A program made the translations under genes and the position numbers. DNA of 53,022 nucleotides from an uncultured Pseudomonadales bacterium (GTDB lineage: Bacteria; Pseudomonadota; Gammaproteobacteria; Pseudomonadales; Pseudohongiellaceae). The DNA is taken from contig CAJQHM010000093.1 of assembly GCA_905478195.1 (NCBI GenBank), forward strand, positions 1 to 53,022, read 5' to 3'. This document shows, piece by piece, positions 1 to 53,022 of the stretch; within the stretch, counting starts at the first letter, position 1, and each line of letters begins with the position of its first letter. The notes beneath the pieces are model-generated. The model did not search any database, was not told where the DNA came from, and was given only the letters and a program-made list of their open reading frames with translations.

Positions 1-246
1 GCCTATATCTATGATAGTAGTTCAAAAGCCTCAGAGTATTCAGATAGTTGGGGGAGGTACGCGGCGCGTCTGGACGATAACCTGAACTATTCCGGTCTAG
101 CTGAGAGTATGAGGGAGGTCGCGGCTTACGCCGGTTGGGCTGCCCTGTTTAGACGCCTGCAGGAAGACGAGGTAAGTTTTCTGCGAGGCCGCTACGATTT
201 CATGAAGATAGACAAACTCGGTGAAAAAACACCTATGCGGTATTAA
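1..246 (+). CDS. C-terminal part of an unknown protein (5' end outside window)
   Basis: The first reading frame is open from base 1 to a TAA at 244-246 and gives 81 residues. There is no start codon need, since the gene enters from the left. The residues are a mix of acidic, aromatic and small amino acids (for example YAGWAALFRRLQEDE), with no transmembrane segment, and I recognise no domain. The TAA overlaps the ATG of the next gene (TAATG), so the two are probably translated as a coupled pair in one operon. Coding status is supported by the uninterrupted frame and this junction; function is unknown. Confidence 0.6.
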   Translation, partial: AYIYDSSSKASEYSDSWGRYAARLDDNLNYSGLAESMREVAAYAGWAALFRRLQEDEVSFLRGRYDFMKIDKLGEKTPMRY

Positions 247-1496
247 TGACAATGACTAAGACCGTAACTAAGACAATGAGCTGCCTATCGGCCTTTCAAA
301 AAGCTGTAGCAGTATGCGCAATCTCTGCAGCTCTTTTGGGGTGCGTCGGTATCGATATTGATACTCAGTTCACACGAGACGAAGAGCTTCATGCGGCCAT
401 TATCGATCAGAGTGAAGATCGCTTCTTAGAGATCGATCCGCTTTATATATCCGATGAGGTAAAGCAGTACATCGATGCCTATATAGGCCCGAGAGATGGA
501 ACTGTAGCCCGTGTCGATAAATTGCAAGACCTGCTCTACGGGGAAGAGTTTCTTAATACTCAGTATTCCAGTGAGCAGACCCACACGGCGATGGAGGCTT
601 TCTATGCGCGAGAAGGCAACTGCCTTTCCGTAATGAATCTGTATGTGGCAATGGCTCGCTATGCAGGGCTTGATGCAAATTTTCAGACCGTCGATGTGCA
701 GCCAAGTTGGGATCGTCGTGGTGATCTGCTAGTGCTCAGTCAACACATCAACGCGAGTGGCCGTATCAGTGCTACACGAGATTACATCGTAGACTTTACA
801 CCCGAAATATTGCTGCAGCAGCTAACATCGAAGATCGTTTCCGATCGCAGCGCGCGATCTCTGTATTTTAACAATCTGGGTGTTGAGGAGCTTATCGATG
901 GCAATATTGAAGAGGCGCTCATCTATTTCAAGAATGCACTTTTCTTGAATGAAGAATCATCCATTGCCTGGAACAATATAGGTAGTACCTATACTCGCCT
1001 CGGTAATAAAAAACTCGCTGAATACAGTTATCAGTTAGCGTTTAGCTTGGACGATAGCAATGCGACTTCGATTAATAATCTTGCCAGATTCTATAGACGT
1101 GCTGGCGACTACGCCCTGGCTAGAGAATATGAGAAAGCCATTGAGCGGTTTAACGATAGAAACCCGTACTACCATTTCGCGCAGGGAAGTATCGCGTTTG
1201 GGAATGAAGATTTTGATTTGGCGCGCCAGTCTTTCCAAAGAGCAGTGCGACTGAAGCAAGAGGAGCCCGACTTCTATTTAGCCTTGACTGCTGTTTACAC
1301 GCGACTAGGGGACGAAGTTGAGGCGCAGCGTTATTCCGATACGGCTGGAAGCATTCTGGCGATGTATGACAATATCTATCAGCCAAGCAATGAGAAAGTG
1401 AAGATAATCGATTCGACCACTATATTACGTAAGTCTAGCCCTGGTATCAGTATTTTTGCGCCAGGGAGTAGGACGAATAGAAGGCGCAGTAATTAA
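246..1496 (+). CDS. Lipoprotein with transglutaminase-like domain and TPR repeats
   Basis: 416 residues. Residues about 18-33 form a lipoprotein signal with lipobox LLGC, so Cys33 would be lipidated and the protein held at an envelope membrane. Residues about 110-190 look like a transglutaminase-like papain-fold domain: GNCLSVMNLYVAMARYAGL carries Cys126, with His167 (SQHINA) and Asp183 (YIVDFTPE) in the expected Cys-His-Asp order. Residues about 205-370 form four to five tetratricopeptide repeats (for example NNLGVEELIDGNIEEALIYF). The start overlaps the previous stop; in-frame ATGs at 252 and 276 are alternatives and keep the signal peptide. The substrate is unknown: the domain could cleave or cross-link peptides, or only bind partners. 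The domain call is inferred from motif order. Confidence 0.75.
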   Translation: MTMTKTVTKTMSCLSAFQKAVAVCAISAALLGCVGIDIDTQFTRDEELHAAIIDQSEDRFLEIDPLYISDEVKQYIDAYIGPRDGTVARVDKLQDLLYGEEFLNTQYSSEQTHTAMEAFYAREGNCLSVMNLYVAMARYAGLDANFQTVDVQPSWDRRGDLLVLSQHINASGRISATRDYIVDFTPEILLQQLTSKIVSDRSARSLYFNNLGVEELIDGNIEEALIYFKNALFLNEESSIAWNNIGSTYTRLGNKKLAEYSYQLAFSLDDSNATSINNLARFYRRAGDYALAREYEKAIERFNDRNPYYHFAQGSIAFGNEDFDLARQSFQRAVRLKQEEPDFYLALTAVYTRLGDEVEAQRYSDTAGSILAMYDNIYQPSNEKVKIIDSTTILRKSSPGISIFAPGSRTNRRRSN

Positions 1497-1509
1497 CTGC
1501 GCACTAATT

Positions 1510-2098
1510 CTAGTTTAAATCGGCGTCCTGCCAGTAGCGAGTTCCCTTGACGGTTGCCTGCAAGGCGAGGCCATTCTGAGTTAGTTGGTACACAGTTATA
1601 TTATCTACTATTGCCTCGCCACCAACTGCAGCGCCCAGGTCGCCGGCCTTAGCTGCAGCATCCGCCTGCCCCCCCAACTGATATACCCACATCCATGAAG
1701 CGCTCAAGAGCCTGGGCGTTGTGAAAGACGAAGACGGCTCGGAAGTCTTTTACACCAGCACCTATGCCGATGCCTACCTCGCCCATACGCATATAGGTGT
1801 CGGCGTTGTTTGCGTTTGATCGAACTACGCCGATGCCTCCGCCGAAGCTGGCAAGAATGAGATTAATATTTGCATTCGAAAAAACGGCATAGCCACTTGC
1901 ATCGGCGATTTGTCCCCGGGTGTCTGGCTTGATGCTGTACAGTTCGGCCAGCACCTCCTGTCGCGTTTCTTGTATAGCTTGTCTGCGAGAGTCGGGTGTG
2001 CCCCTGGTCATGCCTGTGGTCGTGCAGGCTGCCAGGATTGCTAACAATGCAGTTGCTGCGATTAGCTTGGATGCGATGATGCCTTTTTTAGTTTTCAT
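1510..2098 (-). pseudogene. SYLF-domain (Ysc84-type) lipoprotein, frameshifted at a G7 run
   Basis: Read on the minus strand, the frame starting at 2098 gives a lipoprotein signal (LLAILAACTTT) and a SYLF/Ysc84-like lipid-binding domain with ASGYAVFSNANINLILASFG, then ends soon after VGISVGG. The rest of the family-like sequence (QADAAAKAGDLGAAVGGEA, then a C-terminal strand ending near WQDADLN) continues in another frame to a stop at 1510. The two frames meet at seven consecutive C on the plus strand (1669-1675, G7 on the coding strand). Six G would restore one protein of about 195 residues. This may be a real frameshift mutation, slippage-based phase variation or a sequence error. Most of the domain lies before the break. 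It is encoded 43 bp after the acyl-CoA synthetase, on the same strand. Confidence 0.8.
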
Positions 2099-2141
2099 AC
2101 ATGCTACTTCGATGTGGTTAACTGCATTGCGTTAATTGTTT

Positions 2142-4025
2142 TTAGCTAACTTCGCTAGTAAAGATATAACCTTCGACAAGCTTGTTCACAGCATCTATCT
2201 TAGTTTTGTCGGTGACATCGATGCGCAGAACCAGTCCTCGTTTCTTCTCTAAATCGCTGCTAACGTCTGCTACGATATCTTCTTTCGTCAGGAGTTCGCG
2301 TATAACTTGCTCGGAAATTTTCTGGCGAAGAGTAGGTCTAAATATTTTGCCTACGGCGGTGAGAGGCATAGCGTCGATAAATTCGATCCTCTTTGGAATC
2401 GCCGCGCGTTCTGACATGGTCTCGGCGCAATGATCGATAAGATCTTGCTCGCTTAATGAACTATTGGCGACCTTGACTACGTAGGCCATGGGCAGCTCGC
2501 CCGCATAAGGATCGGGCAGGCCAATAGCTATAGACGTCACCACTTTGGGGTGTGCATTCAAAGGCTCCTCGATCAATTCCGGGTCGATATTGTGGCCACT
2601 GCGAATGATAAGGTCTTTGGCGCGACCGGAGAGATAGAGGAAGCCTTGGGCATCCATATAGCCAATGTCGCCAGTATTGAACCAGCCATCCTCAATCCAT
2701 GCGGAGGCATTGTCCAATTCGCTCTTATAGCCCTCGAAAACCTGAGGCCCCTTTACCAGAATAACCCCGCTTTCTCCTAACGGGCAGTATTTGGTGACGG
2801 TGGTTCCATCGACGTGCGCAATGCGAATTTGGGAATAGGGCACCCGCATGCCTACGCTGCCTGGTGGCTGGTAAAGGGGGGCGCGAGAAATCAGAGCGGT
2901 GGTTTCTGTCATGCCATAGCCATTACCCACAGCAACATTAAAATTCTTCTCGAAACTGTGTTCAAAAGGGAGTGACAAGGGGGCGGCGCCGGAATTGATG
3001 TTAGTGAGACTGCTGATATCGGCATCGCCTACCGGAATATCGGCGAGTGCCATCAGCACCGTGGGGACAGCAGAGAATTGCTTTACCTGGAAGCGCTCTA
3101 CATGCTTCCAAAAATTCATCATGGCCCTCGGCGAGCGAAAGCCTGCAGGGGTCATTAGTACTATTCGATAGCCTACAGCGAACGCGGCGACGCCCTGAAT
3201 GATGCAGCCATAGATATGAAACAACGGGAGGCCGCAGAGCACGGTGTGGCGTTCCATGTGCGCTGTATAGATCTGCATGAGCTGGCCTAGGAAGGCCATG
3301 TTGCCGTGGGTTAGCTGGGCAAGCTTGGGCCTTCCTGTGGTGCCTCCGGTATGGAAATAGGCAGCCTTCTGACCGGCTGAGAAGCTGCGCCCGCTATCCA
3401 GAGTGTCAGCTCTCATTGGCGCTATAGCCGTATCGAAATCCTGAATGCTGACCTGATCGTTGTCGTAGTCTTGGGATCCTGCCGTGCACAGGCCCGGAAT
3501 GTTGACTTCGAGCAGAGCGGTTACGGATGCGCACTGGGCAATTGCATCGCGTACCTTCTCGTTGATGTCGCTATGTTCTGATTGTGCGAGACAAATCACG
3601 ACCTTCGCTTCGGCTGCGGAAATAATCTCGGCAATATGCTCGGCTTCAAGCATGGGGTTAATCGGGTTAGAGATGCCCGCCGCCTGTGCGCCCCAGATGG
3701 CAAAATGGGTCTGTGGCAGAATAGGCAGAATGATTGAAACCGCATCGTTCTCGCCTACGCCAAGCTCATGTAATAGATTCGCAGTGCGGGTCACCTGTTG
3801 ACCTAACTCGGCGAAACTGACCGTTGTGGCGGGTTCGTCTGGTAAGCCCTGGAGGAGGAATTCCAGCGCGGCATCGTCACCGAAGCGAGAGGCGCTATCC
3901 TTGATTAGATTGTAACTGTCGGTATAGGGGAACTGCTCAGCCAGTGGAGTCTTCTCAAAAGCCTCTACGCTGGCGATCGTTTCCATGATGGGTTCAGCTG
4001 TGGGTATTTGTGACAGATCAATCAA
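2142..4025 (-). CDS. AMP-forming acyl-CoA synthetase
   Basis: 627 residues of the ANL (AMP-binding) superfamily, which activates a carboxylic acid with ATP and then forms the CoA thioester. The P-loop-like motif HTGGTTGRPK is at about 225-234. GYGMTETT (A5), the D/R motif in GWFNTGDIGYMDAQGFLYLSGR and the hinge, then the C-terminal catalytic lysine in PLTAVGKIFRP are all present, so it should be active. The start is TTG at 4025, supported by GGAG eight bases upstream; an ATG at 3986 is the alternative. Substrate specificity cannot be read from the sequence; a long- or medium-chain fatty acid is likely. It lies downstream of ispB on the same strand, separated by 137 bp that may hold its own promoter. 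Confidence 0.9.
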   Translation of the reverse strand: MIDLSQIPTAEPIMETIASVEAFEKTPLAEQFPYTDSYNLIKDSASRFGDDAALEFLLQGLPDEPATTVSFAELGQQVTRTANLLHELGVGENDAVSIILPILPQTHFAIWGAQAAGISNPINPMLEAEHIAEIISAAEAKVVICLAQSEHSDINEKVRDAIAQCASVTALLEVNIPGLCTAGSQDYDNDQVSIQDFDTAIAPMRADTLDSGRSFSAGQKAAYFHTGGTTGRPKLAQLTHGNMAFLGQLMQIYTAHMERHTVLCGLPLFHIYGCIIQGVAAFAVGYRIVLMTPAGFRSPRAMMNFWKHVERFQVKQFSAVPTVLMALADIPVGDADISSLTNINSGAAPLSLPFEHSFEKNFNVAVGNGYGMTETTALISRAPLYQPPGSVGMRVPYSQIRIAHVDGTTVTKYCPLGESGVILVKGPQVFEGYKSELDNASAWIEDGWFNTGDIGYMDAQGFLYLSGRAKDLIIRSGHNIDPELIEEPLNAHPKVVTSIAIGLPDPYAGELPMAYVVKVANSSLSEQDLIDHCAETMSERAAIPKRIEFIDAMPLTAVGKIFRPTLRQKISEQVIRELLTKEDIVADVSSDLEKKRGLVLRIDVTDKTKIDAVNKLVEGYIFTSEVS

Positions 4026-4118
4026 GGGTAGTTCTCCAGATTCAAGCCGGTATTAGTGCTATTTAATGCCATATCTCGCTGTACCTTTTCGGCTTCAGGC
4101 AAGATTTCCTAGCGGGCA

Positions 4119-4127
4119 TTTATAGCA
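4119..4127 (-). promoter_or_regulatory. Possible extended -10 element before the acyl-CoA synthetase
   Basis: On the minus strand the bases TGCTATAAA fit an extended -10 (TGn plus TATAAT-like hexamer), about 95 bp before the TTG start at 4025. I found no convincing -35 at 16-18 bp. Weak, by-eye call. Confidence 0.3.
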
Positions 4128-4162
4128 TGAATTGTAATCGGATGGGCGTGCAAAAACAGGGC

Positions 4163-5134
4163 TTAACTGCGGCGGGTATTAGAAAACTCTACCATTGCTA
4201 TGAGCGCGTCGAGATACTCTGAGGGGGGTAGCGCCTGCAAGCATTCCAGTGCCTGCGCTGACTCTGATTCGGCAAGCTTTCTGGCGTAATCCAGCGCGCC
4301 ACAGTCCTGTACTATAGTTATCACCTGACTTAATGTTTCGGGTTTAAGTTCTTCTTCAGCAAGAACTTTCTTTATCAGTTTGGCCTGCTCGTCGCTGCTA
4401 TGCTCTATGGCATAGATCAGTGGTAGGGTTGGTTTTCCTTCCGCTAGATCATCGCCAATATTCTTGCCCAGAGACTCGCTGTCGCCGTCGTAATCCAACA
4501 CATCGTCGATTAGCTGAAAGGCTGTTCCCATATGCATGCCGAAACGCTTAAGCGCTAATTCCTCATCCTCGGTAGCGCCTGCCAGAATCGCTCCGCATTG
4601 GGCTGCGGCCTGGAACAGGATAGCGGTCTTGTTCTGGATCACCTGCATGTAATTCTGCTGGGTGGGGTTTGGGTTGTTTTTGCTAATTAATTGCAGCACC
4701 TCGCCTTCGGCAATTCTGTTGGTGGTGTCGGCGATGATTTCCATGATCTTCATGTTGCCCAGGGTAACCAGTATCTGGAATGCTCTGGAGTAGATGAAGT
4801 CTCCTACCAGAACGCTGGAGGGGTTATTCCACTGAGCGTTCACTGTTGGCCGCCCGCGGCGCAGCGAAGACATATCGACGACATCATCGTGAAGAAGGGT
4901 CGCCGTATGGATAAATTCGATCACAGAGGCTAGCGAGATGTGCTGCTGGTTGTCGATCTTGCAGGTTTTTGCGGCGAGTAGAACCAGCAGGGGGCGTAGG
5001 CGCTTGCCGCCGGCCTCCACGATATAGTGACCGATACTTTCAACAAGTGGCACGTTCGAGTAAAGCTGGTCTACTATGAACTTGTCCACTGCTTCAAAGT
5101 CAGCGTCTACAACTGAACGAATCTGCTGGTACAT
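4163..5134 (-). CDS. ispB: Octaprenyl diphosphate synthase
   Basis: 323 residues from the ATG at 5134. The enzyme extends farnesyl diphosphate with isopentenyl diphosphate to make the ubiquinone side chain. Both aspartate-rich motifs are intact: DDVVD (about 83-87, LLHDDVVD) followed by RRGRPT, and LIDDVLDYD (about 208-216). The open frame continues upstream to a GTG at 5206, but the sequence MYQQIRSVVDADFEAV matches the usual IspB N-terminus (remembered E. coli form begins with QQIRALVDADF), so I chose the inner ATG. It is divergent from rplU, the standard ispB/rplU-rpmA arrangement in gammaproteobacteria. Chain length (octa versus nona) cannot be told from sequence alone. Confidence 0.95.
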   Translation of the reverse strand: MYQQIRSVVDADFEAVDKFIVDQLYSNVPLVESIGHYIVEAGGKRLRPLLVLLAAKTCKIDNQQHISLASVIEFIHTATLLHDDVVDMSSLRRGRPTVNAQWNNPSSVLVGDFIYSRAFQILVTLGNMKIMEIIADTTNRIAEGEVLQLISKNNPNPTQQNYMQVIQNKTAILFQAAAQCGAILAGATEDEELALKRFGMHMGTAFQLIDDVLDYDGDSESLGKNIGDDLAEGKPTLPLIYAIEHSSDEQAKLIKKVLAEEELKPETLSQVITIVQDCGALDYARKLAESESAQALECLQALPPSEYLDALIAMVEFSNTRRS

Positions 5135-5339
5135 AGGTGGTTTGCTACTTAAATTCCCCGCGTTTGGCGGTATAGTGGCCTTATTTGGGTGAATATCCGT
5201 GAGCACGCATGCTAGGGAGCCAAATGCGCCCTGTCAAGCCGCTAAGCCGCCTCTAGGCAGCATTGCGCTGGAAGCGTGGCGGGAATTACGCACAGCGGCA
5301 AGATACGGGCGGTTGCCGATACTTGAGAACCAAATCTGC

Positions 5340-5368
5340 TTGCTTCGGGTGGCTTGTTCCCGTAAAAT
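5340..5368 (+). promoter_or_regulatory. Predicted sigma-70 promoter for rplU-rpmA
   Basis: TTGCTT (5340-5345) and TAAAAT (5363-5368) are separated by exactly 17 bp. The element sits about 60 bp upstream of the rplU start and in the ispB/rplU divergent gap. It also argues against translation starting at the upstream GTG at 5199. Confidence 0.55.
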
Positions 5369-5426
5369 GCCCGCCCCTATAGCAATGGGTACAGTTCCCA
5401 TTCAAAAGGCGGTATCGGAGAGAATT

Positions 5427-5738
5427 ATGTACGCGGTTATAAAGAGCGGTGGCAAGCAGCACAGAGTTGAAGAAGGCGAAGTTCTTCGGCTAGAGAAACT
5501 GGAAGCCGCCACTGGTGAAGAAGTAAGCTTCGACAATATTTTAATGGTCGGCGAAGGCGAGTCTGTGAAAATTGGTACGCCTTATGTTGAGGGCGGTCAG
5601 GTTACAGCTGAGGTCGTCAAGCAGGGTCGAGCTAATAAAGTTACGATCATCAAATTTAATCGACGTAAGCATTCGCGTAAAACACAAGGTCATCGCCAGT
5701 GGTTTACGGACGTAAAGATTACTGGAATTAAAGCGTAA
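5427..5738 (+). CDS. rplU: 50S ribosomal protein L21
   Basis: 103 residues beginning [18 protein letters not shown], the canonical L21 N-terminus, and ending in the conserved basic segment around [16 protein letters not shown] that contacts 23S rRNA. The frame stays open upstream to a GTG at 5199, but that part is unlike any L21 and would include the predicted promoter. The ATG at 5427 has GGAG seven bases upstream. First gene of the rplU-rpmA pair. Confidence 0.98.
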
Positions 5739-5754
5739 GGTCGGGAGCTAGGTA

Positions 5755-6012
5755 ATGGCACATAAGAAAGCAGGTGGTAGTACTAATAACGGTCGCGATT
5801 CAGTATCGAAGCGACTTGGCGTGAAGAAGTTTGGTGGTGAAGTTGCCGTAGCAGGAAATATCATCGTGCGTCAGCGCGGCACACGCTTTCACCCGGGTGA
5901 GAACGTAGGGTGTGGTAAAGACCACACCTTGTTCGCTAAGGCTGACGGTGTTGTGACTTTTAAAGTTAAAGGCCCTAACAACCGAAAGTTCGTGAGCATC
6001 GAAGTAGCCTAG
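5755..6012 (+). CDS. rpmA: 50S ribosomal protein L27
   Basis: 85 residues beginning [16 protein letters not shown], the classic L27 N-terminal tail that reaches the peptidyl transferase centre in gammaproteobacteria, with no Firmicutes-type N-terminal cleavage extension. The central [11 protein letters not shown] and [14 protein letters not shown] motifs are intact. It starts 16 bp after rplU, with a GGGAG/AGG Shine-Dalgarno region before the ATG, and is followed directly by a rho-independent terminator. Confidence 0.98.
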
Positions 6013-6029
6013 CAAAGAAATTTGTTGCT

Positions 6030-6066
6030 AAAAAGCCTCGTCGTTCGACGGGGCTTTTTTGTTTTT
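6030..6066 (+). terminator. Rho-independent terminator after rpmA
   Basis: A stem AGCCTCGTC / GACGGGGCT with loop GTTC is preceded by an A-run and followed by six T, then GTTTTT. It lies 18 bp after the rpmA stop and separates rplU-rpmA from obgE. Confidence 0.9.
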
Positions 6067-6147
6067 AGAGAGGCAATGTTAAAGAGTTTGGCAGGCTAAA
6101 TACTCTTCAATGAGTCGAGATCATTTCTCCAGAATTAGTAGTTCTAA

Positions 6148-7317
<1,170 letters not shown>

Positions 7318-7328
7318 GCGCGGTAGTC

Positions 7329-8447
7329 ATGCGAGACAAGATAAAACAAGGGAAGCGTTGGGTAGTTAAAGTTGGTAGTTCCCTGGTTACCAACAATGGC
7401 CGTGGTTTGGATCGTGAGGCGATCGAAGACTGGGCCGAGCAACTCGTCGCCATGCAGAAGCTAGGCATCCAGGTGGTACTGGTGTCTTCAGGTGCAGTCG
7501 CCGAGGGTGTTGCTCGTCTGGAACTCAAGTCGCGACCCAAGCAGGTACAGCTGCAGCAGGCAGCGGCCGCAGTAGGGCAGATGGGGCTGATTCAGGCATA
7601 CGAGAGCTCTTTCATGCGCCACGGCGTGCATGCGGCACAAATCCTGTTGAGCCATGACGATCTTTCCGATCGCACTCGCTATCTGAACGCGCGCAGTACC
7701 CTAACTACATTATTAGAGATGGGTGTAGTGCCAGTGGTGAATGAGAACGATACTGTTGCTACGGCCGAACTTTGCCTGGGAGATAACGATACCCTGGCTG
7801 CCCTAGTCGCGAATTTAATCAATGCCGACGTCATGTTAATCCTCACCGACCAGAATGGTCTGTTTAATGCGGATCCGCGCAATAATCCGCAAGCCGAGTT
7901 AGTCGGCAGCGCCTCCGCCATAGATAACAGCCTTAGCATGATGGCGGGCAAGGGCACTAGTCTGGGTAGAGGCGGTATGATGACCAAGATCTCCGCGGCC
8001 AGGCTTGCCTCACGCTCTGGCACCGATACGCTAATAGCTAATGGGCGTGAACAGAAAATTCTCTCCCGGCTGCTTGAGGGTGAAGAGATAGGCACGCTGT
8101 TGTATACCGACAGCGAACCGGTAACCGCCAAGAAACAATGGCTAGCGAGTCAGCGTAGCCTGAAGGGTAGTCTGGTCTTGGACGCGGGCGCGGTAAGAGT
8201 ATTGCAAGAATCGGGTCGTAGCCTGCTCGCCGTAGGAGTGATGAGTGTAAAAGGGAAGTTCACTCGGGGTGAAGTCGTATCTTGTGTCGATGAACAGGGC
8301 TCTGAGGTCGCAAGAGGTCTGGTAAACTATGGCAGCGACGAGATAGAGAAAATCAGAGGGCGCAGCAGCGAAAATATTGATCAGTTGCTAGGCTATGCCG
8401 GTGAGGCTGAGATAGTCCATCGCGATAATCTCATCCTAAACGACTAG
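7329..8447 (+). CDS. proB: Glutamate 5-kinase (proline biosynthesis, first step)
   Basis: 372 residues from ATG 7329. The amino-acid kinase domain begins [19 protein letters not shown] and includes [28 protein letters not shown] and the [11 protein letters not shown]-type loop. A C-terminal PUA domain follows (about 280-365: [13 protein letters not shown] to GEVVSC). Alternative starts are ATG 7314, whose ATGA overlaps the obgE stop, and TTG 7305. MRDK at 7329 matches the remembered Pseudomonas ProB start, so I prefer it. The obgE-proB order is common in gammaproteobacteria. Feedback inhibition by proline is known for the family; I cannot judge it here. Confidence 0.95.
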
Positions 8448-8498
8448 TGCTTATGCCCAGAGGCTAAGATAAAGAGCTAGCTCTGTTTTTTCAGGCAT

Positions 8499-8527
8499 AA
8501 AAAAACCGGCACTCGCCGGTTTTTTTT
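8499..8527. terminator. Bidirectional rho-independent terminator between proB and rpsT
   Basis: CCGGC (8506-8510), loop ACTC and GCCGG (8515-8519), flanked by a seven-A run on the left and an eight-T run on the right. It therefore works in both directions for the convergent genes proB and rpsT. Confidence 0.92.
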
Positions 8528-8541
8528 GGCACTGAACTAGT

Positions 8542-8805
8542 CTATTTCAATGCCTTTACTGCTGTATTCAGTCGGCTCTTATGTCGCGAGGCCTTATTCT
8601 TGTGGATAATGCCTCTATCCGCCATTCGGTCGATGACTGGCACCGCAGCATTATAGGCTTCGATAGCCTTGGCGTGATCGCCGCCCTCGATGGCAGCATC
8701 TACTTTCTTGATGTGAGTGCGCACCATAGATCGAAAAGATGCATTGTGTCGACGACGTACTTCACTCTGTCTTGCGCGCTTGCGGGCTTGTGGAGAATTA
8801 GCCAA
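8542..8805 (-). CDS. rpsT: 30S ribosomal protein S20, UUG start
   Basis: 87 residues, [20 protein letters not shown] at the N-terminus and the three-helix basic body to VKALK. The start codon is TTG (bases 8805-8803) with AAGGAG about six bases upstream. A UUG start is also used by E. coli rpsT, where it is linked to autogenous control of S20 synthesis; that the same control operates here is inference. A predicted promoter at 8915-8943 gives a leader of about 100 nt. It converges on proB across a shared terminator. Confidence 0.97.
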
Positions 8806-8914
8806 TTGGAGCTCCTTATTGCACTAGACCTATTAATCTAGCTGGTTGTTTCGTTATATTCGATCGATTGAGGAGGATAACTTGTCCGCTTCTTCCCCGA
8901 ATTCAGAGCGCGAC

Positions 8915-8943
8915 ACTATGCCGTTTTCACCGCTTGATGTCAA
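8915..8943 (-). promoter_or_regulatory. Predicted strong sigma-70 promoter for rpsT
   Basis: On the minus strand a perfect TTGACA (8943-8938) is followed after 17 bp by CATAGT (8920-8915). The start point would lie near 8908, giving an mRNA leader of about 100 nt before the UUG start at 8805. Confidence 0.7.
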
Positions 8944-8994
8944 TAGCGAAAAATTGGATGATATTTCTCTAAGCCCTTAACAATACTGAACTTA

Positions 8995-9023
8995 TTGCTG
9001 ATTGGCTCCGATAGCGTGATAAT
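8995..9023 (+). promoter_or_regulatory. Predicted promoter for murJ
   Basis: TTGCTG (8995-9000) and GATAAT (9018-9023) are 17 bp apart and lie about 40 bp before the ATG at 9064. The TTG at 8995 that could extend the murJ frame is therefore better read as a -35 element. Confidence 0.5.
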
Positions 9024-9063
9024 CGCGTTTCGCCATTCATCAAAGCAGCAGGCCATCTACTCA

Positions 9064-10650
9064 ATGAGTGAATCTCACTCTTCCAGCGAACAGCAGCCAG
9101 AAAACAACACTAAGGGCGAGTCTAGCCTGCTAAGAGCGAGTGGTGTCACCGGTTCGATGACCATGGTCTCAAGGATTCTGGGTCTGGCGCGTGATGTAGT
9201 TATAGCGCGGGTATTCGGTGTGAGTGACGGTGCCGATGCTTTCTTTCTGGCAAATAAAATTCCGAATTTCATGCGCAGACTGTTTGCGGAAGGCGCGTTC
9301 AATCAGGCCTTCGTGCCGGTGCTGTCCGAATACAGGTCTACGAAGTCTCTGGCGGATGTTCAGGGGCTCATCAATGCCGTTGCTGGCAGTCTTGGCGGCT
9401 TCCTTTTCCTGCTCACTACGGTCGCTGTGGTTGCCGCGCCTCTGTTGGCCGTGCCTCTGGCCTATGGCTTTGTTGATGAGCCGGACAAGTTTGCTCTGTT
9501 TATTCAGATGTTGCGCATTACTTTTCCCTATCTTCTGCTGATCTCGATGACGGCTCTGTGTGGTTCTATCTTGAATAGCTACTCCAGATTTGCTGTGCCA
9601 GCGATAACACCGGCACTGCTCAATATTTCGCTTATAGGCAGCTCTTTCCTGCTGGTGCCCTATATGCGAGTACCGGAACTCGCCTTGGCTTGGGGCGTAT
9701 TAATTGCCGGGGTGGCGCAGCTATTATTTCAACTGCCCTTTCTCGCTCGTATGCGTCTCATGCCTGTTCCTACATTTGGTAAGCATCACGAAGGGGTAGA
9801 GCGCATCAAGAAATTGATGGTGCCGGCCTTGTTTGGAGTTTCGGTCAGCCAGATCAATCTATTATTCGATACCTTCATTGCCTCGCTACTGATCTCCGGC
9901 AGTGTCTCCTGGCTTTATTTCTCAGACCGTTTGATGGAGCTACCCCTTGGCATATTCGGTATTGCGATTGCTATAGTGGTGCTGCCCAGTCTTTCCAGAA
10001 AACATGCGGAATCATCTTTACATGAATTTGCCGAGACTCTAGATTGGGCGTTCAGGCTTGTCGTGTTAATAGCGATACCGGCCGCTCTCGCGTTAGTAAT
10101 TATTGCGGAGCCTTTATTAGTTACTCTGTTTCAAAATGACAACTTTAGCGAAACAGATGTGGTGAATTCTGCGGGCAGTCTTAAAGCCTATGCGCTCGGT
10201 CTGGTTGCCTTCATGGCAATCAAGATCTTCGCGCCAGGCTACTATGCCCGACAGAACACGAGCACCCCCGTGAAGATCGGCGTCGTGGCCATGGTAAGTA
10301 ATATGGTGATGAATCTGGGTTTTTTTCTGATGGGGCTCGCTCATGTCGGCCTGGCATTGGCTACTAGCCTTGCGGCCTTCTTGAACGCGGGTTTGTTGAT
10401 GGCGGGTCTATACCGCGATGGTGTCTTCAGATTTCAGGCCGGTTGGTTGGTGTTTCTTCTGCGTATTCTGTTGGCGAATGCCGCGATGGTGGTGTTCTTG
10501 ATGAATTTTTCAGGAGATTGGCAGGAGTGGTTATCTTGGGGTATAGCAGACAAGATAGTTCGATTAGCCATCTTGGTTATCGGTGGAATATTTATCTATG
10601 TTGCCCTGCTGTTTGCGGCAGGGCTGCGCTGGCGTCATATCTATCGCTAG
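9064..10650 (+). CDS. murJ: Lipid II flippase MurJ (MviN)
   Basis: 528 residues from ATG 9064. After a Ser/Glu-rich N-terminal tail comes the MOP-superfamily MurJ core: SGVTGSMTMVSRILGLARDV, then DAFFLANKIPNFMRRLFAEG and GAFNQAFVPVLSEY, which carry the conserved arginines of the cavity. About 14 hydrophobic helices follow, ending near the C-terminus (VIGGIFIYVALLFAAGL). MurJ moves lipid II across the inner membrane for peptidoglycan synthesis and is usually essential. The frame continues up to a TTG at 8995, but the promoter there makes the ATG at 9064 the better start. Divergent from rpsT, a common arrangement. Confidence 0.95.
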   Translation: MSESHSSSEQQPENNTKGESSLLRASGVTGSMTMVSRILGLARDVVIARVFGVSDGADAFFLANKIPNFMRRLFAEGAFNQAFVPVLSEYRSTKSLADVQGLINAVAGSLGGFLFLLTTVAVVAAPLLAVPLAYGFVDEPDKFALFIQMLRITFPYLLLISMTALCGSILNSYSRFAVPAITPALLNISLIGSSFLLVPYMRVPELALAWGVLIAGVAQLLFQLPFLARMRLMPVPTFGKHHEGVERIKKLMVPALFGVSVSQINLLFDTFIASLLISGSVSWLYFSDRLMELPLGIFGIAIAIVVLPSLSRKHAESSLHEFAETLDWAFRLVVLIAIPAALALVIIAEPLLVTLFQNDNFSETDVVNSAGSLKAYALGLVAFMAIKIFAPGYYARQNTSTPVKIGVVAMVSNMVMNLGFFLMGLAHVGLALATSLAAFLNAGLLMAGLYRDGVFRFQAGWLVFLLRILLANAAMVVFLMNFSGDWQEWLSWGIADKIVRLAILVIGGIFIYVALLFAAGLRWRHIYR

Positions 10651-10704
10651 TCAATTGTCTGGTTTGATAGTTCAAGAAATGCGAGCCAGGGATGATCTTA
10701 GCTT

Positions 10705-11040
10705 ATGAAAAGAGTTTACAGTACGGAAATTCTCGCAAATGCTTGGCATATTCGTAATGTGCTTGAGCAATACGATATCGAGTCGGTGATCCGCAACGAG
10801 AACCTCTTCTCAGTGGCGGGCGAGGTGCCGTTTATTGAATGCATGCCCGAGGTATGGGTAAAGCCACTGTATTACAGGCGTGCCAAACAGATTATTGCCG
10901 AGCTCGAAAGTTCATCACAGGCTCAGGGCCCGGACTGGAAGTGTTCGGAATGTGGTGAGTCCAATATGATCTCTTATTCAGTCTGTTGGAAGTGCCAAAG
11001 CAGCGACGAGAAGCCCATGCTAGATGAAGAGCCATGCTAA
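10705..11040 (+). CDS. DUF2007-domain protein with C-terminal RanBP2-like zinc finger
   Basis: 111 residues. The N-terminal 70 residues (MKRVYSTEILANAWHIRNVL onward) look like DUF2007, a small ferredoxin-like fold of unknown function sometimes called a putative signal transducer. Residues about 77-97 read DWKCSECGESN plus six residues, then CWKC. This fits the RanBP2-type finger spacing W-x-C-x2-C-x3-N-x6-C-x2-C exactly, so one zinc ion is probably bound by four cysteines. It starts 54 bp after murJ and its stop overlaps the next gene's start by seven bases, so it heads a three-gene coupled operon. Function unknown. Confidence 0.8.
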   Translation: MKRVYSTEILANAWHIRNVLEQYDIESVIRNENLFSVAGEVPFIECMPEVWVKPLYYRRAKQIIAELESSSQAQGPDWKCSECGESNMISYSVCWKCQSSDEKPMLDEEPC

Positions 11041-11759
11041 GAAAATTTATGCTACTCACGCTGTTATCTCTTCTGCCTGCCTCTGCGTTGGCAGAGTGTG
11101 TAGTGCTTCTGCATGGCCTGGGTAGAGTGTCGAATTCAATGTCGGAATTGGAGAGGAAGCTACGTCCAGCCGGCTATAGCGTGGCTAATATTTTATATCC
11201 TTCTCGCAGTTATCCCGTTGCTGTGTTGGCAGAAGATGCAATTGGTCGCGGGCTGGCTCAGTGCAGAGATATGCAGGGGGATAAGATTCACTTCATCACA
11301 CATTCTCTGGGCGGCATACTTCTGCGTTACTATTTGCGCGAACACAGTATCGACGAGTTGGGCAGAGCCGTTATGCTTGGGCCGCCCAATCAGGGGAGCC
11401 AGATAGTCGATGGCTTGCTACCTGTTCCCGGCTTTGGTTTCATCGGTGGGCCGGCGGGTGCGGCGCTAGGAACTGGTGAGGGGGGTATCATAGCCAGTCT
11501 CGGCCCAGTCGATTTCGATCTCGGTGTGATTGCCGGCAGTACCAACATCAATCCCCTCAAATTTCTCTTCATTCAGGGGCCTAGTGATAGCATCGTCTCA
11601 ATAGAAAGCACCAAGGTACAGGGAATGAATGCCCATAAAGTTTTACCCGTAACTCATACTTTCATGATGAGAAACAACGAAGTGATAGACGAGGCGATTC
11701 ATTACTTGAAGACAGGGGGCTTCATCTCACAATCTTTGGAACAAAATCGCAATGAGTGA
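11034..11759 (+). CDS. Secreted alpha/beta hydrolase (lipase/esterase-like)
   Basis: 241 residues. Residues 1-20 are a Sec signal peptide ending SALA, so the mature protein begins ECVVLLHGLGR with the oxyanion-type HGLG motif. The nucleophile elbow is THSLGG (serine near residue 91), and GPPNQGSQIVD follows, as in triacylglycerol-lipase and PGAP1-like hydrolases. A late Asp (GPSDSIVS) and His (PVTHTFMM) complete a plausible Ser-Asp-His triad. It should act in the periplasm or outside on an ester or lipid; the substrate is unknown. It overlaps both neighbours by seven to eight bases, indicating translational coupling. Confidence 0.85.
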   Translation: MLRKFMLLTLLSLLPASALAECVVLLHGLGRVSNSMSELERKLRPAGYSVANILYPSRSYPVAVLAEDAIGRGLAQCRDMQGDKIHFITHSLGGILLRYYLREHSIDELGRAVMLGPPNQGSQIVDGLLPVPGFGFIGGPAGAALGTGEGGIIASLGPVDFDLGVIAGSTNINPLKFLFIQGPSDSIVSIESTKVQGMNAHKVLPVTHTFMMRNNEVIDEAIHYLKTGGFISQSLEQNRNE

Positions 11760-12564
11760 CGAGATTAACTCTCCAGTCCTGCATCCTAACCAGCGATTTG
11801 TTGCGAATAAGCTGGGTGTAGAGACGGCCGAACACAAATTTATAGCCCAAACCATTAGCGCCATCGAAGACAGGTTAGGGGATGCTGCTGTGGAGAGTTC
11901 TCGCTGGTTTGCAATCAGTGTTTTGCGTCATTTAAAGAAGGCAAAATGGAATACGCTAAACGAAAGCGGCTTGGATGAGGCGAAGCAGAAAAGTCTGGCC
12001 GAAGGCTGTCTCGCGATTAAGGGCTTTGCTACATCGCTGCGCACGGTGACTAAAGACAATAGAAGCAAGTACAGAATCGTTGGCTTCGCCAATAGCAAGA
12101 ATGTCGGCCGAGGTCTATTGGCAACCGGCACCAAGGCTTACAAGATTGCATGCAACGTATTGCTGGATTCAGGGCTGTTAGCGCAGCATGAAGAGAGAGC
12201 GAAGAGCGCTAAAGACCACGATGTGAATGCAAGTGAAACGAAAACAGCTTCCGCGAAAAGTAAACGGCCCGATTTAAGAGCAGTTGAAAAGACAGTGGTA
12301 GGTCCAGGTGCTAAACGCCAGGGCTATTCTAATGATGAGCCTATAGCAGTGGCAGAAAATGCCGCCGCGGTAGCGGATGCGAATCAAACCTTGTTCATGA
12401 CTGAGGAAGAGTTTGCAGACTTGGATGCCGCCCTGAGTAAGAACGATGGGAAGATCGTACAACAGAACTGGGCAGATCAGCGAAACGTTGATCGCTGGAG
12501 TCGGATTCTTGGGGTGTTAGCCGGTGTTGGCTTTTTCGTGTTCGTTGCGCTTCTGTTTCTCTGA
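11752..12564 (+). CDS. Unknown protein with a C-terminal membrane anchor
   Basis: 270 residues; I do not recognise a family. The N-terminal 150 residues are helical-looking and contain conserved-looking SRWFAISVLRHLKKAKWN. A Lys/Ser/Ala-rich linker (about 150-200) follows, and the last 20 residues (GVLAGVGFFVFVALLFL) are one hydrophobic helix, so the bulk probably faces the cytoplasm as a tail-anchored protein. The ATG overlaps the stop of the secreted hydrolase by eight bases, which supports its being expressed. It ends 18 bp from the convergent efpL stop, with no obvious terminator between. Confidence 0.75.
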   Translation: MSDEINSPVLHPNQRFVANKLGVETAEHKFIAQTISAIEDRLGDAAVESSRWFAISVLRHLKKAKWNTLNESGLDEAKQKSLAEGCLAIKGFATSLRTVTKDNRSKYRIVGFANSKNVGRGLLATGTKAYKIACNVLLDSGLLAQHEERAKSAKDHDVNASETKTASAKSKRPDLRAVEKTVVGPGAKRQGYSNDEPIAVAENAAAVADANQTLFMTEEEFADLDAALSKNDGKIVQQNWADQRNVDRWSRILGVLAGVGFFVFVALLFL

Positions 12565-12581
12565 GTGTGCGCTGCCAGAGT

Positions 12582-13148
12582 TTAGGCGCGCGACATAAAC
12601 TTACCCGTCACCGTATTTATTTTAATTATTTCTCCCGGTGACAAATATTCGGGGACTTGCACCTCAAGGCCTGTCGATAACACTGCGGTTTTACTTCTAT
12701 TCGTTGCGGAGGATCCAGTTACGGCCGGTGGAGTATCGGTGATTTCAAGATTCACCGATTGCGGGAGCTCAATGCCCAGCAGATTGCCGTCCATGATCAG
12801 CGCTATGATGTCTTCCTGCTGTTCCACCAAAAAACCTATCTGACCCTCTAGCTGGTCAGCGTCGATAGCATACTGGGTGAAATCTTCCATATTCATGAAG
12901 TAGTAGGTGTCTCCATCAAGATAGGAGTACTGCACACCGACACGAACACAGTCGGCTTCCTTCAGAATGTCGTCGCCTTTGAATGAAGAGTCCAGCTTCT
13001 GATGGCTTTGCAGATTGTTGAATCGAACTTTGTAAAGCGTGGCGGCACCGCGGGAAGATGGGCTCTTGCTCTCTGTCTGCTTGACGATATGCGGTACGCC
13101 GTCTATGTCGACGATCATTCCTCTTTTAAGTTCACTGGCTTTTGGCAC
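12582..13148 (-). CDS. yeiP: Elongation factor P-like protein EfpL (YeiP)
   Basis: 188 residues with the three EF-P domains: KOW-like N-domain (about 1-65), OB domain (66-128) and C-terminal OB domain ending VPEYLSPGEIIKINTVTGKF. The tip loop of domain I reads SPSSRGAATLYKVRFNN, the YeiP/EfpL type. EF-P proper instead carries a Lys modified by EpmA. The Arg in this loop is the likely functional tip residue that reaches the P-site tRNA to relieve ribosome stalling at proline-containing motifs. It is a single gene, divergent from the DAHP synthase gene. Confidence 0.93.
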   Translation of the reverse strand: MPKASELKRGMIVDIDGVPHIVKQTESKSPSSRGAATLYKVRFNNLQSHQKLDSSFKGDDILKEADCVRVGVQYSYLDGDTYYFMNMEDFTQYAIDADQLEGQIGFLVEQQEDIIALIMDGNLLGIELPQSVNLEITDTPPAVTGSSATNRSKTAVLSTGLEVQVPEYLSPGEIIKINTVTGKFMSRA

Positions 13149-13278
13149 GCTTGGTAATTCCTGTTTTGTTGGCTCGATGCGTTTGGGTTCGCGACAGAAG
13201 TTACAGAATAGGCATGCTGCTGTAAACAGCGGGTGTTCCCGTCAGCTCCTGTGGAGGTGTCATTTTAGCTATGGGGCT

Positions 13279-13306
13279 TTGATTACGGCCTCTTTTACAC
13301 CATAAT
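13279..13306 (+). promoter_or_regulatory. Predicted promoter for the DAHP synthase gene
   Basis: TTGATT (13279-13284) and CATAAT (13301-13306) are separated by 16 bp and lie about 58 bp before the ATG at 13364. I see no obvious TyrR or TrpR operator by eye. Confidence 0.45.
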
Positions 13307-13363
13307 CCGGAATCCGAGGAAAGATCTCAATAAAAACTACCGAAACAGCAGCAAGGTTGTGCA

Positions 13364-14440
13364 ATGTCATATCGTACGAAAGATATCGAAAATCTACATA
13401 TAATTGGTCATGAGGAGCTGCCGGCACCGGCGGCACTGAAGGCTGAGCTCGCTTTAGAGGGTCGAGCGCTAGAAACGGTGCAGACTGGTCATCGGGCAGT
13501 AAAGGGGATTCTCGATCATGAGGATGCTCGCCTTATCGTCGTCGTCGGGCCTTGTTCGATTCACAGTCCCGAAGAGGCGTTGGAGTATGCGCGGCGCCTG
13601 AAGACTCTGGCCGATGAACTGGCAGATGAGTTGCTGATCGTGATGCGAGTCTATTTCGAGAAACCTAGAACCTCTATAGGTTGGGAAGGCTTAATCTATG
13701 ACCCCCATCTGGATGGCAGCCACAAGATCGACCACGGGCTGCGCATCGGTAGACGGCTGATGTTGGATATCGCGGAAATAGGATTGCCCATAGGCATAGA
13801 AGCGCTGGACCTCATTACGCCGCAATATTTACAAGACTTGGTAAGCTGGACCGCTATTGGAGCGCGAACAACCGAATCGCCTACGCACAGAAAACTGTCT
13901 AGCGGGATTTCTTCTGCCGTTGGCTTCAAGAATAATGTCGATGGTGGTCTTATGGTGGCAGTGAATGCTATTCGTTCGGCATCGGCTACTAATAGTTTTA
14001 TAAGTGTTACGGATGAGGGCAAGGTGGCTTTATTTCGCACCGAGGGCAACCCTCATTGTCATGTCATATTAAGAGGGGGCAAGTCGCCCAACTATGATGC
14101 GGCAAGCGTGGCTGATTGTGAAAAAGATCTGCAGAAGGCGGGGTTGGCTGAAAATATCATGATCGATTGCAGTCATGGAAATTCAAACAAAGATCATAAT
14201 AATCAGAAGCTGGTTCTTGAGGAAGTTTCCGATCAAATTTGTGCTGGTAATAAATCGATTATCGGCGTGATGATTGAGAGTAATCTGGAAGAAGGCAATC
14301 AACCCATTCCCGACGACTTGGATGACCTTAAATACGGCGTCTCGATTACCGATGCCTGTATCGATTGGGCTACTACTGAGGTGGTGCTACGCGAATTTGC
14401 GGGCTCAATCTCTCAAGCGCTGAAGTCACGATTTGACTAA
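13364..14440 (+). CDS. 3-deoxy-7-phosphoheptulonate (DAHP) synthase, class I
   Basis: 358 residues of the AroF/AroG/AroH family, condensing PEP and erythrose 4-phosphate as the first step to aromatic amino acids. Family landmarks are intact: VVVGPCSIHSPEEA, VMRVYFEKPRTSIGWEGLI, SWTAIGARTTESPTHR, SSAVGFKNNVDGG and MIDCSHGNSNKDHNNQK, which supply metal and PEP ligands. The N-terminal 40 residues carry the extension that forms the feedback site in this family. Which amino acid inhibits it cannot be decided here, so I leave the symbol open. The neighbour is a convergent aromatic/aspartate aminotransferase that could act at the end of the same pathway. Confidence 0.95.
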   Translation: MSYRTKDIENLHIIGHEELPAPAALKAELALEGRALETVQTGHRAVKGILDHEDARLIVVVGPCSIHSPEEALEYARRLKTLADELADELLIVMRVYFEKPRTSIGWEGLIYDPHLDGSHKIDHGLRIGRRLMLDIAEIGLPIGIEALDLITPQYLQDLVSWTAIGARTTESPTHRKLSSGISSAVGFKNNVDGGLMVAVNAIRSASATNSFISVTDEGKVALFRTEGNPHCHVILRGGKSPNYDAASVADCEKDLQKAGLAENIMIDCSHGNSNKDHNNQKLVLEEVSDQICAGNKSIIGVMIESNLEEGNQPIPDDLDDLKYGVSITDACIDWATTEVVLREFAGSISQALKSRFD

Positions 14441-14449
14441 TTGCCTAAT

Positions 14450-14483
14450 GCCCAGCGCGGGCTGTACTTAGAACGCGCTGGGC
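14450..14483. terminator. 10-bp hairpin between convergent genes
   Basis: GCCCAGCGCG (14450-14459) and CGCGCTGGGC (14474-14483) are perfect inverted repeats with a 14-nt loop, lying between two converging stop codons. There is no T-run on either side, so this is either an atypical terminator or a stabilising 3' stem. Confidence 0.5.
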
Positions 14484-14505
14484 ACCGAGGCAGTATCGCT
14501 TGCGG

Positions 14506-15702
14506 CTAGACTTTCAAAACAGCGGCAAGACTGTTAGCAAGATACTCTAGGTTGGAATCGTTGATGCCCGCAACGTTGATGCGGCTAGAGTTCACTAAAT
14601 AGATGCTGTAGTCATTAACAAGCGACTGTACCTGATCGACGTTCACTCCAAGGAAGGAAAACATGCCTTTCTCCCTTTCTATAAAACTAAAATCCCGATC
14701 GATACCAATCGATTGAATTTGTCTTACGAATTGCGCGCGTAATCCATTGATGCGGTCACGCATCTCTGTCAACTCTGTATCCCATTGGCTGCGTAGCGCG
14801 TCATCAGAGAGAATCAACTGCACGATAGCGGCGCCGTGATCAGGTGGCATGGAGTACATCGCTCTTGCGGCAGCTGCGATTTGGGTAGTGGCTACAGCAG
14901 CCGCTGCGGCACTATCACTAATCATAGTCATGGCCCCGGTGCGTTCGCGGTACAGTCCAAAATTTTTCGAGCAAGAACTCACGATTATCAGTTCTGGCAG
15001 CGACTCGGCCAAGAGGCGCGTGCCATATACATCTTCCTCGAGGCCGTCTCCCAAGCCCTGGTAGGCTAGGTCGATAAATACGGTGAAGCCCTGCTTCAGC
15101 GCAACATCGCGGACCTGTTGCCATTGCTCCGGGTTTAGATCGGCACCGCAGGGGTTGTGGCAGCAGCCGTGCAGCAAGACGACATCACCGCTGCCAATCT
15201 TGCTCAGGCATTCGATCATCTCATCGAACTTTACGCTGTGACTGTCATAGTCATAGTAAGGGTATTCTTCAATCTTGAGTCCGGCTGAGCCTAGCAGTGG
15301 GCTGTGATTTGCCCAGGTAGGGTTGCTGACCCACACGGTGGCATCGGAGTTTGCCGACTTGATGAATTCGGCGGCGAGTCGCAGGCCGCCACAACCACCC
15401 GGTGATTGCACGGTAATGCGTCGCTTGCCCAGACTGTCGTTGAGGGTTCTACCTAATAGCAGCTCTGCTACGATCGCGTTGTACTCGGCGGAGCCAGTCG
15501 GGCCCACGTAGCTTTTCGTGATCTGAGAATGCCATATCATGTCTTCGGCTTTCTTCACCGCCGTCATAACCGGTGTGTCGCCGTTTTCATTTTTATAGAC
15601 GCCGATGCCCAGATCCATTTTCTTGGGGTTGTTGTCGGCGCGATAACTAGCCATGAGTCCTAGAATGGGATCTGCGGGTAGAGCCGGAAGTGATTGGAAC
15701 AT
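14506..15702 (-). CDS. Aromatic-amino-acid / aspartate aminotransferase
   Basis: 398 residues, PLP-dependent class I aminotransferase of the AspC/TyrB subgroup. It begins MFQSLPALPADPILGL and includes DLGIGVYKNENGDTPV, the SPGGCGGLRLAAEF loop, LHGCCHNPCGADL and the PLP-lysine motif SSCSKNFGLYRERTGA. SRINVAG near the C-terminus carries the arginine that binds the substrate carboxylate. It would interconvert aspartate/oxaloacetate or tyrosine and phenylalanine with their keto acids; AspC and TyrB cannot be separated safely by eye. It begins 10 bp after folD on the same strand, so both probably share a transcript. Confidence 0.93.
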   Translation of the reverse strand: MFQSLPALPADPILGLMASYRADNNPKKMDLGIGVYKNENGDTPVMTAVKKAEDMIWHSQITKSYVGPTGSAEYNAIVAELLLGRTLNDSLGKRRITVQSPGGCGGLRLAAEFIKSANSDATVWVSNPTWANHSPLLGSAGLKIEEYPYYDYDSHSVKFDEMIECLSKIGSGDVVLLHGCCHNPCGADLNPEQWQQVRDVALKQGFTVFIDLAYQGLGDGLEEDVYGTRLLAESLPELIIVSSCSKNFGLYRERTGAMTMISDSAAAAAVATTQIAAAARAMYSMPPDHGAAIVQLILSDDALRSQWDTELTEMRDRINGLRAQFVRQIQSIGIDRDFSFIEREKGMFSFLGVNVDQVQSLVNDYSIYLVNSSRINVAGINDSNLEYLANSLAAVLKV

Positions 15703-15712
15703 GATATTTACT

Positions 15713-16585
15713 CTATCTTCTCTGGTGGGCTTTGAGGGTGTTTTGCAGCAGTGAGGCGCGAGTCATTGGGCCTACGCCTCCGGTTACATAAGTAATATAG
15801 GAGCATTTGTCTTTTACGTTTTCGAAATCGACATCGCCGACATTTCTAAAGCCGGATTTTTTCGTGTCATCGGGCACGCGGGTCTGTCCCACGTCGATTA
15901 CGACGGCCCCTTCCTTGACCATGTCGGCGGTAACAAATTCTGTCTTGCCTATGGCGACAATGAGAATATCAGCGCTCGCGCAGAGTGCGGCCAGATTTTT
16001 GGTGCGGCTATGTGCAATTGTTACTGTTGCATTGCCCGGGTTGGTATTACGCGACATTAGTACCGCCATAGGCGTGCCGACGATGTTGCTGCGGCCCAGG
16101 ACTACACAGTGTTTGCCTTCGGTATCGATCTCGTATCGGCGCAACAATTCCATGATGCCATTGGGTGTCGCCGATATAAAAGTAGGGAGGCCGAGATTTA
16201 GGCGGCCAACGTTCTCCGGGCAGAAGCCATCGACGTCTTTTGCGGGATCAATAGCCAGAATGATCTTGTTCTCATCAATATGCTTAGGCAGCGGCAGTTG
16301 CACGATGAAGCCGTCGATGGCGTCATCTTTGTTCAGCTCATCAACCTTGGCTAGCAATTCCTGCTCAGTTATAGAGTCTTCCAGACGGATGGTGGTGGAC
16401 TCGAATCCTACTTCTTCACAGTCCTTAACTTTAAAAGCGACATAATTTTGCGAGGCGCCGTCGTTACCGACTAGAACCGCTGCGAGATGAGGAGCCCGTT
16501 GACCATCCGCCTTTAATTGGGAGACAGTTTTAGCTATCTCTTGACGAATTTGCTCCGAGCAAGACTTGCCATCAAGTAGTTGCAT
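15713..16585 (-). CDS. folD: Bifunctional methylene-THF dehydrogenase / methenyl-THF cyclohydrolase
   Basis: 290 residues. It interconverts 5,10-methylene-, methenyl- and 10-formyl-tetrahydrofolate with NADP. The catalytic Tyr and Lys are present in [16 protein letters not shown], the Asp in [16 protein letters not shown], and the dinucleotide motif in [17 protein letters not shown]. One oddity: the C-terminal signature, usually ITPVPGGVGPMT, here reads [12 protein letters not shown], replacing two prolines by Tyr and Thr. Parts of the sequence ([24 protein letters not shown]) recall Bacteroidetes-type FolD in my memory, so transfer is possible but unproven. It heads a likely two-gene transcript with the aminotransferase. 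Confidence 0.94.
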
Positions 16586-16687
16586 TGTGATCTTTCCAGT
16601 GTGGTTAGAGAGCCCGTTATCTGGCCCGAATACTCAAGCGCGTTCTACTCAAATTGCGCTGGGAATTGCGTTGTCTGAAGTGACGCT

Positions 16688-16716
16688 ATGATAAACGAGC
16701 GGCCAGATTAGCTCAA
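16688..16716 (-). promoter_or_regulatory. Predicted promoter for folD
   Basis: On the minus strand TTGAGC (16716-16711) and TATCAT (16693-16688) are 17 bp apart, about 100 bp upstream of the folD ATG. It lies in the 162-bp gap after gloA, suggesting folD is transcribed separately. Confidence 0.5.
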
Positions 16717-16747
16717 GCGTGGCGGGCCAGGATAGACAAGACTGTGG

Positions 16748-17167
16748 CTACCATTTGCCGGTATTTTCCATACTCTTCCAGGGCTCTTGAGGGGGCAGGG
16801 GATCGCCGCGCTGCAGAAGTTCAATAGAGATATTATCCGGGGATCGAACAAATGCCATATGGCCATCTCTAGGCGGTCGATTGACCGTGATCCCCGCGTC
16901 CATCAATTTCTGGCAGCAGTCATAGATGTTCTCTACCGCATACGCCAGATGCCCAAAATTGCGCCCCTCGCCATATTCTTCAGGATCCCAGTTATAAGTT
17001 AGCTCGATCTGGGCATCTTCATCGCCGGGGGCTGCGAGAAAAACCAGACTAAATCGGGCCTCCTCGAAATCGCGACGGCTTAGCAGCTTGAGCCCTAACT
17101 GCTCGCAGTAAAACTCTAGAGACTTATCGAGGTCGGTTACTCGAACCATGGTGTGAAGGTATTTCAT
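16748..17167 (-). CDS. gloA: Lactoylglutathione lyase (glyoxalase I)
   Basis: 139 residues of the VOC fold, isomerising the methylglyoxal-glutathione hemithioacetal to S-lactoylglutathione. The four metal ligands of the family are visible: His5 ([10 protein letters not shown]), Glu in IELTYNWDP, His in [11 protein letters not shown] and Glu in ISIELLQRG. Length is normal for the short, Ni-type bacterial enzyme; metal type is inferred. It begins 39 bp after the glutathione-dependent formaldehyde dehydrogenase on the same strand, so both form a glutathione-linked aldehyde-detoxification operon. Confidence 0.93.
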
Positions 17168-17206
17168 ATGGGTTGCTCGTTTTGTGATTTAGTCTTTGGT
17201 AGTGGC

Positions 17207-18667
<1,461 letters not shown>

Positions 18668-19375
18668 ATGGAAATCGCAATAGCAGCATTTGTAATATTC
18701 GTTGGCTCGTTCATTCAGAGCTCAATCGGATTCGGCCTGGCCATCGTTGCGGCGCCGGTGCTATTTTTCATCGACCCGCTGTATGTGCCTGCGCCGATTA
18801 CTATATCGGCATTGACACTGTCTGTAGCGAACGCTTATAGCCACTGGCGATCGATATCGTTTCACGGATTGCGCTTCGCGATCCTGGGGCGAATACCAGG
18901 AACTATTTCTGGAGGCTTCCTGCTTCTGTGGATTAATCAGCAGGCGTTGGCGCTGTGGTTAGGGATATCGGTACTCGTTGCAGTAGGTCTCAGTATGAGC
19001 AATATTGTCTTCAAGGCGAATGGTAAATCGCTTTTCTGCGCAGGCTTTCTTTCTGGATTCATGGGCACTAGCTCGTCGATAGGGGGTCCGCCGATGGCTC
19101 TAGTGCTGCAGCATCAAGAGAATGATTTTATCAGGGCAAATTTAGCAGCTTTCTTCGTCGTGAGCTGTCTGATGTCTCTAGTCATGCTGTCGAGTATCGG
19201 GCGCTTCGGTATGGAGCATATTGTGATCTCCCTGCCCTTGATGCCGGCTACCCTTGCAGGGTACTGGTTAGCCATGCGCACCATGCACAAGATTTCCCAT
19301 CGGAATCTACGCCGATTCTCTTTGGGGCTATGTGCTATAGCGGGGGTCGCAGCGACAGCGTCCTATTGGTTCTAG
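18668..19375 (+). CDS. TauE/SafE-family membrane permease
   Basis: 235 residues from ATG 18668 (MEIAIAAFVIFVGSFIQSS). About seven to eight hydrophobic helices with the family-type halves: GSFIQSSIGFGLAIVAAPVL near the N-terminus and GFLSGFMGTSSSIGGPPMAL in the middle, an internal repeat of the G-x-G-x-x-G-GP type. TauE/SafE proteins export sulfite, sulfoacetate or other small anions; the substrate here is unknown. The frame extends 51 codons upstream, but those residues are not membrane-like, so the inner ATG is preferred although its Shine-Dalgarno is weak. Divergent from frmA, with no sulfur genes nearby. Confidence 0.85.
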   Translation: MEIAIAAFVIFVGSFIQSSIGFGLAIVAAPVLFFIDPLYVPAPITISALTLSVANAYSHWRSISFHGLRFAILGRIPGTISGGFLLLWINQQALALWLGISVLVAVGLSMSNIVFKANGKSLFCAGFLSGFMGTSSSIGGPPMALVLQHQENDFIRANLAAFFVVSCLMSLVMLSSIGRFGMEHIVISLPLMPATLAGYWLAMRTMHKISHRNLRRFSLGLCAIAGVAATASYWF

Positions 19376-19451
19376 ACCAAAACAGGATCAGTTGTGGTAC
19401 GGGGATAATTATCGTTAAGCTTTGAGGTGGTAGCGCAAGACGGATAGCAGC

Positions 19452-19493
19452 CATAAAGGCTTCTATGTAGTATGAGTAGAGGCCTTCTTTATG
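19452..19493. repeat. Imperfect intergenic hairpin
   Basis: CATAAAG (19452-19458) pairs with CTTTATG (19487-19493), and GCTTCTA with TAGAGGC (19477-19483, one G-T pair), with a three-base bulge and an 11-nt loop. It lies 77 bp after the permease stop. It has no T-run, so terminator function is uncertain. Confidence 0.35.
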
Positions 19494-19581
19494 CGTTACC
19501 CAGAGGCTGCTATAAGCAGCAGTGTTTGCTAGTATAAGTCTCAGAAAAAGAACAACAGCACAGTGCTAGGGTAGAATATAT

Positions 19582-20355
19582 ATGGCAGCTTGGCCTATCG
19601 AGATTAGCGAGAAATCCTTCAACGACGCCTGGCCCCTGGAAGGGAAGTCTTTCTGGCGCAGTGTTTTTGAGATGCACAAAGACAAGATGGAGATCAAGAA
19701 TCCAAACATTGCCATCGGCAACCTCGAGAAAATATTTTCAGCGACGTTTAATCTGGCCAATAGCAAGGGCTTTCAGGCCATGAGTCTGCGCGATCTTAGT
19801 CGCGAGACCGGCATAAGTATGGGTGGCTTGTACGCCTATATTGGCAGCAAGAATGATCTGGCCTCGGTGATCGAAGGTGTCTTGAGGGATACCATCGAGC
19901 AGATCTCTGGAGGCTTGGCGGCCTACGACCTTGAACCCATAGAGAGTCTTAGAGCTATCGTCTACGGCGAGATTTACGCCATGGAGAAGTTAAGCCCCTG
20001 GTATTATTTCTGCTTTATGGAGTTGAAAGGTCTGCCTCGCGAGCAGCAACAGCAAACCCTTGAGTTAGAATTGCGCTTCGAAGGGATTCTAATGAATGCG
20101 ATACAGGCCGGAGTTGAGGCAGGGCAATTTATCTGTGATCAGCCCGAGCTATTGGCTTCTCAGGTGACGGCACAGTTGCAGCAATGGCACCTAAAACAAT
20201 GGAAGTTCAAGCTTCGAGACATTGGTACACAAGCCTATGCACAGTTTGTCTTTGAGAATCTTCTGAAGTGCCTGGAATATCAGGGCGAGTTAAATAAAAT
20301 CGGTGCCGCTGAAGACGCGTCAAATGCAGCAGCAGAACACTCAGCTGTAGCCTAG
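19582..20355 (+). CDS. TetR-family transcriptional regulator
   Basis: 257 residues. A TetR N-terminal HTH lies at about 48-95 (IFSATFNLANSKGFQAMSLR, then DLSRETGISMGGLYAYIGSK), followed by a helical ligand-binding domain to about 235 and an Ala-rich tail. The DNA-binding domain is preceded by about 47 extra residues, longer than usual; inner ATGs at codons 31 and 36 are possible later starts. It is convergent and overlaps the acyltransferase by four bases. Targets are unknown. Regulation of lipid metabolism genes or the upstream permease is conceivable but not shown. Confidence 0.88.
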   Translation: MAAWPIEISEKSFNDAWPLEGKSFWRSVFEMHKDKMEIKNPNIAIGNLEKIFSATFNLANSKGFQAMSLRDLSRETGISMGGLYAYIGSKNDLASVIEGVLRDTIEQISGGLAAYDLEPIESLRAIVYGEIYAMEKLSPWYYFCFMELKGLPREQQQQTLELELRFEGILMNAIQAGVEAGQFICDQPELLASQVTAQLQQWHLKQWKFKLRDIGTQAYAQFVFENLLKCLEYQGELNKIGAAEDASNAAAEHSAVA

Positions 20356-20927
20356 CTGTTTTCGGCTCTCAGTCCTTGCTTTTGCGCATAAAAGGCGCGA
20401 ATTTCTTTCATGTCCGCCTCCAAATCGCCGGTAGGATGGAAGAAGTCAGCAAACCCTCCCTCTTTCTGCTTTGCATCCACGTAACCCATTAGGATCGGCA
20501 CTTCGGCGTTGTTCGCGATATGGTAAAAACCGGTCTTCCAGTGCGTTACCTTGCTTCTAGTCCCTTCAGGCGGAACCAGCACCACGAAGGTCTCGTTGTC
20601 TTTAAATTGCTTCACCACATCAAACACGACATTGTGCGACTTTGCCCTATTGATCGGGATGCCTCCCAGCCATTTCATTAGGCCAGAAAAAGGGAAGGGA
20701 AATAGGGTGTGCTTTCCCATCCAGTACAGCTGTAATCTTAATTCCAATACCACCAGTAGCATTAAGGGGAAATCCCAGTTGCTAGTGTGAGGTGCGCCAA
20801 TCAATACATATTTTGGAACCGATACTTTGCTGCCCACAGCCTTCCAGCCAGTAAGCTGAAGAATTACTATTGCTAAGAAGCGCAGTATGGGGGTGACTAT
20901 TGGAGTAGAAAAAATTGTGGTTCGCAT
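20352..20927 (-). CDS. PlsC-like lysophospholipid acyltransferase family protein
   Basis: 191 residues. The acyltransferase box I is PHTSNWDFPLML (H-x4-D, with HTSNWD), box II-III GGIPINRAKSH, and PPEGTRSKVTHWKTGFYHIA gives the EGTR phosphate-binding motif. These support transfer of an acyl chain to a lyso-lipid or similar acceptor at the inner membrane; it is shorter than typical PlsC (about 240) and belongs to the small-acyltransferase branch. One hydrophobic N-terminal helix (PILRFLAIVILQLTGW) may anchor it. Its stop overlaps the tetR stop by four bases in convergent orientation. The exact acceptor is unknown. Confidence 0.85.
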   Translation of the reverse strand: MRTTIFSTPIVTPILRFLAIVILQLTGWKAVGSKVSVPKYVLIGAPHTSNWDFPLMLLVVLELRLQLYWMGKHTLFPFPFSGLMKWLGGIPINRAKSHNVVFDVVKQFKDNETFVVLVPPEGTRSKVTHWKTGFYHIANNAEVPILMGYVDAKQKEGGFADFFHPTGDLEADMKEIRAFYAQKQGLRAENS

Positions 20928-20986
20928 TGTCTTCTGTTCCGGTTGGACGGCAGCGAGTATAACAGTGCTTGACGGGTGTAAGCTAG

Positions 20987-21022
20987 AGCCCGAATACGCT
21001 TAGGAAAAGGTGTATTCGGGCT
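20987..21022. repeat. 11-bp perfect inverted repeat
   Basis: AGCCCGAATAC (20987-20997) and GTATTCGGGCT (21012-21022) with a 14-nt loop, between the acyltransferase promoter side and the end of the small secreted-protein gene. It could terminate minus-strand transcripts, but no T-run follows on either strand. Confidence 0.5.
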
Positions 21023-21141
21023 GGGTTGAAAAGGTTATTCGTAATGAAAGGTAACGGTAAAATATTCCTTTCGTTTTGCCTTAACGCTTATGGAGTCGAC
21101 GTAGCCTCTCGTGTTCAGAAATTGACTGGGTTCAAAAAGGC

Positions 21142-21594
21142 TCAAGTAGTACCTCTCCGACTAATCAATCGTTTGCTCGGATAAGTTATAACATCGTTTA
21201 TATGGAAATCGCCACGATCAATGCCCGTAAAACTAATTCCGCTAAGAGCTCGGTTGGGATAGGGGTTGGTGACTAGGCGAGTGCGCCGCGAACTTCCTCC
21301 GCGAATTGGTTCGCTAGTTATGCTTTTACGGCTGTAGCTGTTGTCGTGTCCATTATCAAAGATTCGCGATGAATTTCGTGAATCATGGTTGTACCCTCTG
21401 TCGTGACGCGAACGGATGATTCTGTCTTCGGAAAAATCTCGCGCTGTGTCCAAAACCAGATAGCCTGTCGCGATGCCGATCAATAGATCCGAAGCGTCGA
21501 AATTCCTGTAACCATTGTCCGCATAGGCTGTACCCGACCCTATGATTAGGAATGCAGACAAGAAAAATAATGTGGTATGCAGTGTCTTCTTCAT
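21142..21594 (-). CDS. Small secreted protein of unknown function
   Basis: 150 residues from ATG 21594, which has AGGAGAG spaced about five bases upstream; the frame extends nine codons further. Residues 1-25 form a Sec signal peptide ending GTAYA before DNGY. The mature part is rich in Arg, Ser, Asn, Asp and Tyr, with a short hydrophobic stretch (LLIGIATGYLVLD) near its start, a disordered-looking middle (HDSRNSSRIFDNGHDNSYSR) and a positively charged C-terminus. I recognise no domain. It may be periplasmic or surface-associated. It is a single gene by spacing. Confidence 0.7.
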   Translation of the reverse strand: MKKTLHTTLFFLSAFLIIGSGTAYADNGYRNFDASDLLIGIATGYLVLDTARDFSEDRIIRSRHDRGYNHDSRNSSRIFDNGHDNSYSRKSITSEPIRGGSSRRTRLVTNPYPNRALSGISFTGIDRGDFHINDVITYPSKRLISRRGTT

Positions 21595-21730
21595 CGCAGC
21601 TCTCCTGTTGTTAGCCGTCATATTACGCTGTCTAGATGAACTGCAAATGAACGCTGCTGCAGATTTATTCGAGGGATGTTCGCGTGTGGAAATTTTTTAA
21701 CTACTGTGTAAAGTCAGATTGGGGACAGGA

Positions 21731-22135
21731 CTATTCCGAGTCATCGCCGAACAGGCGTTTTAATTCATCGAGTGCCTTGTCGGCCTCTGTTATCGGTGTT
21801 GCGCTCTCAAGCTTGTCTTCTTCCAGTTCTTCCCCAAACAGTTCGGCAAGACTGGCCTTGGCCGCCATTGCGGCGGCATCGTCTTTCTTGCTATAGGCCT
21901 TAGTATTTACTCTGAAAAAGTCGCAGAAGTTGGCTTTTTCCTTGTCTAGCACGAAGTCGGCTCTATCCTCGCTGCAGGCATCGGAGAGGCCAGGGGCATA
22001 ACTCTTACAGCAGATACAGGCGTGAAGGTCGGCCTTACAGGTGCTGCATTCTTCGTAGCGAGAAAATGGCAGCAGCAAATTGCGCAGTGTTTTGCCGCAT
22101 TTCCAGCATTGAATTGTGATGCTTCGGCTTCCCAT
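21731..22135 (-). CDS. Cysteine-rich zinc-ribbon-like protein
   Basis: 134 residues. The first 75 hold a dense cysteine pattern: CWKCG, CSTCKADLHACICC, then DACSEDRADFVLDKEKANFC. At least two metal sites are plausible. The second half is acidic and helical, ending LDELKRLFGDDSE. I recall similar uncharacterised proteins with an ANFCDFF motif, but no function is known to me. It begins 15 bp after the nitroreductase on the same strand, so the two are almost certainly co-transcribed. Confidence 0.8.
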   Translation of the reverse strand: MGSRSITIQCWKCGKTLRNLLLPFSRYEECSTCKADLHACICCKSYAPGLSDACSEDRADFVLDKEKANFCDFFRVNTKAYSKKDDAAAMAAKASLAELFGEELEEDKLESATPITEADKALDELKRLFGDDSE

Positions 22136-22150
22136 GTCGTCAGGGGCCAG

Positions 22151-22705
22151 CTACCATTCTTGAAAGTGGGCTTGTATGTCGGGCTCGCACAATTGCTTGG
22201 TGCCGCCGTCTATCGTGCCTATGTAGAGAAAGCCAATGATTTTCTCATCGGCGCTCAATCCCAAGCCACCTTTGACGACTGCATTGTAGGCCAGAGAGCC
22301 TGTTCTCCACATAGCGCCCACGCCTTGTGCAAATGCCGCGAGTAACATGTTTTGAGTGGCTGCAGCTGCGGACAAATCCTGCTCGATCTGTGGCACCTTA
22401 GGGTGAGGCTTGTAGCAGGAAATACATACTACAATGAGCGGCGCCCGCATGGGCTTGCGGCGCAGCTTTTCCTGCGCGGTAGAGTTCAGGGATGCATCGT
22501 TAGCAAGGCCTGCATCGACAAATAGATCCCCCAGCCTTAATCGTGCGTCTCCTTTGATCAGCAGAAAGCGCCAGGGTCTGAGAACCGCGTGATCTGCCGC
22601 CCGAAAGGCTGCCTTATAGATGTTCTCGAGCATTTGCGGGGAGGGAAGAGGCTCGCTAAGTCTGGGGACCGAGCTTCTCGAATGTAGTGCTTCTAGTGCA
22701 TCCAT
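22151..22705 (-). CDS. Nitroreductase-family flavoprotein (YdjA-like)
   Basis: 184 residues, FMN-dependent nitroreductase fold of the small YdjA type. It starts MDALEALHSRSSVPRLSEP, like remembered E. coli YdjA (MDALELLINRRSASRL), with RAADHAVLRPWRFLLIKGD for FMN binding, HPKVPQIEQDLSAAAATQNM in the middle and GFLYIGT near the end. The natural substrate is unknown; the family reduces nitroaromatics or quinones with NAD(P)H. It is the first gene of a two-gene unit with a cysteine-rich partner, and divergent from the radical SAM gene across 326 bp. Confidence 0.9.
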   Translation of the reverse strand: MDALEALHSRSSVPRLSEPLPSPQMLENIYKAAFRAADHAVLRPWRFLLIKGDARLRLGDLFVDAGLANDASLNSTAQEKLRRKPMRAPLIVVCISCYKPHPKVPQIEQDLSAAAATQNMLLAAFAQGVGAMWRTGSLAYNAVVKGGLGLSADEKIIGFLYIGTIDGGTKQLCEPDIQAHFQEW

Positions 22706-23031
22706 AGCATGTGTTTTTCCAAGTCAATAGATGGCCATTGGCGAGCCACTCAGGGCAACGATGGTCGGCTTACAGTTGAAGCATAAAGCAATCATAGATT
22801 GCTGGAAACCGCTGCAGGTTCAAATAGCCAGTAACCACATTTTCCTCAGGGTTATGTGTGGCCGGGTTCATGATAATTATTCAGGATACTGGTATACTTT
22901 CGCGCTATTCAGTCGATAGTAAATGGATGGGCTGTGTTAGTGTTGATGGCAGGCTTTGCCTAGTTTTTTCGACCAGGTTTTTAGGATTAGGCTTTGGTAG
23001 GCCTTGCAAAGAGAGTACTCAGGGTTTAGTT
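22706..23031. other. Divergent intergenic region, nitroreductase / radical SAM gene
   Basis: 326 bp. The radical SAM frame is open from 22858, but that part (hydrophobic and Cys/Gly rich) is unlike the family N-terminus. TATACT at 22893-22898 could be a -10 element for the radical SAM gene, without a good -35. I see no RNA gene or repeat. Confidence 0.35.
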
Positions 23032-24633
23032 ATGAATTCCAAGGCAGATGTTATTGCGGTCGGCAACGACCGGCCGGTATATCCTCAGGATAAATCAAGA
23101 TGGTTCGGCAGTGTTAAAAAGAAGACGCTACGCCTGGCGTTCTCGTTTTATTCCCCCGACGGTAACGAAATTGCCATGCCCATTGCGAGCATGTCGGCTT
23201 ATTTAAAGCGCGACTTCCCCCACGTTGAAGTATTGCTTGAGCCGGTTCTTATTTTGCGCGATGCGGAGAAATATTCGCCGGAAAACTATGCTCGCATGAT
23301 CCAGGATCTGGATGCAGATGTGATCGCGTTCTCGATCATGAGCCCGCACTGGTATCCGATGGAGCCCTATTTCGCCGAGATTAAAAAATTGATGCCGGAT
23401 ATGCCTATCGTGATAGGTGGCTATCAGGCGATGTTGTCACAAGAGCAGACTATCGAGAATCCTGATATCGATTACATTTGCGTAGGCGATGGTGAGTACG
23501 CTATTGGCAATTTAGTGCAACATCTAATGGGCTTGAAACACGGCCCCGCCGATGGCATGTGGGAAAAATTGATAGACGGGTCTGTCTATGAAACCGAAGC
23601 ACACCAGATTGGAGATTTAGCATCGCTACCGTTCCCCGATTACGATGTCTTTGAAAAGGAAGACGGTTTCAAAGATGTAAACTCGTCGATTTTTGGTCCG
23701 AAGGGAAAGTTAGTGTTACCGGTTATGACTGGTCGAGGTTGTCCTTATCGCTGCACCTACTGTTGTAACACTCCAATTCTTGAAGGCTGGAAAACCAAGA
23801 AGACCTTTCTAAGAAAGTACGATCCGCAGGATATGGTTGATGAGCTCATCCGCCTACGCGACAAGTATGGCGTAGGCTATTTCGAATTTTGGGATGAACT
23901 TTTTCTTTCGAACCTAAAATTCGTGCGCGCATTCTTCGAGCTCTATAAAGAGCAGATACGTCTTCCGTTCTCGATAAATTCACGTGTTGAGGTGATGAAC
24001 GAAGAATTCTGTAAGACAGCCGCCGAGGCAGGTTGTCATACAATCTGGTTTGGCATCGAAAGTGGTGACGAGCAATTCAGAGCCAAGATGCTCGGTCGTA
24101 AGATGACCAACAAGCAAGTTATCGAAGCCGCTGCTAACTGCAAGAAGGCCGGCATTAACCGGCTTACCTTCAATATTGTCGGTGCGCCACGTGAGACCGC
24201 TGATAATATGCGCCAGACGCTGAAACTAAACCAGGAAATAGCACCAGAGCATTTCTTCTTCTTTCCCTACATACCACTGCGTGGGACTCCGCTTTACAAT
24301 ATCGCGAAAGAAGATGGCTTGCTGCTTACCGATAAGAGGGAGCTTCACTACCTTTCTGCGGCGAATGATCAGCAGTTCATTCTCAATATGAAAGAGTGTC
24401 CAAAGCTGCTAACGCAGGAAGATTACAACGAGATCTGCATGGAAATGCTTGCCTTTCAGCAGGCGAATAATCGATTGAGCTATGACGATGAGCCCGGCGA
24501 CGCGACTGTTGAGGACAAGAGTTTCACCTTCGTTGAGGCTGCCAACACAGAGCAGAAGGAAGCCGATGTGGTAGTGCCTCCACCCGCTTCAAGCTCGTTA
24601 TTGGATGGCGTAAAGAACCTATTTCGCAGTTAG
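23032..24633 (+). CDS. B12-binding-type radical SAM protein
   Basis: 533 residues from ATG 23032 (AGGG nine bases upstream). An N-terminal cobalamin-binding-like Rossmann domain (about 35-170, ending VIGGYQAML ... YICVGDGEYAI) precedes the radical SAM core, whose cluster cysteines are in GRGCPYRCTYCCN (237, 241, 244). FEFWDELFLSN and HTIWFGIESGDEQFRAKMLG are typical core strands. The classical cobalamin DxHxxG motif is not evident, so real B12 binding is uncertain. The C-terminal 60 residues are acidic and proline-rich. Product unknown: such enzymes make methylated or rearranged lipids, hopanoids and cofactors. No pathway genes lie beside it; a convergent MATE exporter follows 4 bp later. Confidence 0.88.
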   Translation: MNSKADVIAVGNDRPVYPQDKSRWFGSVKKKTLRLAFSFYSPDGNEIAMPIASMSAYLKRDFPHVEVLLEPVLILRDAEKYSPENYARMIQDLDADVIAFSIMSPHWYPMEPYFAEIKKLMPDMPIVIGGYQAMLSQEQTIENPDIDYICVGDGEYAIGNLVQHLMGLKHGPADGMWEKLIDGSVYETEAHQIGDLASLPFPDYDVFEKEDGFKDVNSSIFGPKGKLVLPVMTGRGCPYRCTYCCNTPILEGWKTKKTFLRKYDPQDMVDELIRLRDKYGVGYFEFWDELFLSNLKFVRAFFELYKEQIRLPFSINSRVEVMNEEFCKTAAEAGCHTIWFGIESGDEQFRAKMLGRKMTNKQVIEAAANCKKAGINRLTFNIVGAPRETADNMRQTLKLNQEIAPEHFFFFPYIPLRGTPLYNIAKEDGLLLTDKRELHYLSAANDQQFILNMKECPKLLTQEDYNEICMEMLAFQQANNRLSYDDEPGDATVEDKSFTFVEAANTEQKEADVVVPPPASSSLLDGVKNLFRS

Positions 24634-24637
24634 GCCT

Positions 24638-26023
24638 TTAGGCTATATTCTCTGAAGAGTTGGCGAGCGTTTCATGCTCGCCTGAGAGTGCCTTGTTGAC
24701 GGTTCGCAGAGATATTGCGGCCATCAGAAGATTGCCACAAGCTGCCCCCGCGAAGAATCCCACCAGACCAAATAGCTGACTGCCCACATAGGCCAGAGGT
24801 ACATAGAACAGGAAGAATCTGGCGGCGCTTAAGTAGAGAGCCGACATAGGCCTGTGCAAAGCGTTAAGCGACGAATTGGAGAGTATGATTATGCCCTGCA
24901 TGCCGTAACCCAGGGGCAAGATCCAGAGAAAGAGTTTGATGGTCGCGATTACTTCAGCGTCGTCGGAAAAGGTAGAGGCAATAAGGCCAGCTCCAAGTGC
25001 CAGAACCACATAGACTAGTAACTGCCAGCTAAGAATGAACTTAATGGCTAGCCTGTAAGCTTCCTCGACGCGATCTATTTTCCCCGCGCCATAGTTTTGA
25101 CTGATAAGCGGGGGCAGAGAGGATGACATCGCCAATACAATAAGTGTGGCTATGGGCTCCAGTCGGGCCCCGACGCCGAAGGCGGCTACGGCGGTATCGC
25201 CAAAGCTTGCGGCAATGGCGGTCATGACACCAGCGGCAAGTGGGGTCATCATATTCGCACCGGCTGCGGGCACTCCAATGCGCAGCATCTCTCGCCCCGA
25301 TGAAAGCATGACAGGCCTGCTCGGTAGAGAGCGACTGACAAGTTCCTTCTTGACGACAAGCAGATACATCAGATAGAAGTAACTGAACCCCCAGGCTGTT
25401 ACTGTAGCCCATGCAGCTCCCTGGATGCCGAGTGCCGGCACCGGGCCAAGGCCGAAGATGAAGATTGGGTCTAGAACCGCATTGATAAAGCCGGCGCCAG
25501 CCATCAATATGCTCGGTGTCTTGGTATCGCCGCAGGCGCGCAGCACACTGTTGCCAGTCATGATGCAGACCACCATGATGCTGCCTGGAAACCAGACCAC
25601 CATATATTCTCTGATCGCTGGCATAAGCGATTCGCTAGCACCCATCAGGAAGAAGATCTCCTCCATGAAGAACCAGCATAGGCCCACCACGATGGCAGCG
25701 AGCATTAAGGAGATATAGTTGATTACGGTAGAGGCTTCTTTGGCTTTCTCGTATTCAGACCTGCCTAGATACTTGCCAACGACAGCCGATGCGCCTATGC
25801 CAAGGCCTATGGCCAGACTCATGATGGTGAATGTGACAGGGAAGGTGAAACTAATGGCGGTGAGTGCTTCGGTGCCAAGGAAACTGATGAACAGGGTGTC
25901 TACCAGGCTGAATGTGAATAGCATGAGCATGCCGATTATCATCGGTGTCGTCATGCGAATTAGGGACTTTTCTATGGAGCCTTCTGACAGATTAAAACTG
26001 TGCTTATTACTAGTTGAAGACAT
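24638..26023 (-). CDS. MATE-family efflux transporter
   Basis: 461 residues with about 12 membrane helices in two related halves: PMIIGMLMLFTFSLVDTLFI starts the first, and MLRIGVPAAGANMMTPLAAG the second. GDTKTPSILMAGAGFINAVL and ALGIQGAAWATV are typical of MATE/DinF-type sodium- or proton-coupled exporters. It probably extrudes cationic compounds or a metabolite. It lies downstream of suhB on the same strand (106 bp) and converges with the radical SAM gene, with only 4 bp between stops. Confidence 0.92.
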   Translation of the reverse strand: MSSTSNKHSFNLSEGSIEKSLIRMTTPMIIGMLMLFTFSLVDTLFISFLGTEALTAISFTFPVTFTIMSLAIGLGIGASAVVGKYLGRSEYEKAKEASTVINYISLMLAAIVVGLCWFFMEEIFFLMGASESLMPAIREYMVVWFPGSIMVVCIMTGNSVLRACGDTKTPSILMAGAGFINAVLDPIFIFGLGPVPALGIQGAAWATVTAWGFSYFYLMYLLVVKKELVSRSLPSRPVMLSSGREMLRIGVPAAGANMMTPLAAGVMTAIAASFGDTAVAAFGVGARLEPIATLIVLAMSSSLPPLISQNYGAGKIDRVEEAYRLAIKFILSWQLLVYVVLALGAGLIASTFSDDAEVIATIKLFLWILPLGYGMQGIIILSNSSLNALHRPMSALYLSAARFFLFYVPLAYVGSQLFGLVGFFAGAACGNLLMAAISLRTVNKALSGEHETLANSSENIA

Positions 26024-26129
26024 ATAAATGCGGTATCCAGTGGAAATTTTTAAACCGTCTCGCCCTATCTATTCATCAATATACCTTAGATTGCAAAACA
26101 ATTTCCGACAGACACAGAAAATTGCAAAC

Positions 26130-26909
26130 CTAGACTGCAAGCCCCTTTCTTATCTTGCTTAGCTGCTTGTATATCTTCGGATTGCCGAAGTGCAGTTCCT
26201 TGGCCTCGCTAAGGTTGGGATTGCCGCTCTCGCTAGCCAGCAGCCCGCCGGCCTCCTGCAGTATGAGTTTGGCCGCGGCTAGAGTGAGTCGATTCTCATT
26301 GGCTGCGCTGCCACCTTGTATCCGATCTGCCGCTATCTGTATCATATCTAGCGCGGTACAGCCGGAAATCCGCGGGCTTGCTCCCGCGCTCATAAATTCT
26401 GACTGCAGGGCGATGGCTACGTCTTGGGGTAGTCCGTCTGGATTGATGCTGAGAAGGCTTCCCTGAATCTCTGTTCGATTGCCCACGCGAATTCTATGTG
26501 AATTCAGGCGAGCACCGGCGCCGCGTGTCGCGATGAACTCTTCACGTAGAAGCGGGCAGAGAAATATCGCATGTTGCACTGTGCCTTCGATCTGGCAGGC
26601 CAGAGATACGCCGAATTGGGTATAGCCGGTGGCAAAGTTTCTATTGCCGACCAGTGGGTCGATAAGCCAAACGGTATTCTTATTCTCGCCCTCTCTAAGG
26701 CCGGAGGCGCGGGAATGGAAACTGTGCTCGGGATGGGCCTTCTCTAGGTGATAGATAATCGTTTTTTCGGCTTCAAGATCCATCGAGGTGAGAAAATTGT
26801 CTGGATCGTCGTTGATTATTTTAATTCTATCGAGGCGATCACTGCTATGTGCTATGGCCTCAGCTGCATCTCTTGCAGCCTGCAGTGCGATGTTTAACAA
26901 GGGGTGCAT
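26130..26909 (-). CDS. suhB: SuhB ortholog with catalytic residues lost (predicted non-phosphatase)
   Basis: 259 residues, aligned without gaps to remembered E. coli SuhB over the first 130 residues (MHPLLNIALQAARDAAEAIA against MHPMLNIAVRAARKAGNLIA). The metal-binding motif WVIDPLDGTTNF reads WLIDPLVGNRNF: Asp84 is kept, but Asp87 is Val and Thr90 is Arg. TEESG at 66-70 reads SRASG, losing Glu67 and Glu68. In the second motif, WDFAAGELLVREAGG reads LTLAAAKLILQEAGG, so the metal Asp (E. coli 212) is Thr. Inositol-phosphatase activity is therefore unlikely. E. coli SuhB has a separate role in rRNA transcription antitermination with Nus factors, which could be what is kept. Divergence from trmJ, as in E. 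coli, supports orthology. AGGAAG precedes the ATG. Confidence 0.88.
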   Translation of the reverse strand: MHPLLNIALQAARDAAEAIAHSSDRLDRIKIINDDPDNFLTSMDLEAEKTIIYHLEKAHPEHSFHSRASGLREGENKNTVWLIDPLVGNRNFATGYTQFGVSLACQIEGTVQHAIFLCPLLREEFIATRGAGARLNSHRIRVGNRTEIQGSLLSINPDGLPQDVAIALQSEFMSAGASPRISGCTALDMIQIAADRIQGGSAANENRLTLAAAKLILQEAGGLLASESGNPNLSEAKELHFGNPKIYKQLSKIRKGLAV

Positions 26910-27162
26910 TACTGACTTCCTGACCGTGCCAAAAGGCCGTGGCCTGCTGGTTATTCTTGGGCTAGAACCGAGTAGATGCAGCCCATCTGATTTGGGCCTG
27001 CAGGAGAATTCTTGGTGAATTGCCCGTGTCCGCGAACTGCGCTACAGCTACCGAATTTTGGGGCTATGATAGCAAACAAAAGAAAGCAGAAGGAAACTAT
27101 TCCAATGTCGGTCAATTCAAAGGGGATTTAGCAGCTGTTAGCCCGCGACTTCGCTCGTATCC

Positions 27163-27171
27163 TGCTATAAT
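27163..27171 (+). promoter_or_regulatory. Extended -10 promoter for trmJ
   Basis: TGCTATAAT matches the extended -10 consensus TGnTATAAT perfectly; no clear -35 is needed or seen. It lies 35 bp before the ATG at 27206, and inside the longer open frame from 27020, which argues against that earlier start. Confidence 0.6.
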
Positions 27172-27205
27172 TCGCCGCTCTTTTGGTCGGAATAGTTGCG
27201 GTACA

Positions 27206-27988
27206 ATGTTTGATTTCAGTCAGGTTTCAGTAGTTCTAGTTAATACCTCCCACCCAGGTAATATTGGCGCCACCGCTCGCGCCATGAAAAATATGGGCCT
27301 AAGTAAGCTAACCTTAGTTCAGCCGGAGGACTTTCCAAGCGGCGTAGCAGTTGGTCGCGCTGTGGGTGCCGTAGATATTCTCGATAATGCGAGGGTGGTT
27401 GCAAGTCTTCAGGAAGCGGTAGAGGATTGCGGGCTAATCATTGGTGCCAGCGCCCGTTCTCGAAATATTCCTTGGCCCATGGTTACTCCGGAGCAGTGTG
27501 CTCACAAGACAGTGACCGAGGCCGGTGTAAACAAGGTTGCGCTGGTATTTGGCCGTGAAGACTCTGGATTGAACAACGAGGAGCTGCAGCTGTGTCATTT
27601 TCATGTGCAGATTCCCGCAGACCCAAATTACAGTTCCCTGAACCTGTCTGCCGCGGTGATGGTTGTTTGTTATGAGGTGCGTAAAGCCGCATTGGCCCTC
27701 GCAGAACAAACCGTCGTGGCCGAAGATGAGTTTTGGGATCAGGAAAAAGCCAATGGTGAACAGATGGAGCATTTCTATGTGCACCTGGAACGGGTAATGA
27801 CGGCAATCAAATTCCACGACCCGGAGAACCCAAGACAGCTTATGCCGAGAATGCGCCGTCTGTTTAGTCGCATCCGGATCGATGTTATGGAGATGAATAT
27901 TCTTAGGGGAATCCTCAGTAACATCGAGTTTAGACTCGACAACGAGAAGAAGTTAGAGGTCGAACTACAAGAAAAAAACAAAGAGTAG
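27206..27988 (+). CDS. trmJ: tRNA (cytidine/uridine-2'-O-)-methyltransferase TrmJ
   Basis: 260 residues from ATG 27206 (MFDFSQVSVVLVNTSHPGNI). SPOUT-class methyltransferase: motif 1 NTSHPGNIGATARAMKNMGL, motif 2 ALVFGREDSGLNNEEL and motif 3 IPADPNYSSLNLSAAVMVV, the trefoil-knot SAM site. The C-terminal 80 residues form the helical TrmJ extension that helps bind tRNA. It methylates the ribose of position 32 in several tRNAs. The frame extends to 27020, but those 62 residues are not family-like and include the predicted promoter. It is divergent from suhB, as in E. coli. Confidence 0.94.
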   Translation: MFDFSQVSVVLVNTSHPGNIGATARAMKNMGLSKLTLVQPEDFPSGVAVGRAVGAVDILDNARVVASLQEAVEDCGLIIGASARSRNIPWPMVTPEQCAHKTVTEAGVNKVALVFGREDSGLNNEELQLCHFHVQIPADPNYSSLNLSAAVMVVCYEVRKAALALAEQTVVAEDEFWDQEKANGEQMEHFYVHLERVMTAIKFHDPENPRQLMPRMRRLFSRIRIDVMEMNILRGILSNIEFRLDNEKKLEVELQEKNKE

Positions 27989-28090
27989 AATAGGGGGGCG
28001 GTTCGGCAAGTCTAGATTCTAGATTAGTTAGCAGAACTGACTGGTCGGCGCATCAAGAAAATCAGAAAGCGACAGGTGTAGTTATTTACA

Positions 28091-29059
28091 GTGGCCAGAC
28101 AGACTTTTTATTTCAGTGATGGACCCTATCTGCAGGCAATGCATGGCTTGCATTCGGCGGTGTCTGGCACTGAGGCCTTCGTAAAATTCATAGGACAGCC
28201 GCATACCGGTAAGAGCGGGGTCTGTGAAAAGCTGGCGCAGTTCATGCAGCATAAGGATTACCGCGTTATCTATTTCGATTACGCTATCGAATCGCCAGAT
28301 ATGCTGCGCAGCATGATAGCTAAAGAGCTAGATATACCAGATACATTTAATATCTTCCGGCATTTGGAAGATAGCCTTGCGAGTACACCTCAGAAACCCT
28401 TGGTCATCATATTCGATGATGCGCACCAGCTAAGCGATATAACCGTGATTGAAATTTACAAACTGGCCGGGGTGCAAGTTGAACATAGTCGGGTTATCAA
28501 CATTGTCCTGTGTGGAGAACCAGATTTAGAGAAGCGTCTGAGCAGCAAGAAGGAATTCAGGCCGCTATTGCAGCATGTGTCTCATAACTTCTTACTCGAG
28601 CCAATGAATGCTGAAACCACATCTCATTTCCTGGCGGCTTTTCTCGAGAAGATGAACCTTCCGGGTTTGCAACTGGCGCCTGGAGCGAAGAGTCAACTCT
28701 ATAAGTCGTGTAAGGGATTTCCAGGGCCGGCTTATTCACTATGCCAATTAATACTTTCGCTACGGCAACACGACCTGGACTTGCAGCCTGTAAGGAAAGA
28801 AGAGTTGCTCAAGGCTATTCGTAGTGTCGATGGGGATAAGCCTGTCCCGAGCAGTGAATCCAGAGAGAGCAATCGATGGCTGCTGCTCGGTCCAATCGTG
28901 GTGGTAATCGTCATTGCCTCTCTAGCCTTGCTTATGCGACAACTGAACCCTGACGGGGCTGAGAATGCTGCTGAGGGTACGGTTGGCAGCATGGAGAATT
29001 CGGCTGAAGAGCAGGGGTCTCCCACGCTATCATTGCAACAAGGAAGCGTGGCGCAATAG
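28091..29059 (+). CDS. Membrane-anchored AAA ATPase (ExeA/GspA or DamX-like)
   Basis: 322 residues with a GTG start. An AAA domain occupies about 25-225: Walker A GQPHTGKS at 35-42, Walker B LVIIFDDAH (Asp109-Asp110), and a sensor-like LCGEPDLEKRL. One membrane helix lies at about 263-282 (LLLGPIVVVIVIASLALLM), and the last 40 residues are Glu/Ser/Gly-rich and would be periplasmic. This layout resembles GspA/ExeA and the ATPase part of DamX-like proteins, but no peptidoglycan-binding or SPOR domain follows and no gspB gene lies beside it. Role unknown; a cell-wall or secretion-linked function is inference. Confidence 0.82.
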   Translation: MARQTFYFSDGPYLQAMHGLHSAVSGTEAFVKFIGQPHTGKSGVCEKLAQFMQHKDYRVIYFDYAIESPDMLRSMIAKELDIPDTFNIFRHLEDSLASTPQKPLVIIFDDAHQLSDITVIEIYKLAGVQVEHSRVINIVLCGEPDLEKRLSSKKEFRPLLQHVSHNFLLEPMNAETTSHFLAAFLEKMNLPGLQLAPGAKSQLYKSCKGFPGPAYSLCQLILSLRQHDLDLQPVRKEELLKAIRSVDGDKPVPSSESRESNRWLLLGPIVVVIVIASLALLMRQLNPDGAENAAEGTVGSMENSAEEQGSPTLSLQQGSVAQ

Positions 29060-29159
29060 AAGAGAACGCGTTATTGGCAATGCCAGTCAGATAATTCTGA
29101 CACTGTTTGGCTTCGTGATAGTGAGCGAAGACGAGGAGAGCATTGAGTTACACTTCTGA

Positions 29160-29291
29160 CTCGCCTACCGTCCGCCAAGCTATCGTGACGATACGCGCAA
29201 AAAACTGATACTGAAAAAGCTGCCAGCCACGAATCAGAGTGCAGAAAAATTGCTTATCCTCGAAGAAATTAATCTGGAAGTTCGAGCCTGA
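29160..29291 (+). pseudogene. Coding-like remnant without a start codon
   Basis: 43 open codons follow directly on a TGA (29157-29159) and end at TGA 29289-29291, with protein-like residues such as RKKLILKKLPATNQSAEKLL and ILEEINLEVRA. There is no ATG or GTG in the frame. The same frame upstream ends SEDEESIELHF before the first TGA. This may be a decayed gene end or chance. It fills the 242-bp gap between the ATPase gene and ygiQ. Confidence 0.3.
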
Positions 29292-29301
29292 CTAACACGA
29301 G

Positions 29302-31446
29302 TTAGCGTCGGCGTGGCTGCTGTCTCTGCCGCTTATTGCTGGGCTTCGCTTTCGGGATCAGGAACTTGTCACCGTCGCCAATTAGGTCGGCCCTGCCCAT
29401 TTCATGTAAGGCCTCCCTAAGCATCGGCCAATTCTTCTCGTCGTGGTAACGCAGGAAAGCTTTCTGTAGTCTACGCTGATCGATATCTTTGCAGATGCTG
29501 AGCTTCTCGCTCTTGTATCGAACTTTCTCCAAGGGGTTGCGTTCGGAGTAGTACATGGCGGTGGCGAGTGCCATCGGGGAGGGATAGAAAGTCTGTACCT
29601 GATCGGGTTTAAAATTTCTTTCCTTAAGCCACATGCTGAGATTTAGCATGTCCTCTGCATCACTCCCCGGATGGGCGGCTATGAAGTAAGGGATTAGATA
29701 CTGTTCCTTGCCGGCCTTCTTCGAAAACTTATCGAACAGAATTTTGAATTCGTCATAGGCTGAGATACCCGGCTTCATCATCTTGGAAAGGGTCTTGTCT
29801 TCACTATGTTCCGGTGCGATCTTTAGATAGCCGCCTACATGATGGGTAACCAATTCTTCGACATACTCGGGGTCTTTCAGAGCAAGGTCATAGCGCAGTC
29901 CTGATGCAATCGCTACGCGTTTTACGCCAGGGATCGCTCTCGCTTTTCTATAGAGTTGGGTGGTAGGGCTATGATCGGTGTTCAGGTGTTTACAGATGTT
30001 GGGGTAGACACAAGAGAGCCTTTTACAGGTTTTCTGTATCTTCGGTGACTTGCAGTTCAGCTTATACATATTTGCTGTCGGCCCACCAAGATCTGAAATC
30101 GTGCCAGTGAAGCCAGGAACCTGGTCTCGAATCTTCTCGATCTCACGCAGTATCGAATCTTCCGATCGACTCTGAATGATGCGGCCCTCGTGTTCGGTAA
30201 TAGAACAGAAGGTACAGCCGCCGAAACACCCGCGCATTATGTTTACGGATGTCTTGATCATGTCGTAGGCAGGGATTCGCGCATCACCATAGGATGGATG
30301 TGGCCGTCTCTGATAGGGCAGATCGAAAATCCAGTCCATCTCGTCGGTTTCCAATGGTATAGGAGGCGTGTTTACCCAGACTTCCTGTGAGCCATGTTTC
30401 TGTATCAGCGGTTTGGCATTGTAGGGGTTGGCTTCCTGATGCAGCACGCGGGATGCATGGGCATACAATGCCGGATCATTAGTTACCTTATTGAAAGAGG
30501 GTAGGCGAATATAAGCGGTCTGGGAGTCGAATTTCTCTTTACGCTGCAAGGGTAGAGGTATGATTCGAATCGCCTGCTTGCCCGTGTCGTCACTGCCATT
30601 GGAGCCATCGAGAGATTCGGTAGTAGATTTCGAGTCTGTTTTCTTATCGTGGAAATCATAGGGATTGGGGATGTCGTCAATCTTCGACGGCCAGTCGATA
30701 CGGGTGGAATCTATCTCGGTCCAGTCTTGTGGCGCTTCAGCTCTAATTCGGGCAGTACCGCGCAGATATTCCATTTCGTCGGTAGTCCTGCCGGCGGCCA
30801 GTTGATGCGCGACCTCGACCAGGGCTCGCTCTGCGTTTCCATACAATAAGATATCCGCATTGGAGTCGATTAACACGGAGCGTCTCACGCTGTCGCTCCA
30901 GTAATCGTACTGCGCGATGCGCCGAAGACTTGCCTCGATGCCGCCAATGACTATCGGTGTGTCGTAGTAAGCCTCGCGGCAACGCTGGCTGTAGACAATG
31001 ACGGATCTGTCAGGGCGTCTGCCCGCGTCACCGTTAGGAGTATAGGCATCATCGCTGCGCATACGCAGGTCGGCGGTGTAACGATTAATCAGTGAATCCA
31101 TATTGCCGGCGGTAACGCCGAAGAATAGATTGGGCTTGCCAAGTACCTTGAATGGGTCGGCACTATCCCACGCAGGCTGAGAAATTATGCCGACTCTAAA
31201 TCCTTGTGCCTCTAGCAACCTTCCTATTACCGCCATGCCAAAGCTCGGGTGATCTACATAGGCATCACCGGTTACGATGATTATGTCGCAGCTATCCCAG
31301 CCCAATTGATCCATTTCTTCCCTGGACATAGGTAGATAGGGTGCTGTATCGAAGCACTCCGCCCAATATTTCGGATAGGAAAAAAGCTTTCGCGGTGAGT
31401 GTGATAGATCGCTGCGTTGAGAGTTCTTGTTGGATTTTTTTGACAT
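29302..31446 (-). CDS. ygiQ: YgiQ-family radical SAM protein
   Basis: 714 residues. The N-terminal UPF0313-type domain ([60 protein letters not shown]) precedes a radical SAM core with the cluster motif in [19 protein letters not shown] (C-x3-C-x2-C). The C-terminal part has PEHSEDKTL and ends in a basic, disordered tail ([14 protein letters not shown]). The family is widespread in gammaproteobacteria but its reaction is unknown. It is the third gene of a minus-strand run (SufR-like regulator, DUF945, ygiQ) with 60-90 bp gaps. Confidence 0.93.
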
Positions 31447-31509
31447 ACTTCTAGTGACTCGGATTTGGTAAATGCAATATTGATGGGCGAGAAGATCTCA
31501 GTCTAGCAC

Positions 31510-32832
31510 TTAGAAAAACTGGTCCAGGGGAAGTTGGTCTCCATTTACCATTAGCATGCTGTCCTGCAGACTGGCTTCGATTGTTACTCTGCCGTTTGAG
31601 ATTGTTAGATAACCCTGTTGAACATAGGGGTCAATCAGTCCGGCTATCGGGCTGCGCAGAATCGATTCCAGATCAAGGGATATCTCGAGTGTTATATCGA
31701 ATGCCGCTATCGCTGCATTTGTATCGACCTCTGAAAGACTGGCCAGTGTTTCCAGTCCTGTCCACTCGATGCGCAGGTCCGCAGTGTGATCACCATCGAA
31801 GGCGTTAGCTGCTATAAAATTGTTTATCTCCAATGGGTTCTGCAGCACGATGAGCAGCAGTTCTTGCCCCAGAAATAGCAGCTCCTCGGAATAGACTTCG
31901 GGGTCTGCATTGAATTCGGTCTGTAGTTCGTTAAGCAGGCGGTAGTAGTCGCGCAGTAGTTCATTCTTTAATTGTTTGATTTCGCTGCGCCAACTGAGTG
32001 AGCGAACAGGTATGCTACCTTCGATGTTTGCAATGCTTAGGGTCTGATAGATTTCACTGCTCTGGGGATCAGCAGGTGAGCCATTCAGCCCGTAGTCGAC
32101 AACGATGTCTGATATTGAAAACGAAATAGGTGCTGTGCTGCTGAGTGATGGGATAGAGAGAGTGGCGCTGCTATTGGCGAGCATGTCGTTCAGTTGAGAG
32201 GTTATGCTGGTGATGGCCAGCCCGGCAACAACGACATTGGAGTTGGCTGCATTCTCGGTAACTGCCAGTTCTCCCATGTTCACGACGAAGCGGGCCGACT
32301 GGTCAGAATCCACATGGATGCTAGCGTTCAGTCCATCAAAATTCATTTCTCCCTGGGTGCCGCTATAGTTAATCTCGCTGATATTCATGTCGAGCTGAAC
32401 GGATTGATCGAAACGCACCAGAAGGTCGGCCATTATATCAGGCAAGGGGAACGAGAGCTCGGCGAGAGCTATATCGAATAGATCGTTGCGAATACCGGGT
32501 TTGATATTGGCATAGGCAAGTCCTACCCCAAGCCCATTCTGGGTTTGTAATAGTGGTCCGTGATCGATATCGAAGTCCATCACCAGCGCGATAGCATCTG
32601 TGCCTATGGGTGTGAAGATTAACTCTATGCTGGCAGAGCTTCGAAACCAGCCGCTGCTAATGTCATTGCGACGAATCTCTAGCTGACTCTCGGCTTCTGG
32701 CGGAATGAGCTCTATGAGCCTGTCTATCGTTGCTTGCTCTATCCCCGCGCCTATAACTCTTGGCGCCACGGCGAGCAGCAGCGCGATCAATGCGACGGTG
32801 CAGACTAAAACTTTGCTTGAGAGTGATTTCAT
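31510..32832 (-). CDS. DUF945 (YdgA-like) envelope protein
   Basis: 440 residues. An N-terminal signal or membrane anchor (about 5-28, VLVCTVALIALLLAVAPRVI) is followed by beta-rich repeats typical of DUF945: HGPLLQTQNG, then many alternating strands (for example LDMNISEINYSGTQGEMNFD). A helical segment (about 285-345, ELLRDYYRLLNELQTEFN) interrupts near the end. The C-terminus ends PLDQFF. It is probably exported and stays anchored at the inner membrane or in the periplasm. The molecular function of DUF945 is unknown to me. Confidence 0.85.
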   Translation of the reverse strand: MKSLSSKVLVCTVALIALLLAVAPRVIGAGIEQATIDRLIELIPPEAESQLEIRRNDISSGWFRSSASIELIFTPIGTDAIALVMDFDIDHGPLLQTQNGLGVGLAYANIKPGIRNDLFDIALAELSFPLPDIMADLLVRFDQSVQLDMNISEINYSGTQGEMNFDGLNASIHVDSDQSARFVVNMGELAVTENAANSNVVVAGLAITSITSQLNDMLANSSATLSIPSLSSTAPISFSISDIVVDYGLNGSPADPQSSEIYQTLSIANIEGSIPVRSLSWRSEIKQLKNELLRDYYRLLNELQTEFNADPEVYSEELLFLGQELLLIVLQNPLEINNFIAANAFDGDHTADLRIEWTGLETLASLSEVDTNAAIAAFDITLEISLDLESILRSPIAGLIDPYVQQGYLTISNGRVTIEASLQDSMLMVNGDQLPLDQFF

Positions 32833-32917
32833 AGCTGCCTGAGTTGTTTACGCTGACTTAAAGCCGCCTGGCGAGAAGCGGCTAACTATAGCAGAAATAG
32901 CCGTGAAATTTTCGCGT

Positions 32918-33556
32918 TTACGCGCCGATTGCGGTGATTTTGTAGGCACAGCGCCTCGCGCCAGCTAACAGATGGTCGGTGCGTGTTACGATGGCCTTGT
33001 CTTCAAAGAGTCGCTGAAATAGATCGAGCTCAGTCTCGCAAAATTGTTGGCAGCTAGTGGCAGCAGTGCAGATAGGGCAGTGATTCTCAATAAGCATAAA
33101 ACCATCGGGTAATAGCCGCACTTCAGCCATATAGCCTTCGTCGCTACGCAATTGTGCGAGTTTCTCGATCTGTAGTTGAAGCTCGGGTGCGATGGTGCCT
33201 AGTTGCTCCCGGTACTGCGCCTCTATTTTGTCGCTGCGCTGCGCAATGAGTTGGTTCAGGCTCTGCTCGCCAAGGGTGGAGCGTATGACATCGATAATCT
33301 CGATGGTGGTTTGAGAGTGCGTATCGGGGAAGCGGCCATGACCGGCAGCGCTCAGTTTCCATAGATGGACAGGGCGTCCCCGAGTTTGTCGTTCTTCCTG
33401 CGTCTGACCCACAAGACCCTTAGATTCCAGCTCGGCGAGATGCTGGCGCACTCCCATCGTAGTCATATCTAATTGTTTTGAAAGGATTTTAACAGATTGC
33501 GGCCCCCGCGTTTTAAGGCGCTGCATGATGCGATCCTGGCTCTTTGGCAGTTCCAT
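32918..33556 (-). CDS. SufR-like Fe-S winged-helix transcriptional regulator
   Basis: 212 residues. A winged-helix DNA-binding domain fills about 5-70 (SVKILSKQLDMTTMGVRQHL, then AELESKGLVG). The C-terminal domain has a cysteine set at 160, 163, 169, 173 and 203: ENHCPICTAATSCQQFC and GARRCAYKI. The Cys160-x12-Cys173 spacing and the late cysteine match the remembered SufR cluster ligands, so an Fe-S cluster that senses iron or redox state is likely. The gene is not beside suf or isc genes; it leads DUF945 and ygiQ. A 13-bp palindrome about 56 bp before its ATG is a candidate autoregulatory operator. Confidence 0.85.
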   Translation of the reverse strand: MELPKSQDRIMQRLKTRGPQSVKILSKQLDMTTMGVRQHLAELESKGLVGQTQEERQTRGRPVHLWKLSAAGHGRFPDTHSQTTIEIIDVIRSTLGEQSLNQLIAQRSDKIEAQYREQLGTIAPELQLQIEKLAQLRSDEGYMAEVRLLPDGFMLIENHCPICTAATSCQQFCETELDLFQRLFEDKAIVTRTDHLLAGARRCAYKITAIGA

Positions 33557-33586
33557 GGTCTTGGCTCGCTACTAGTTTGGCTGCGT

Positions 33587-33592
33587 ATTATC
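33587..33592 (-). promoter_or_regulatory. Possible -10 element of the SufR-like regulator gene
   Basis: GATAAT on the minus strand, 31 bp before the ATG at 33556. The expected -35 position (33610-33615) reads TATTTA, a poor match, and overlaps the start of the 33612-33644 palindrome, as expected for a repressed or activator-dependent promoter. Confidence 0.35.
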
Positions 33593-33611
33593 CCTTTTAG
33601 TCGGCATTTTA

Positions 33612-33644
33612 AATAAAGTTTTTACTTTCGTTAAAAACTTTATT
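33612..33644. promoter_or_regulatory. 13-bp palindrome, candidate operator
   Basis: AATAAAGTTTTTA (33612-33624) and TAAAAACTTTATT (33632-33644) form a perfect inverted repeat around a 7-bp centre (CTTTCGT). It lies 56 bp upstream of the SufR-like regulator start and overlaps its likely -35 region. As DNA it fits a dimeric regulator site; as RNA it would be a weak A/U stem. It is not followed by a T-run in the regulator's direction. Confidence 0.55.
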
Positions 33645-33649
33645 CTATT

Positions 33650-33716
33650 TTTAGTAATAGTAAAGTATATAATTTAGTATATTGAGACTAGCTAGGGAAA
33701 TAAAGATTTAGTAATG
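33650..33716. repeat. Three TTTAGTA repeats in AT-rich DNA
   Basis: TTTAGTAATAG (33650-33660), TTTAGTAT (33673-33680) and TTTAGTAATG (33707-33716) are direct repeats next to the palindrome. The stretch is the most AT-rich of this region. They may be accessory protein-binding sites or simple AT-rich coincidence. Confidence 0.35.
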
Positions 33717-33818
33717 TAAATACTTGAATATGTGCAGTTGAATCTGAACGGTTTGAGGCCTACGGTGCGGTTTCTGCGGGCTGCTAAGGCTGAAATTCGG
33801 CTCAGGGGGGTACAGTTT

Positions 33819-33920
33819 ATGAAGAATCTTCGTCTTATAGGCCGGGTGGTCGGAGGCATCAATGCGCTAGTAGTTTGTCTCAATATCGCCGGTTTCAAGC
33901 TGTGCGATAGTGCGTTTTAA
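33819..33920 (+). CDS. Possible 33-residue hydrophobic small protein
   Basis: ATG at 33819 follows a GGGGGG run about 10 bases upstream and opens 33 codons (MKNLRLIGRVVGGINALVVC, then LNIAGFKLCDSAF). The residues are hydrophobic with two N-terminal basic residues, so a small membrane peptide is possible. Nothing else supports it. Confidence 0.25.
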   Translation: MKNLRLIGRVVGGINALVVCLNIAGFKLCDSAF

Positions 33921-34027
33921 ATGAGATTCCGCATCGCAAACGAATCTCCTGCAGGAAGGCACTGGACTGGGAATTCATCGAACGCCTTAAACAAGAGTCC
34001 GAGCTGCGTAACGACAATTCACTATGA
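33911..34027 (+). pseudogene. Coding-like remnant upstream of elaA
   Basis: 38 open codons after an in-frame TAG, without a start codon, ending at TGA 34025-34027. The residues look protein-like (KALDWEFIERLKQESELRND). It may be the decayed end of a lost gene. The 514-bp gap between the regulator gene and elaA otherwise holds the palindrome, the TTTAGTA repeats and the small ORF. Confidence 0.3.
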
Positions 34028-34070
34028 GTTTGCGATTACGGGGTTGTAAGAAGACTGGTGCGGTAGCTAC

Positions 34071-34547
34071 CTAGATGTTCAGTCTCATCTGGATATGGGG
34101 TATTCCATCCTCATCGTAGGGCTCCGATTGCGTCTCGAACCCAAGTTCGGTATAGAACTTCTGTAAATACTGTTGTGCCGATATAGTAATTGCCGTCTCT
34201 GGCCAATGCTCTCTACTAAAAGCGAGGGATTGCAGCATCAAGGTTTTTCCAAGCCCACCGCCGCGAGCCGACTTCCGAGTAACTACTCGGCCTACCGAGG
34301 CACCTTCGTACTTAACTCCCGGCGCAAGTAATCGCGTATAACATACGAGCTGCGACGCGCCTTCCTCTTCCGCGGCAGCCAGGTGTCCCATAATATGCAA
34401 GGCGGCCTGATCGAAACCATCCACATCCTGATAGACACAGTCCTGCTCGACTACAAAGATCTCAGCACGAAGCTGCAGAATTGCGTACAGGTCATGCGTG
34501 CTCAACTCATCGAAACGCTTACAGCTCCAAACTACAGTATTCTCCAT
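34071..34547 (-). CDS. elaA: ElaA-type GNAT acetyltransferase
   Basis: 158 residues. ElaA landmarks are LYAILQLRAEIFVVEQDCVY near the N-terminus, DGFDQAALHIMGHL, the acetyl-CoA motif VGRVVTRKSARGGGLGKTLM and ISAQQYLQKFYTELGF near the end. ElaA is a single-domain GNAT protein whose acceptor is not established. Its 3' side faces the remnant-bearing gap, and its start faces tRNA-Arg, 123 bp away. Confidence 0.93.
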   Translation of the reverse strand: MENTVVWSCKRFDELSTHDLYAILQLRAEIFVVEQDCVYQDVDGFDQAALHIMGHLAAAEEEGASQLVCYTRLLAPGVKYEGASVGRVVTRKSARGGGLGKTLMLQSLAFSREHWPETAITISAQQYLQKFYTELGFETQSEPYDEDGIPHIQMRLNI

Positions 34548-34669
34548 CGCTTCAAACCACTACCCGCTATTTTCAGTCAACGCCTATTCTAGCCCAAGTA
34601 GGGTAAAGATGTGCTTGGCAGCGAGGATACAAAAACATATTAACCCGATGCTATACTGCGACCCCACAA

Positions 34670-34746
34670 GCCCCGGTGGCACAGCTGGATAGCGCGGCCC
34701 CCTCCTAAGGGGCAGGTCACAGGTTCGACTCCTGTCCGGGGCACCA
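34670..34746 (+). tRNA. tRNA-Arg (anticodon CCT)
   Basis: 77 nt with encoded CCA. The acceptor stem is GCCCCGG (34670-34676) with CCGGGGC (34736-34742), discriminator A. The anticodon stem GCCCC/GGGGC encloses CTCCTAA, so the anticodon is CCT at 34704-34706 (reads AGG). The T arm has GGTTCGACTCC. The D stem has one A-C mismatch (third pair). This tRNA is a frequent integration target for mobile elements in proteobacteria. Confidence 0.96.
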
Positions 34747-34800
34747 TTTATAAAGGCTTGCAGGGCAATAGCCTCGAATTTCCTCGAAAGAAAAACCTCG

Positions 34801-34819
34801 TGTGACCAATATGTGACCA
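34801..34819 (+). repeat. Two TGTGACCA direct repeats, 11-bp period
   Basis: TGTGACCA at 34801-34808 and 34812-34819, one helical turn apart, 54 bp after the tRNA-Arg gene. Such short repeats occur near integrase arm sites beside tRNA genes, so they may be a residue of a past integration. This is inference. Confidence 0.4.
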
Positions 34820-34986
34820 TTGCTGCAATGTAAACCAAACGTCAACTTTGGTTGCGGCTAGCTTTCCGCTATAGATTGTCGATACTTCAATTGACGCTCG
34901 CCAGTATTCATCTTAGCCTCAGTGCCAATATTCAAATAATGAGAGTCAAAGAGGTGTAAACGTGGGCTTAGCTATATTTAATCGGT

Positions 34987-35154
34987 GTGGCCGATGCTAT
35001 TTCACTGAACAAGGAAATCCTGGCGAAGGAAGACATCTCAGATGAGGAGATTGAGCATCGCATCGATCTTATTCAGATGATGGAGAACATGAACTTCGCT
35101 GGAATGGACAGCCTCTGGGAATCTTTCACTAGCCAGGGTGAGAGCGTTCTCTAG
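34987..35154 (+). CDS. Possible small protein (55 residues) or gene end
   Basis: GTG at 34987 opens 55 codons to TAG 35152-35154. The residues look like a real acidic helical protein (ISDEEIEHRIDLIQMMENMN, then FAGMDSLWESFTSQGE). The Shine-Dalgarno is poor and the frame is also open a little upstream (IG before the GTG), so it may instead be the end of a gene cut off by past recombination next to the tRNA. No family recognised. It fills most of the 432-bp gap between tRNA-Arg and ygfZ. Confidence 0.4.
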   Translation: MADAISLNKEILAKEDISDEEIEHRIDLIQMMENMNFAGMDSLWESFTSQGESVL

Positions 35155-35178
35155 AAGATTGTGCAAAAGAACAAGCAG

Positions 35179-36138
35179 CTACTCTGAGGAGTAGGGCAGC
35201 TCCAGAATAGAAACAACGGAGTCAACCTGATTCGAAAGTCGCAGTGGCTGGACTGACTCATCGAGCTCGGCGGGTAAAATAGTCAGTAACTTGGGTTGAT
35301 CAGAGTCCGAATTGCTATACGCCAAAATCTCACCCCTATCGCCTTCTTTGTCGCCATAGACTACTGCGCTGCTACTACCAATCGTATGACTGCTGCTCGC
35401 CAGATGCAGGCGCTTCTTCGCAGTTCCTCGATAAAACATACGCGCCACTATTTCCTGACCGGTGTAACAGCCCTTCTTAAAGTCGATTAATCCCGCTATA
35501 TCGTAGTTAAGTAGCTGAGGTGTGTATTCTGCGCTGAGTGCCGGCGATACATGGATTATTCCGGCCTCGATATCGGCTCGCAGCCATGGCTGCAGATCAG
35601 CGCTCTCCGGCCCGGTAAAGCCTCGAGCGAATGACTCCAAAGCGGATGGCGAGTGAAACCACAATTCAATTCGTTTAGCTGGCCCGAAAATCCTGACGGC
35701 ACAGCAGTGGTCCGTTACAGTCACCTCGTTGGCGTTATTCGGTAGCTTAAGCTCTAGAATCTGCAGTGCTGCATCGACGTCGTTGTCCATAATGCCAAGC
35801 ACTGTAGGTGCTGAATCGGCGTTGCCGTCGCCTGTCTTGTCAGTGTTGGGCACGGTGGTGATCTCGACCTTTGAAAAGACAGCATATTTGTTGAGTGTAG
35901 TGACTATCTCCGCGGCCATGCCCTCGGCACACTGCATAAGATAGTGTTCGCCTTGTTGCAGGAGACGGAAATCGGCGATAACGCGACCCTTTAGATTGCA
36001 TAGCGCGCCGGTTAGGCTTCGCTGCGGTGAGAGCAGTTCTGTATTGCAGCTTAGCTGACCCTGCAGGAAGCTTATGCTATCGGAACCACTGATCTTGATG
36101 AACTCGTAGCTCTTGAGAGGAAATAATCTGTTTCGCAT
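35179..36138 (-). CDS. ygfZ: Folate-binding YgfZ protein (Fe-S cluster/tRNA-modification factor)
   Basis: 319 residues from ATG 36138 (MRNRLFPLKSYEFIKISGSD). It has the GcvT-like fold, with DSISFLQGQLSCNT near the start and the signature KKGCYTGQEIVARMFYRG with the conserved Cys. YgfZ binds tetrahydrofolate and supports certain Fe-S enzymes such as MiaB. The frame continues 27 codons upstream to 36219, but that part carries a tandem repeat (SCDSSCDS) and lies in the divergent promoter region. It is divergent from sdhE-ygfX, the same order as in E. coli. Confidence 0.93.
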   Translation of the reverse strand: MRNRLFPLKSYEFIKISGSDSISFLQGQLSCNTELLSPQRSLTGALCNLKGRVIADFRLLQQGEHYLMQCAEGMAAEIVTTLNKYAVFSKVEITTVPNTDKTGDGNADSAPTVLGIMDNDVDAALQILELKLPNNANEVTVTDHCCAVRIFGPAKRIELWFHSPSALESFARGFTGPESADLQPWLRADIEAGIIHVSPALSAEYTPQLLNYDIAGLIDFKKGCYTGQEIVARMFYRGTAKKRLHLASSSHTIGSSSAVVYGDKEGDRGEILAYSNSDSDQPKLLTILPAELDESVQPLRLSNQVDSVVSILELPYSSE

Positions 36139-36177
36139 AGTTCTCGATGATACAGGGTTGGCTGGTTTCTTAAAATG

Positions 36178-36201
36178 AGAGTCGCAACTAGAGTCGCAAC
36201 T
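36178..36201. repeat. Two exact 12-bp tandem copies
   Basis: AGAGTCGCAACT at 36178-36189 is repeated directly at 36190-36201, in the divergent ygfZ/sdhE promoter region. It could be a tandem operator or simple slippage duplication. Confidence 0.55.
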
Positions 36202-36270
36202 CTGGTCGAAATTACGCATAATTCAATAATGCCGATAACGTTTGCGGCTCACCCCATAGATGGCGACAAA

Positions 36271-36525
36271 ATGCAGGAATTCAACAAGCAAAAAATATTT
36301 TGGCACAGTCGCCGCGGCATGCTGGAGCTAGACTTACTTCTGGTTCCTTTTGCGACTGACGTATTCGAATCTCTTTCTCGCCAAGATCAATTGTTATATG
36401 TCGATTTCCTCAAAGAGGAAGATCAGGATCTGTTCTCTTGGCTGATGCAGCGAGCCGCGCCCAGGGAGTCGCGGTTCGAATCTATTATTCAACAAATATT
36501 GGCTTACAATAGCGACAGAGCCTAA
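36271..36525 (+). CDS. sdhE: Succinate dehydrogenase assembly factor SdhE (YgfY)
   Basis: 84 residues from ATG 36271. MQEFNKQKIFWHSRRGMLEL aligns position for position with remembered E. coli SdhE ([20 protein letters not shown]), including the RGxxE motif needed for covalent FAD attachment to SdhA. DLFSWLMQ is the other family mark. The frame opens upstream at 36175 but those residues are not family-like. The next gene is a YgfX-like membrane protein, its usual operon partner. Confidence 0.93.
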   Translation: MQEFNKQKIFWHSRRGMLELDLLLVPFATDVFESLSRQDQLLYVDFLKEEDQDLFSWLMQRAAPRESRFESIIQQILAYNSDRA

Positions 36526-36567
36526 GATTAAAGTCTAAGACTGTCAGAGACCTATCAGTCAACCCAC

Positions 36568-37047
36568 GTGGCTGTGCTATCGCCCATGTTCATCTGTAAT
36601 TTACGCTGGTCACGACTAGAGCTCGTTTTCGTTAACGTCTGCCACCTAGTTGCTATGGCATCGGTGCTCCATGCCGGTCTGCGCTTATCGCTAGAGATTC
36701 TATTGATTGCAGTTGTTGCTGCGAGCCTCCTAAGCTATCTATCCGATCGATTTCAATTCTTTTATAAGCTGGGGCGGGGCGGCTTGCTGCCGCTGCGGCC
36801 TGCGCTCGTTCTTGGTCAACAATCCGCTAAATTCTATGGCGCCGGTATTGTGCAGGAAACAGCCTTGCCGAACGTAGTCTACATGAGTGAATTTTTGCTG
36901 GTGCTGCGTTTCCGTCCCGAAACAGAAAAGCCCTGGTGTCGGCTCAGGCATCTGGTGTTGTGGCCTGATAGTTTGATTTCTGCTGAGGGCAGACGTTTGC
37001 GTCGATTTCTGCGTTTCGATCTAGTGCAAGAATTGGATCAAATCTAG
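36568..37047 (+). CDS. YgfX (CptA)-like membrane protein
   Basis: 159 residues. Two adjacent membrane helices near the N-terminus (about 16-55, LVFVNVCHLVAMASVLHAGL and LLIAVVAASLLSYL) are followed by a small soluble beta-rich domain ending RRFLRFDLVQELDQI. The topology, size and position directly after sdhE match the E. coli sdhE-ygfX operon. The reading frame starts at GTG 36568; ATG 36586 is an alternative. YgfX in E. coli has been proposed as a toxin on cell-shape proteins and is not a settled assignment. Its stop abuts the convergent nadB stop without a gap. Confidence 0.75.
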   Translation: MAVLSPMFICNLRWSRLELVFVNVCHLVAMASVLHAGLRLSLEILLIAVVAASLLSYLSDRFQFFYKLGRGGLLPLRPALVLGQQSAKFYGAGIVQETALPNVVYMSEFLLVLRFRPETEKPWCRLRHLVLWPDSLISAEGRRLRRFLRFDLVQELDQI

Positions 37048-38703
37048 TTATTCGAAGCTGGAGGGGGTAAGAACGGTATCAACCGGATCGGGGTCGAGCT
37101 GAGGGTAATCCAGCGTGAAGTGTAATCCCCGGCTTTCCTTGCGCTGAATCGAGCAGGCAATAATCAATTCGGAGACCAGCACAAGATTGCGTAATTCCAG
37201 CATGTCTTTGGTTACGCGGTTTTTGGTGTAGTAGTCCTGCACTTCATCGCGCAAGATTCTAATCCGTCGCTCTGCGCGTTGCAGCCTCTCATCGTTTCTC
37301 ACAATCCCGACGAAATCCCACATACAGCGGCGCAGTTCATCCCAGTTGTGTGAGACGAGTACTTCATCTTCAGGTGTGGTGACGCGGCTTTCATCCCAGT
37401 CGGCGATATTGAGTCCGTGTTCTGTGCTGGCTAGTTTAGTTTCTATATCTTGCGCCGCGCCGGAGGCGACTACGAAGCACTCTAGCAGGGAGTTACTGGC
37501 CATACGGTTGGCACCATGCAGGCCAGTGAAGCTGGTTTCGCCAATTGCATACAAATTGTCTATGTCGGTAGCGCCATCTTTGGTCACCATGATGCCCCCG
37601 CAGGTATAGTGAGCTGCAGGCACTACAGGAATTCGATCGCGGGTGATGTCGATGCCGAATTCCAGACAGCGGGTGTAGATCGTTGGAAAACTTTCACGCA
37701 GGAAGTCGGCGCTCTTATGACTGATGTTCAGATAGACACAATCGCAGCCTAGGCGTTTCATCTCATGGTCAATAGCGCGCGCGACTATGTCACGGGGGGC
37801 AAGTTCTTCACGAGAGTCAAATTCTGGCATGAAGCGGCTGCCATCCGGCAGCTCTAATGTGGCGCCCTCGCCGCGAAGCGCTTCGGTAATAAGAAACGAT
37901 TTGGCGTGGGGGTGGAACAGGCAGGTGGGGTGGAACTGATTGAATTCCATATTCGCTACACGGCAGCCGGCGCGCCATGCCATGGCGATGCCATCGCCGC
38001 TAGCGCCATCGGGATTTGTAGTATAGAGGTAGGCTTTGCTTGCGCCACCGGTCGCCAGCGCAACAAATTTGCTCTTTATTAGGTCTACGCTCCCAGATTC
38101 CAGGTTAAGCACGTAGGCGCCCACACAGACGCTCCTAGGGACAGTATTCGGGCTCTGTGTCACTAAGTCTACAGCAGTACAATCGGCCAGAAGCTCAATA
38201 TTAGGGTGGTCTTGTGCGCGCTTTTGCAGTGTTTCGAATACTGCCTTGCCGGTTGCGTCGGTTGCGTGGATTATGCGCCGGTGACTATGCCCGCCTTCCT
38301 GCGTCAGATGCAGCGAACTTAGTTCCTCAGCGATATTCTTTTGGCCTTTATTGAGTCCCATCTCGACGTTTTCTTTGGTCGTAAATGGCACCCCTTGCTC
38401 CACCAGCCAGCGAACCGATTCGGCGCTCTCGGCAACGATGTGTTCAACCATGTCCCGATGACACAGTCCGACGCCAGCTGATAGGGTGTCTGCAACATGG
38501 GAGTCGATGCTGTCGGTCTCATCAAGTACCGCCGCGATACCGCCCTGGGCATAAAATGTGGCGCCTTGATTGAGGTCGCCCTTGCTGAGCACGCCAACTC
38601 GGGCGAAATCTGCTGTTTTCAGGGCGAGAGTGAGTCCTGCAGCGCCGCTGCCGATAATCAGGATATCGAAATCAAGGTGTTTCTGTGTGCGAGAGGAGGT
38701 CAT
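37048..38703 (-). CDS. nadB: L-aspartate oxidase (NAD biosynthesis)
   Basis: 551 residues. It has an FAD-binding Rossmann start ([20 protein letters not shown]), the [13 protein letters not shown] loop, [20 protein letters not shown], the substrate region EFNQFHPTC with [11 protein letters not shown], and the second FAD motif [20 protein letters not shown]. The C-terminal helical domain is complete. It oxidises aspartate to iminoaspartate for quinolinate synthesis. It is divergent from rpoE, the standard gammaproteobacterial arrangement, and converges with ygfX, the stops being directly adjacent. Confidence 0.97.
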
Positions 38704-38913
38704 AATATTCAGTCAACTAATTGTTTTAATTGACATTGTTTACGGTCTATTGGTCATAAGAGTAGCGTGATAGGCTAGGATTCCTGCGACCAAAGCACTC
38801 TGGCTAGCAGCATTAGAACGAGGATTCTTGCACAGTTACGGTTAAAATCTCTAGCGCAATAGTGACAAACAGGTATTGAATTGCATAAAACTGTCATAAT
38901 TTGCCCGCTTTCG

Positions 38914-38941
38914 AGAACTTTTATACAAAGACGCTGTCTAT
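38914..38941 (+). promoter_or_regulatory. Predicted sigma-E (AlgU-type) promoter of rpoE
   Basis: AGAACTT (38914-38920), a 15-bp spacer and GTCTAT (38936-38941) match the sigma-E consensus (GGAACTT, N15, GTCTAA) at 11 of 13 positions. The start point would be near 38948, giving a leader of about 64 nt. This indicates positive autoregulation of rpoE, as in E. coli and Pseudomonas. Confidence 0.7.
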
Positions 38942-39011
38942 CGAAGAGAATGAATGCATTTGTTCCCTGTAGTGTCGTTATATAACCCCAGCAATAGTGG
39001 AGTTGGAACAG

Positions 39012-39584
39012 ATGTCAGAGGATACGGATCAACAATTAGTTGACCGGGTTTTAAACGGCAATAAAAAAGCATTTAACTTATTGGTTTTGCGTTATCAGCA
39101 TCGAGTTTCTGCCCTGATTGGGCGCTTTGTACACGATTCTCACGACGCTGAAGATGTTTGCCAGGAGGCCTTCATCAAAGCCTATAGAGCCCTGCCTCTA
39201 TTTCGCAGCGATAGTGCCTTCTACACGTGGTTGTATAGAATAGCCGTGAATACGGCGAAGAATCACCTAGTCTCAAAGAATCGAAGACCACCTGCGACTG
39301 ATGTAGAGGTAGAGGACGCCGAGCAGAGTGAAGTCGGTAGCGTACTGAGGGAAATTGAAAACCCGGAAAGTAAGCTGGCTACAGCGAAGCTAAAATTGGC
39401 GATTGAGCAGGCGATAGAAGATTTACCGGAAGATTTACGCACCGCATTTACCCTGCGCGAATTTTCAGGGCTTAGTTACGAAGACATTACGGAAGTAATG
39501 GATTGTCCGGTAGGAACAGTGCGATCACGAATCTTCCGGGCCAGAGAATCAATAGACAAGAAAATTAGAAAGCTACTTGAGTAA
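39012..39584 (+). CDS. rpoE: RNA polymerase sigma-E factor (RpoE/AlgU)
   Basis: 190 residues from ATG 39012 (MSEDTDQQLVDRVLNGNKKA); a GTG at 38997 is also in frame. Region 2 reads FNLLVLRYQHRVSALIGRFV and EDVCQEAFIKAYRALPLFRS, then FYTWLYRIAVNTAKNHL. Region 4 reads LPEDLRTAFTLREFSGLSYE with the HTH in GTVRSRIFRARE. It directs the envelope-stress regulon and is held at the membrane by RseA, encoded 45 bp downstream. Its own promoter appears to be sigma-E type. Confidence 0.97.
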   Translation: MSEDTDQQLVDRVLNGNKKAFNLLVLRYQHRVSALIGRFVHDSHDAEDVCQEAFIKAYRALPLFRSDSAFYTWLYRIAVNTAKNHLVSKNRRPPATDVEVEDAEQSEVGSVLREIENPESKLATAKLKLAIEQAIEDLPEDLRTAFTLREFSGLSYEDITEVMDCPVGTVRSRIFRARESIDKKIRKLLE

Positions 39585-39629
39585 ATCTTTCTAATCTTCT
39601 GAAAAGTAAGAAAATATTAGGGGTGCTCA

Positions 39630-40223
39630 ATGAGCCAAATCGAAAAAGAAACAGTATCTGCATTACTAGATAACGAGGCAGATGACTTGGAGTTGCGGCG
39701 CTTTCTAAAATCTTCTGAACAGGACCCTAGCCTGCTCGAAACATGGGAACGTTACAGTCTGGTTCAATCCGTTCTCCATGAATCAGCCCAGCCAGTTAGT
39801 TCCAGCTTTAGCGAGCGGATCGCCGCTCAAATCGAACAGGAAGCCCCTCTAACTGCAATTCCCTCTGTGGCGGCACCAATCGCGTGGAAAGAAAGCTTGA
39901 GTAAGATCGCAATTGCCGCCTCAGTGGCTGCCGTTTTTCTAGTCGCAGTTCAGTTCAATCTGGATAGCGGCCCAGGCTCTGCGGCTGTACCTGTACTTGC
40001 GAGTCAGTCTATCGAGAACAATGCAGCGCCCGTTATTGAACCGCTGGCAGCGCCAACACTGCTAGCCGAATCAAATGGCAATGCAGCCTTTACGGTCGAT
40101 GGCGGTGTGGTGCGTCAATATATCGATAGTCTGACGCTCGACGATGAAGAGCCCGTGCGCGTAGAGCACATTCAGGATTCTCCTCTCTATCGCCTGGTAA
40201 ACGACCTGCAAGTAAAGTTCTAG
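39630..40223 (+). CDS. rseA: Anti-sigma-E factor RseA/MucA
   Basis: 197 residues. The cytoplasmic N-terminal domain binds the sigma factor (KETVSALLDNEADDLELRRF, WERYSLVQSVLH). One membrane helix lies at about 90-108 (SKIAIAASVAAVFLVAVQF), and the periplasmic part has the DegS/RseP-type cleavage region and a short C-terminus. Sequential proteolysis of such proteins frees sigma-E during envelope stress. In E. coli and Pseudomonas rseB/mucB, which protects the periplasmic part, follows; here it does not, and the next gene is a DegP-like protease. Confidence 0.92.
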   Translation: MSQIEKETVSALLDNEADDLELRRFLKSSEQDPSLLETWERYSLVQSVLHESAQPVSSSFSERIAAQIEQEAPLTAIPSVAAPIAWKESLSKIAIAASVAAVFLVAVQFNLDSGPGSAAVPVLASQSIENNAAPVIEPLAAPTLLAESNGNAAFTVDGGVVRQYIDSLTLDDEEPVRVEHIQDSPLYRLVNDLQVKF

Positions 40224-40262
40224 TCCACCTCCAGTTTAGATCCAGATTGCCTTACCACCCGC

Positions 40263-40279
40263 TGCAAGCTCGGCTTGCA
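40263..40279. repeat. Small perfect hairpin between rseA and the protease gene
   Basis: TGCAAGC, loop TCG and GCTTGCA, 40 bp after the rseA stop, in the 204-bp gap before the protease ATG. No T-run follows, so it may slow or stabilise RNA ends, not terminate fully. Confidence 0.4.
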
Positions 40280-40427
40280 CGCTCCCCCTGTGCTAAAGTA
40301 TAAACTCGATGCGGGTTCTTCTTCGGCCTAAGGCAGCTTGCCGAGGGGACCTAACTCAGTGTCTTTTAATGATCTTTTAATAGTTTTTGAGTACTCCTTC
40401 AGTTGTCTATGGACGCGGAAATCTTTT

Positions 40428-41852
40428 ATGCGAATTTTTAGTGAAACAAACCTTAAATTGTCATCTAGTCTGGTAGCCCTAACATTATTTCTCTTAAGCA
40501 GCGGTGGTGCCTACGCGGCGGCGGGTCTGCCGAATTTTGCCGATCTGGTAGAAAGCAATGCTCCCTCTATTGTTGAGATTTCCACTACCCGCAGCGTTTC
40601 CACTCGAAGCCAGCTGGGTGACGATGAAATCGAAGAACTCTTGCGACGACTTAACCCGGGCCAGGATCCTAATTTGGATATCGAGGGTCTGCCGGAACAG
40701 CGCCAGCGTGGGGCTGTAGGCTCAGGCTTTCTGATTTCCTCCGATGGCTACGTCATGACCAACAATCACGTAGTGGCGGATGCCGATGAAATTCAGGTCA
40801 GCCTGAATGATAGAAGAGTCTATGATGCCAGGGTTATTGGCTTGGACGAGCCCTCCGACCTTGCCTTGTTAAAGATTGACGCGACGGACTTACCCTATGT
40901 CGAGTTTGGTGATTCCGATAGTCTTCGCGTAGGTGATTGGGTGCTGGCCATCGGTTCCCCCTTTGGTTTAGAGTTTTCTGCTGCTGCGGGTATCGTCAGC
41001 GCTAAAGGGCGTTCGATGCCGGGCAGGTCGACGTATAACTATATGTCATTTATTCAGACCGACGTGGCCATCAATCAGGGCAATTCAGGCGGCCCCCTAT
41101 TTAATCTGGAAGGCGATGTCATCGGGATTAACTCGCAGATACTTAGCAGTACCGGCGGATCTAATGGCATTTCTTTCTCCATTCCCAGTAATGTGGCGAT
41201 GAATGTCATGGAGCAACTGCGTGATACCGGCGCAGTGGAGCGTGGCCTGCTAGGCGTGCGTATGCGGGAAGTGGATTACGCCCTCGCAGAAATTTTTGGC
41301 ATGGAAAGGCCGCGTGGAGCCTTCGTCGATGACGTACAGATTGAAAGTCCGGCGGCAGAGGGTGGTGTGCTCATCGAAGACATCATCGTCGAATTCAACG
41401 GACACGATATTGAACATTTTACCGATCTGCCGTTCTATGTGGGCCAGTATAGACCCGGTACCGAGTCCAGGATGCGGGTTTATCGCGAAGGTGAGTTGCG
41501 AAATCTGACCGTGGTGCTAGGAAGTTCGCCTACCAACAATGTCGCAGTTATCGAGCCGGAAGTGGTTCGCGAGAGAAGTAATCCCCTTGGTTTTCGCATC
41601 AGCGAGTTAAGTGACGATATGCGCAGAGTAACGGGACTTAGCGGTGTGCAGATAGCTGAGCTGAATGAAGGTCCGGGTCGTGAGGCAGGCTTGCTAGTGG
41701 GGGATGTAATCGTATCCTTGAACCGGCAGGAGATCGATTCCGCCGACAAGTTTGCCAGTGTGGCGAGCAACCTACCGGAGTCTGGTTTCGTTTCAGTTCG
41801 CATAGTACGGGAAGGCCAGGGCACCACGATGGCACTTGAATTAGCCCCCTAG
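40428..41852 (+). CDS. mucD: Periplasmic serine protease/chaperone, DegP/MucD family
   Basis: 474 residues from ATG 40428; the frame opens upstream at 40338 but the signal peptide starts here (LSSSLVALTLFLLSSGGAYA). A trypsin-like domain follows with His114 (TNNHVVA), Asp144 (EPSDLALLKI) and Ser220 (INQGNSGGPL). Two PDZ domains follow (about 265-360 and 390-470). MucD acts in the periplasm to degrade or fold misfolded envelope proteins and limits sigma-E activation. It is the last gene of the rpoE-rseA-mucD set; I see no separate sigma-E promoter before it. Confidence 0.94.
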   Translation: MRIFSETNLKLSSSLVALTLFLLSSGGAYAAAGLPNFADLVESNAPSIVEISTTRSVSTRSQLGDDEIEELLRRLNPGQDPNLDIEGLPEQRQRGAVGSGFLISSDGYVMTNNHVVADADEIQVSLNDRRVYDARVIGLDEPSDLALLKIDATDLPYVEFGDSDSLRVGDWVLAIGSPFGLEFSAAAGIVSAKGRSMPGRSTYNYMSFIQTDVAINQGNSGGPLFNLEGDVIGINSQILSSTGGSNGISFSIPSNVAMNVMEQLRDTGAVERGLLGVRMREVDYALAEIFGMERPRGAFVDDVQIESPAAEGGVLIEDIIVEFNGHDIEHFTDLPFYVGQYRPGTESRMRVYREGELRNLTVVLGSSPTNNVAVIEPEVVRERSNPLGFRISELSDDMRRVTGLSGVQIAELNEGPGREAGLLVGDVIVSLNRQEIDSADKFASVASNLPESGFVSVRIVREGQGTTMALELAP

Positions 41853-41874
41853 AATCTAGCGCGGCGATTAGTCT

Positions 41875-41901
41875 ATGGGGCCTGCTGCTTGCAGGCCCCA
41901 T
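41875..41901. terminator. Perfect 11-bp hairpin between mucD and lepA
   Basis: ATGGGGCCTGC (41875-41885), loop TGCTT and GCAGGCCCCAT (41891-41901), 22 bp after the mucD stop. It is GC-rich and stable but has no T-run, so it may be a factor-assisted terminator or a protective 3' stem. Confidence 0.5.
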
Positions 41902-42012
41902 GATGCGCGGCTCAACTGCGTAAACTTCCTGACACCCGGTCACATTTGCTGTAGACTTGCCCGCTAATTTACTACCTGTCCCAATCCTCAAAACTAGTGA
42001 CTCAACTGCTCC

Positions 42013-43812
42013 TTGACTGACCTAAGCCACATTCGAAACTTTTCGATCATCGCCCATATTGACCACGGTAAATCGACGCTTGCCGATCGGTTTATTCAAA
42101 TGTGCGGTGGATTGACCGAACGGGAAATGGACTCTCAAATACTCGATACCCTCGATATCGAGCGCGAGCGCGGAATTACAATCAAGGCGCAGAGCGTTAC
42201 GCTGCACTACGATGCCCTCGATGGTAAACGCTACCAACTAAATTTTATCGATACGCCAGGCCATGTGGACTTCACCTATGAGGTGTCCCGTTCTCTCGCC
42301 GCCTGCGAAGGCGCCTTGCTGGTCGTAGATGCGGGGCAGGGTGTGGAGGCGCAGTCTGTTGCGACTTGCTACACGGCTATTGAGCAGGGGCTGGAAGTTA
42401 TCCCAGTGCTTAACAAGATGGATCTGCCTCAGGCAGAGCCGGATCGCGTCCGTGTAGAAATCGAAGAGATCATTGGTATCGATGCGCAAGATGCGGTGTG
42501 CGCCAGCGCGAAGACGGGTCTGGGCATTGACGAAATTCTCGAACAGATTATCACCAAGATTCCTCCCCCCGAGGGCGACCGCGATGCAGACCTGCAGGCG
42601 CTTATTATCGACTCCTGGTTCGATAATTATCTGGGTGTTGTGTCTCTGGTACGGGTAATGGCTGGCACTCTGAATAAGGGTGATAAGATCATCGCCAAGT
42701 CCTTGGGCAAGTCTCATGTTGTGGATAGCGTCGGAATATTCACGCCGAAACGAACCGAGACTGGATCCCTGGCTGCAGGCGAGGTTGGTTTCATCGTAGC
42801 CGGTATCAAAGAGATTCTCGGCGCGCCGGTAGGCGACACGATAACGCTGGCAAAGACGCCGGATGTGGAAGCGTTGGCCGGTTTTAGAAAAATTCAGCCC
42901 CAGGTCTATGCCGGATTATTTCCGGTATCGTCCGATGATTTTGAAAATTTTCGCGATGCCTTGTCGAAGTTGACACTTAACGATGCGTCGCTGCAGTACG
43001 AGCCCGAAAACTCCGATGCGCTTGGTTTCGGTTTCCGCTGTGGTTTCCTCGGCATGTTGCACATGGAAATTATTCAGGAGAGATTAGAACGTGAATATGA
43101 TCTTTCTCTCATTACTACGGCGCCCACAGTTGTCTATGAGGTGCTGCTCGAGAATGGCGAAACACTCATGGTCGACAGTCCATCGAGGCTGCCTGCGGTT
43201 ACATCAATCGCTGAGATGCGTGAGCCTATAGTAAAAGCGAATATATTGGTTCCGCAGGAGCATCTAGGCAATGTAATTACGCTTTGTGTCGGCAGGCGCG
43301 GCGTCCAGAAAGATATGCAGTTTATTGGAAAGCAGGTTTCGCTGACTTATGAACTGCCTATGAATGAGGTAGTGCTGGATTTCTTCGACAAGCTTAAATC
43401 GACCAGCCGAGGATATGCGTCATTAGACTACCAGTTCGAAAGGTTTGAACAGGCGAATTTAGTGCGTTTAGATATCCTCATTAATGGCGATAAAGTAGAT
43501 GCGCTCGCCATAATTGTGCACCGGGATCATGCGCCTAACAAGGCTCGCGCACTGGTAGAGAAAATGAAGGAATTAATACCAAGACAGCTCTACGATGTGG
43601 CTATTCAGGCAGCGATAGGCGGGCAGATCATCTCAAGACAGACGGTCAAGGCGCTGCGAAAAAATGTCACTGCTAAATGTTATGGTGGTGATGTGTCACG
43701 AAAGAAAAAGTTACTCGAGAAACAGAAGGCGGGTAAGAAGCGCATGAAGCAGGTTGGTAATGTTGAAGTGCCGCAGGAAGCATTTCTGGCGGTATTAAAA
43801 GTCGATAGTTAA
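42013..43812 (+). CDS. lepA: Elongation factor 4 (LepA)
   Basis: 599 residues with TTG at 42013 as the start ([20 protein letters not shown]), matching the Pseudomonas-type N-terminus; no good Shine-Dalgarno precedes it. GTPase motifs: AHIDHGKST (G1), RERGITI (G2), DTPGH (G3), NKMD (G4) and SAK (G5). The EF-G-like domains II, III and V and the LepA-specific C-terminal domain ([40 protein letters not shown]) are complete. LepA affects translation initiation and elongation under stress and 30S maturation. It is normally followed by lepB, as here. Confidence 0.96.
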
Positions 43813-43865
43813 TCTCTGATGCGGCGCAGGCGTAGCAACTTTTCTACATTTAAAAGTAAAGCGAA

Positions 43866-44705
43866 ATGGATATAGATTTTTCTCTGGTATTGGTCTGTCT
43901 CGTTGGAGCCTGCGGCGTGGTATGGCTTATCGATAGCCTGTTTATTAAAAAGCACCGCGTGCAAGCAATAGCAGATTTCGAGGCGACACAGGCCAAGGGT
44001 AAAAGCGAAGACGAGGTCTCCCTGACTGTTGCCGGCTTATCCCAAGAGCCCATCATCGTCGAATACGCCAAATCATTTTTCCCTGTACTGCTGATCGTAT
44101 TGGTGCTCCGTTCATTTTTGGTAGAACCGTTCCAGATACCTACCGGTTCTATGATTCCGACGCTGGAAGTCGGCGATTTTATTTTGGTAAACAAATATGC
44201 CTATGGCGTCAGGCTTCCTGTGCTTGGGACTAAGCTTGTCGATGTAGCTGATCCTGAGCGCGGGGACGTAATGGTTTTCATACCCCCACATGTAAATAGC
44301 TATTATATTAAGCGAGTAATTGGCCTTCCGGGCGATACAATAAGATATGAAGATAAGCGGCTTTTCGTCAATGGAGAGCTAATTAGTGAAGAGTTTGTTG
44401 AAGATATTGTTATCGATACAAATTTGGGGGAGTTGGCGGGCACCTTACATCAAGAGACAATCAACGGTGTCGAGCACGCTACTCAGCATATATCAGGGGT
44501 AAACCGGCAGCGCTCGCGGACGACTTGGGTTATTCCAAATGGCCACTACTTCATGATGGGTGACAACCGCGACAATAGTAGTGACAGTCGCGAATGGGGA
44601 GCGGTTTCAGAGAAAGACATAGTCGGAAGGGCGATAGCTGTCTGGATGCACAAGGAGCCGGGCTTGAATTTGCCAAGTTTCGCTAGAAATCAGCGAATTA
44701 AGTAA
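43866..44705 (+). CDS. lepB: Signal peptidase I
   Basis: 279 residues. Two N-terminal membrane helices (about 5-25 and 70-86) precede the periplasmic catalytic domain. Catalytic Ser95 is in IPTGSMIPTLEVGDFILVNK and the general-base Lys149 in YYIKRVIGLPGD; MMGDNRDNSSDSREWG is box E. It removes signal peptides from exported proteins at the outer face of the inner membrane. It begins 53 bp after lepA and is followed by a DUF4845 protein gene and rnc, the Pseudomonas-type order. Confidence 0.97.
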   Translation: MDIDFSLVLVCLVGACGVVWLIDSLFIKKHRVQAIADFEATQAKGKSEDEVSLTVAGLSQEPIIVEYAKSFFPVLLIVLVLRSFLVEPFQIPTGSMIPTLEVGDFILVNKYAYGVRLPVLGTKLVDVADPERGDVMVFIPPHVNSYYIKRVIGLPGDTIRYEDKRLFVNGELISEEFVEDIVIDTNLGELAGTLHQETINGVEHATQHISGVNRQRSRTTWVIPNGHYFMMGDNRDNSSDSREWGAVSEKDIVGRAIAVWMHKEPGLNLPSFARNQRIK

Positions 44706-44805
44706 CGAAATTGTGATAGCTGTAGCGGATTTGCATCAGACAAAGTCCTAGGCTATGTAGTACGGAGTGTACTTACACACTATTAACTGTCCAGCGGGTG
44801 AGAGC

Positions 44806-45183
44806 ATGAAGCAATTAAATAAAAAGAGCCTTCGACATCAAGTGGGCGCTTCTAAGTTTGGCCTGTTGATGATCTTCATTCTATTGGCTGTATTTTTTAC
44901 CTTTGGCCTAAAGGTAGTCCCGCTCTATGTAGATCACAATTTGGTCACCGGCATTCGTGGAGAGCTAATAGAAAATGGCGAGGCGGAAAATATGACAGTG
45001 ACCGATATTCGACAACGTGTATCAAACACATTGCGTATCAATAACATCACGGATTTTGACCTCTCTAACATCACCTTACGTAAAGAGAGCGACCAAGCCA
45101 TTATCTCGATAGCCTACGAGCGTCGGGTCGAGTTAATAGCGAATCTCGATGTGGTGGCGAAATTCGATACTGTTTTACGATAG
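44806..45183 (+). CDS. DUF4845 single-pass membrane protein
   Basis: 125 residues from ATG 44806, with GGGTGAGAG before it. A membrane helix (about 14-33, FGLLMIFILLAVFFTFGLKV) is followed by a short extracytoplasmic domain (YVDHNLVTGIRGELIENGEA and on) that looks pilin-like in topology. DUF4845 genes regularly lie between lepB and rnc in Pseudomonas-type genomes; the role is unknown. Its stop is immediately followed by the rnc ATG. Confidence 0.88.
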   Translation: MKQLNKKSLRHQVGASKFGLLMIFILLAVFFTFGLKVVPLYVDHNLVTGIRGELIENGEAENMTVTDIRQRVSNTLRINNITDFDLSNITLRKESDQAIISIAYERRVELIANLDVVAKFDTVLR

Positions 45184-45873
45184 ATGGTTAAAAAACTAGA
45201 TACTCTCGAGCAGACCCTAGCCTACCAATTCTCCAATCCGGAACTGGCAAAACTCGCCCTAACTCACCGCAGCGCGAATGCGGAACATAATGAACGCCTG
45301 GAATTCCTCGGAGACTCACTACTGGGATTTATCGTTGCGGATCTGCTTTTTGAGCTCAACCCCGGTGCAAGTGAGGGAGAGCTAAGTAGAATGCGCTCCA
45401 GTCTGGTCAATAAAACCGCGCTTGCTGCCATCGCCAGAAAATTAGAGCTTGGCAAGTTTTTGCAGCTTGGTACTGGTGAGCGCAATAGCGGCGGAAAGGA
45501 CAGGGATTCCATTCTGGCAGATACGGTTGAGGCCTTAATTGCCGCTATTTACCTAGATGGAGGCATGGCTCCCTGTAAAGCCTTCGTCATCGCGATAAAT
45601 GGGAGTAAGCTGGCGACTAAGTCTGGCGTCACTAAGCAGAAAGATGCAAAGACGCGGCTGCAAGAATTGCTGCAGGCGCAGGGAAGGAAGTTACCCGACT
45701 ACGAAGTAGTTGAGGTAGCGGGTGCCGCACATGAGCAGGTTTTCCACGTTAGTTGCAAATTAGAATCTCTGAATATACAGGCGCAAGGTTCCGGTTCCAG
45801 CAAGCGAGAAGCGGAGCAAGCGGCTGCAGAGAAAATATTGGATTCAATAGAGGCTAATAAAACTCAAGTATGA
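45184..45873 (+). CDS. rnc: Ribonuclease III
   Basis: 229 residues. The endonuclease domain has the signature NERLEFLGDSLLGFIVADLL with the catalytic Glu/Asp, and a later D-x-x-E (ADTVEALIAAIYLDGG). The C-terminal double-stranded-RNA-binding domain spans about 155-225 (KTRLQELLQAQGRKLPDYEV, GSGSSKREAEQAAAEKILD). It processes 16S/23S precursors and regulatory duplexes. The start directly abuts the preceding stop, and its TGA overlaps the ATG of era (ATGA). Confidence 0.96.
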   Translation: MVKKLDTLEQTLAYQFSNPELAKLALTHRSANAEHNERLEFLGDSLLGFIVADLLFELNPGASEGELSRMRSSLVNKTALAAIARKLELGKFLQLGTGERNSGGKDRDSILADTVEALIAAIYLDGGMAPCKAFVIAINGSKLATKSGVTKQKDAKTRLQELLQAQGRKLPDYEVVEVAGAAHEQVFHVSCKLESLNIQAQGSGSSKREAEQAAAEKILDSIEANKTQV

Positions 45874-46787
45874 GTAATTCCAGTGAGCAAGATACGCCGC
45901 CAAGCCGCTGCGGATATATCGCCATCGTCGGTAGGCCCAATGTCGGCAAGTCGACCCTGCTGAACCATCTTTTACATCAAAAAATCAGCATTACCTCGCG
46001 CAAGCCTCAGACCACTCGACACAGAATTCTAGGTATCAACAGCGACGAGCACCATCAGTGCCTATTCGTCGATACGCCAGGGCTAAACGCCCAGTTCAAT
46101 AAAGCGCTGAATAAAGTAATGAACGATACAGTGCTTAACGTGATTAAAGACGTTGATCTGGTCCTGTTTGTTGTGGAGCGGTTTATTTGGAATGAGGCGG
46201 ACCAATATGTGCTCGATGCGCTTGCAAATGCGAAGGTGCCAGTGCTGCTGATCATTAACAAGATCGATTTGGTGCAGGATAAGACTGAGCTACTGCCACA
46301 TATTGCAGAATTAGCGAAGAAGCAAGAATTTGCTGAAATAGTTCCGGTTTCCGCACTCGGTGGGCACAATCTCGAGACGATAGATAATCTAGTGAAGGCG
46401 CTGTTGCCAGAAGGGCCGTTTCTCTTTCCTGAAGATCAGGTTACAGACAGGAGTTCCAGGTTCCTAGCCGCCGAACTGATCAGAGAAAAGGTTACCAGAC
46501 AGCTGGGTGACGAATTGCCCTACGAGGTTACCGTCGAGATTGAAAAGTTTGAGCGTGTTAAGTCGGTACTGCATATACATGGCTTGATCTTGGTAGACAA
46601 GAAAGGACAGAAGCGAATCGTGATTGGCAAGGACGGCGAGAGACTCAAGCAGATTGGCAGCTCTGCCCGCGAAGACATGGAGACGAGCTTCGATTCTAAG
46701 GTCATGTTAAATCTTTGGGTGAAAGTTAAATCTGGATGGGCCGACGACGAGAGAGCGTTGCAGAGTCTCGGTTATCTAGATCGATAG
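45870..46787 (+). CDS. era: GTPase Era, 16S rRNA maturation factor
   Basis: 305 residues. G motifs are VGRPNVGKST (G1), DTPGL (G3), NKIDL (G4) and SALG (G5), followed by the KH domain with IVIGKDGERLKQIGSSARED that binds the 3' end of 16S rRNA. The ATG overlaps the rnc stop (ATGA), so translation is coupled; recO follows 18 bp later. Confidence 0.97.
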   Translation: MSNSSEQDTPPSRCGYIAIVGRPNVGKSTLLNHLLHQKISITSRKPQTTRHRILGINSDEHHQCLFVDTPGLNAQFNKALNKVMNDTVLNVIKDVDLVLFVVERFIWNEADQYVLDALANAKVPVLLIINKIDLVQDKTELLPHIAELAKKQEFAEIVPVSALGGHNLETIDNLVKALLPEGPFLFPEDQVTDRSSRFLAAELIREKVTRQLGDELPYEVTVEIEKFERVKSVLHIHGLILVDKKGQKRIVIGKDGERLKQIGSSAREDMETSFDSKVMLNLWVKVKSGWADDERALQSLGYLDR

Positions 46788-46805
46788 AGGTTACGACTCG
46801 ATATC

Positions 46806-47516
46806 ATGGACTCGAGAGTGGCGCTGCAACCGGCTTATGTCTTACACACTCAGCCGTTTCAAAATACTAGCCTGTTAGTCGATTTTTTCACGATGGACTA
46901 CGGGCGTGTGCGAGCCTTGGCCAAGGGCGCACGTAGCGCAAAGTCAAAATATCGCTCTGCCTTGCAGTTATTTCAGCCGCTACTGGTTTCACTTTCGGGG
47001 CGTGGTGAGCTTAAAACCCTTACCGGTTTGGAATGCAGTTTAGGGGCAATAGTGCTAGAAGGGCAGCGCCTCTTCAGCGGCATGTATATCAACGAGTTGC
47101 TGACGCGTCTGCTGCTGAATCATGTCGAGCATAAGCAGCTGTATTTAGCCTACCAGGACACACTGGTAGCGCTGCAGGGTTCGGTCGATATGCAACTGCT
47201 GCTAAGACAGTTTGAACTTTGTCTGCTTGGTGAACTGGGCTATGGCATCAACCTCGAGTCAGACTGTCGCTCCCACATCGCCATCGACGCCAACAGCTCT
47301 TACCTCTTTACCCCAGATGTAGGCTTCGAAAAGCTGATGGAGCCTGAGCAAGCCAACGCTGCCAGAGTCTACAGTGGTTCCCACATTGTGGCGCTGCGGG
47401 ATTTCGATCTATCCGATACCGATGTGGCTAAGACTGCGAAGCGACTCCTGAGGTCCGCGCTAGCTGCTCACCTCGGGGGTAAGCCTCTACACAGCCGCAG
47501 CCTGTTTAGCAAGTAG
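46806..47516 (+). CDS. recO: DNA repair protein RecO
   Basis: 236 residues. An N-terminal OB fold (about 8-80: QPAYVLHTQPFQNTSLLVDF and GARSAKSKYRSALQLFQPLL) is followed by the helical RecO domain (YINELLTRLLLNHVEHKQLY, LRQFELCLLGELGYGINL). The zinc-binding cysteines of some RecO proteins are absent, as in E. coli. RecO helps load RecA with RecF/RecR. It ends the rnc-era-recO operon; pdxJ, which follows in E. coli, is not here. Confidence 0.93.
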   Translation: MDSRVALQPAYVLHTQPFQNTSLLVDFFTMDYGRVRALAKGARSAKSKYRSALQLFQPLLVSLSGRGELKTLTGLECSLGAIVLEGQRLFSGMYINELLTRLLLNHVEHKQLYLAYQDTLVALQGSVDMQLLLRQFELCLLGELGYGINLESDCRSHIAIDANSSYLFTPDVGFEKLMEPEQANAARVYSGSHIVALRDFDLSDTDVAKTAKRLLRSALAAHLGGKPLHSRSLFSK

Positions 47517-47632
47517 CGTCGCTGCAGGCGCAATCGTCTCATGTCCAGCCCCAGCTTTCGCCCAGTCTTGTTTACGTGTAAAATTTTCCGCTTTGCAGCA
47601 CCTTCTAAATTTCGCTTCTGGCCACTATTCCT

Positions 47633-48520
47633 ATGTCCTATCCAAGCATTCAGGCACAAATTGGCAATACGCCGCTGGTTAAGTTGCAAAGACTCCCCGG
47701 TGACACCAACAATACAATATTGGCGAAGCTTGAGGGCAACAACCCTGCCGGTTCAGTCAAGGATAGAGCTGCGTTTAGCATGATTCAGCAAGCGGAACTT
47801 CGTGGTGAGATTGCCCCTGGCGATGTGCTAATAGAGGCCACCAGCGGCAACACGGGTATTGCATTGGCTATGGTGTCGGCGGTCATGGGATATAAAATAA
47901 TTCTCATCATGCCTGAGAACATGAGCAGCGAACGCAAGGCATCTATGACGGCCTACGGAGCGCAGCTGCTTAGCGTAAGCGAAAAAGAGGGAATGGAAGG
48001 CGCTCGCGATTTGGCGCAACAGATGCAGGCGCAGGGCAAGGGCAAGGTGCTCGATCAGTTTGCCAATCAGGACAATCCAAACGCACACTATGTTCACACC
48101 GGGCCAGAAATCTGGCGCGATACCAGGGGTGAGGTGACTCATTTCGTCAGCTCCATGGGAACTACAGGAACGATAATGGGCGTATCACGTTATCTAAAAG
48201 AGCAGAACCCAGCGATTGAGATAGTCGGTCTGCAACCGAAAGAAGGCTCGCGCATACCGGGCATTCGCCGCTGGCCTGCTAAATACCTTCCCTCTATATT
48301 CGATGAGAGCCGTGTTGATCACATTATGGATATTGAACAGCTTGATGCGGAGAACATGATGAAAGAGCTGGCCAGGCAGGAGGGCATATTTTGCGGGGTC
48401 TCATCGGGCGGATCGGTCTATGCGGCCTTACAGCTCTCGCGAGAACTAAGCAACGCGACGATAGTAGCAATCATCTGCGATCGCGGAGATCGCTATCTTT
48501 CTACAGGCGTCTTTCAATAA
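47633..48520 (+). CDS. cysM: Cysteine synthase B (CysM)
   Basis: 295 residues. PLP enzyme of fold type II: the PLP lysine is in NNPAGSVKDRAAF, the substrate loop in EATSGNTGIALAM, and the phosphate-binding loop in SMGTTGTIMGVSRYL. RIPGIRRWPAKYLPSIFDES is typical of CysM compared with CysK. It makes cysteine (or S-sulfocysteine with thiosulfate) from O-acetylserine. It lies 117 bp after recO and 94 bp before rlmD, the Pseudomonas order cysM-rlmD. Confidence 0.95.
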   Translation: MSYPSIQAQIGNTPLVKLQRLPGDTNNTILAKLEGNNPAGSVKDRAAFSMIQQAELRGEIAPGDVLIEATSGNTGIALAMVSAVMGYKIILIMPENMSSERKASMTAYGAQLLSVSEKEGMEGARDLAQQMQAQGKGKVLDQFANQDNPNAHYVHTGPEIWRDTRGEVTHFVSSMGTTGTIMGVSRYLKEQNPAIEIVGLQPKEGSRIPGIRRWPAKYLPSIFDESRVDHIMDIEQLDAENMMKELARQEGIFCGVSSGGSVYAALQLSRELSNATIVAIICDRGDRYLSTGVFQ

Positions 48521-48613
48521 GCGCCGCAAATCAGATAAACGACGGCCTCATCGGCAATAGAACAGCCTCTATTGTGTCGCCTAATTCCACCCACAGAGAC
48601 AGTAAAATTAATC

Positions 48614-50017
48614 ATGAGTAGACGCAGACATGGACGAGGCAAGCTCCCCAGCGAACCGGTAACTCTCGAAGTAGGCTCTTTGAGCCATGAAGGGCGTGGT
48701 ATTGCCCATATAGGCGGTAAAGTAGCCTTCGTAGATGGGGCTCTTAGTGGCGAGAAGGTGTCTGCCTCCTTTGTTAGGCGCCGCGGTCGCTTCGATGAAT
48801 TGAAAACCATCGAGGTACTTACCCCCTCGCCAGATCGGGTAACACCACCGTGTGAATTTGCGGGCCTGTGTGGCGGGTGTTCTCTGCAGCATATGCATAG
48901 CGATGCTCAGATTGCGTTTAAGCAGTCGGTGTTTGTGGAGCAGATGGAGCACGCTATAGGTGAGTCACTGGCCGAAATCGAATTGCTGCCGCAGTTACGA
49001 GACGCCACCGAGCATTATAGGCGTAAGGCCAGGCTGGCGATTCGTGTTGTGAGTAAAAAAGGTGGTGCGCTGGTCGGCTTTAGAGAAAAGTACAGCAGCT
49101 TCATCACCGTTATGGATAACTGCAAGGTGTTGGTGAAGGAAGTGGCAGATCTGATTCAACCGCTGCGCGAGCTTATCGATGGACTGCAGGGAAGCTTTGA
49201 TATCCCCCAGATCGAAGTGGCGGTAGGCGAACAGAGAGTTGTAAACGAAGATCCCGCTAGTGATCCCGCGACGAGCTATCGTCTCCGCACGGCTCTGGTC
49301 TTCAGGCACCTTAAGCCTCTCAGTGAAACCGATACCGATAGGCTTATTGGGTTCTCCGTCAGCCATGACTTCGATCTGTATTTGCAGCCGGGAGGCAATG
49401 ACACAGTGCACAAGATTGCGCCAGCAGATACGGTTGAGCGGCTACAGTATTTTCTTCCTGAATTCGATCTACAACTCAACTTTCACCCTATGGACTTTAC
49501 GCAGATCAATGCCGGTATAAACCGCAAAATTATCAGTCAGGCACTGACTCTGCTCGAGCTGAACGAAGAAGATACTGTGCTCGACTTATTTTGTGGTTTG
49601 GGCAATTTTACTCTGGCTACCGCCCGCGTGGCGAAGAAGGTCATAGGCGTTGAAGGTAGTGAGGAGATGGTACTGCGCGGTTCGGAAAACGCGGCTCTTA
49701 ATGCTTTGGGCAATGTCGAATTTTTCGCCGCCGACCTGTTTCAACCAATAGCTGAAAAGGAGTGGGCCAACTTGAAGTACAGCAAGATAATTCTAGATCC
49801 GCCCAGATCCGGTGCGATCGAAATAATCCCAGAGATTGCGAAGCTTGGGGCACGAACTATAGTCTATATATCCTGTAACCCTGCAACCTTGGCGCGGGAC
49901 ACGGCTGAGTTGATCAAGGCGGGTTACCGTTTGAGAACGGCCGGGGTAATGGATATGTTTCCCCATACAACACACGTAGAATCTATGGCCGTGTTTGATG
50001 CCGGTAAAGGAATATGA
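48614..50017 (+). CDS. rlmD: 23S rRNA (uracil-1939-C5)-methyltransferase RlmD
   Basis: 467 residues from ATG 48614; the frame opens at GTG 48572. An N-terminal TRAM domain (about 10-70) precedes the Fe-S cysteines (PPCEFAGLCGGCSLQHM and DNCKVL), then the SAM-dependent methyltransferase domain with VLDLFCGLGNFTLATARVAK and VIGVEGSEEMV. The catalytic Cys is in VYISCNPATLARD and the base Glu near HTTHVESMAVF. It methylates U1939 of 23S rRNA. In Pseudomonas relA follows; here mazG follows directly, 40 bp later. Confidence 0.95.
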   Translation: MSRRRHGRGKLPSEPVTLEVGSLSHEGRGIAHIGGKVAFVDGALSGEKVSASFVRRRGRFDELKTIEVLTPSPDRVTPPCEFAGLCGGCSLQHMHSDAQIAFKQSVFVEQMEHAIGESLAEIELLPQLRDATEHYRRKARLAIRVVSKKGGALVGFREKYSSFITVMDNCKVLVKEVADLIQPLRELIDGLQGSFDIPQIEVAVGEQRVVNEDPASDPATSYRLRTALVFRHLKPLSETDTDRLIGFSVSHDFDLYLQPGGNDTVHKIAPADTVERLQYFLPEFDLQLNFHPMDFTQINAGINRKIISQALTLLELNEEDTVLDLFCGLGNFTLATARVAKKVIGVEGSEEMVLRGSENAALNALGNVEFFAADLFQPIAEKEWANLKYSKIILDPPRSGAIEIIPEIAKLGARTIVYISCNPATLARDTAELIKAGYRLRTAGVMDMFPHTTHVESMAVFDAGKGI

Positions 50018-50057
50018 GAATAATGCCTAGGTTGAATACTTATGAAAGGAGCCGTTG

Positions 50058-50918
50058 ATGAGTGTGGACAGTGACTTCGATAATATGACGGCAATCGATC
50101 GTTTGGTAGTGATAATGACGATGTTGCGGGATAAGCAGCATGGCTGCCCCTGGGATCTGGAACAGTCTATCAAATCTCTACTGCCGTATACTCTCGAGGA
50201 GGTCTATGAGGTTGCCGATGCCATCGAGAATAATGATCTGGTCGAGCTTGAAGATGAGTTGGGTGATCTATTGTTTCAGGTCATTTTTTACGCACAGATA
50301 GCGAAAGAACAGGGCGCCTTCGATTTTCAGGATATTGCCACGGCGATCAGTAGCAAATTGCTGCGCCGCCATCCCCATGTGTTCCCCGATGGTGATATGA
50401 AGAAATTTGGTATTCCTCAGAATATAAGTGCGGATCAGGTGGTTGTAAATTGGGAAGCGATAAAAGAAGTTGAGCGAGAAGAGAAAAGGAAAAAGGGCGG
50501 GAAGAAGGCGAGTCAGCAGTTAGAAAGCCTGTTAGATGATGTGCCCAGAGCATTGCCTGCGATGGAGCGAGCACGTAAGCTGCAAAAACGAGCGGCACAG
50601 GTGGGGTTCGATTGGGCGGGAATCGGCCCCGTTCTCGAAAAATTAAAAGAAGAAGTACAGGAGTTCGAAGAGGCCTTAGCCGGTGGCGACGCGGAAAGGA
50701 TGAGTGATGAGCTTGGCGATGTTTTATTCGCCGCAGTAAATTTGGCCAGACATAGTAAAATTGAGCCCGAAGTAGCGCTACGATCCGCCAATCGCCGCTT
50801 TGAGGTGCGTTTTAAGTGGATTGAAGTAGCACTCACAGCTAAGGGTAGGTCACTCAAGGAAGCGAGCCTTGAAGAATTGGATATGCTTTGGGATGAGGCG
50901 AAAGCCAGCGGCCTTTAA
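50058..50918 (+). CDS. mazG: Nucleoside triphosphate pyrophosphohydrolase MazG
   Basis: 286 residues from ATG 50058, preceded by AAAGGAG. Two MazG repeats: the N-terminal one has CPWDLEQSIKSLLPYTLEEV and ELEDELGDLLFQVIFYAQIA, and the C-terminal one has KLKEEVQEFEEALA and MSDELGDVLFAAVNLARH. Both keep the E-x-x-E / E-x-x-D metal motifs. It hydrolyses NTPs and dNTPs to NMP and PPi, and in E. coli affects ppGpp levels. The absence of relA between rlmD and mazG is notable. Confidence 0.95.
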   Translation: MSVDSDFDNMTAIDRLVVIMTMLRDKQHGCPWDLEQSIKSLLPYTLEEVYEVADAIENNDLVELEDELGDLLFQVIFYAQIAKEQGAFDFQDIATAISSKLLRRHPHVFPDGDMKKFGIPQNISADQVVVNWEAIKEVEREEKRKKGGKKASQQLESLLDDVPRALPAMERARKLQKRAAQVGFDWAGIGPVLEKLKEEVQEFEEALAGGDAERMSDELGDVLFAAVNLARHSKIEPEVALRSANRRFEVRFKWIEVALTAKGRSLKEASLEELDMLWDEAKASGL

Positions 50919-50968
50919 ACTAAAAGTTTTAGTAATGACGAATTACACATAGGAAACGGGAGTTAGGA

Positions 50969-51616
50969 ATGAGAGCAATTTTGTTAGGTGCGCCAGGCGC
51001 AGGAAAAGGAACGCAGGCACAGTTCATCTGCGAGCGCTTCGGGATCCCGCAAATATCCACTGGCGATATGTTAAGAGCGGCGGTGAAAGCGAAGACTGAA
51101 TTAGGTTTGCAGGTTGAGCAGGTAATGGCTTCCGGCGGCTTAGTGACGGATGAAATCATCATAGCCTTGGTAAAAGAGCGTATCCAGCAGGCCGATTGTG
51201 AATCCGGATTCTTGTTTGATGGATTTCCACGGACCATCCCGCAAGCAGAGGCGATGGTTGATGCTGGGGTTCCTATAGATGTTGTGCTTGAAATAGATGT
51301 GGCTGATGATGAAATCGTAAAGCGCTTGGGGGGCCGACGAGTGCATCCCAATTCCGGTCGCGTCTATCATGTGGACTTCAATCCACCGAAAGTTGCGGGT
51401 AAAGACGATGAGACAGGTGAAGACCTCATTCAGCGCGAAGATGACCAGGAGGCGACTATACGTACGCGCTTGGAGGTTTATCATGAGCAAACCGAGCCAT
51501 TGGTTAAATTCTATCAAGACCTGGAAGCGCAGGGGCAGCCAGTGAGGGTTATCAGGGTAGATGGTGTGGCTAGCGTTGAATCGATCAAGGATCAGGTTCT
51601 GCAAAGCTTAAGTTAG
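50969..51616 (+). CDS. adk: Adenylate kinase
   Basis: 215 residues. P-loop [10 protein letters not shown] at 8-17, the NMP-binding segment [26 protein letters not shown], and the LID domain (about 122-160) with [20 protein letters not shown] and no zinc cysteines, as in gammaproteobacterial enzymes. It interconverts ATP + AMP and 2 ADP. It starts 51 bp after mazG with GGGAG and AGGA before the ATG, and is followed by a clear terminator. Confidence 0.97.
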
Positions 51617-51663
51617 CAGCAAGCATCCAGCAAAGCTAAGCTGTGCTAGGTTGATAGAAAAAT

Positions 51664-51691
51664 AAAAATCAGGCTTCGGCCTGATTTTTTT
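51664..51691 (+). terminator. Rho-independent terminator after adk
   Basis: AAAAATCAGGC (51664-51674), loop TTCG and GCCTGATTTTT (51679-51689) continuing as a T-run. The UUCG tetraloop is highly stable. It lies 48 bp after the adk stop and can also act on the minus strand through its A-run. Confidence 0.93.
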
Positions 51692-52262
51692 CGTTCTGTG
51701 TTGAGATAAATTCGTCGCAATAATCTAGTTATTTTTTCTGCGGCGTATCGTGTAACCAAAGTACTCATAAAGTGAGGTCGCTTGTGTGCATTCAATTACT
51801 GTTAGCTAGCTCCCGGTAGTATTAAGAGTAGTACAGTCACTTTATTCGTCATATGTTCACAAATGTTTCAGTAGTCCCTGTGTTTCATGTTGTATTTTTG
51901 GGTGACAGACTTTGTCGCAAGGAAACTAGTCATTGATCAATGTTTGGTCAAAAAACAGCCTGCAAAAACCGAGACGTTTAAAGTTGGCAAACAATTTCCT
52001 GTTTTTAGAACCGTTCAAACTTGTGATTGATCAAATATTCATCATGTTTTCTTAAAGTTTTCATTGTAGGTAGCGAAATAAAGGTTGATACCATGTAAAA
52101 GTGGGTATTATGCATGGACTGTTCAAAAGAGATTTTTATCTAACAGTTTTTGCAGAGAGTTTACTGTAAGCCAGATTATTTATGTGATATGTTGCCGGCG
52201 AGCAGTGGTTACAATTCTTGTACTTAAGCGGGCACGATTCATAACCTAGGAGAGAAACGAGT
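51692..52262. other. Long intergenic region before the histone-like gene
   Basis: 571 bp without a recognisable gene. It is AT-rich and contains a perfect 12-bp palindrome CATTGATCAATG (51931-51942) and a second TTGATCAA (52027-52034), 94 bp apart, plus a possible promoter at 52085-52111. A minus-strand frame across 52136-52471 is only the shadow of the Lys/Ala-rich gene. The region may be the regulatory region of the histone-like gene or hold an unrecognised small RNA. Confidence 0.5.
52085..52111 (+). promoter_or_regulatory. Possible promoter for the histone-like gene
   Basis: TTGATA (52085-52090) and TATTAT (52106-52111) with a short 15-bp spacer. It would give a 5' leader of about 145 nt before the ATG at 52263. 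Weak call because of the spacer. Confidence 0.35.
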
Positions 52263-53022
52263 ATGGCTAAAGTTAAGGCAAAAAAGAGAAAACCTGCAAA
52301 GAAAAAGTCAGCGGCTAAGGCAGTTACTAGCCCAGCTTTATCTAAAGCAAATGCCGCAGTAGCGAAACTTGAAAAAGCATCCAAAACAGCTGCAAAGAAA
52401 GTAGCAGCAGCAAGAAAGAAAGCTGCTGCTGCCAAGAAGGCTGCAGCAAAAACTAAAACAGCAGCTAGCAAGAGAGCTGCTAAGTCAGCTCAAGGCGCAG
52501 TTAAGAAAGCGTCTGCTACAGTAGCTGCTACTAATGCGAAGATCAGAACTGCCAAAGCAAGAGCCAAAGCCGCAGAGTCTGCAGCGAAGGCAGCCGCAGC
52601 TAAGGTCGCAGCAGCCGCTAAGGCCGAAGCCGATCTGCTAAAAGCAGTAAAGGACTTCGCTGCTAAGTACAAGGCGAAGCAGGCGAAAGCCGCTGCAGCA
52701 AAAGCCGCTAAGAAAGCGCGCAAAGATGCCGCCGCAGCCAGGAAAGCCGCCGCTAAGGCCGCTAAGAAGGAAAAGGCTGCAGCAAAGAAGGCTGCAGCTA
52801 AAGCGAAGGCCGCAGCCCGTAAGGCAGCCAAGAAAAAGCCTGTAAAGAAGAAGGCAGCCAAGAAGAAGGTGGCTAAGAAGAAGGCTGCTAAGAAGAAGAC
52901 AGCTAAGAAGAAGACAGTAAAGAGACGTTCAGCAGCTAAGAAAGCCTCTCCGAAGAAAGTTGCTAAGCGTAAGCCAGCCGCCAAGAAGAAGGCTGCTAAG
53001 AAGAAAGTAGTCAAGAAGAAGG
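52263..53022 (+). CDS. Lys/Ala-rich histone H1-like protein (3' end outside window)
   Basis: 253 codons from ATG 52263 run open to the window edge with no stop. AGGAGA lies about nine bases upstream. The start MAKVKAKKRKPAKKKSAAKA is followed by an Ala/Lys-rich region with few other residues (a short non-repetitive island KAEADLLKAVKDFAAKYKAK near residue 130), then a C-terminal region of KKKxA units (KKKAA, KKKVA, KKKTA). Composition and layout resemble histone H1-like bacterial proteins and AlgP of Pseudomonas, which bind DNA with disordered basic tails. It is probably a nucleoid-associated protein; I cannot see its end. The antisense frame is a low-complexity shadow (Ala/Phe-rich), not a gene. 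Confidence 0.85.
   Translation, partial: MAKVKAKKRKPAKKKSAAKAVTSPALSKANAAVAKLEKASKTAAKKVAAARKKAAAAKKAAAKTKTAASKRAAKSAQGAVKKASATVAATNAKIRTAKARAKAAESAAKAAAAKVAAAAKAEADLLKAVKDFAAKYKAKQAKAAAAKAAKKARKDAAAARKAAAKAAKKEKAAAKKAAAKAKAAARKAAKKKPVKKKAAKKKVAKKKAAKKKTAKKKTVKRRSAAKKASPKKVAKRKPAAKKKAAKKKVVKKK
52830..52919 (+). repeat. Six 15-bp tandem units encoding KKKxx
   Basis: In-frame repeats of AAG AAG AAG plus two variable codons: KKKPV, KKKAA, KKKVA, KKKAA, KKKTA, KKKTV (first unit with AAA for one Lys codon). Similar units recur at 52980-53022. Such repeats can change copy number by slippage without shifting the frame. Confidence 0.9.

Follow-up and report, generated by a model that had tools for sequence, protein, structure and literature searches.

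Escherichia coli SuhB acts as a Nus factor, and changing two of its residues together (KL251/254AA) lowers its affinity for the AR2 domain of NusA more than a thousandfold (PMC6614801). Work on E. coli has indicated that inositol monophosphatase (IMPase) activity is unnecessary for the suhB phenotype, which is relieved without it (PMC6614801; PMC4807359). For catalytic IMPases, residues Glu83, Asp104, Asp107 and Asp235 of the Mycobacterium tuberculosis protein correspond to human residues 70, 90, 93 and 220, the motif is DPXDGT, and activity drops sharply when these sites are mutated (PMC2080633).

Here we describe a suhB gene in a stretch of 53,022 nucleotides from an uncultured Pseudomonadales bacterium (contig CAJQHM010000093.1), which we refer to in its entirety as the window. 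We consider it likely that the product of this gene is non-enzymatic and has been retained as a Nus factor; there are no binding or activity data.

The trmJ-linked suhB and its active site

The suhB reading frame is unbroken, with an ATG start, 259 residues and no internal stop codon, and it is divergent from trmJ, an arrangement that is shared with ligand-complete relatives. The features of the locus are as follows.

26130–26909, minus strand: suhB ortholog without a catalytic site, 259 amino acids (from the open reading frame, homology and structure)
27206–27988, plus strand: trmJ, the divergent neighbour and locus anchor, with its start set at 27206
26706–26711, minus strand: codons of Arg67 and Ala68 (E. 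coli Glu67 and Glu68)
26658–26660, minus strand: codon of Asp84, the only retained catalytic position
26649–26651, minus strand: codon of Val87 (E. coli Asp87)
26643–26645, minus strand: codon of Asn89 (E. coli Thr89, motif DPXDGT)
26487–26489, minus strand: codon of Arg141, invariant in 157/157 dead SuhBs (place computed from the gene start)
26283–26285, minus strand: codon of Thr209 (E. coli Asp212; place computed from the gene start)
26166–26168, minus strand: codon of Lys248 (E. coli Lys251, a NusA-AR2 contact; place computed from the gene start)

A preliminary description of this DNA had identified the gene as a trmJ-linked SuhB ortholog that retains the fold, and both statements hold: trmJ is its divergent neighbour, and solved SuhBs lead the sequence and Foldseek lists. 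Over residues 1–250, its top solved relatives are the SuhBs of Pseudomonas aeruginosa (E = 5e-46) and E. coli (E = 1.6e-39), and the Pfam model Inositol_P, which has a cut-off of 27 bits, matches at 108.6. The NCBIfam SuhB equivalog, PRK10757, reaches 145.6 bits, which is under its cut-off of 332, yet it is the best NCBIfam model for the protein. An AlphaFold model with 16 orthologs as input is confident (mean pLDDT of 93.3), and a Foldseek search with this model ranks the P. aeruginosa and E. coli SuhBs first, with query TM scores of 0.86–0.94 for the first eight matches.

The genome of the window has three genes with the IMPase fold: the trmJ-linked suhB; a gene on contig C49 that scores over the TIGR01331 cut-off and is CysQ; and a ligand-complete IMPase on contig C63 (G000:C63:11659-12459), referred to below as the C63 type. 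The C63 protein is about 30% identical to the window protein and likewise falls under the PRK10757 cut-off, at 172.6 bits. HisN was rejected as its identity, as the score is far under the NCBIfam cut-off.

We scored six catalytic positions in E. coli numbering (E67, E68, D84, D87, T89 and D212), among them the metal ligands E67, D84, D87 and D212. Aligned to the E. coli and P. aeruginosa SuhBs, the window protein has R67, A68, D84, V87, N89 and R90, with T209 at the place of E. coli D212, and D84 is the sole survivor of the six. The alignment thereby confirms the earlier reading that Glu67, Glu68, Asp87 and the Asp of the second motif have become Arg, Ala, Val and Thr, respectively, and that Asp84 alone is kept. 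A further replacement, of Thr90 by Arg, was correct as to the arginine but not as to the motif: the motif threonine is T89, which is Asn in the window protein, and R90 is not diagnostic because, among the 20 ligand-complete SuhBs of the window's family, 19 have it too and the twentieth has His. The alignment had also been called ungapped, which is true to about residue 155 and fails beyond it; the region of the GFPF loop is shortened, and E. coli D212 therefore aligns with T209. Beyond the metal ligands, the window protein has lost K34 (the mobile-loop Lys), the GFP loop, R184, E205 and W211. We infer, in the absence of assay data, that the protein is unable to act as a Mg2+-dependent IMPase.

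The family of the window (f1) was searched in 137 genomes, of which 135 gave a match, and 129 SuhB rows were obtained from 129 genomes; L111, L112, two rows of the C63 type (L147, L148) and two duplicates (L012, L149) are not part of these counts. Five genera (g1, g17, g18, g19 and g20) have Arg67 and have lost E67, E68 and D87 in 109/109 rows, with T89 and D212 each kept in one row. Three other genera (g15, g16 and g21) keep all six positions in 20/20. We refer to these two states as dead and intact. Mis-assembly, sequencing error and chance can be rejected as the source of the losses, which are the same in all 109 rows, including those from single-contig genomes (G024, G071, G148 and G149). 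On a quick tree built from 142 rows and 200 amino acids, the dead rows of f1 form one clade (SH-aLRT of 100, stem of 0.71 changes per column) that is sister to the intact clade, and trmJ lies divergently upstream in 104/109 dead and 20/20 intact rows.

The 20 ligand-complete rows of f1 are already altered at the GFP loop, R184 and E205. Given that R184 is replaced in these as well as in the dead rows, the substrate site was partly altered before the metal site was; from these alignments, loss in f1 looks staged, with the substrate residues going first.

Some records in this family need separate mention. A ligand-complete second SuhB in G073 (L112) adjoins P. aeruginosa SuhB in the tree and was set aside as probably part of a contaminating contig, and the origin of a ligand-complete second copy in another metagenome-assembled genome (L111, G039) is unresolved. 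Two titles look wrong: Klebsiella pneumoniae for L192 and SAR86 for L154 and L166, all of them metagenome-assembled records with SuhBs that are 45–86% identical to that of the window.

Dead SuhBs and the C63-type IMPase across the order

Because several genomes of the order had no normal SuhB score, we examined 80 places, mostly trmJ regions. SuhB homologs were recovered from 69 of them, 41 ligand-complete (one is cut by a contig end and keeps five of five visible positions) and 28 with at most two of the six ligands. The trmJ-linked SuhBs of this sample are bimodal, with all ligands or at most two. The 28 dead rows, all divergent from trmJ, come from families f6, f7, f20, f27, f37, f38 and f39 and from one f40 genome (G239). 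The other 11 places, which gave no SuhB match, comprise five in f15, four in f24, a single one in f17, and that of G026. The trmJ neighbourhoods of four f24 genomes (L264–L267) showed no SuhB homolog; one of these four has an intact SuhB elsewhere (L280), and the f17 genome likewise has one away from trmJ (L308). In f15, a shortened, very divergent homolog that starts MHPSNSLL and has a changed C terminus lies by trmJ (L257, 1017–1742, minus strand; L258–L261), and is perhaps an even more reduced state.

A TrmJ tree with 88 rows, of which 39 are dead, requires six changes of the dead label (bootstrap 5–95% range, 6–7), placed at f1, f6+f7+f38+f39, f20, f27, f37 and G239. At least four of the six are forced by well-supported TrmJ branches. 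The count of independent losses relies on this one gene tree, the weak points of which are the support for the f6/f7/f38/f39 group (87/66) and the long branch that joins f43 to f37.

Arg67 recurs in four dead groups: f1, f27, f37 and the f6/f38/f39 group. Of 135 proteins with Arg67, 134 have an acidic residue at position 84 or 87, compared with 9 of 21 that have neither Arg nor Glu at 67. It may be inferred, without model coordinates, that Arg67 takes the place of Mg2+ by pairing with the acidic residue at 84 or 87. Read in this way, the recurring change of Glu to Arg would exemplify a pseudoenzyme in which arginine stands in for a metal ion.

The C63-type proteins form a clade of 24 rows (SH-aLRT of 99) and keep 17 of 18 catalytic positions; in the residue comparison and the position-conservation test, the C63-type rows include repeats (20 rows, 15 distinct genes). 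At E values of 1e-60 or better, the C63 type was found in 96/109 dead versus 0/20 intact genomes of f1, in 22/28 versus 0/48 genomes of the order sample, and in 118/137 versus 0/68 overall. Presence and absence depend on this threshold, and G136, which is counted as lacking the gene, has a contig-end fragment. A pooled Fisher test of the association ignores relatedness, and f1 and f40 fall on both sides; values at the level of families (3e-8) and of loss events (6e-6) are fairer, if rough. In G113, which also has an interrupted suhB (see below), the C63-type match contains several stops; this genome shows either a poor assembly or real loss.

A larger draw gave the C63 type in 85 of 390 genomes (E of 1e-55 or better), confined to families f1, f6, f7, f20, f27, f37, f38 and f39. 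In 20/20 further C63-positive genomes, the trmJ-adjacent SuhB has at most two of the six ligands; these genomes belong to five families in which the dead state had been seen before, and 13 of the 20 come from genera not read before. A search for the C63 type beyond the order, in 274 genomes of the class, returned only two matches at E = 1e-60 or better, both from the order, and the next best match was at 6e-53.

At E = 1e-60, the C63 type is missing from 19 of the 137 dead genomes (13 in f1 and 6 elsewhere), ten of which are at least 91% complete, and a replacement enzyme is therefore not obligatory. Judged by gene content, such genomes are cases in which the enzyme has disappeared altogether. 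A supply of phosphatase activity by the C63 type is inferred, without activity data.

Retained residues and alternative explanations

We compared 157 dead proteins (109 from f1, 28 from the first order sample and 20 from the second). W81 and R141 are present in 157/157, E222 and G224 in 155/155, and Lys or Arg at position 251 in 153/155. With respect to the mode-1 contacts with NusA-AR2 (PMC6614801), the window protein keeps Lys251 as K248 and has Ser251 in place of Leu254; position 254 is Leu, Val or Ile in 86/107 rows of f1 and Ser in 17/107. A loss of NusA-contact residues, which the preliminary description had named as evidence against its reading, has thus occurred at Leu254 and not at Lys251. 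The NusA of the window's genome has two AR repeats, both above the cut-off, as does that of every dead-lineage genome in a 145-genome sample except G239. In that genome (L236, f40), NusA has one weak AR repeat, and the contact between NusA and SuhB may itself be eroding. No 16S gene was found anywhere in the assembly of the window, hence there was no boxA leader to inspect.

Conservation was also compared over 72 positions with an identity of 94% or more among 50 intact SuhBs; we divided these positions, by a list of our own choosing, into 18 catalytic positions and 54 others. Dead SuhBs outside f1 keep none of the catalytic 18 and 21 of the other 54 at 80% or more (Fisher P = 0.0008), and those of f1 keep 5 and 28, respectively (P = 0.10). 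The mean fraction kept in the dead rows of f1 is 0.26 at catalytic positions versus 0.69 elsewhere, even though the thresholded test gives P = 0.10.

The preliminary description had left room for the start of gene decay, in which the catalytic residues would be gone because the gene is turning into a pseudogene. Some observations point that way: the long stem of the dead clade of f1, the shortened and very divergent homolog that is all that f15 has beside trmJ, the absence of a trmJ-type SuhB row from 8 of the 137 genomes of f1 (G045 and G047 have no match, and six have only matches at E = 1e-29 to 1e-34) and one dead row of 172 amino acids that ends at an in-frame TGA (L146, G113:C25). The eight genomes are all at most 88% complete and that of the 172-residue row is 72% complete; of the remaining dead orthologs of f1, 106 are full length and the other two, of 211 and 249 amino acids, run off the ends of their contigs. 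Across 296 pairs of dead orthologs (Nei–Gojobori method, 0.05 < pS < 0.62), dN/dS reaches 0.72 in some pairs, but its median is 0.20, and it is only 0.030 and 0.036 between the window and its two nearest species. The window suhB is under purifying selection and is not decaying. With Arg67 constant across five genera, W81, R141, E222 and G224 invariant in the dead rows and a confident AlphaFold model, decay is an exceedingly improbable explanation. The idea that a close intact paralog might mark the window gene as a pseudogene does not survive either: the second intact IMPase whose presence was in question does exist, but it is the C63 gene, which is only about 30% identical and lies in a separate clade.

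It is also possible, although we think it unlikely, that a remodelled site binds another ligand and that the protein is a new kind of enzyme or sensor. The former site is not free to drift in f1, where R67 and D/E44 are conserved in 109/109 rows, D/E84 in 108/109, N91 in 106/109 and G88 in 100/109. This conservation would follow, however, if R67 formed a structural pair with an acidic residue, and the pocket residues vary among the separately dead families whereas R141 and Lys/Arg251 do not, which makes one shared new chemistry unlikely. We give very little credence to a further alternative, in which the trmJ-linked gene is without either function and the C63-type IMPase serves as Nus-SuhB in its stead. 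The C63 protein is ligand-complete and scores somewhat higher against E. coli SuhB (6TQN, E = 9e-46 versus 3e-39 for the window protein), but of 33 distinct C63-type genes just 2 have Lys or Arg at 251, the type mostly lacks R141 and the NIALRAAR stretch of the N terminus, and it is missing from 19 of the 137 dead genomes. Moreover, where both genes were read, the C63 type occurs only beside a dead trmJ-linked copy that is itself conserved.

Proposed separation of the two functions and comparison with described SuhBs

Our best reading, for which no function has been measured, is that the Nus role of SuhB has repeatedly been split from its phosphatase activity, and that a paralog dedicated to the enzyme function has often accompanied the split. 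This is the natural separation of two functions that had been proposed for the window gene, and the conserved dead form, Lys251 and the C63 enzyme all support it, with the separation itself inferred in the absence of assays. NusA binding and a role in antitermination are likewise inferred for the window protein. On this reading, the dead SuhB would bind the AR2 domain of NusA and the rRNA leader and would help NusB and S10 to enter the antitermination complex, thereby supporting rRNA transcription and 30S assembly, and the separate C63-type IMPase would carry the phosphatase job. As to history, we lean slightly towards a scenario in which one ancestral or transferred C63-type duplicate repeatedly took over the phosphatase function; the trmJ-linked SuhB would then have been reduced to a Nus factor alone on about six occasions and, in four groups, Glu67 would have convergently become an Arg that replaces Mg2+.

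We found no published precedent for a SuhB pseudoenzyme or inactive IMPase in the open-licence literature, a search that left subscription journals mostly outside its scope. Within the literature searched, what looks new is that lineages have repeatedly made the split of functions permanent, mostly with a dedicated catalytic paralog. The independence of the rRNA role of SuhB from phosphatase activity has so far rested on E. coli mutants, and evolution appears to have repeated the experiment several times. If this is true, the two functions of SuhB are separable in nature, and a ready set of independent natural mutants is available. The comparison also flags R139, R141, G232 and K251 as candidates for the Nus role, and genes annotated as inositol monophosphatase in these families need not encode enzymes.

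Among described proteins, E. coli SuhB, a subunit of the antitermination complex (PDB 6IB7, 6IB8 and 6TQN; PMC6614801), shares with the window protein the fold and the Lys that contacts NusA-AR2, and the window's genome resembles that of E. coli in having a NusA with two AR repeats. The E. coli protein retains the metal site, whereas the window SuhB is naturally without five of the six catalytic positions; unlike the E. coli case, the window's genome has a different, ligand-complete IMPase. That C63-type enzyme belongs to the same fold family and keeps all six catalytic positions but, unlike the window protein, has lost Lys251 and Arg141 and lies in a separate clade. P. aeruginosa SuhB (PDB 8WDQ and 9J90), the best match by both sequence and Foldseek at 36–37% identity, differs from the window protein in having all six positions and, according to the entry title, was crystallised with inositol-1-phosphate. 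The catalytic IMPases of human and M. tuberculosis have the Pfam Inositol_P fold in common with the window protein, which is without equivalents of human Glu70, Asp93 and Asp220 (PMC2080633) and has neither the DPXDGT motif nor the Lys of the mobile loop nor the Trp of the active site.
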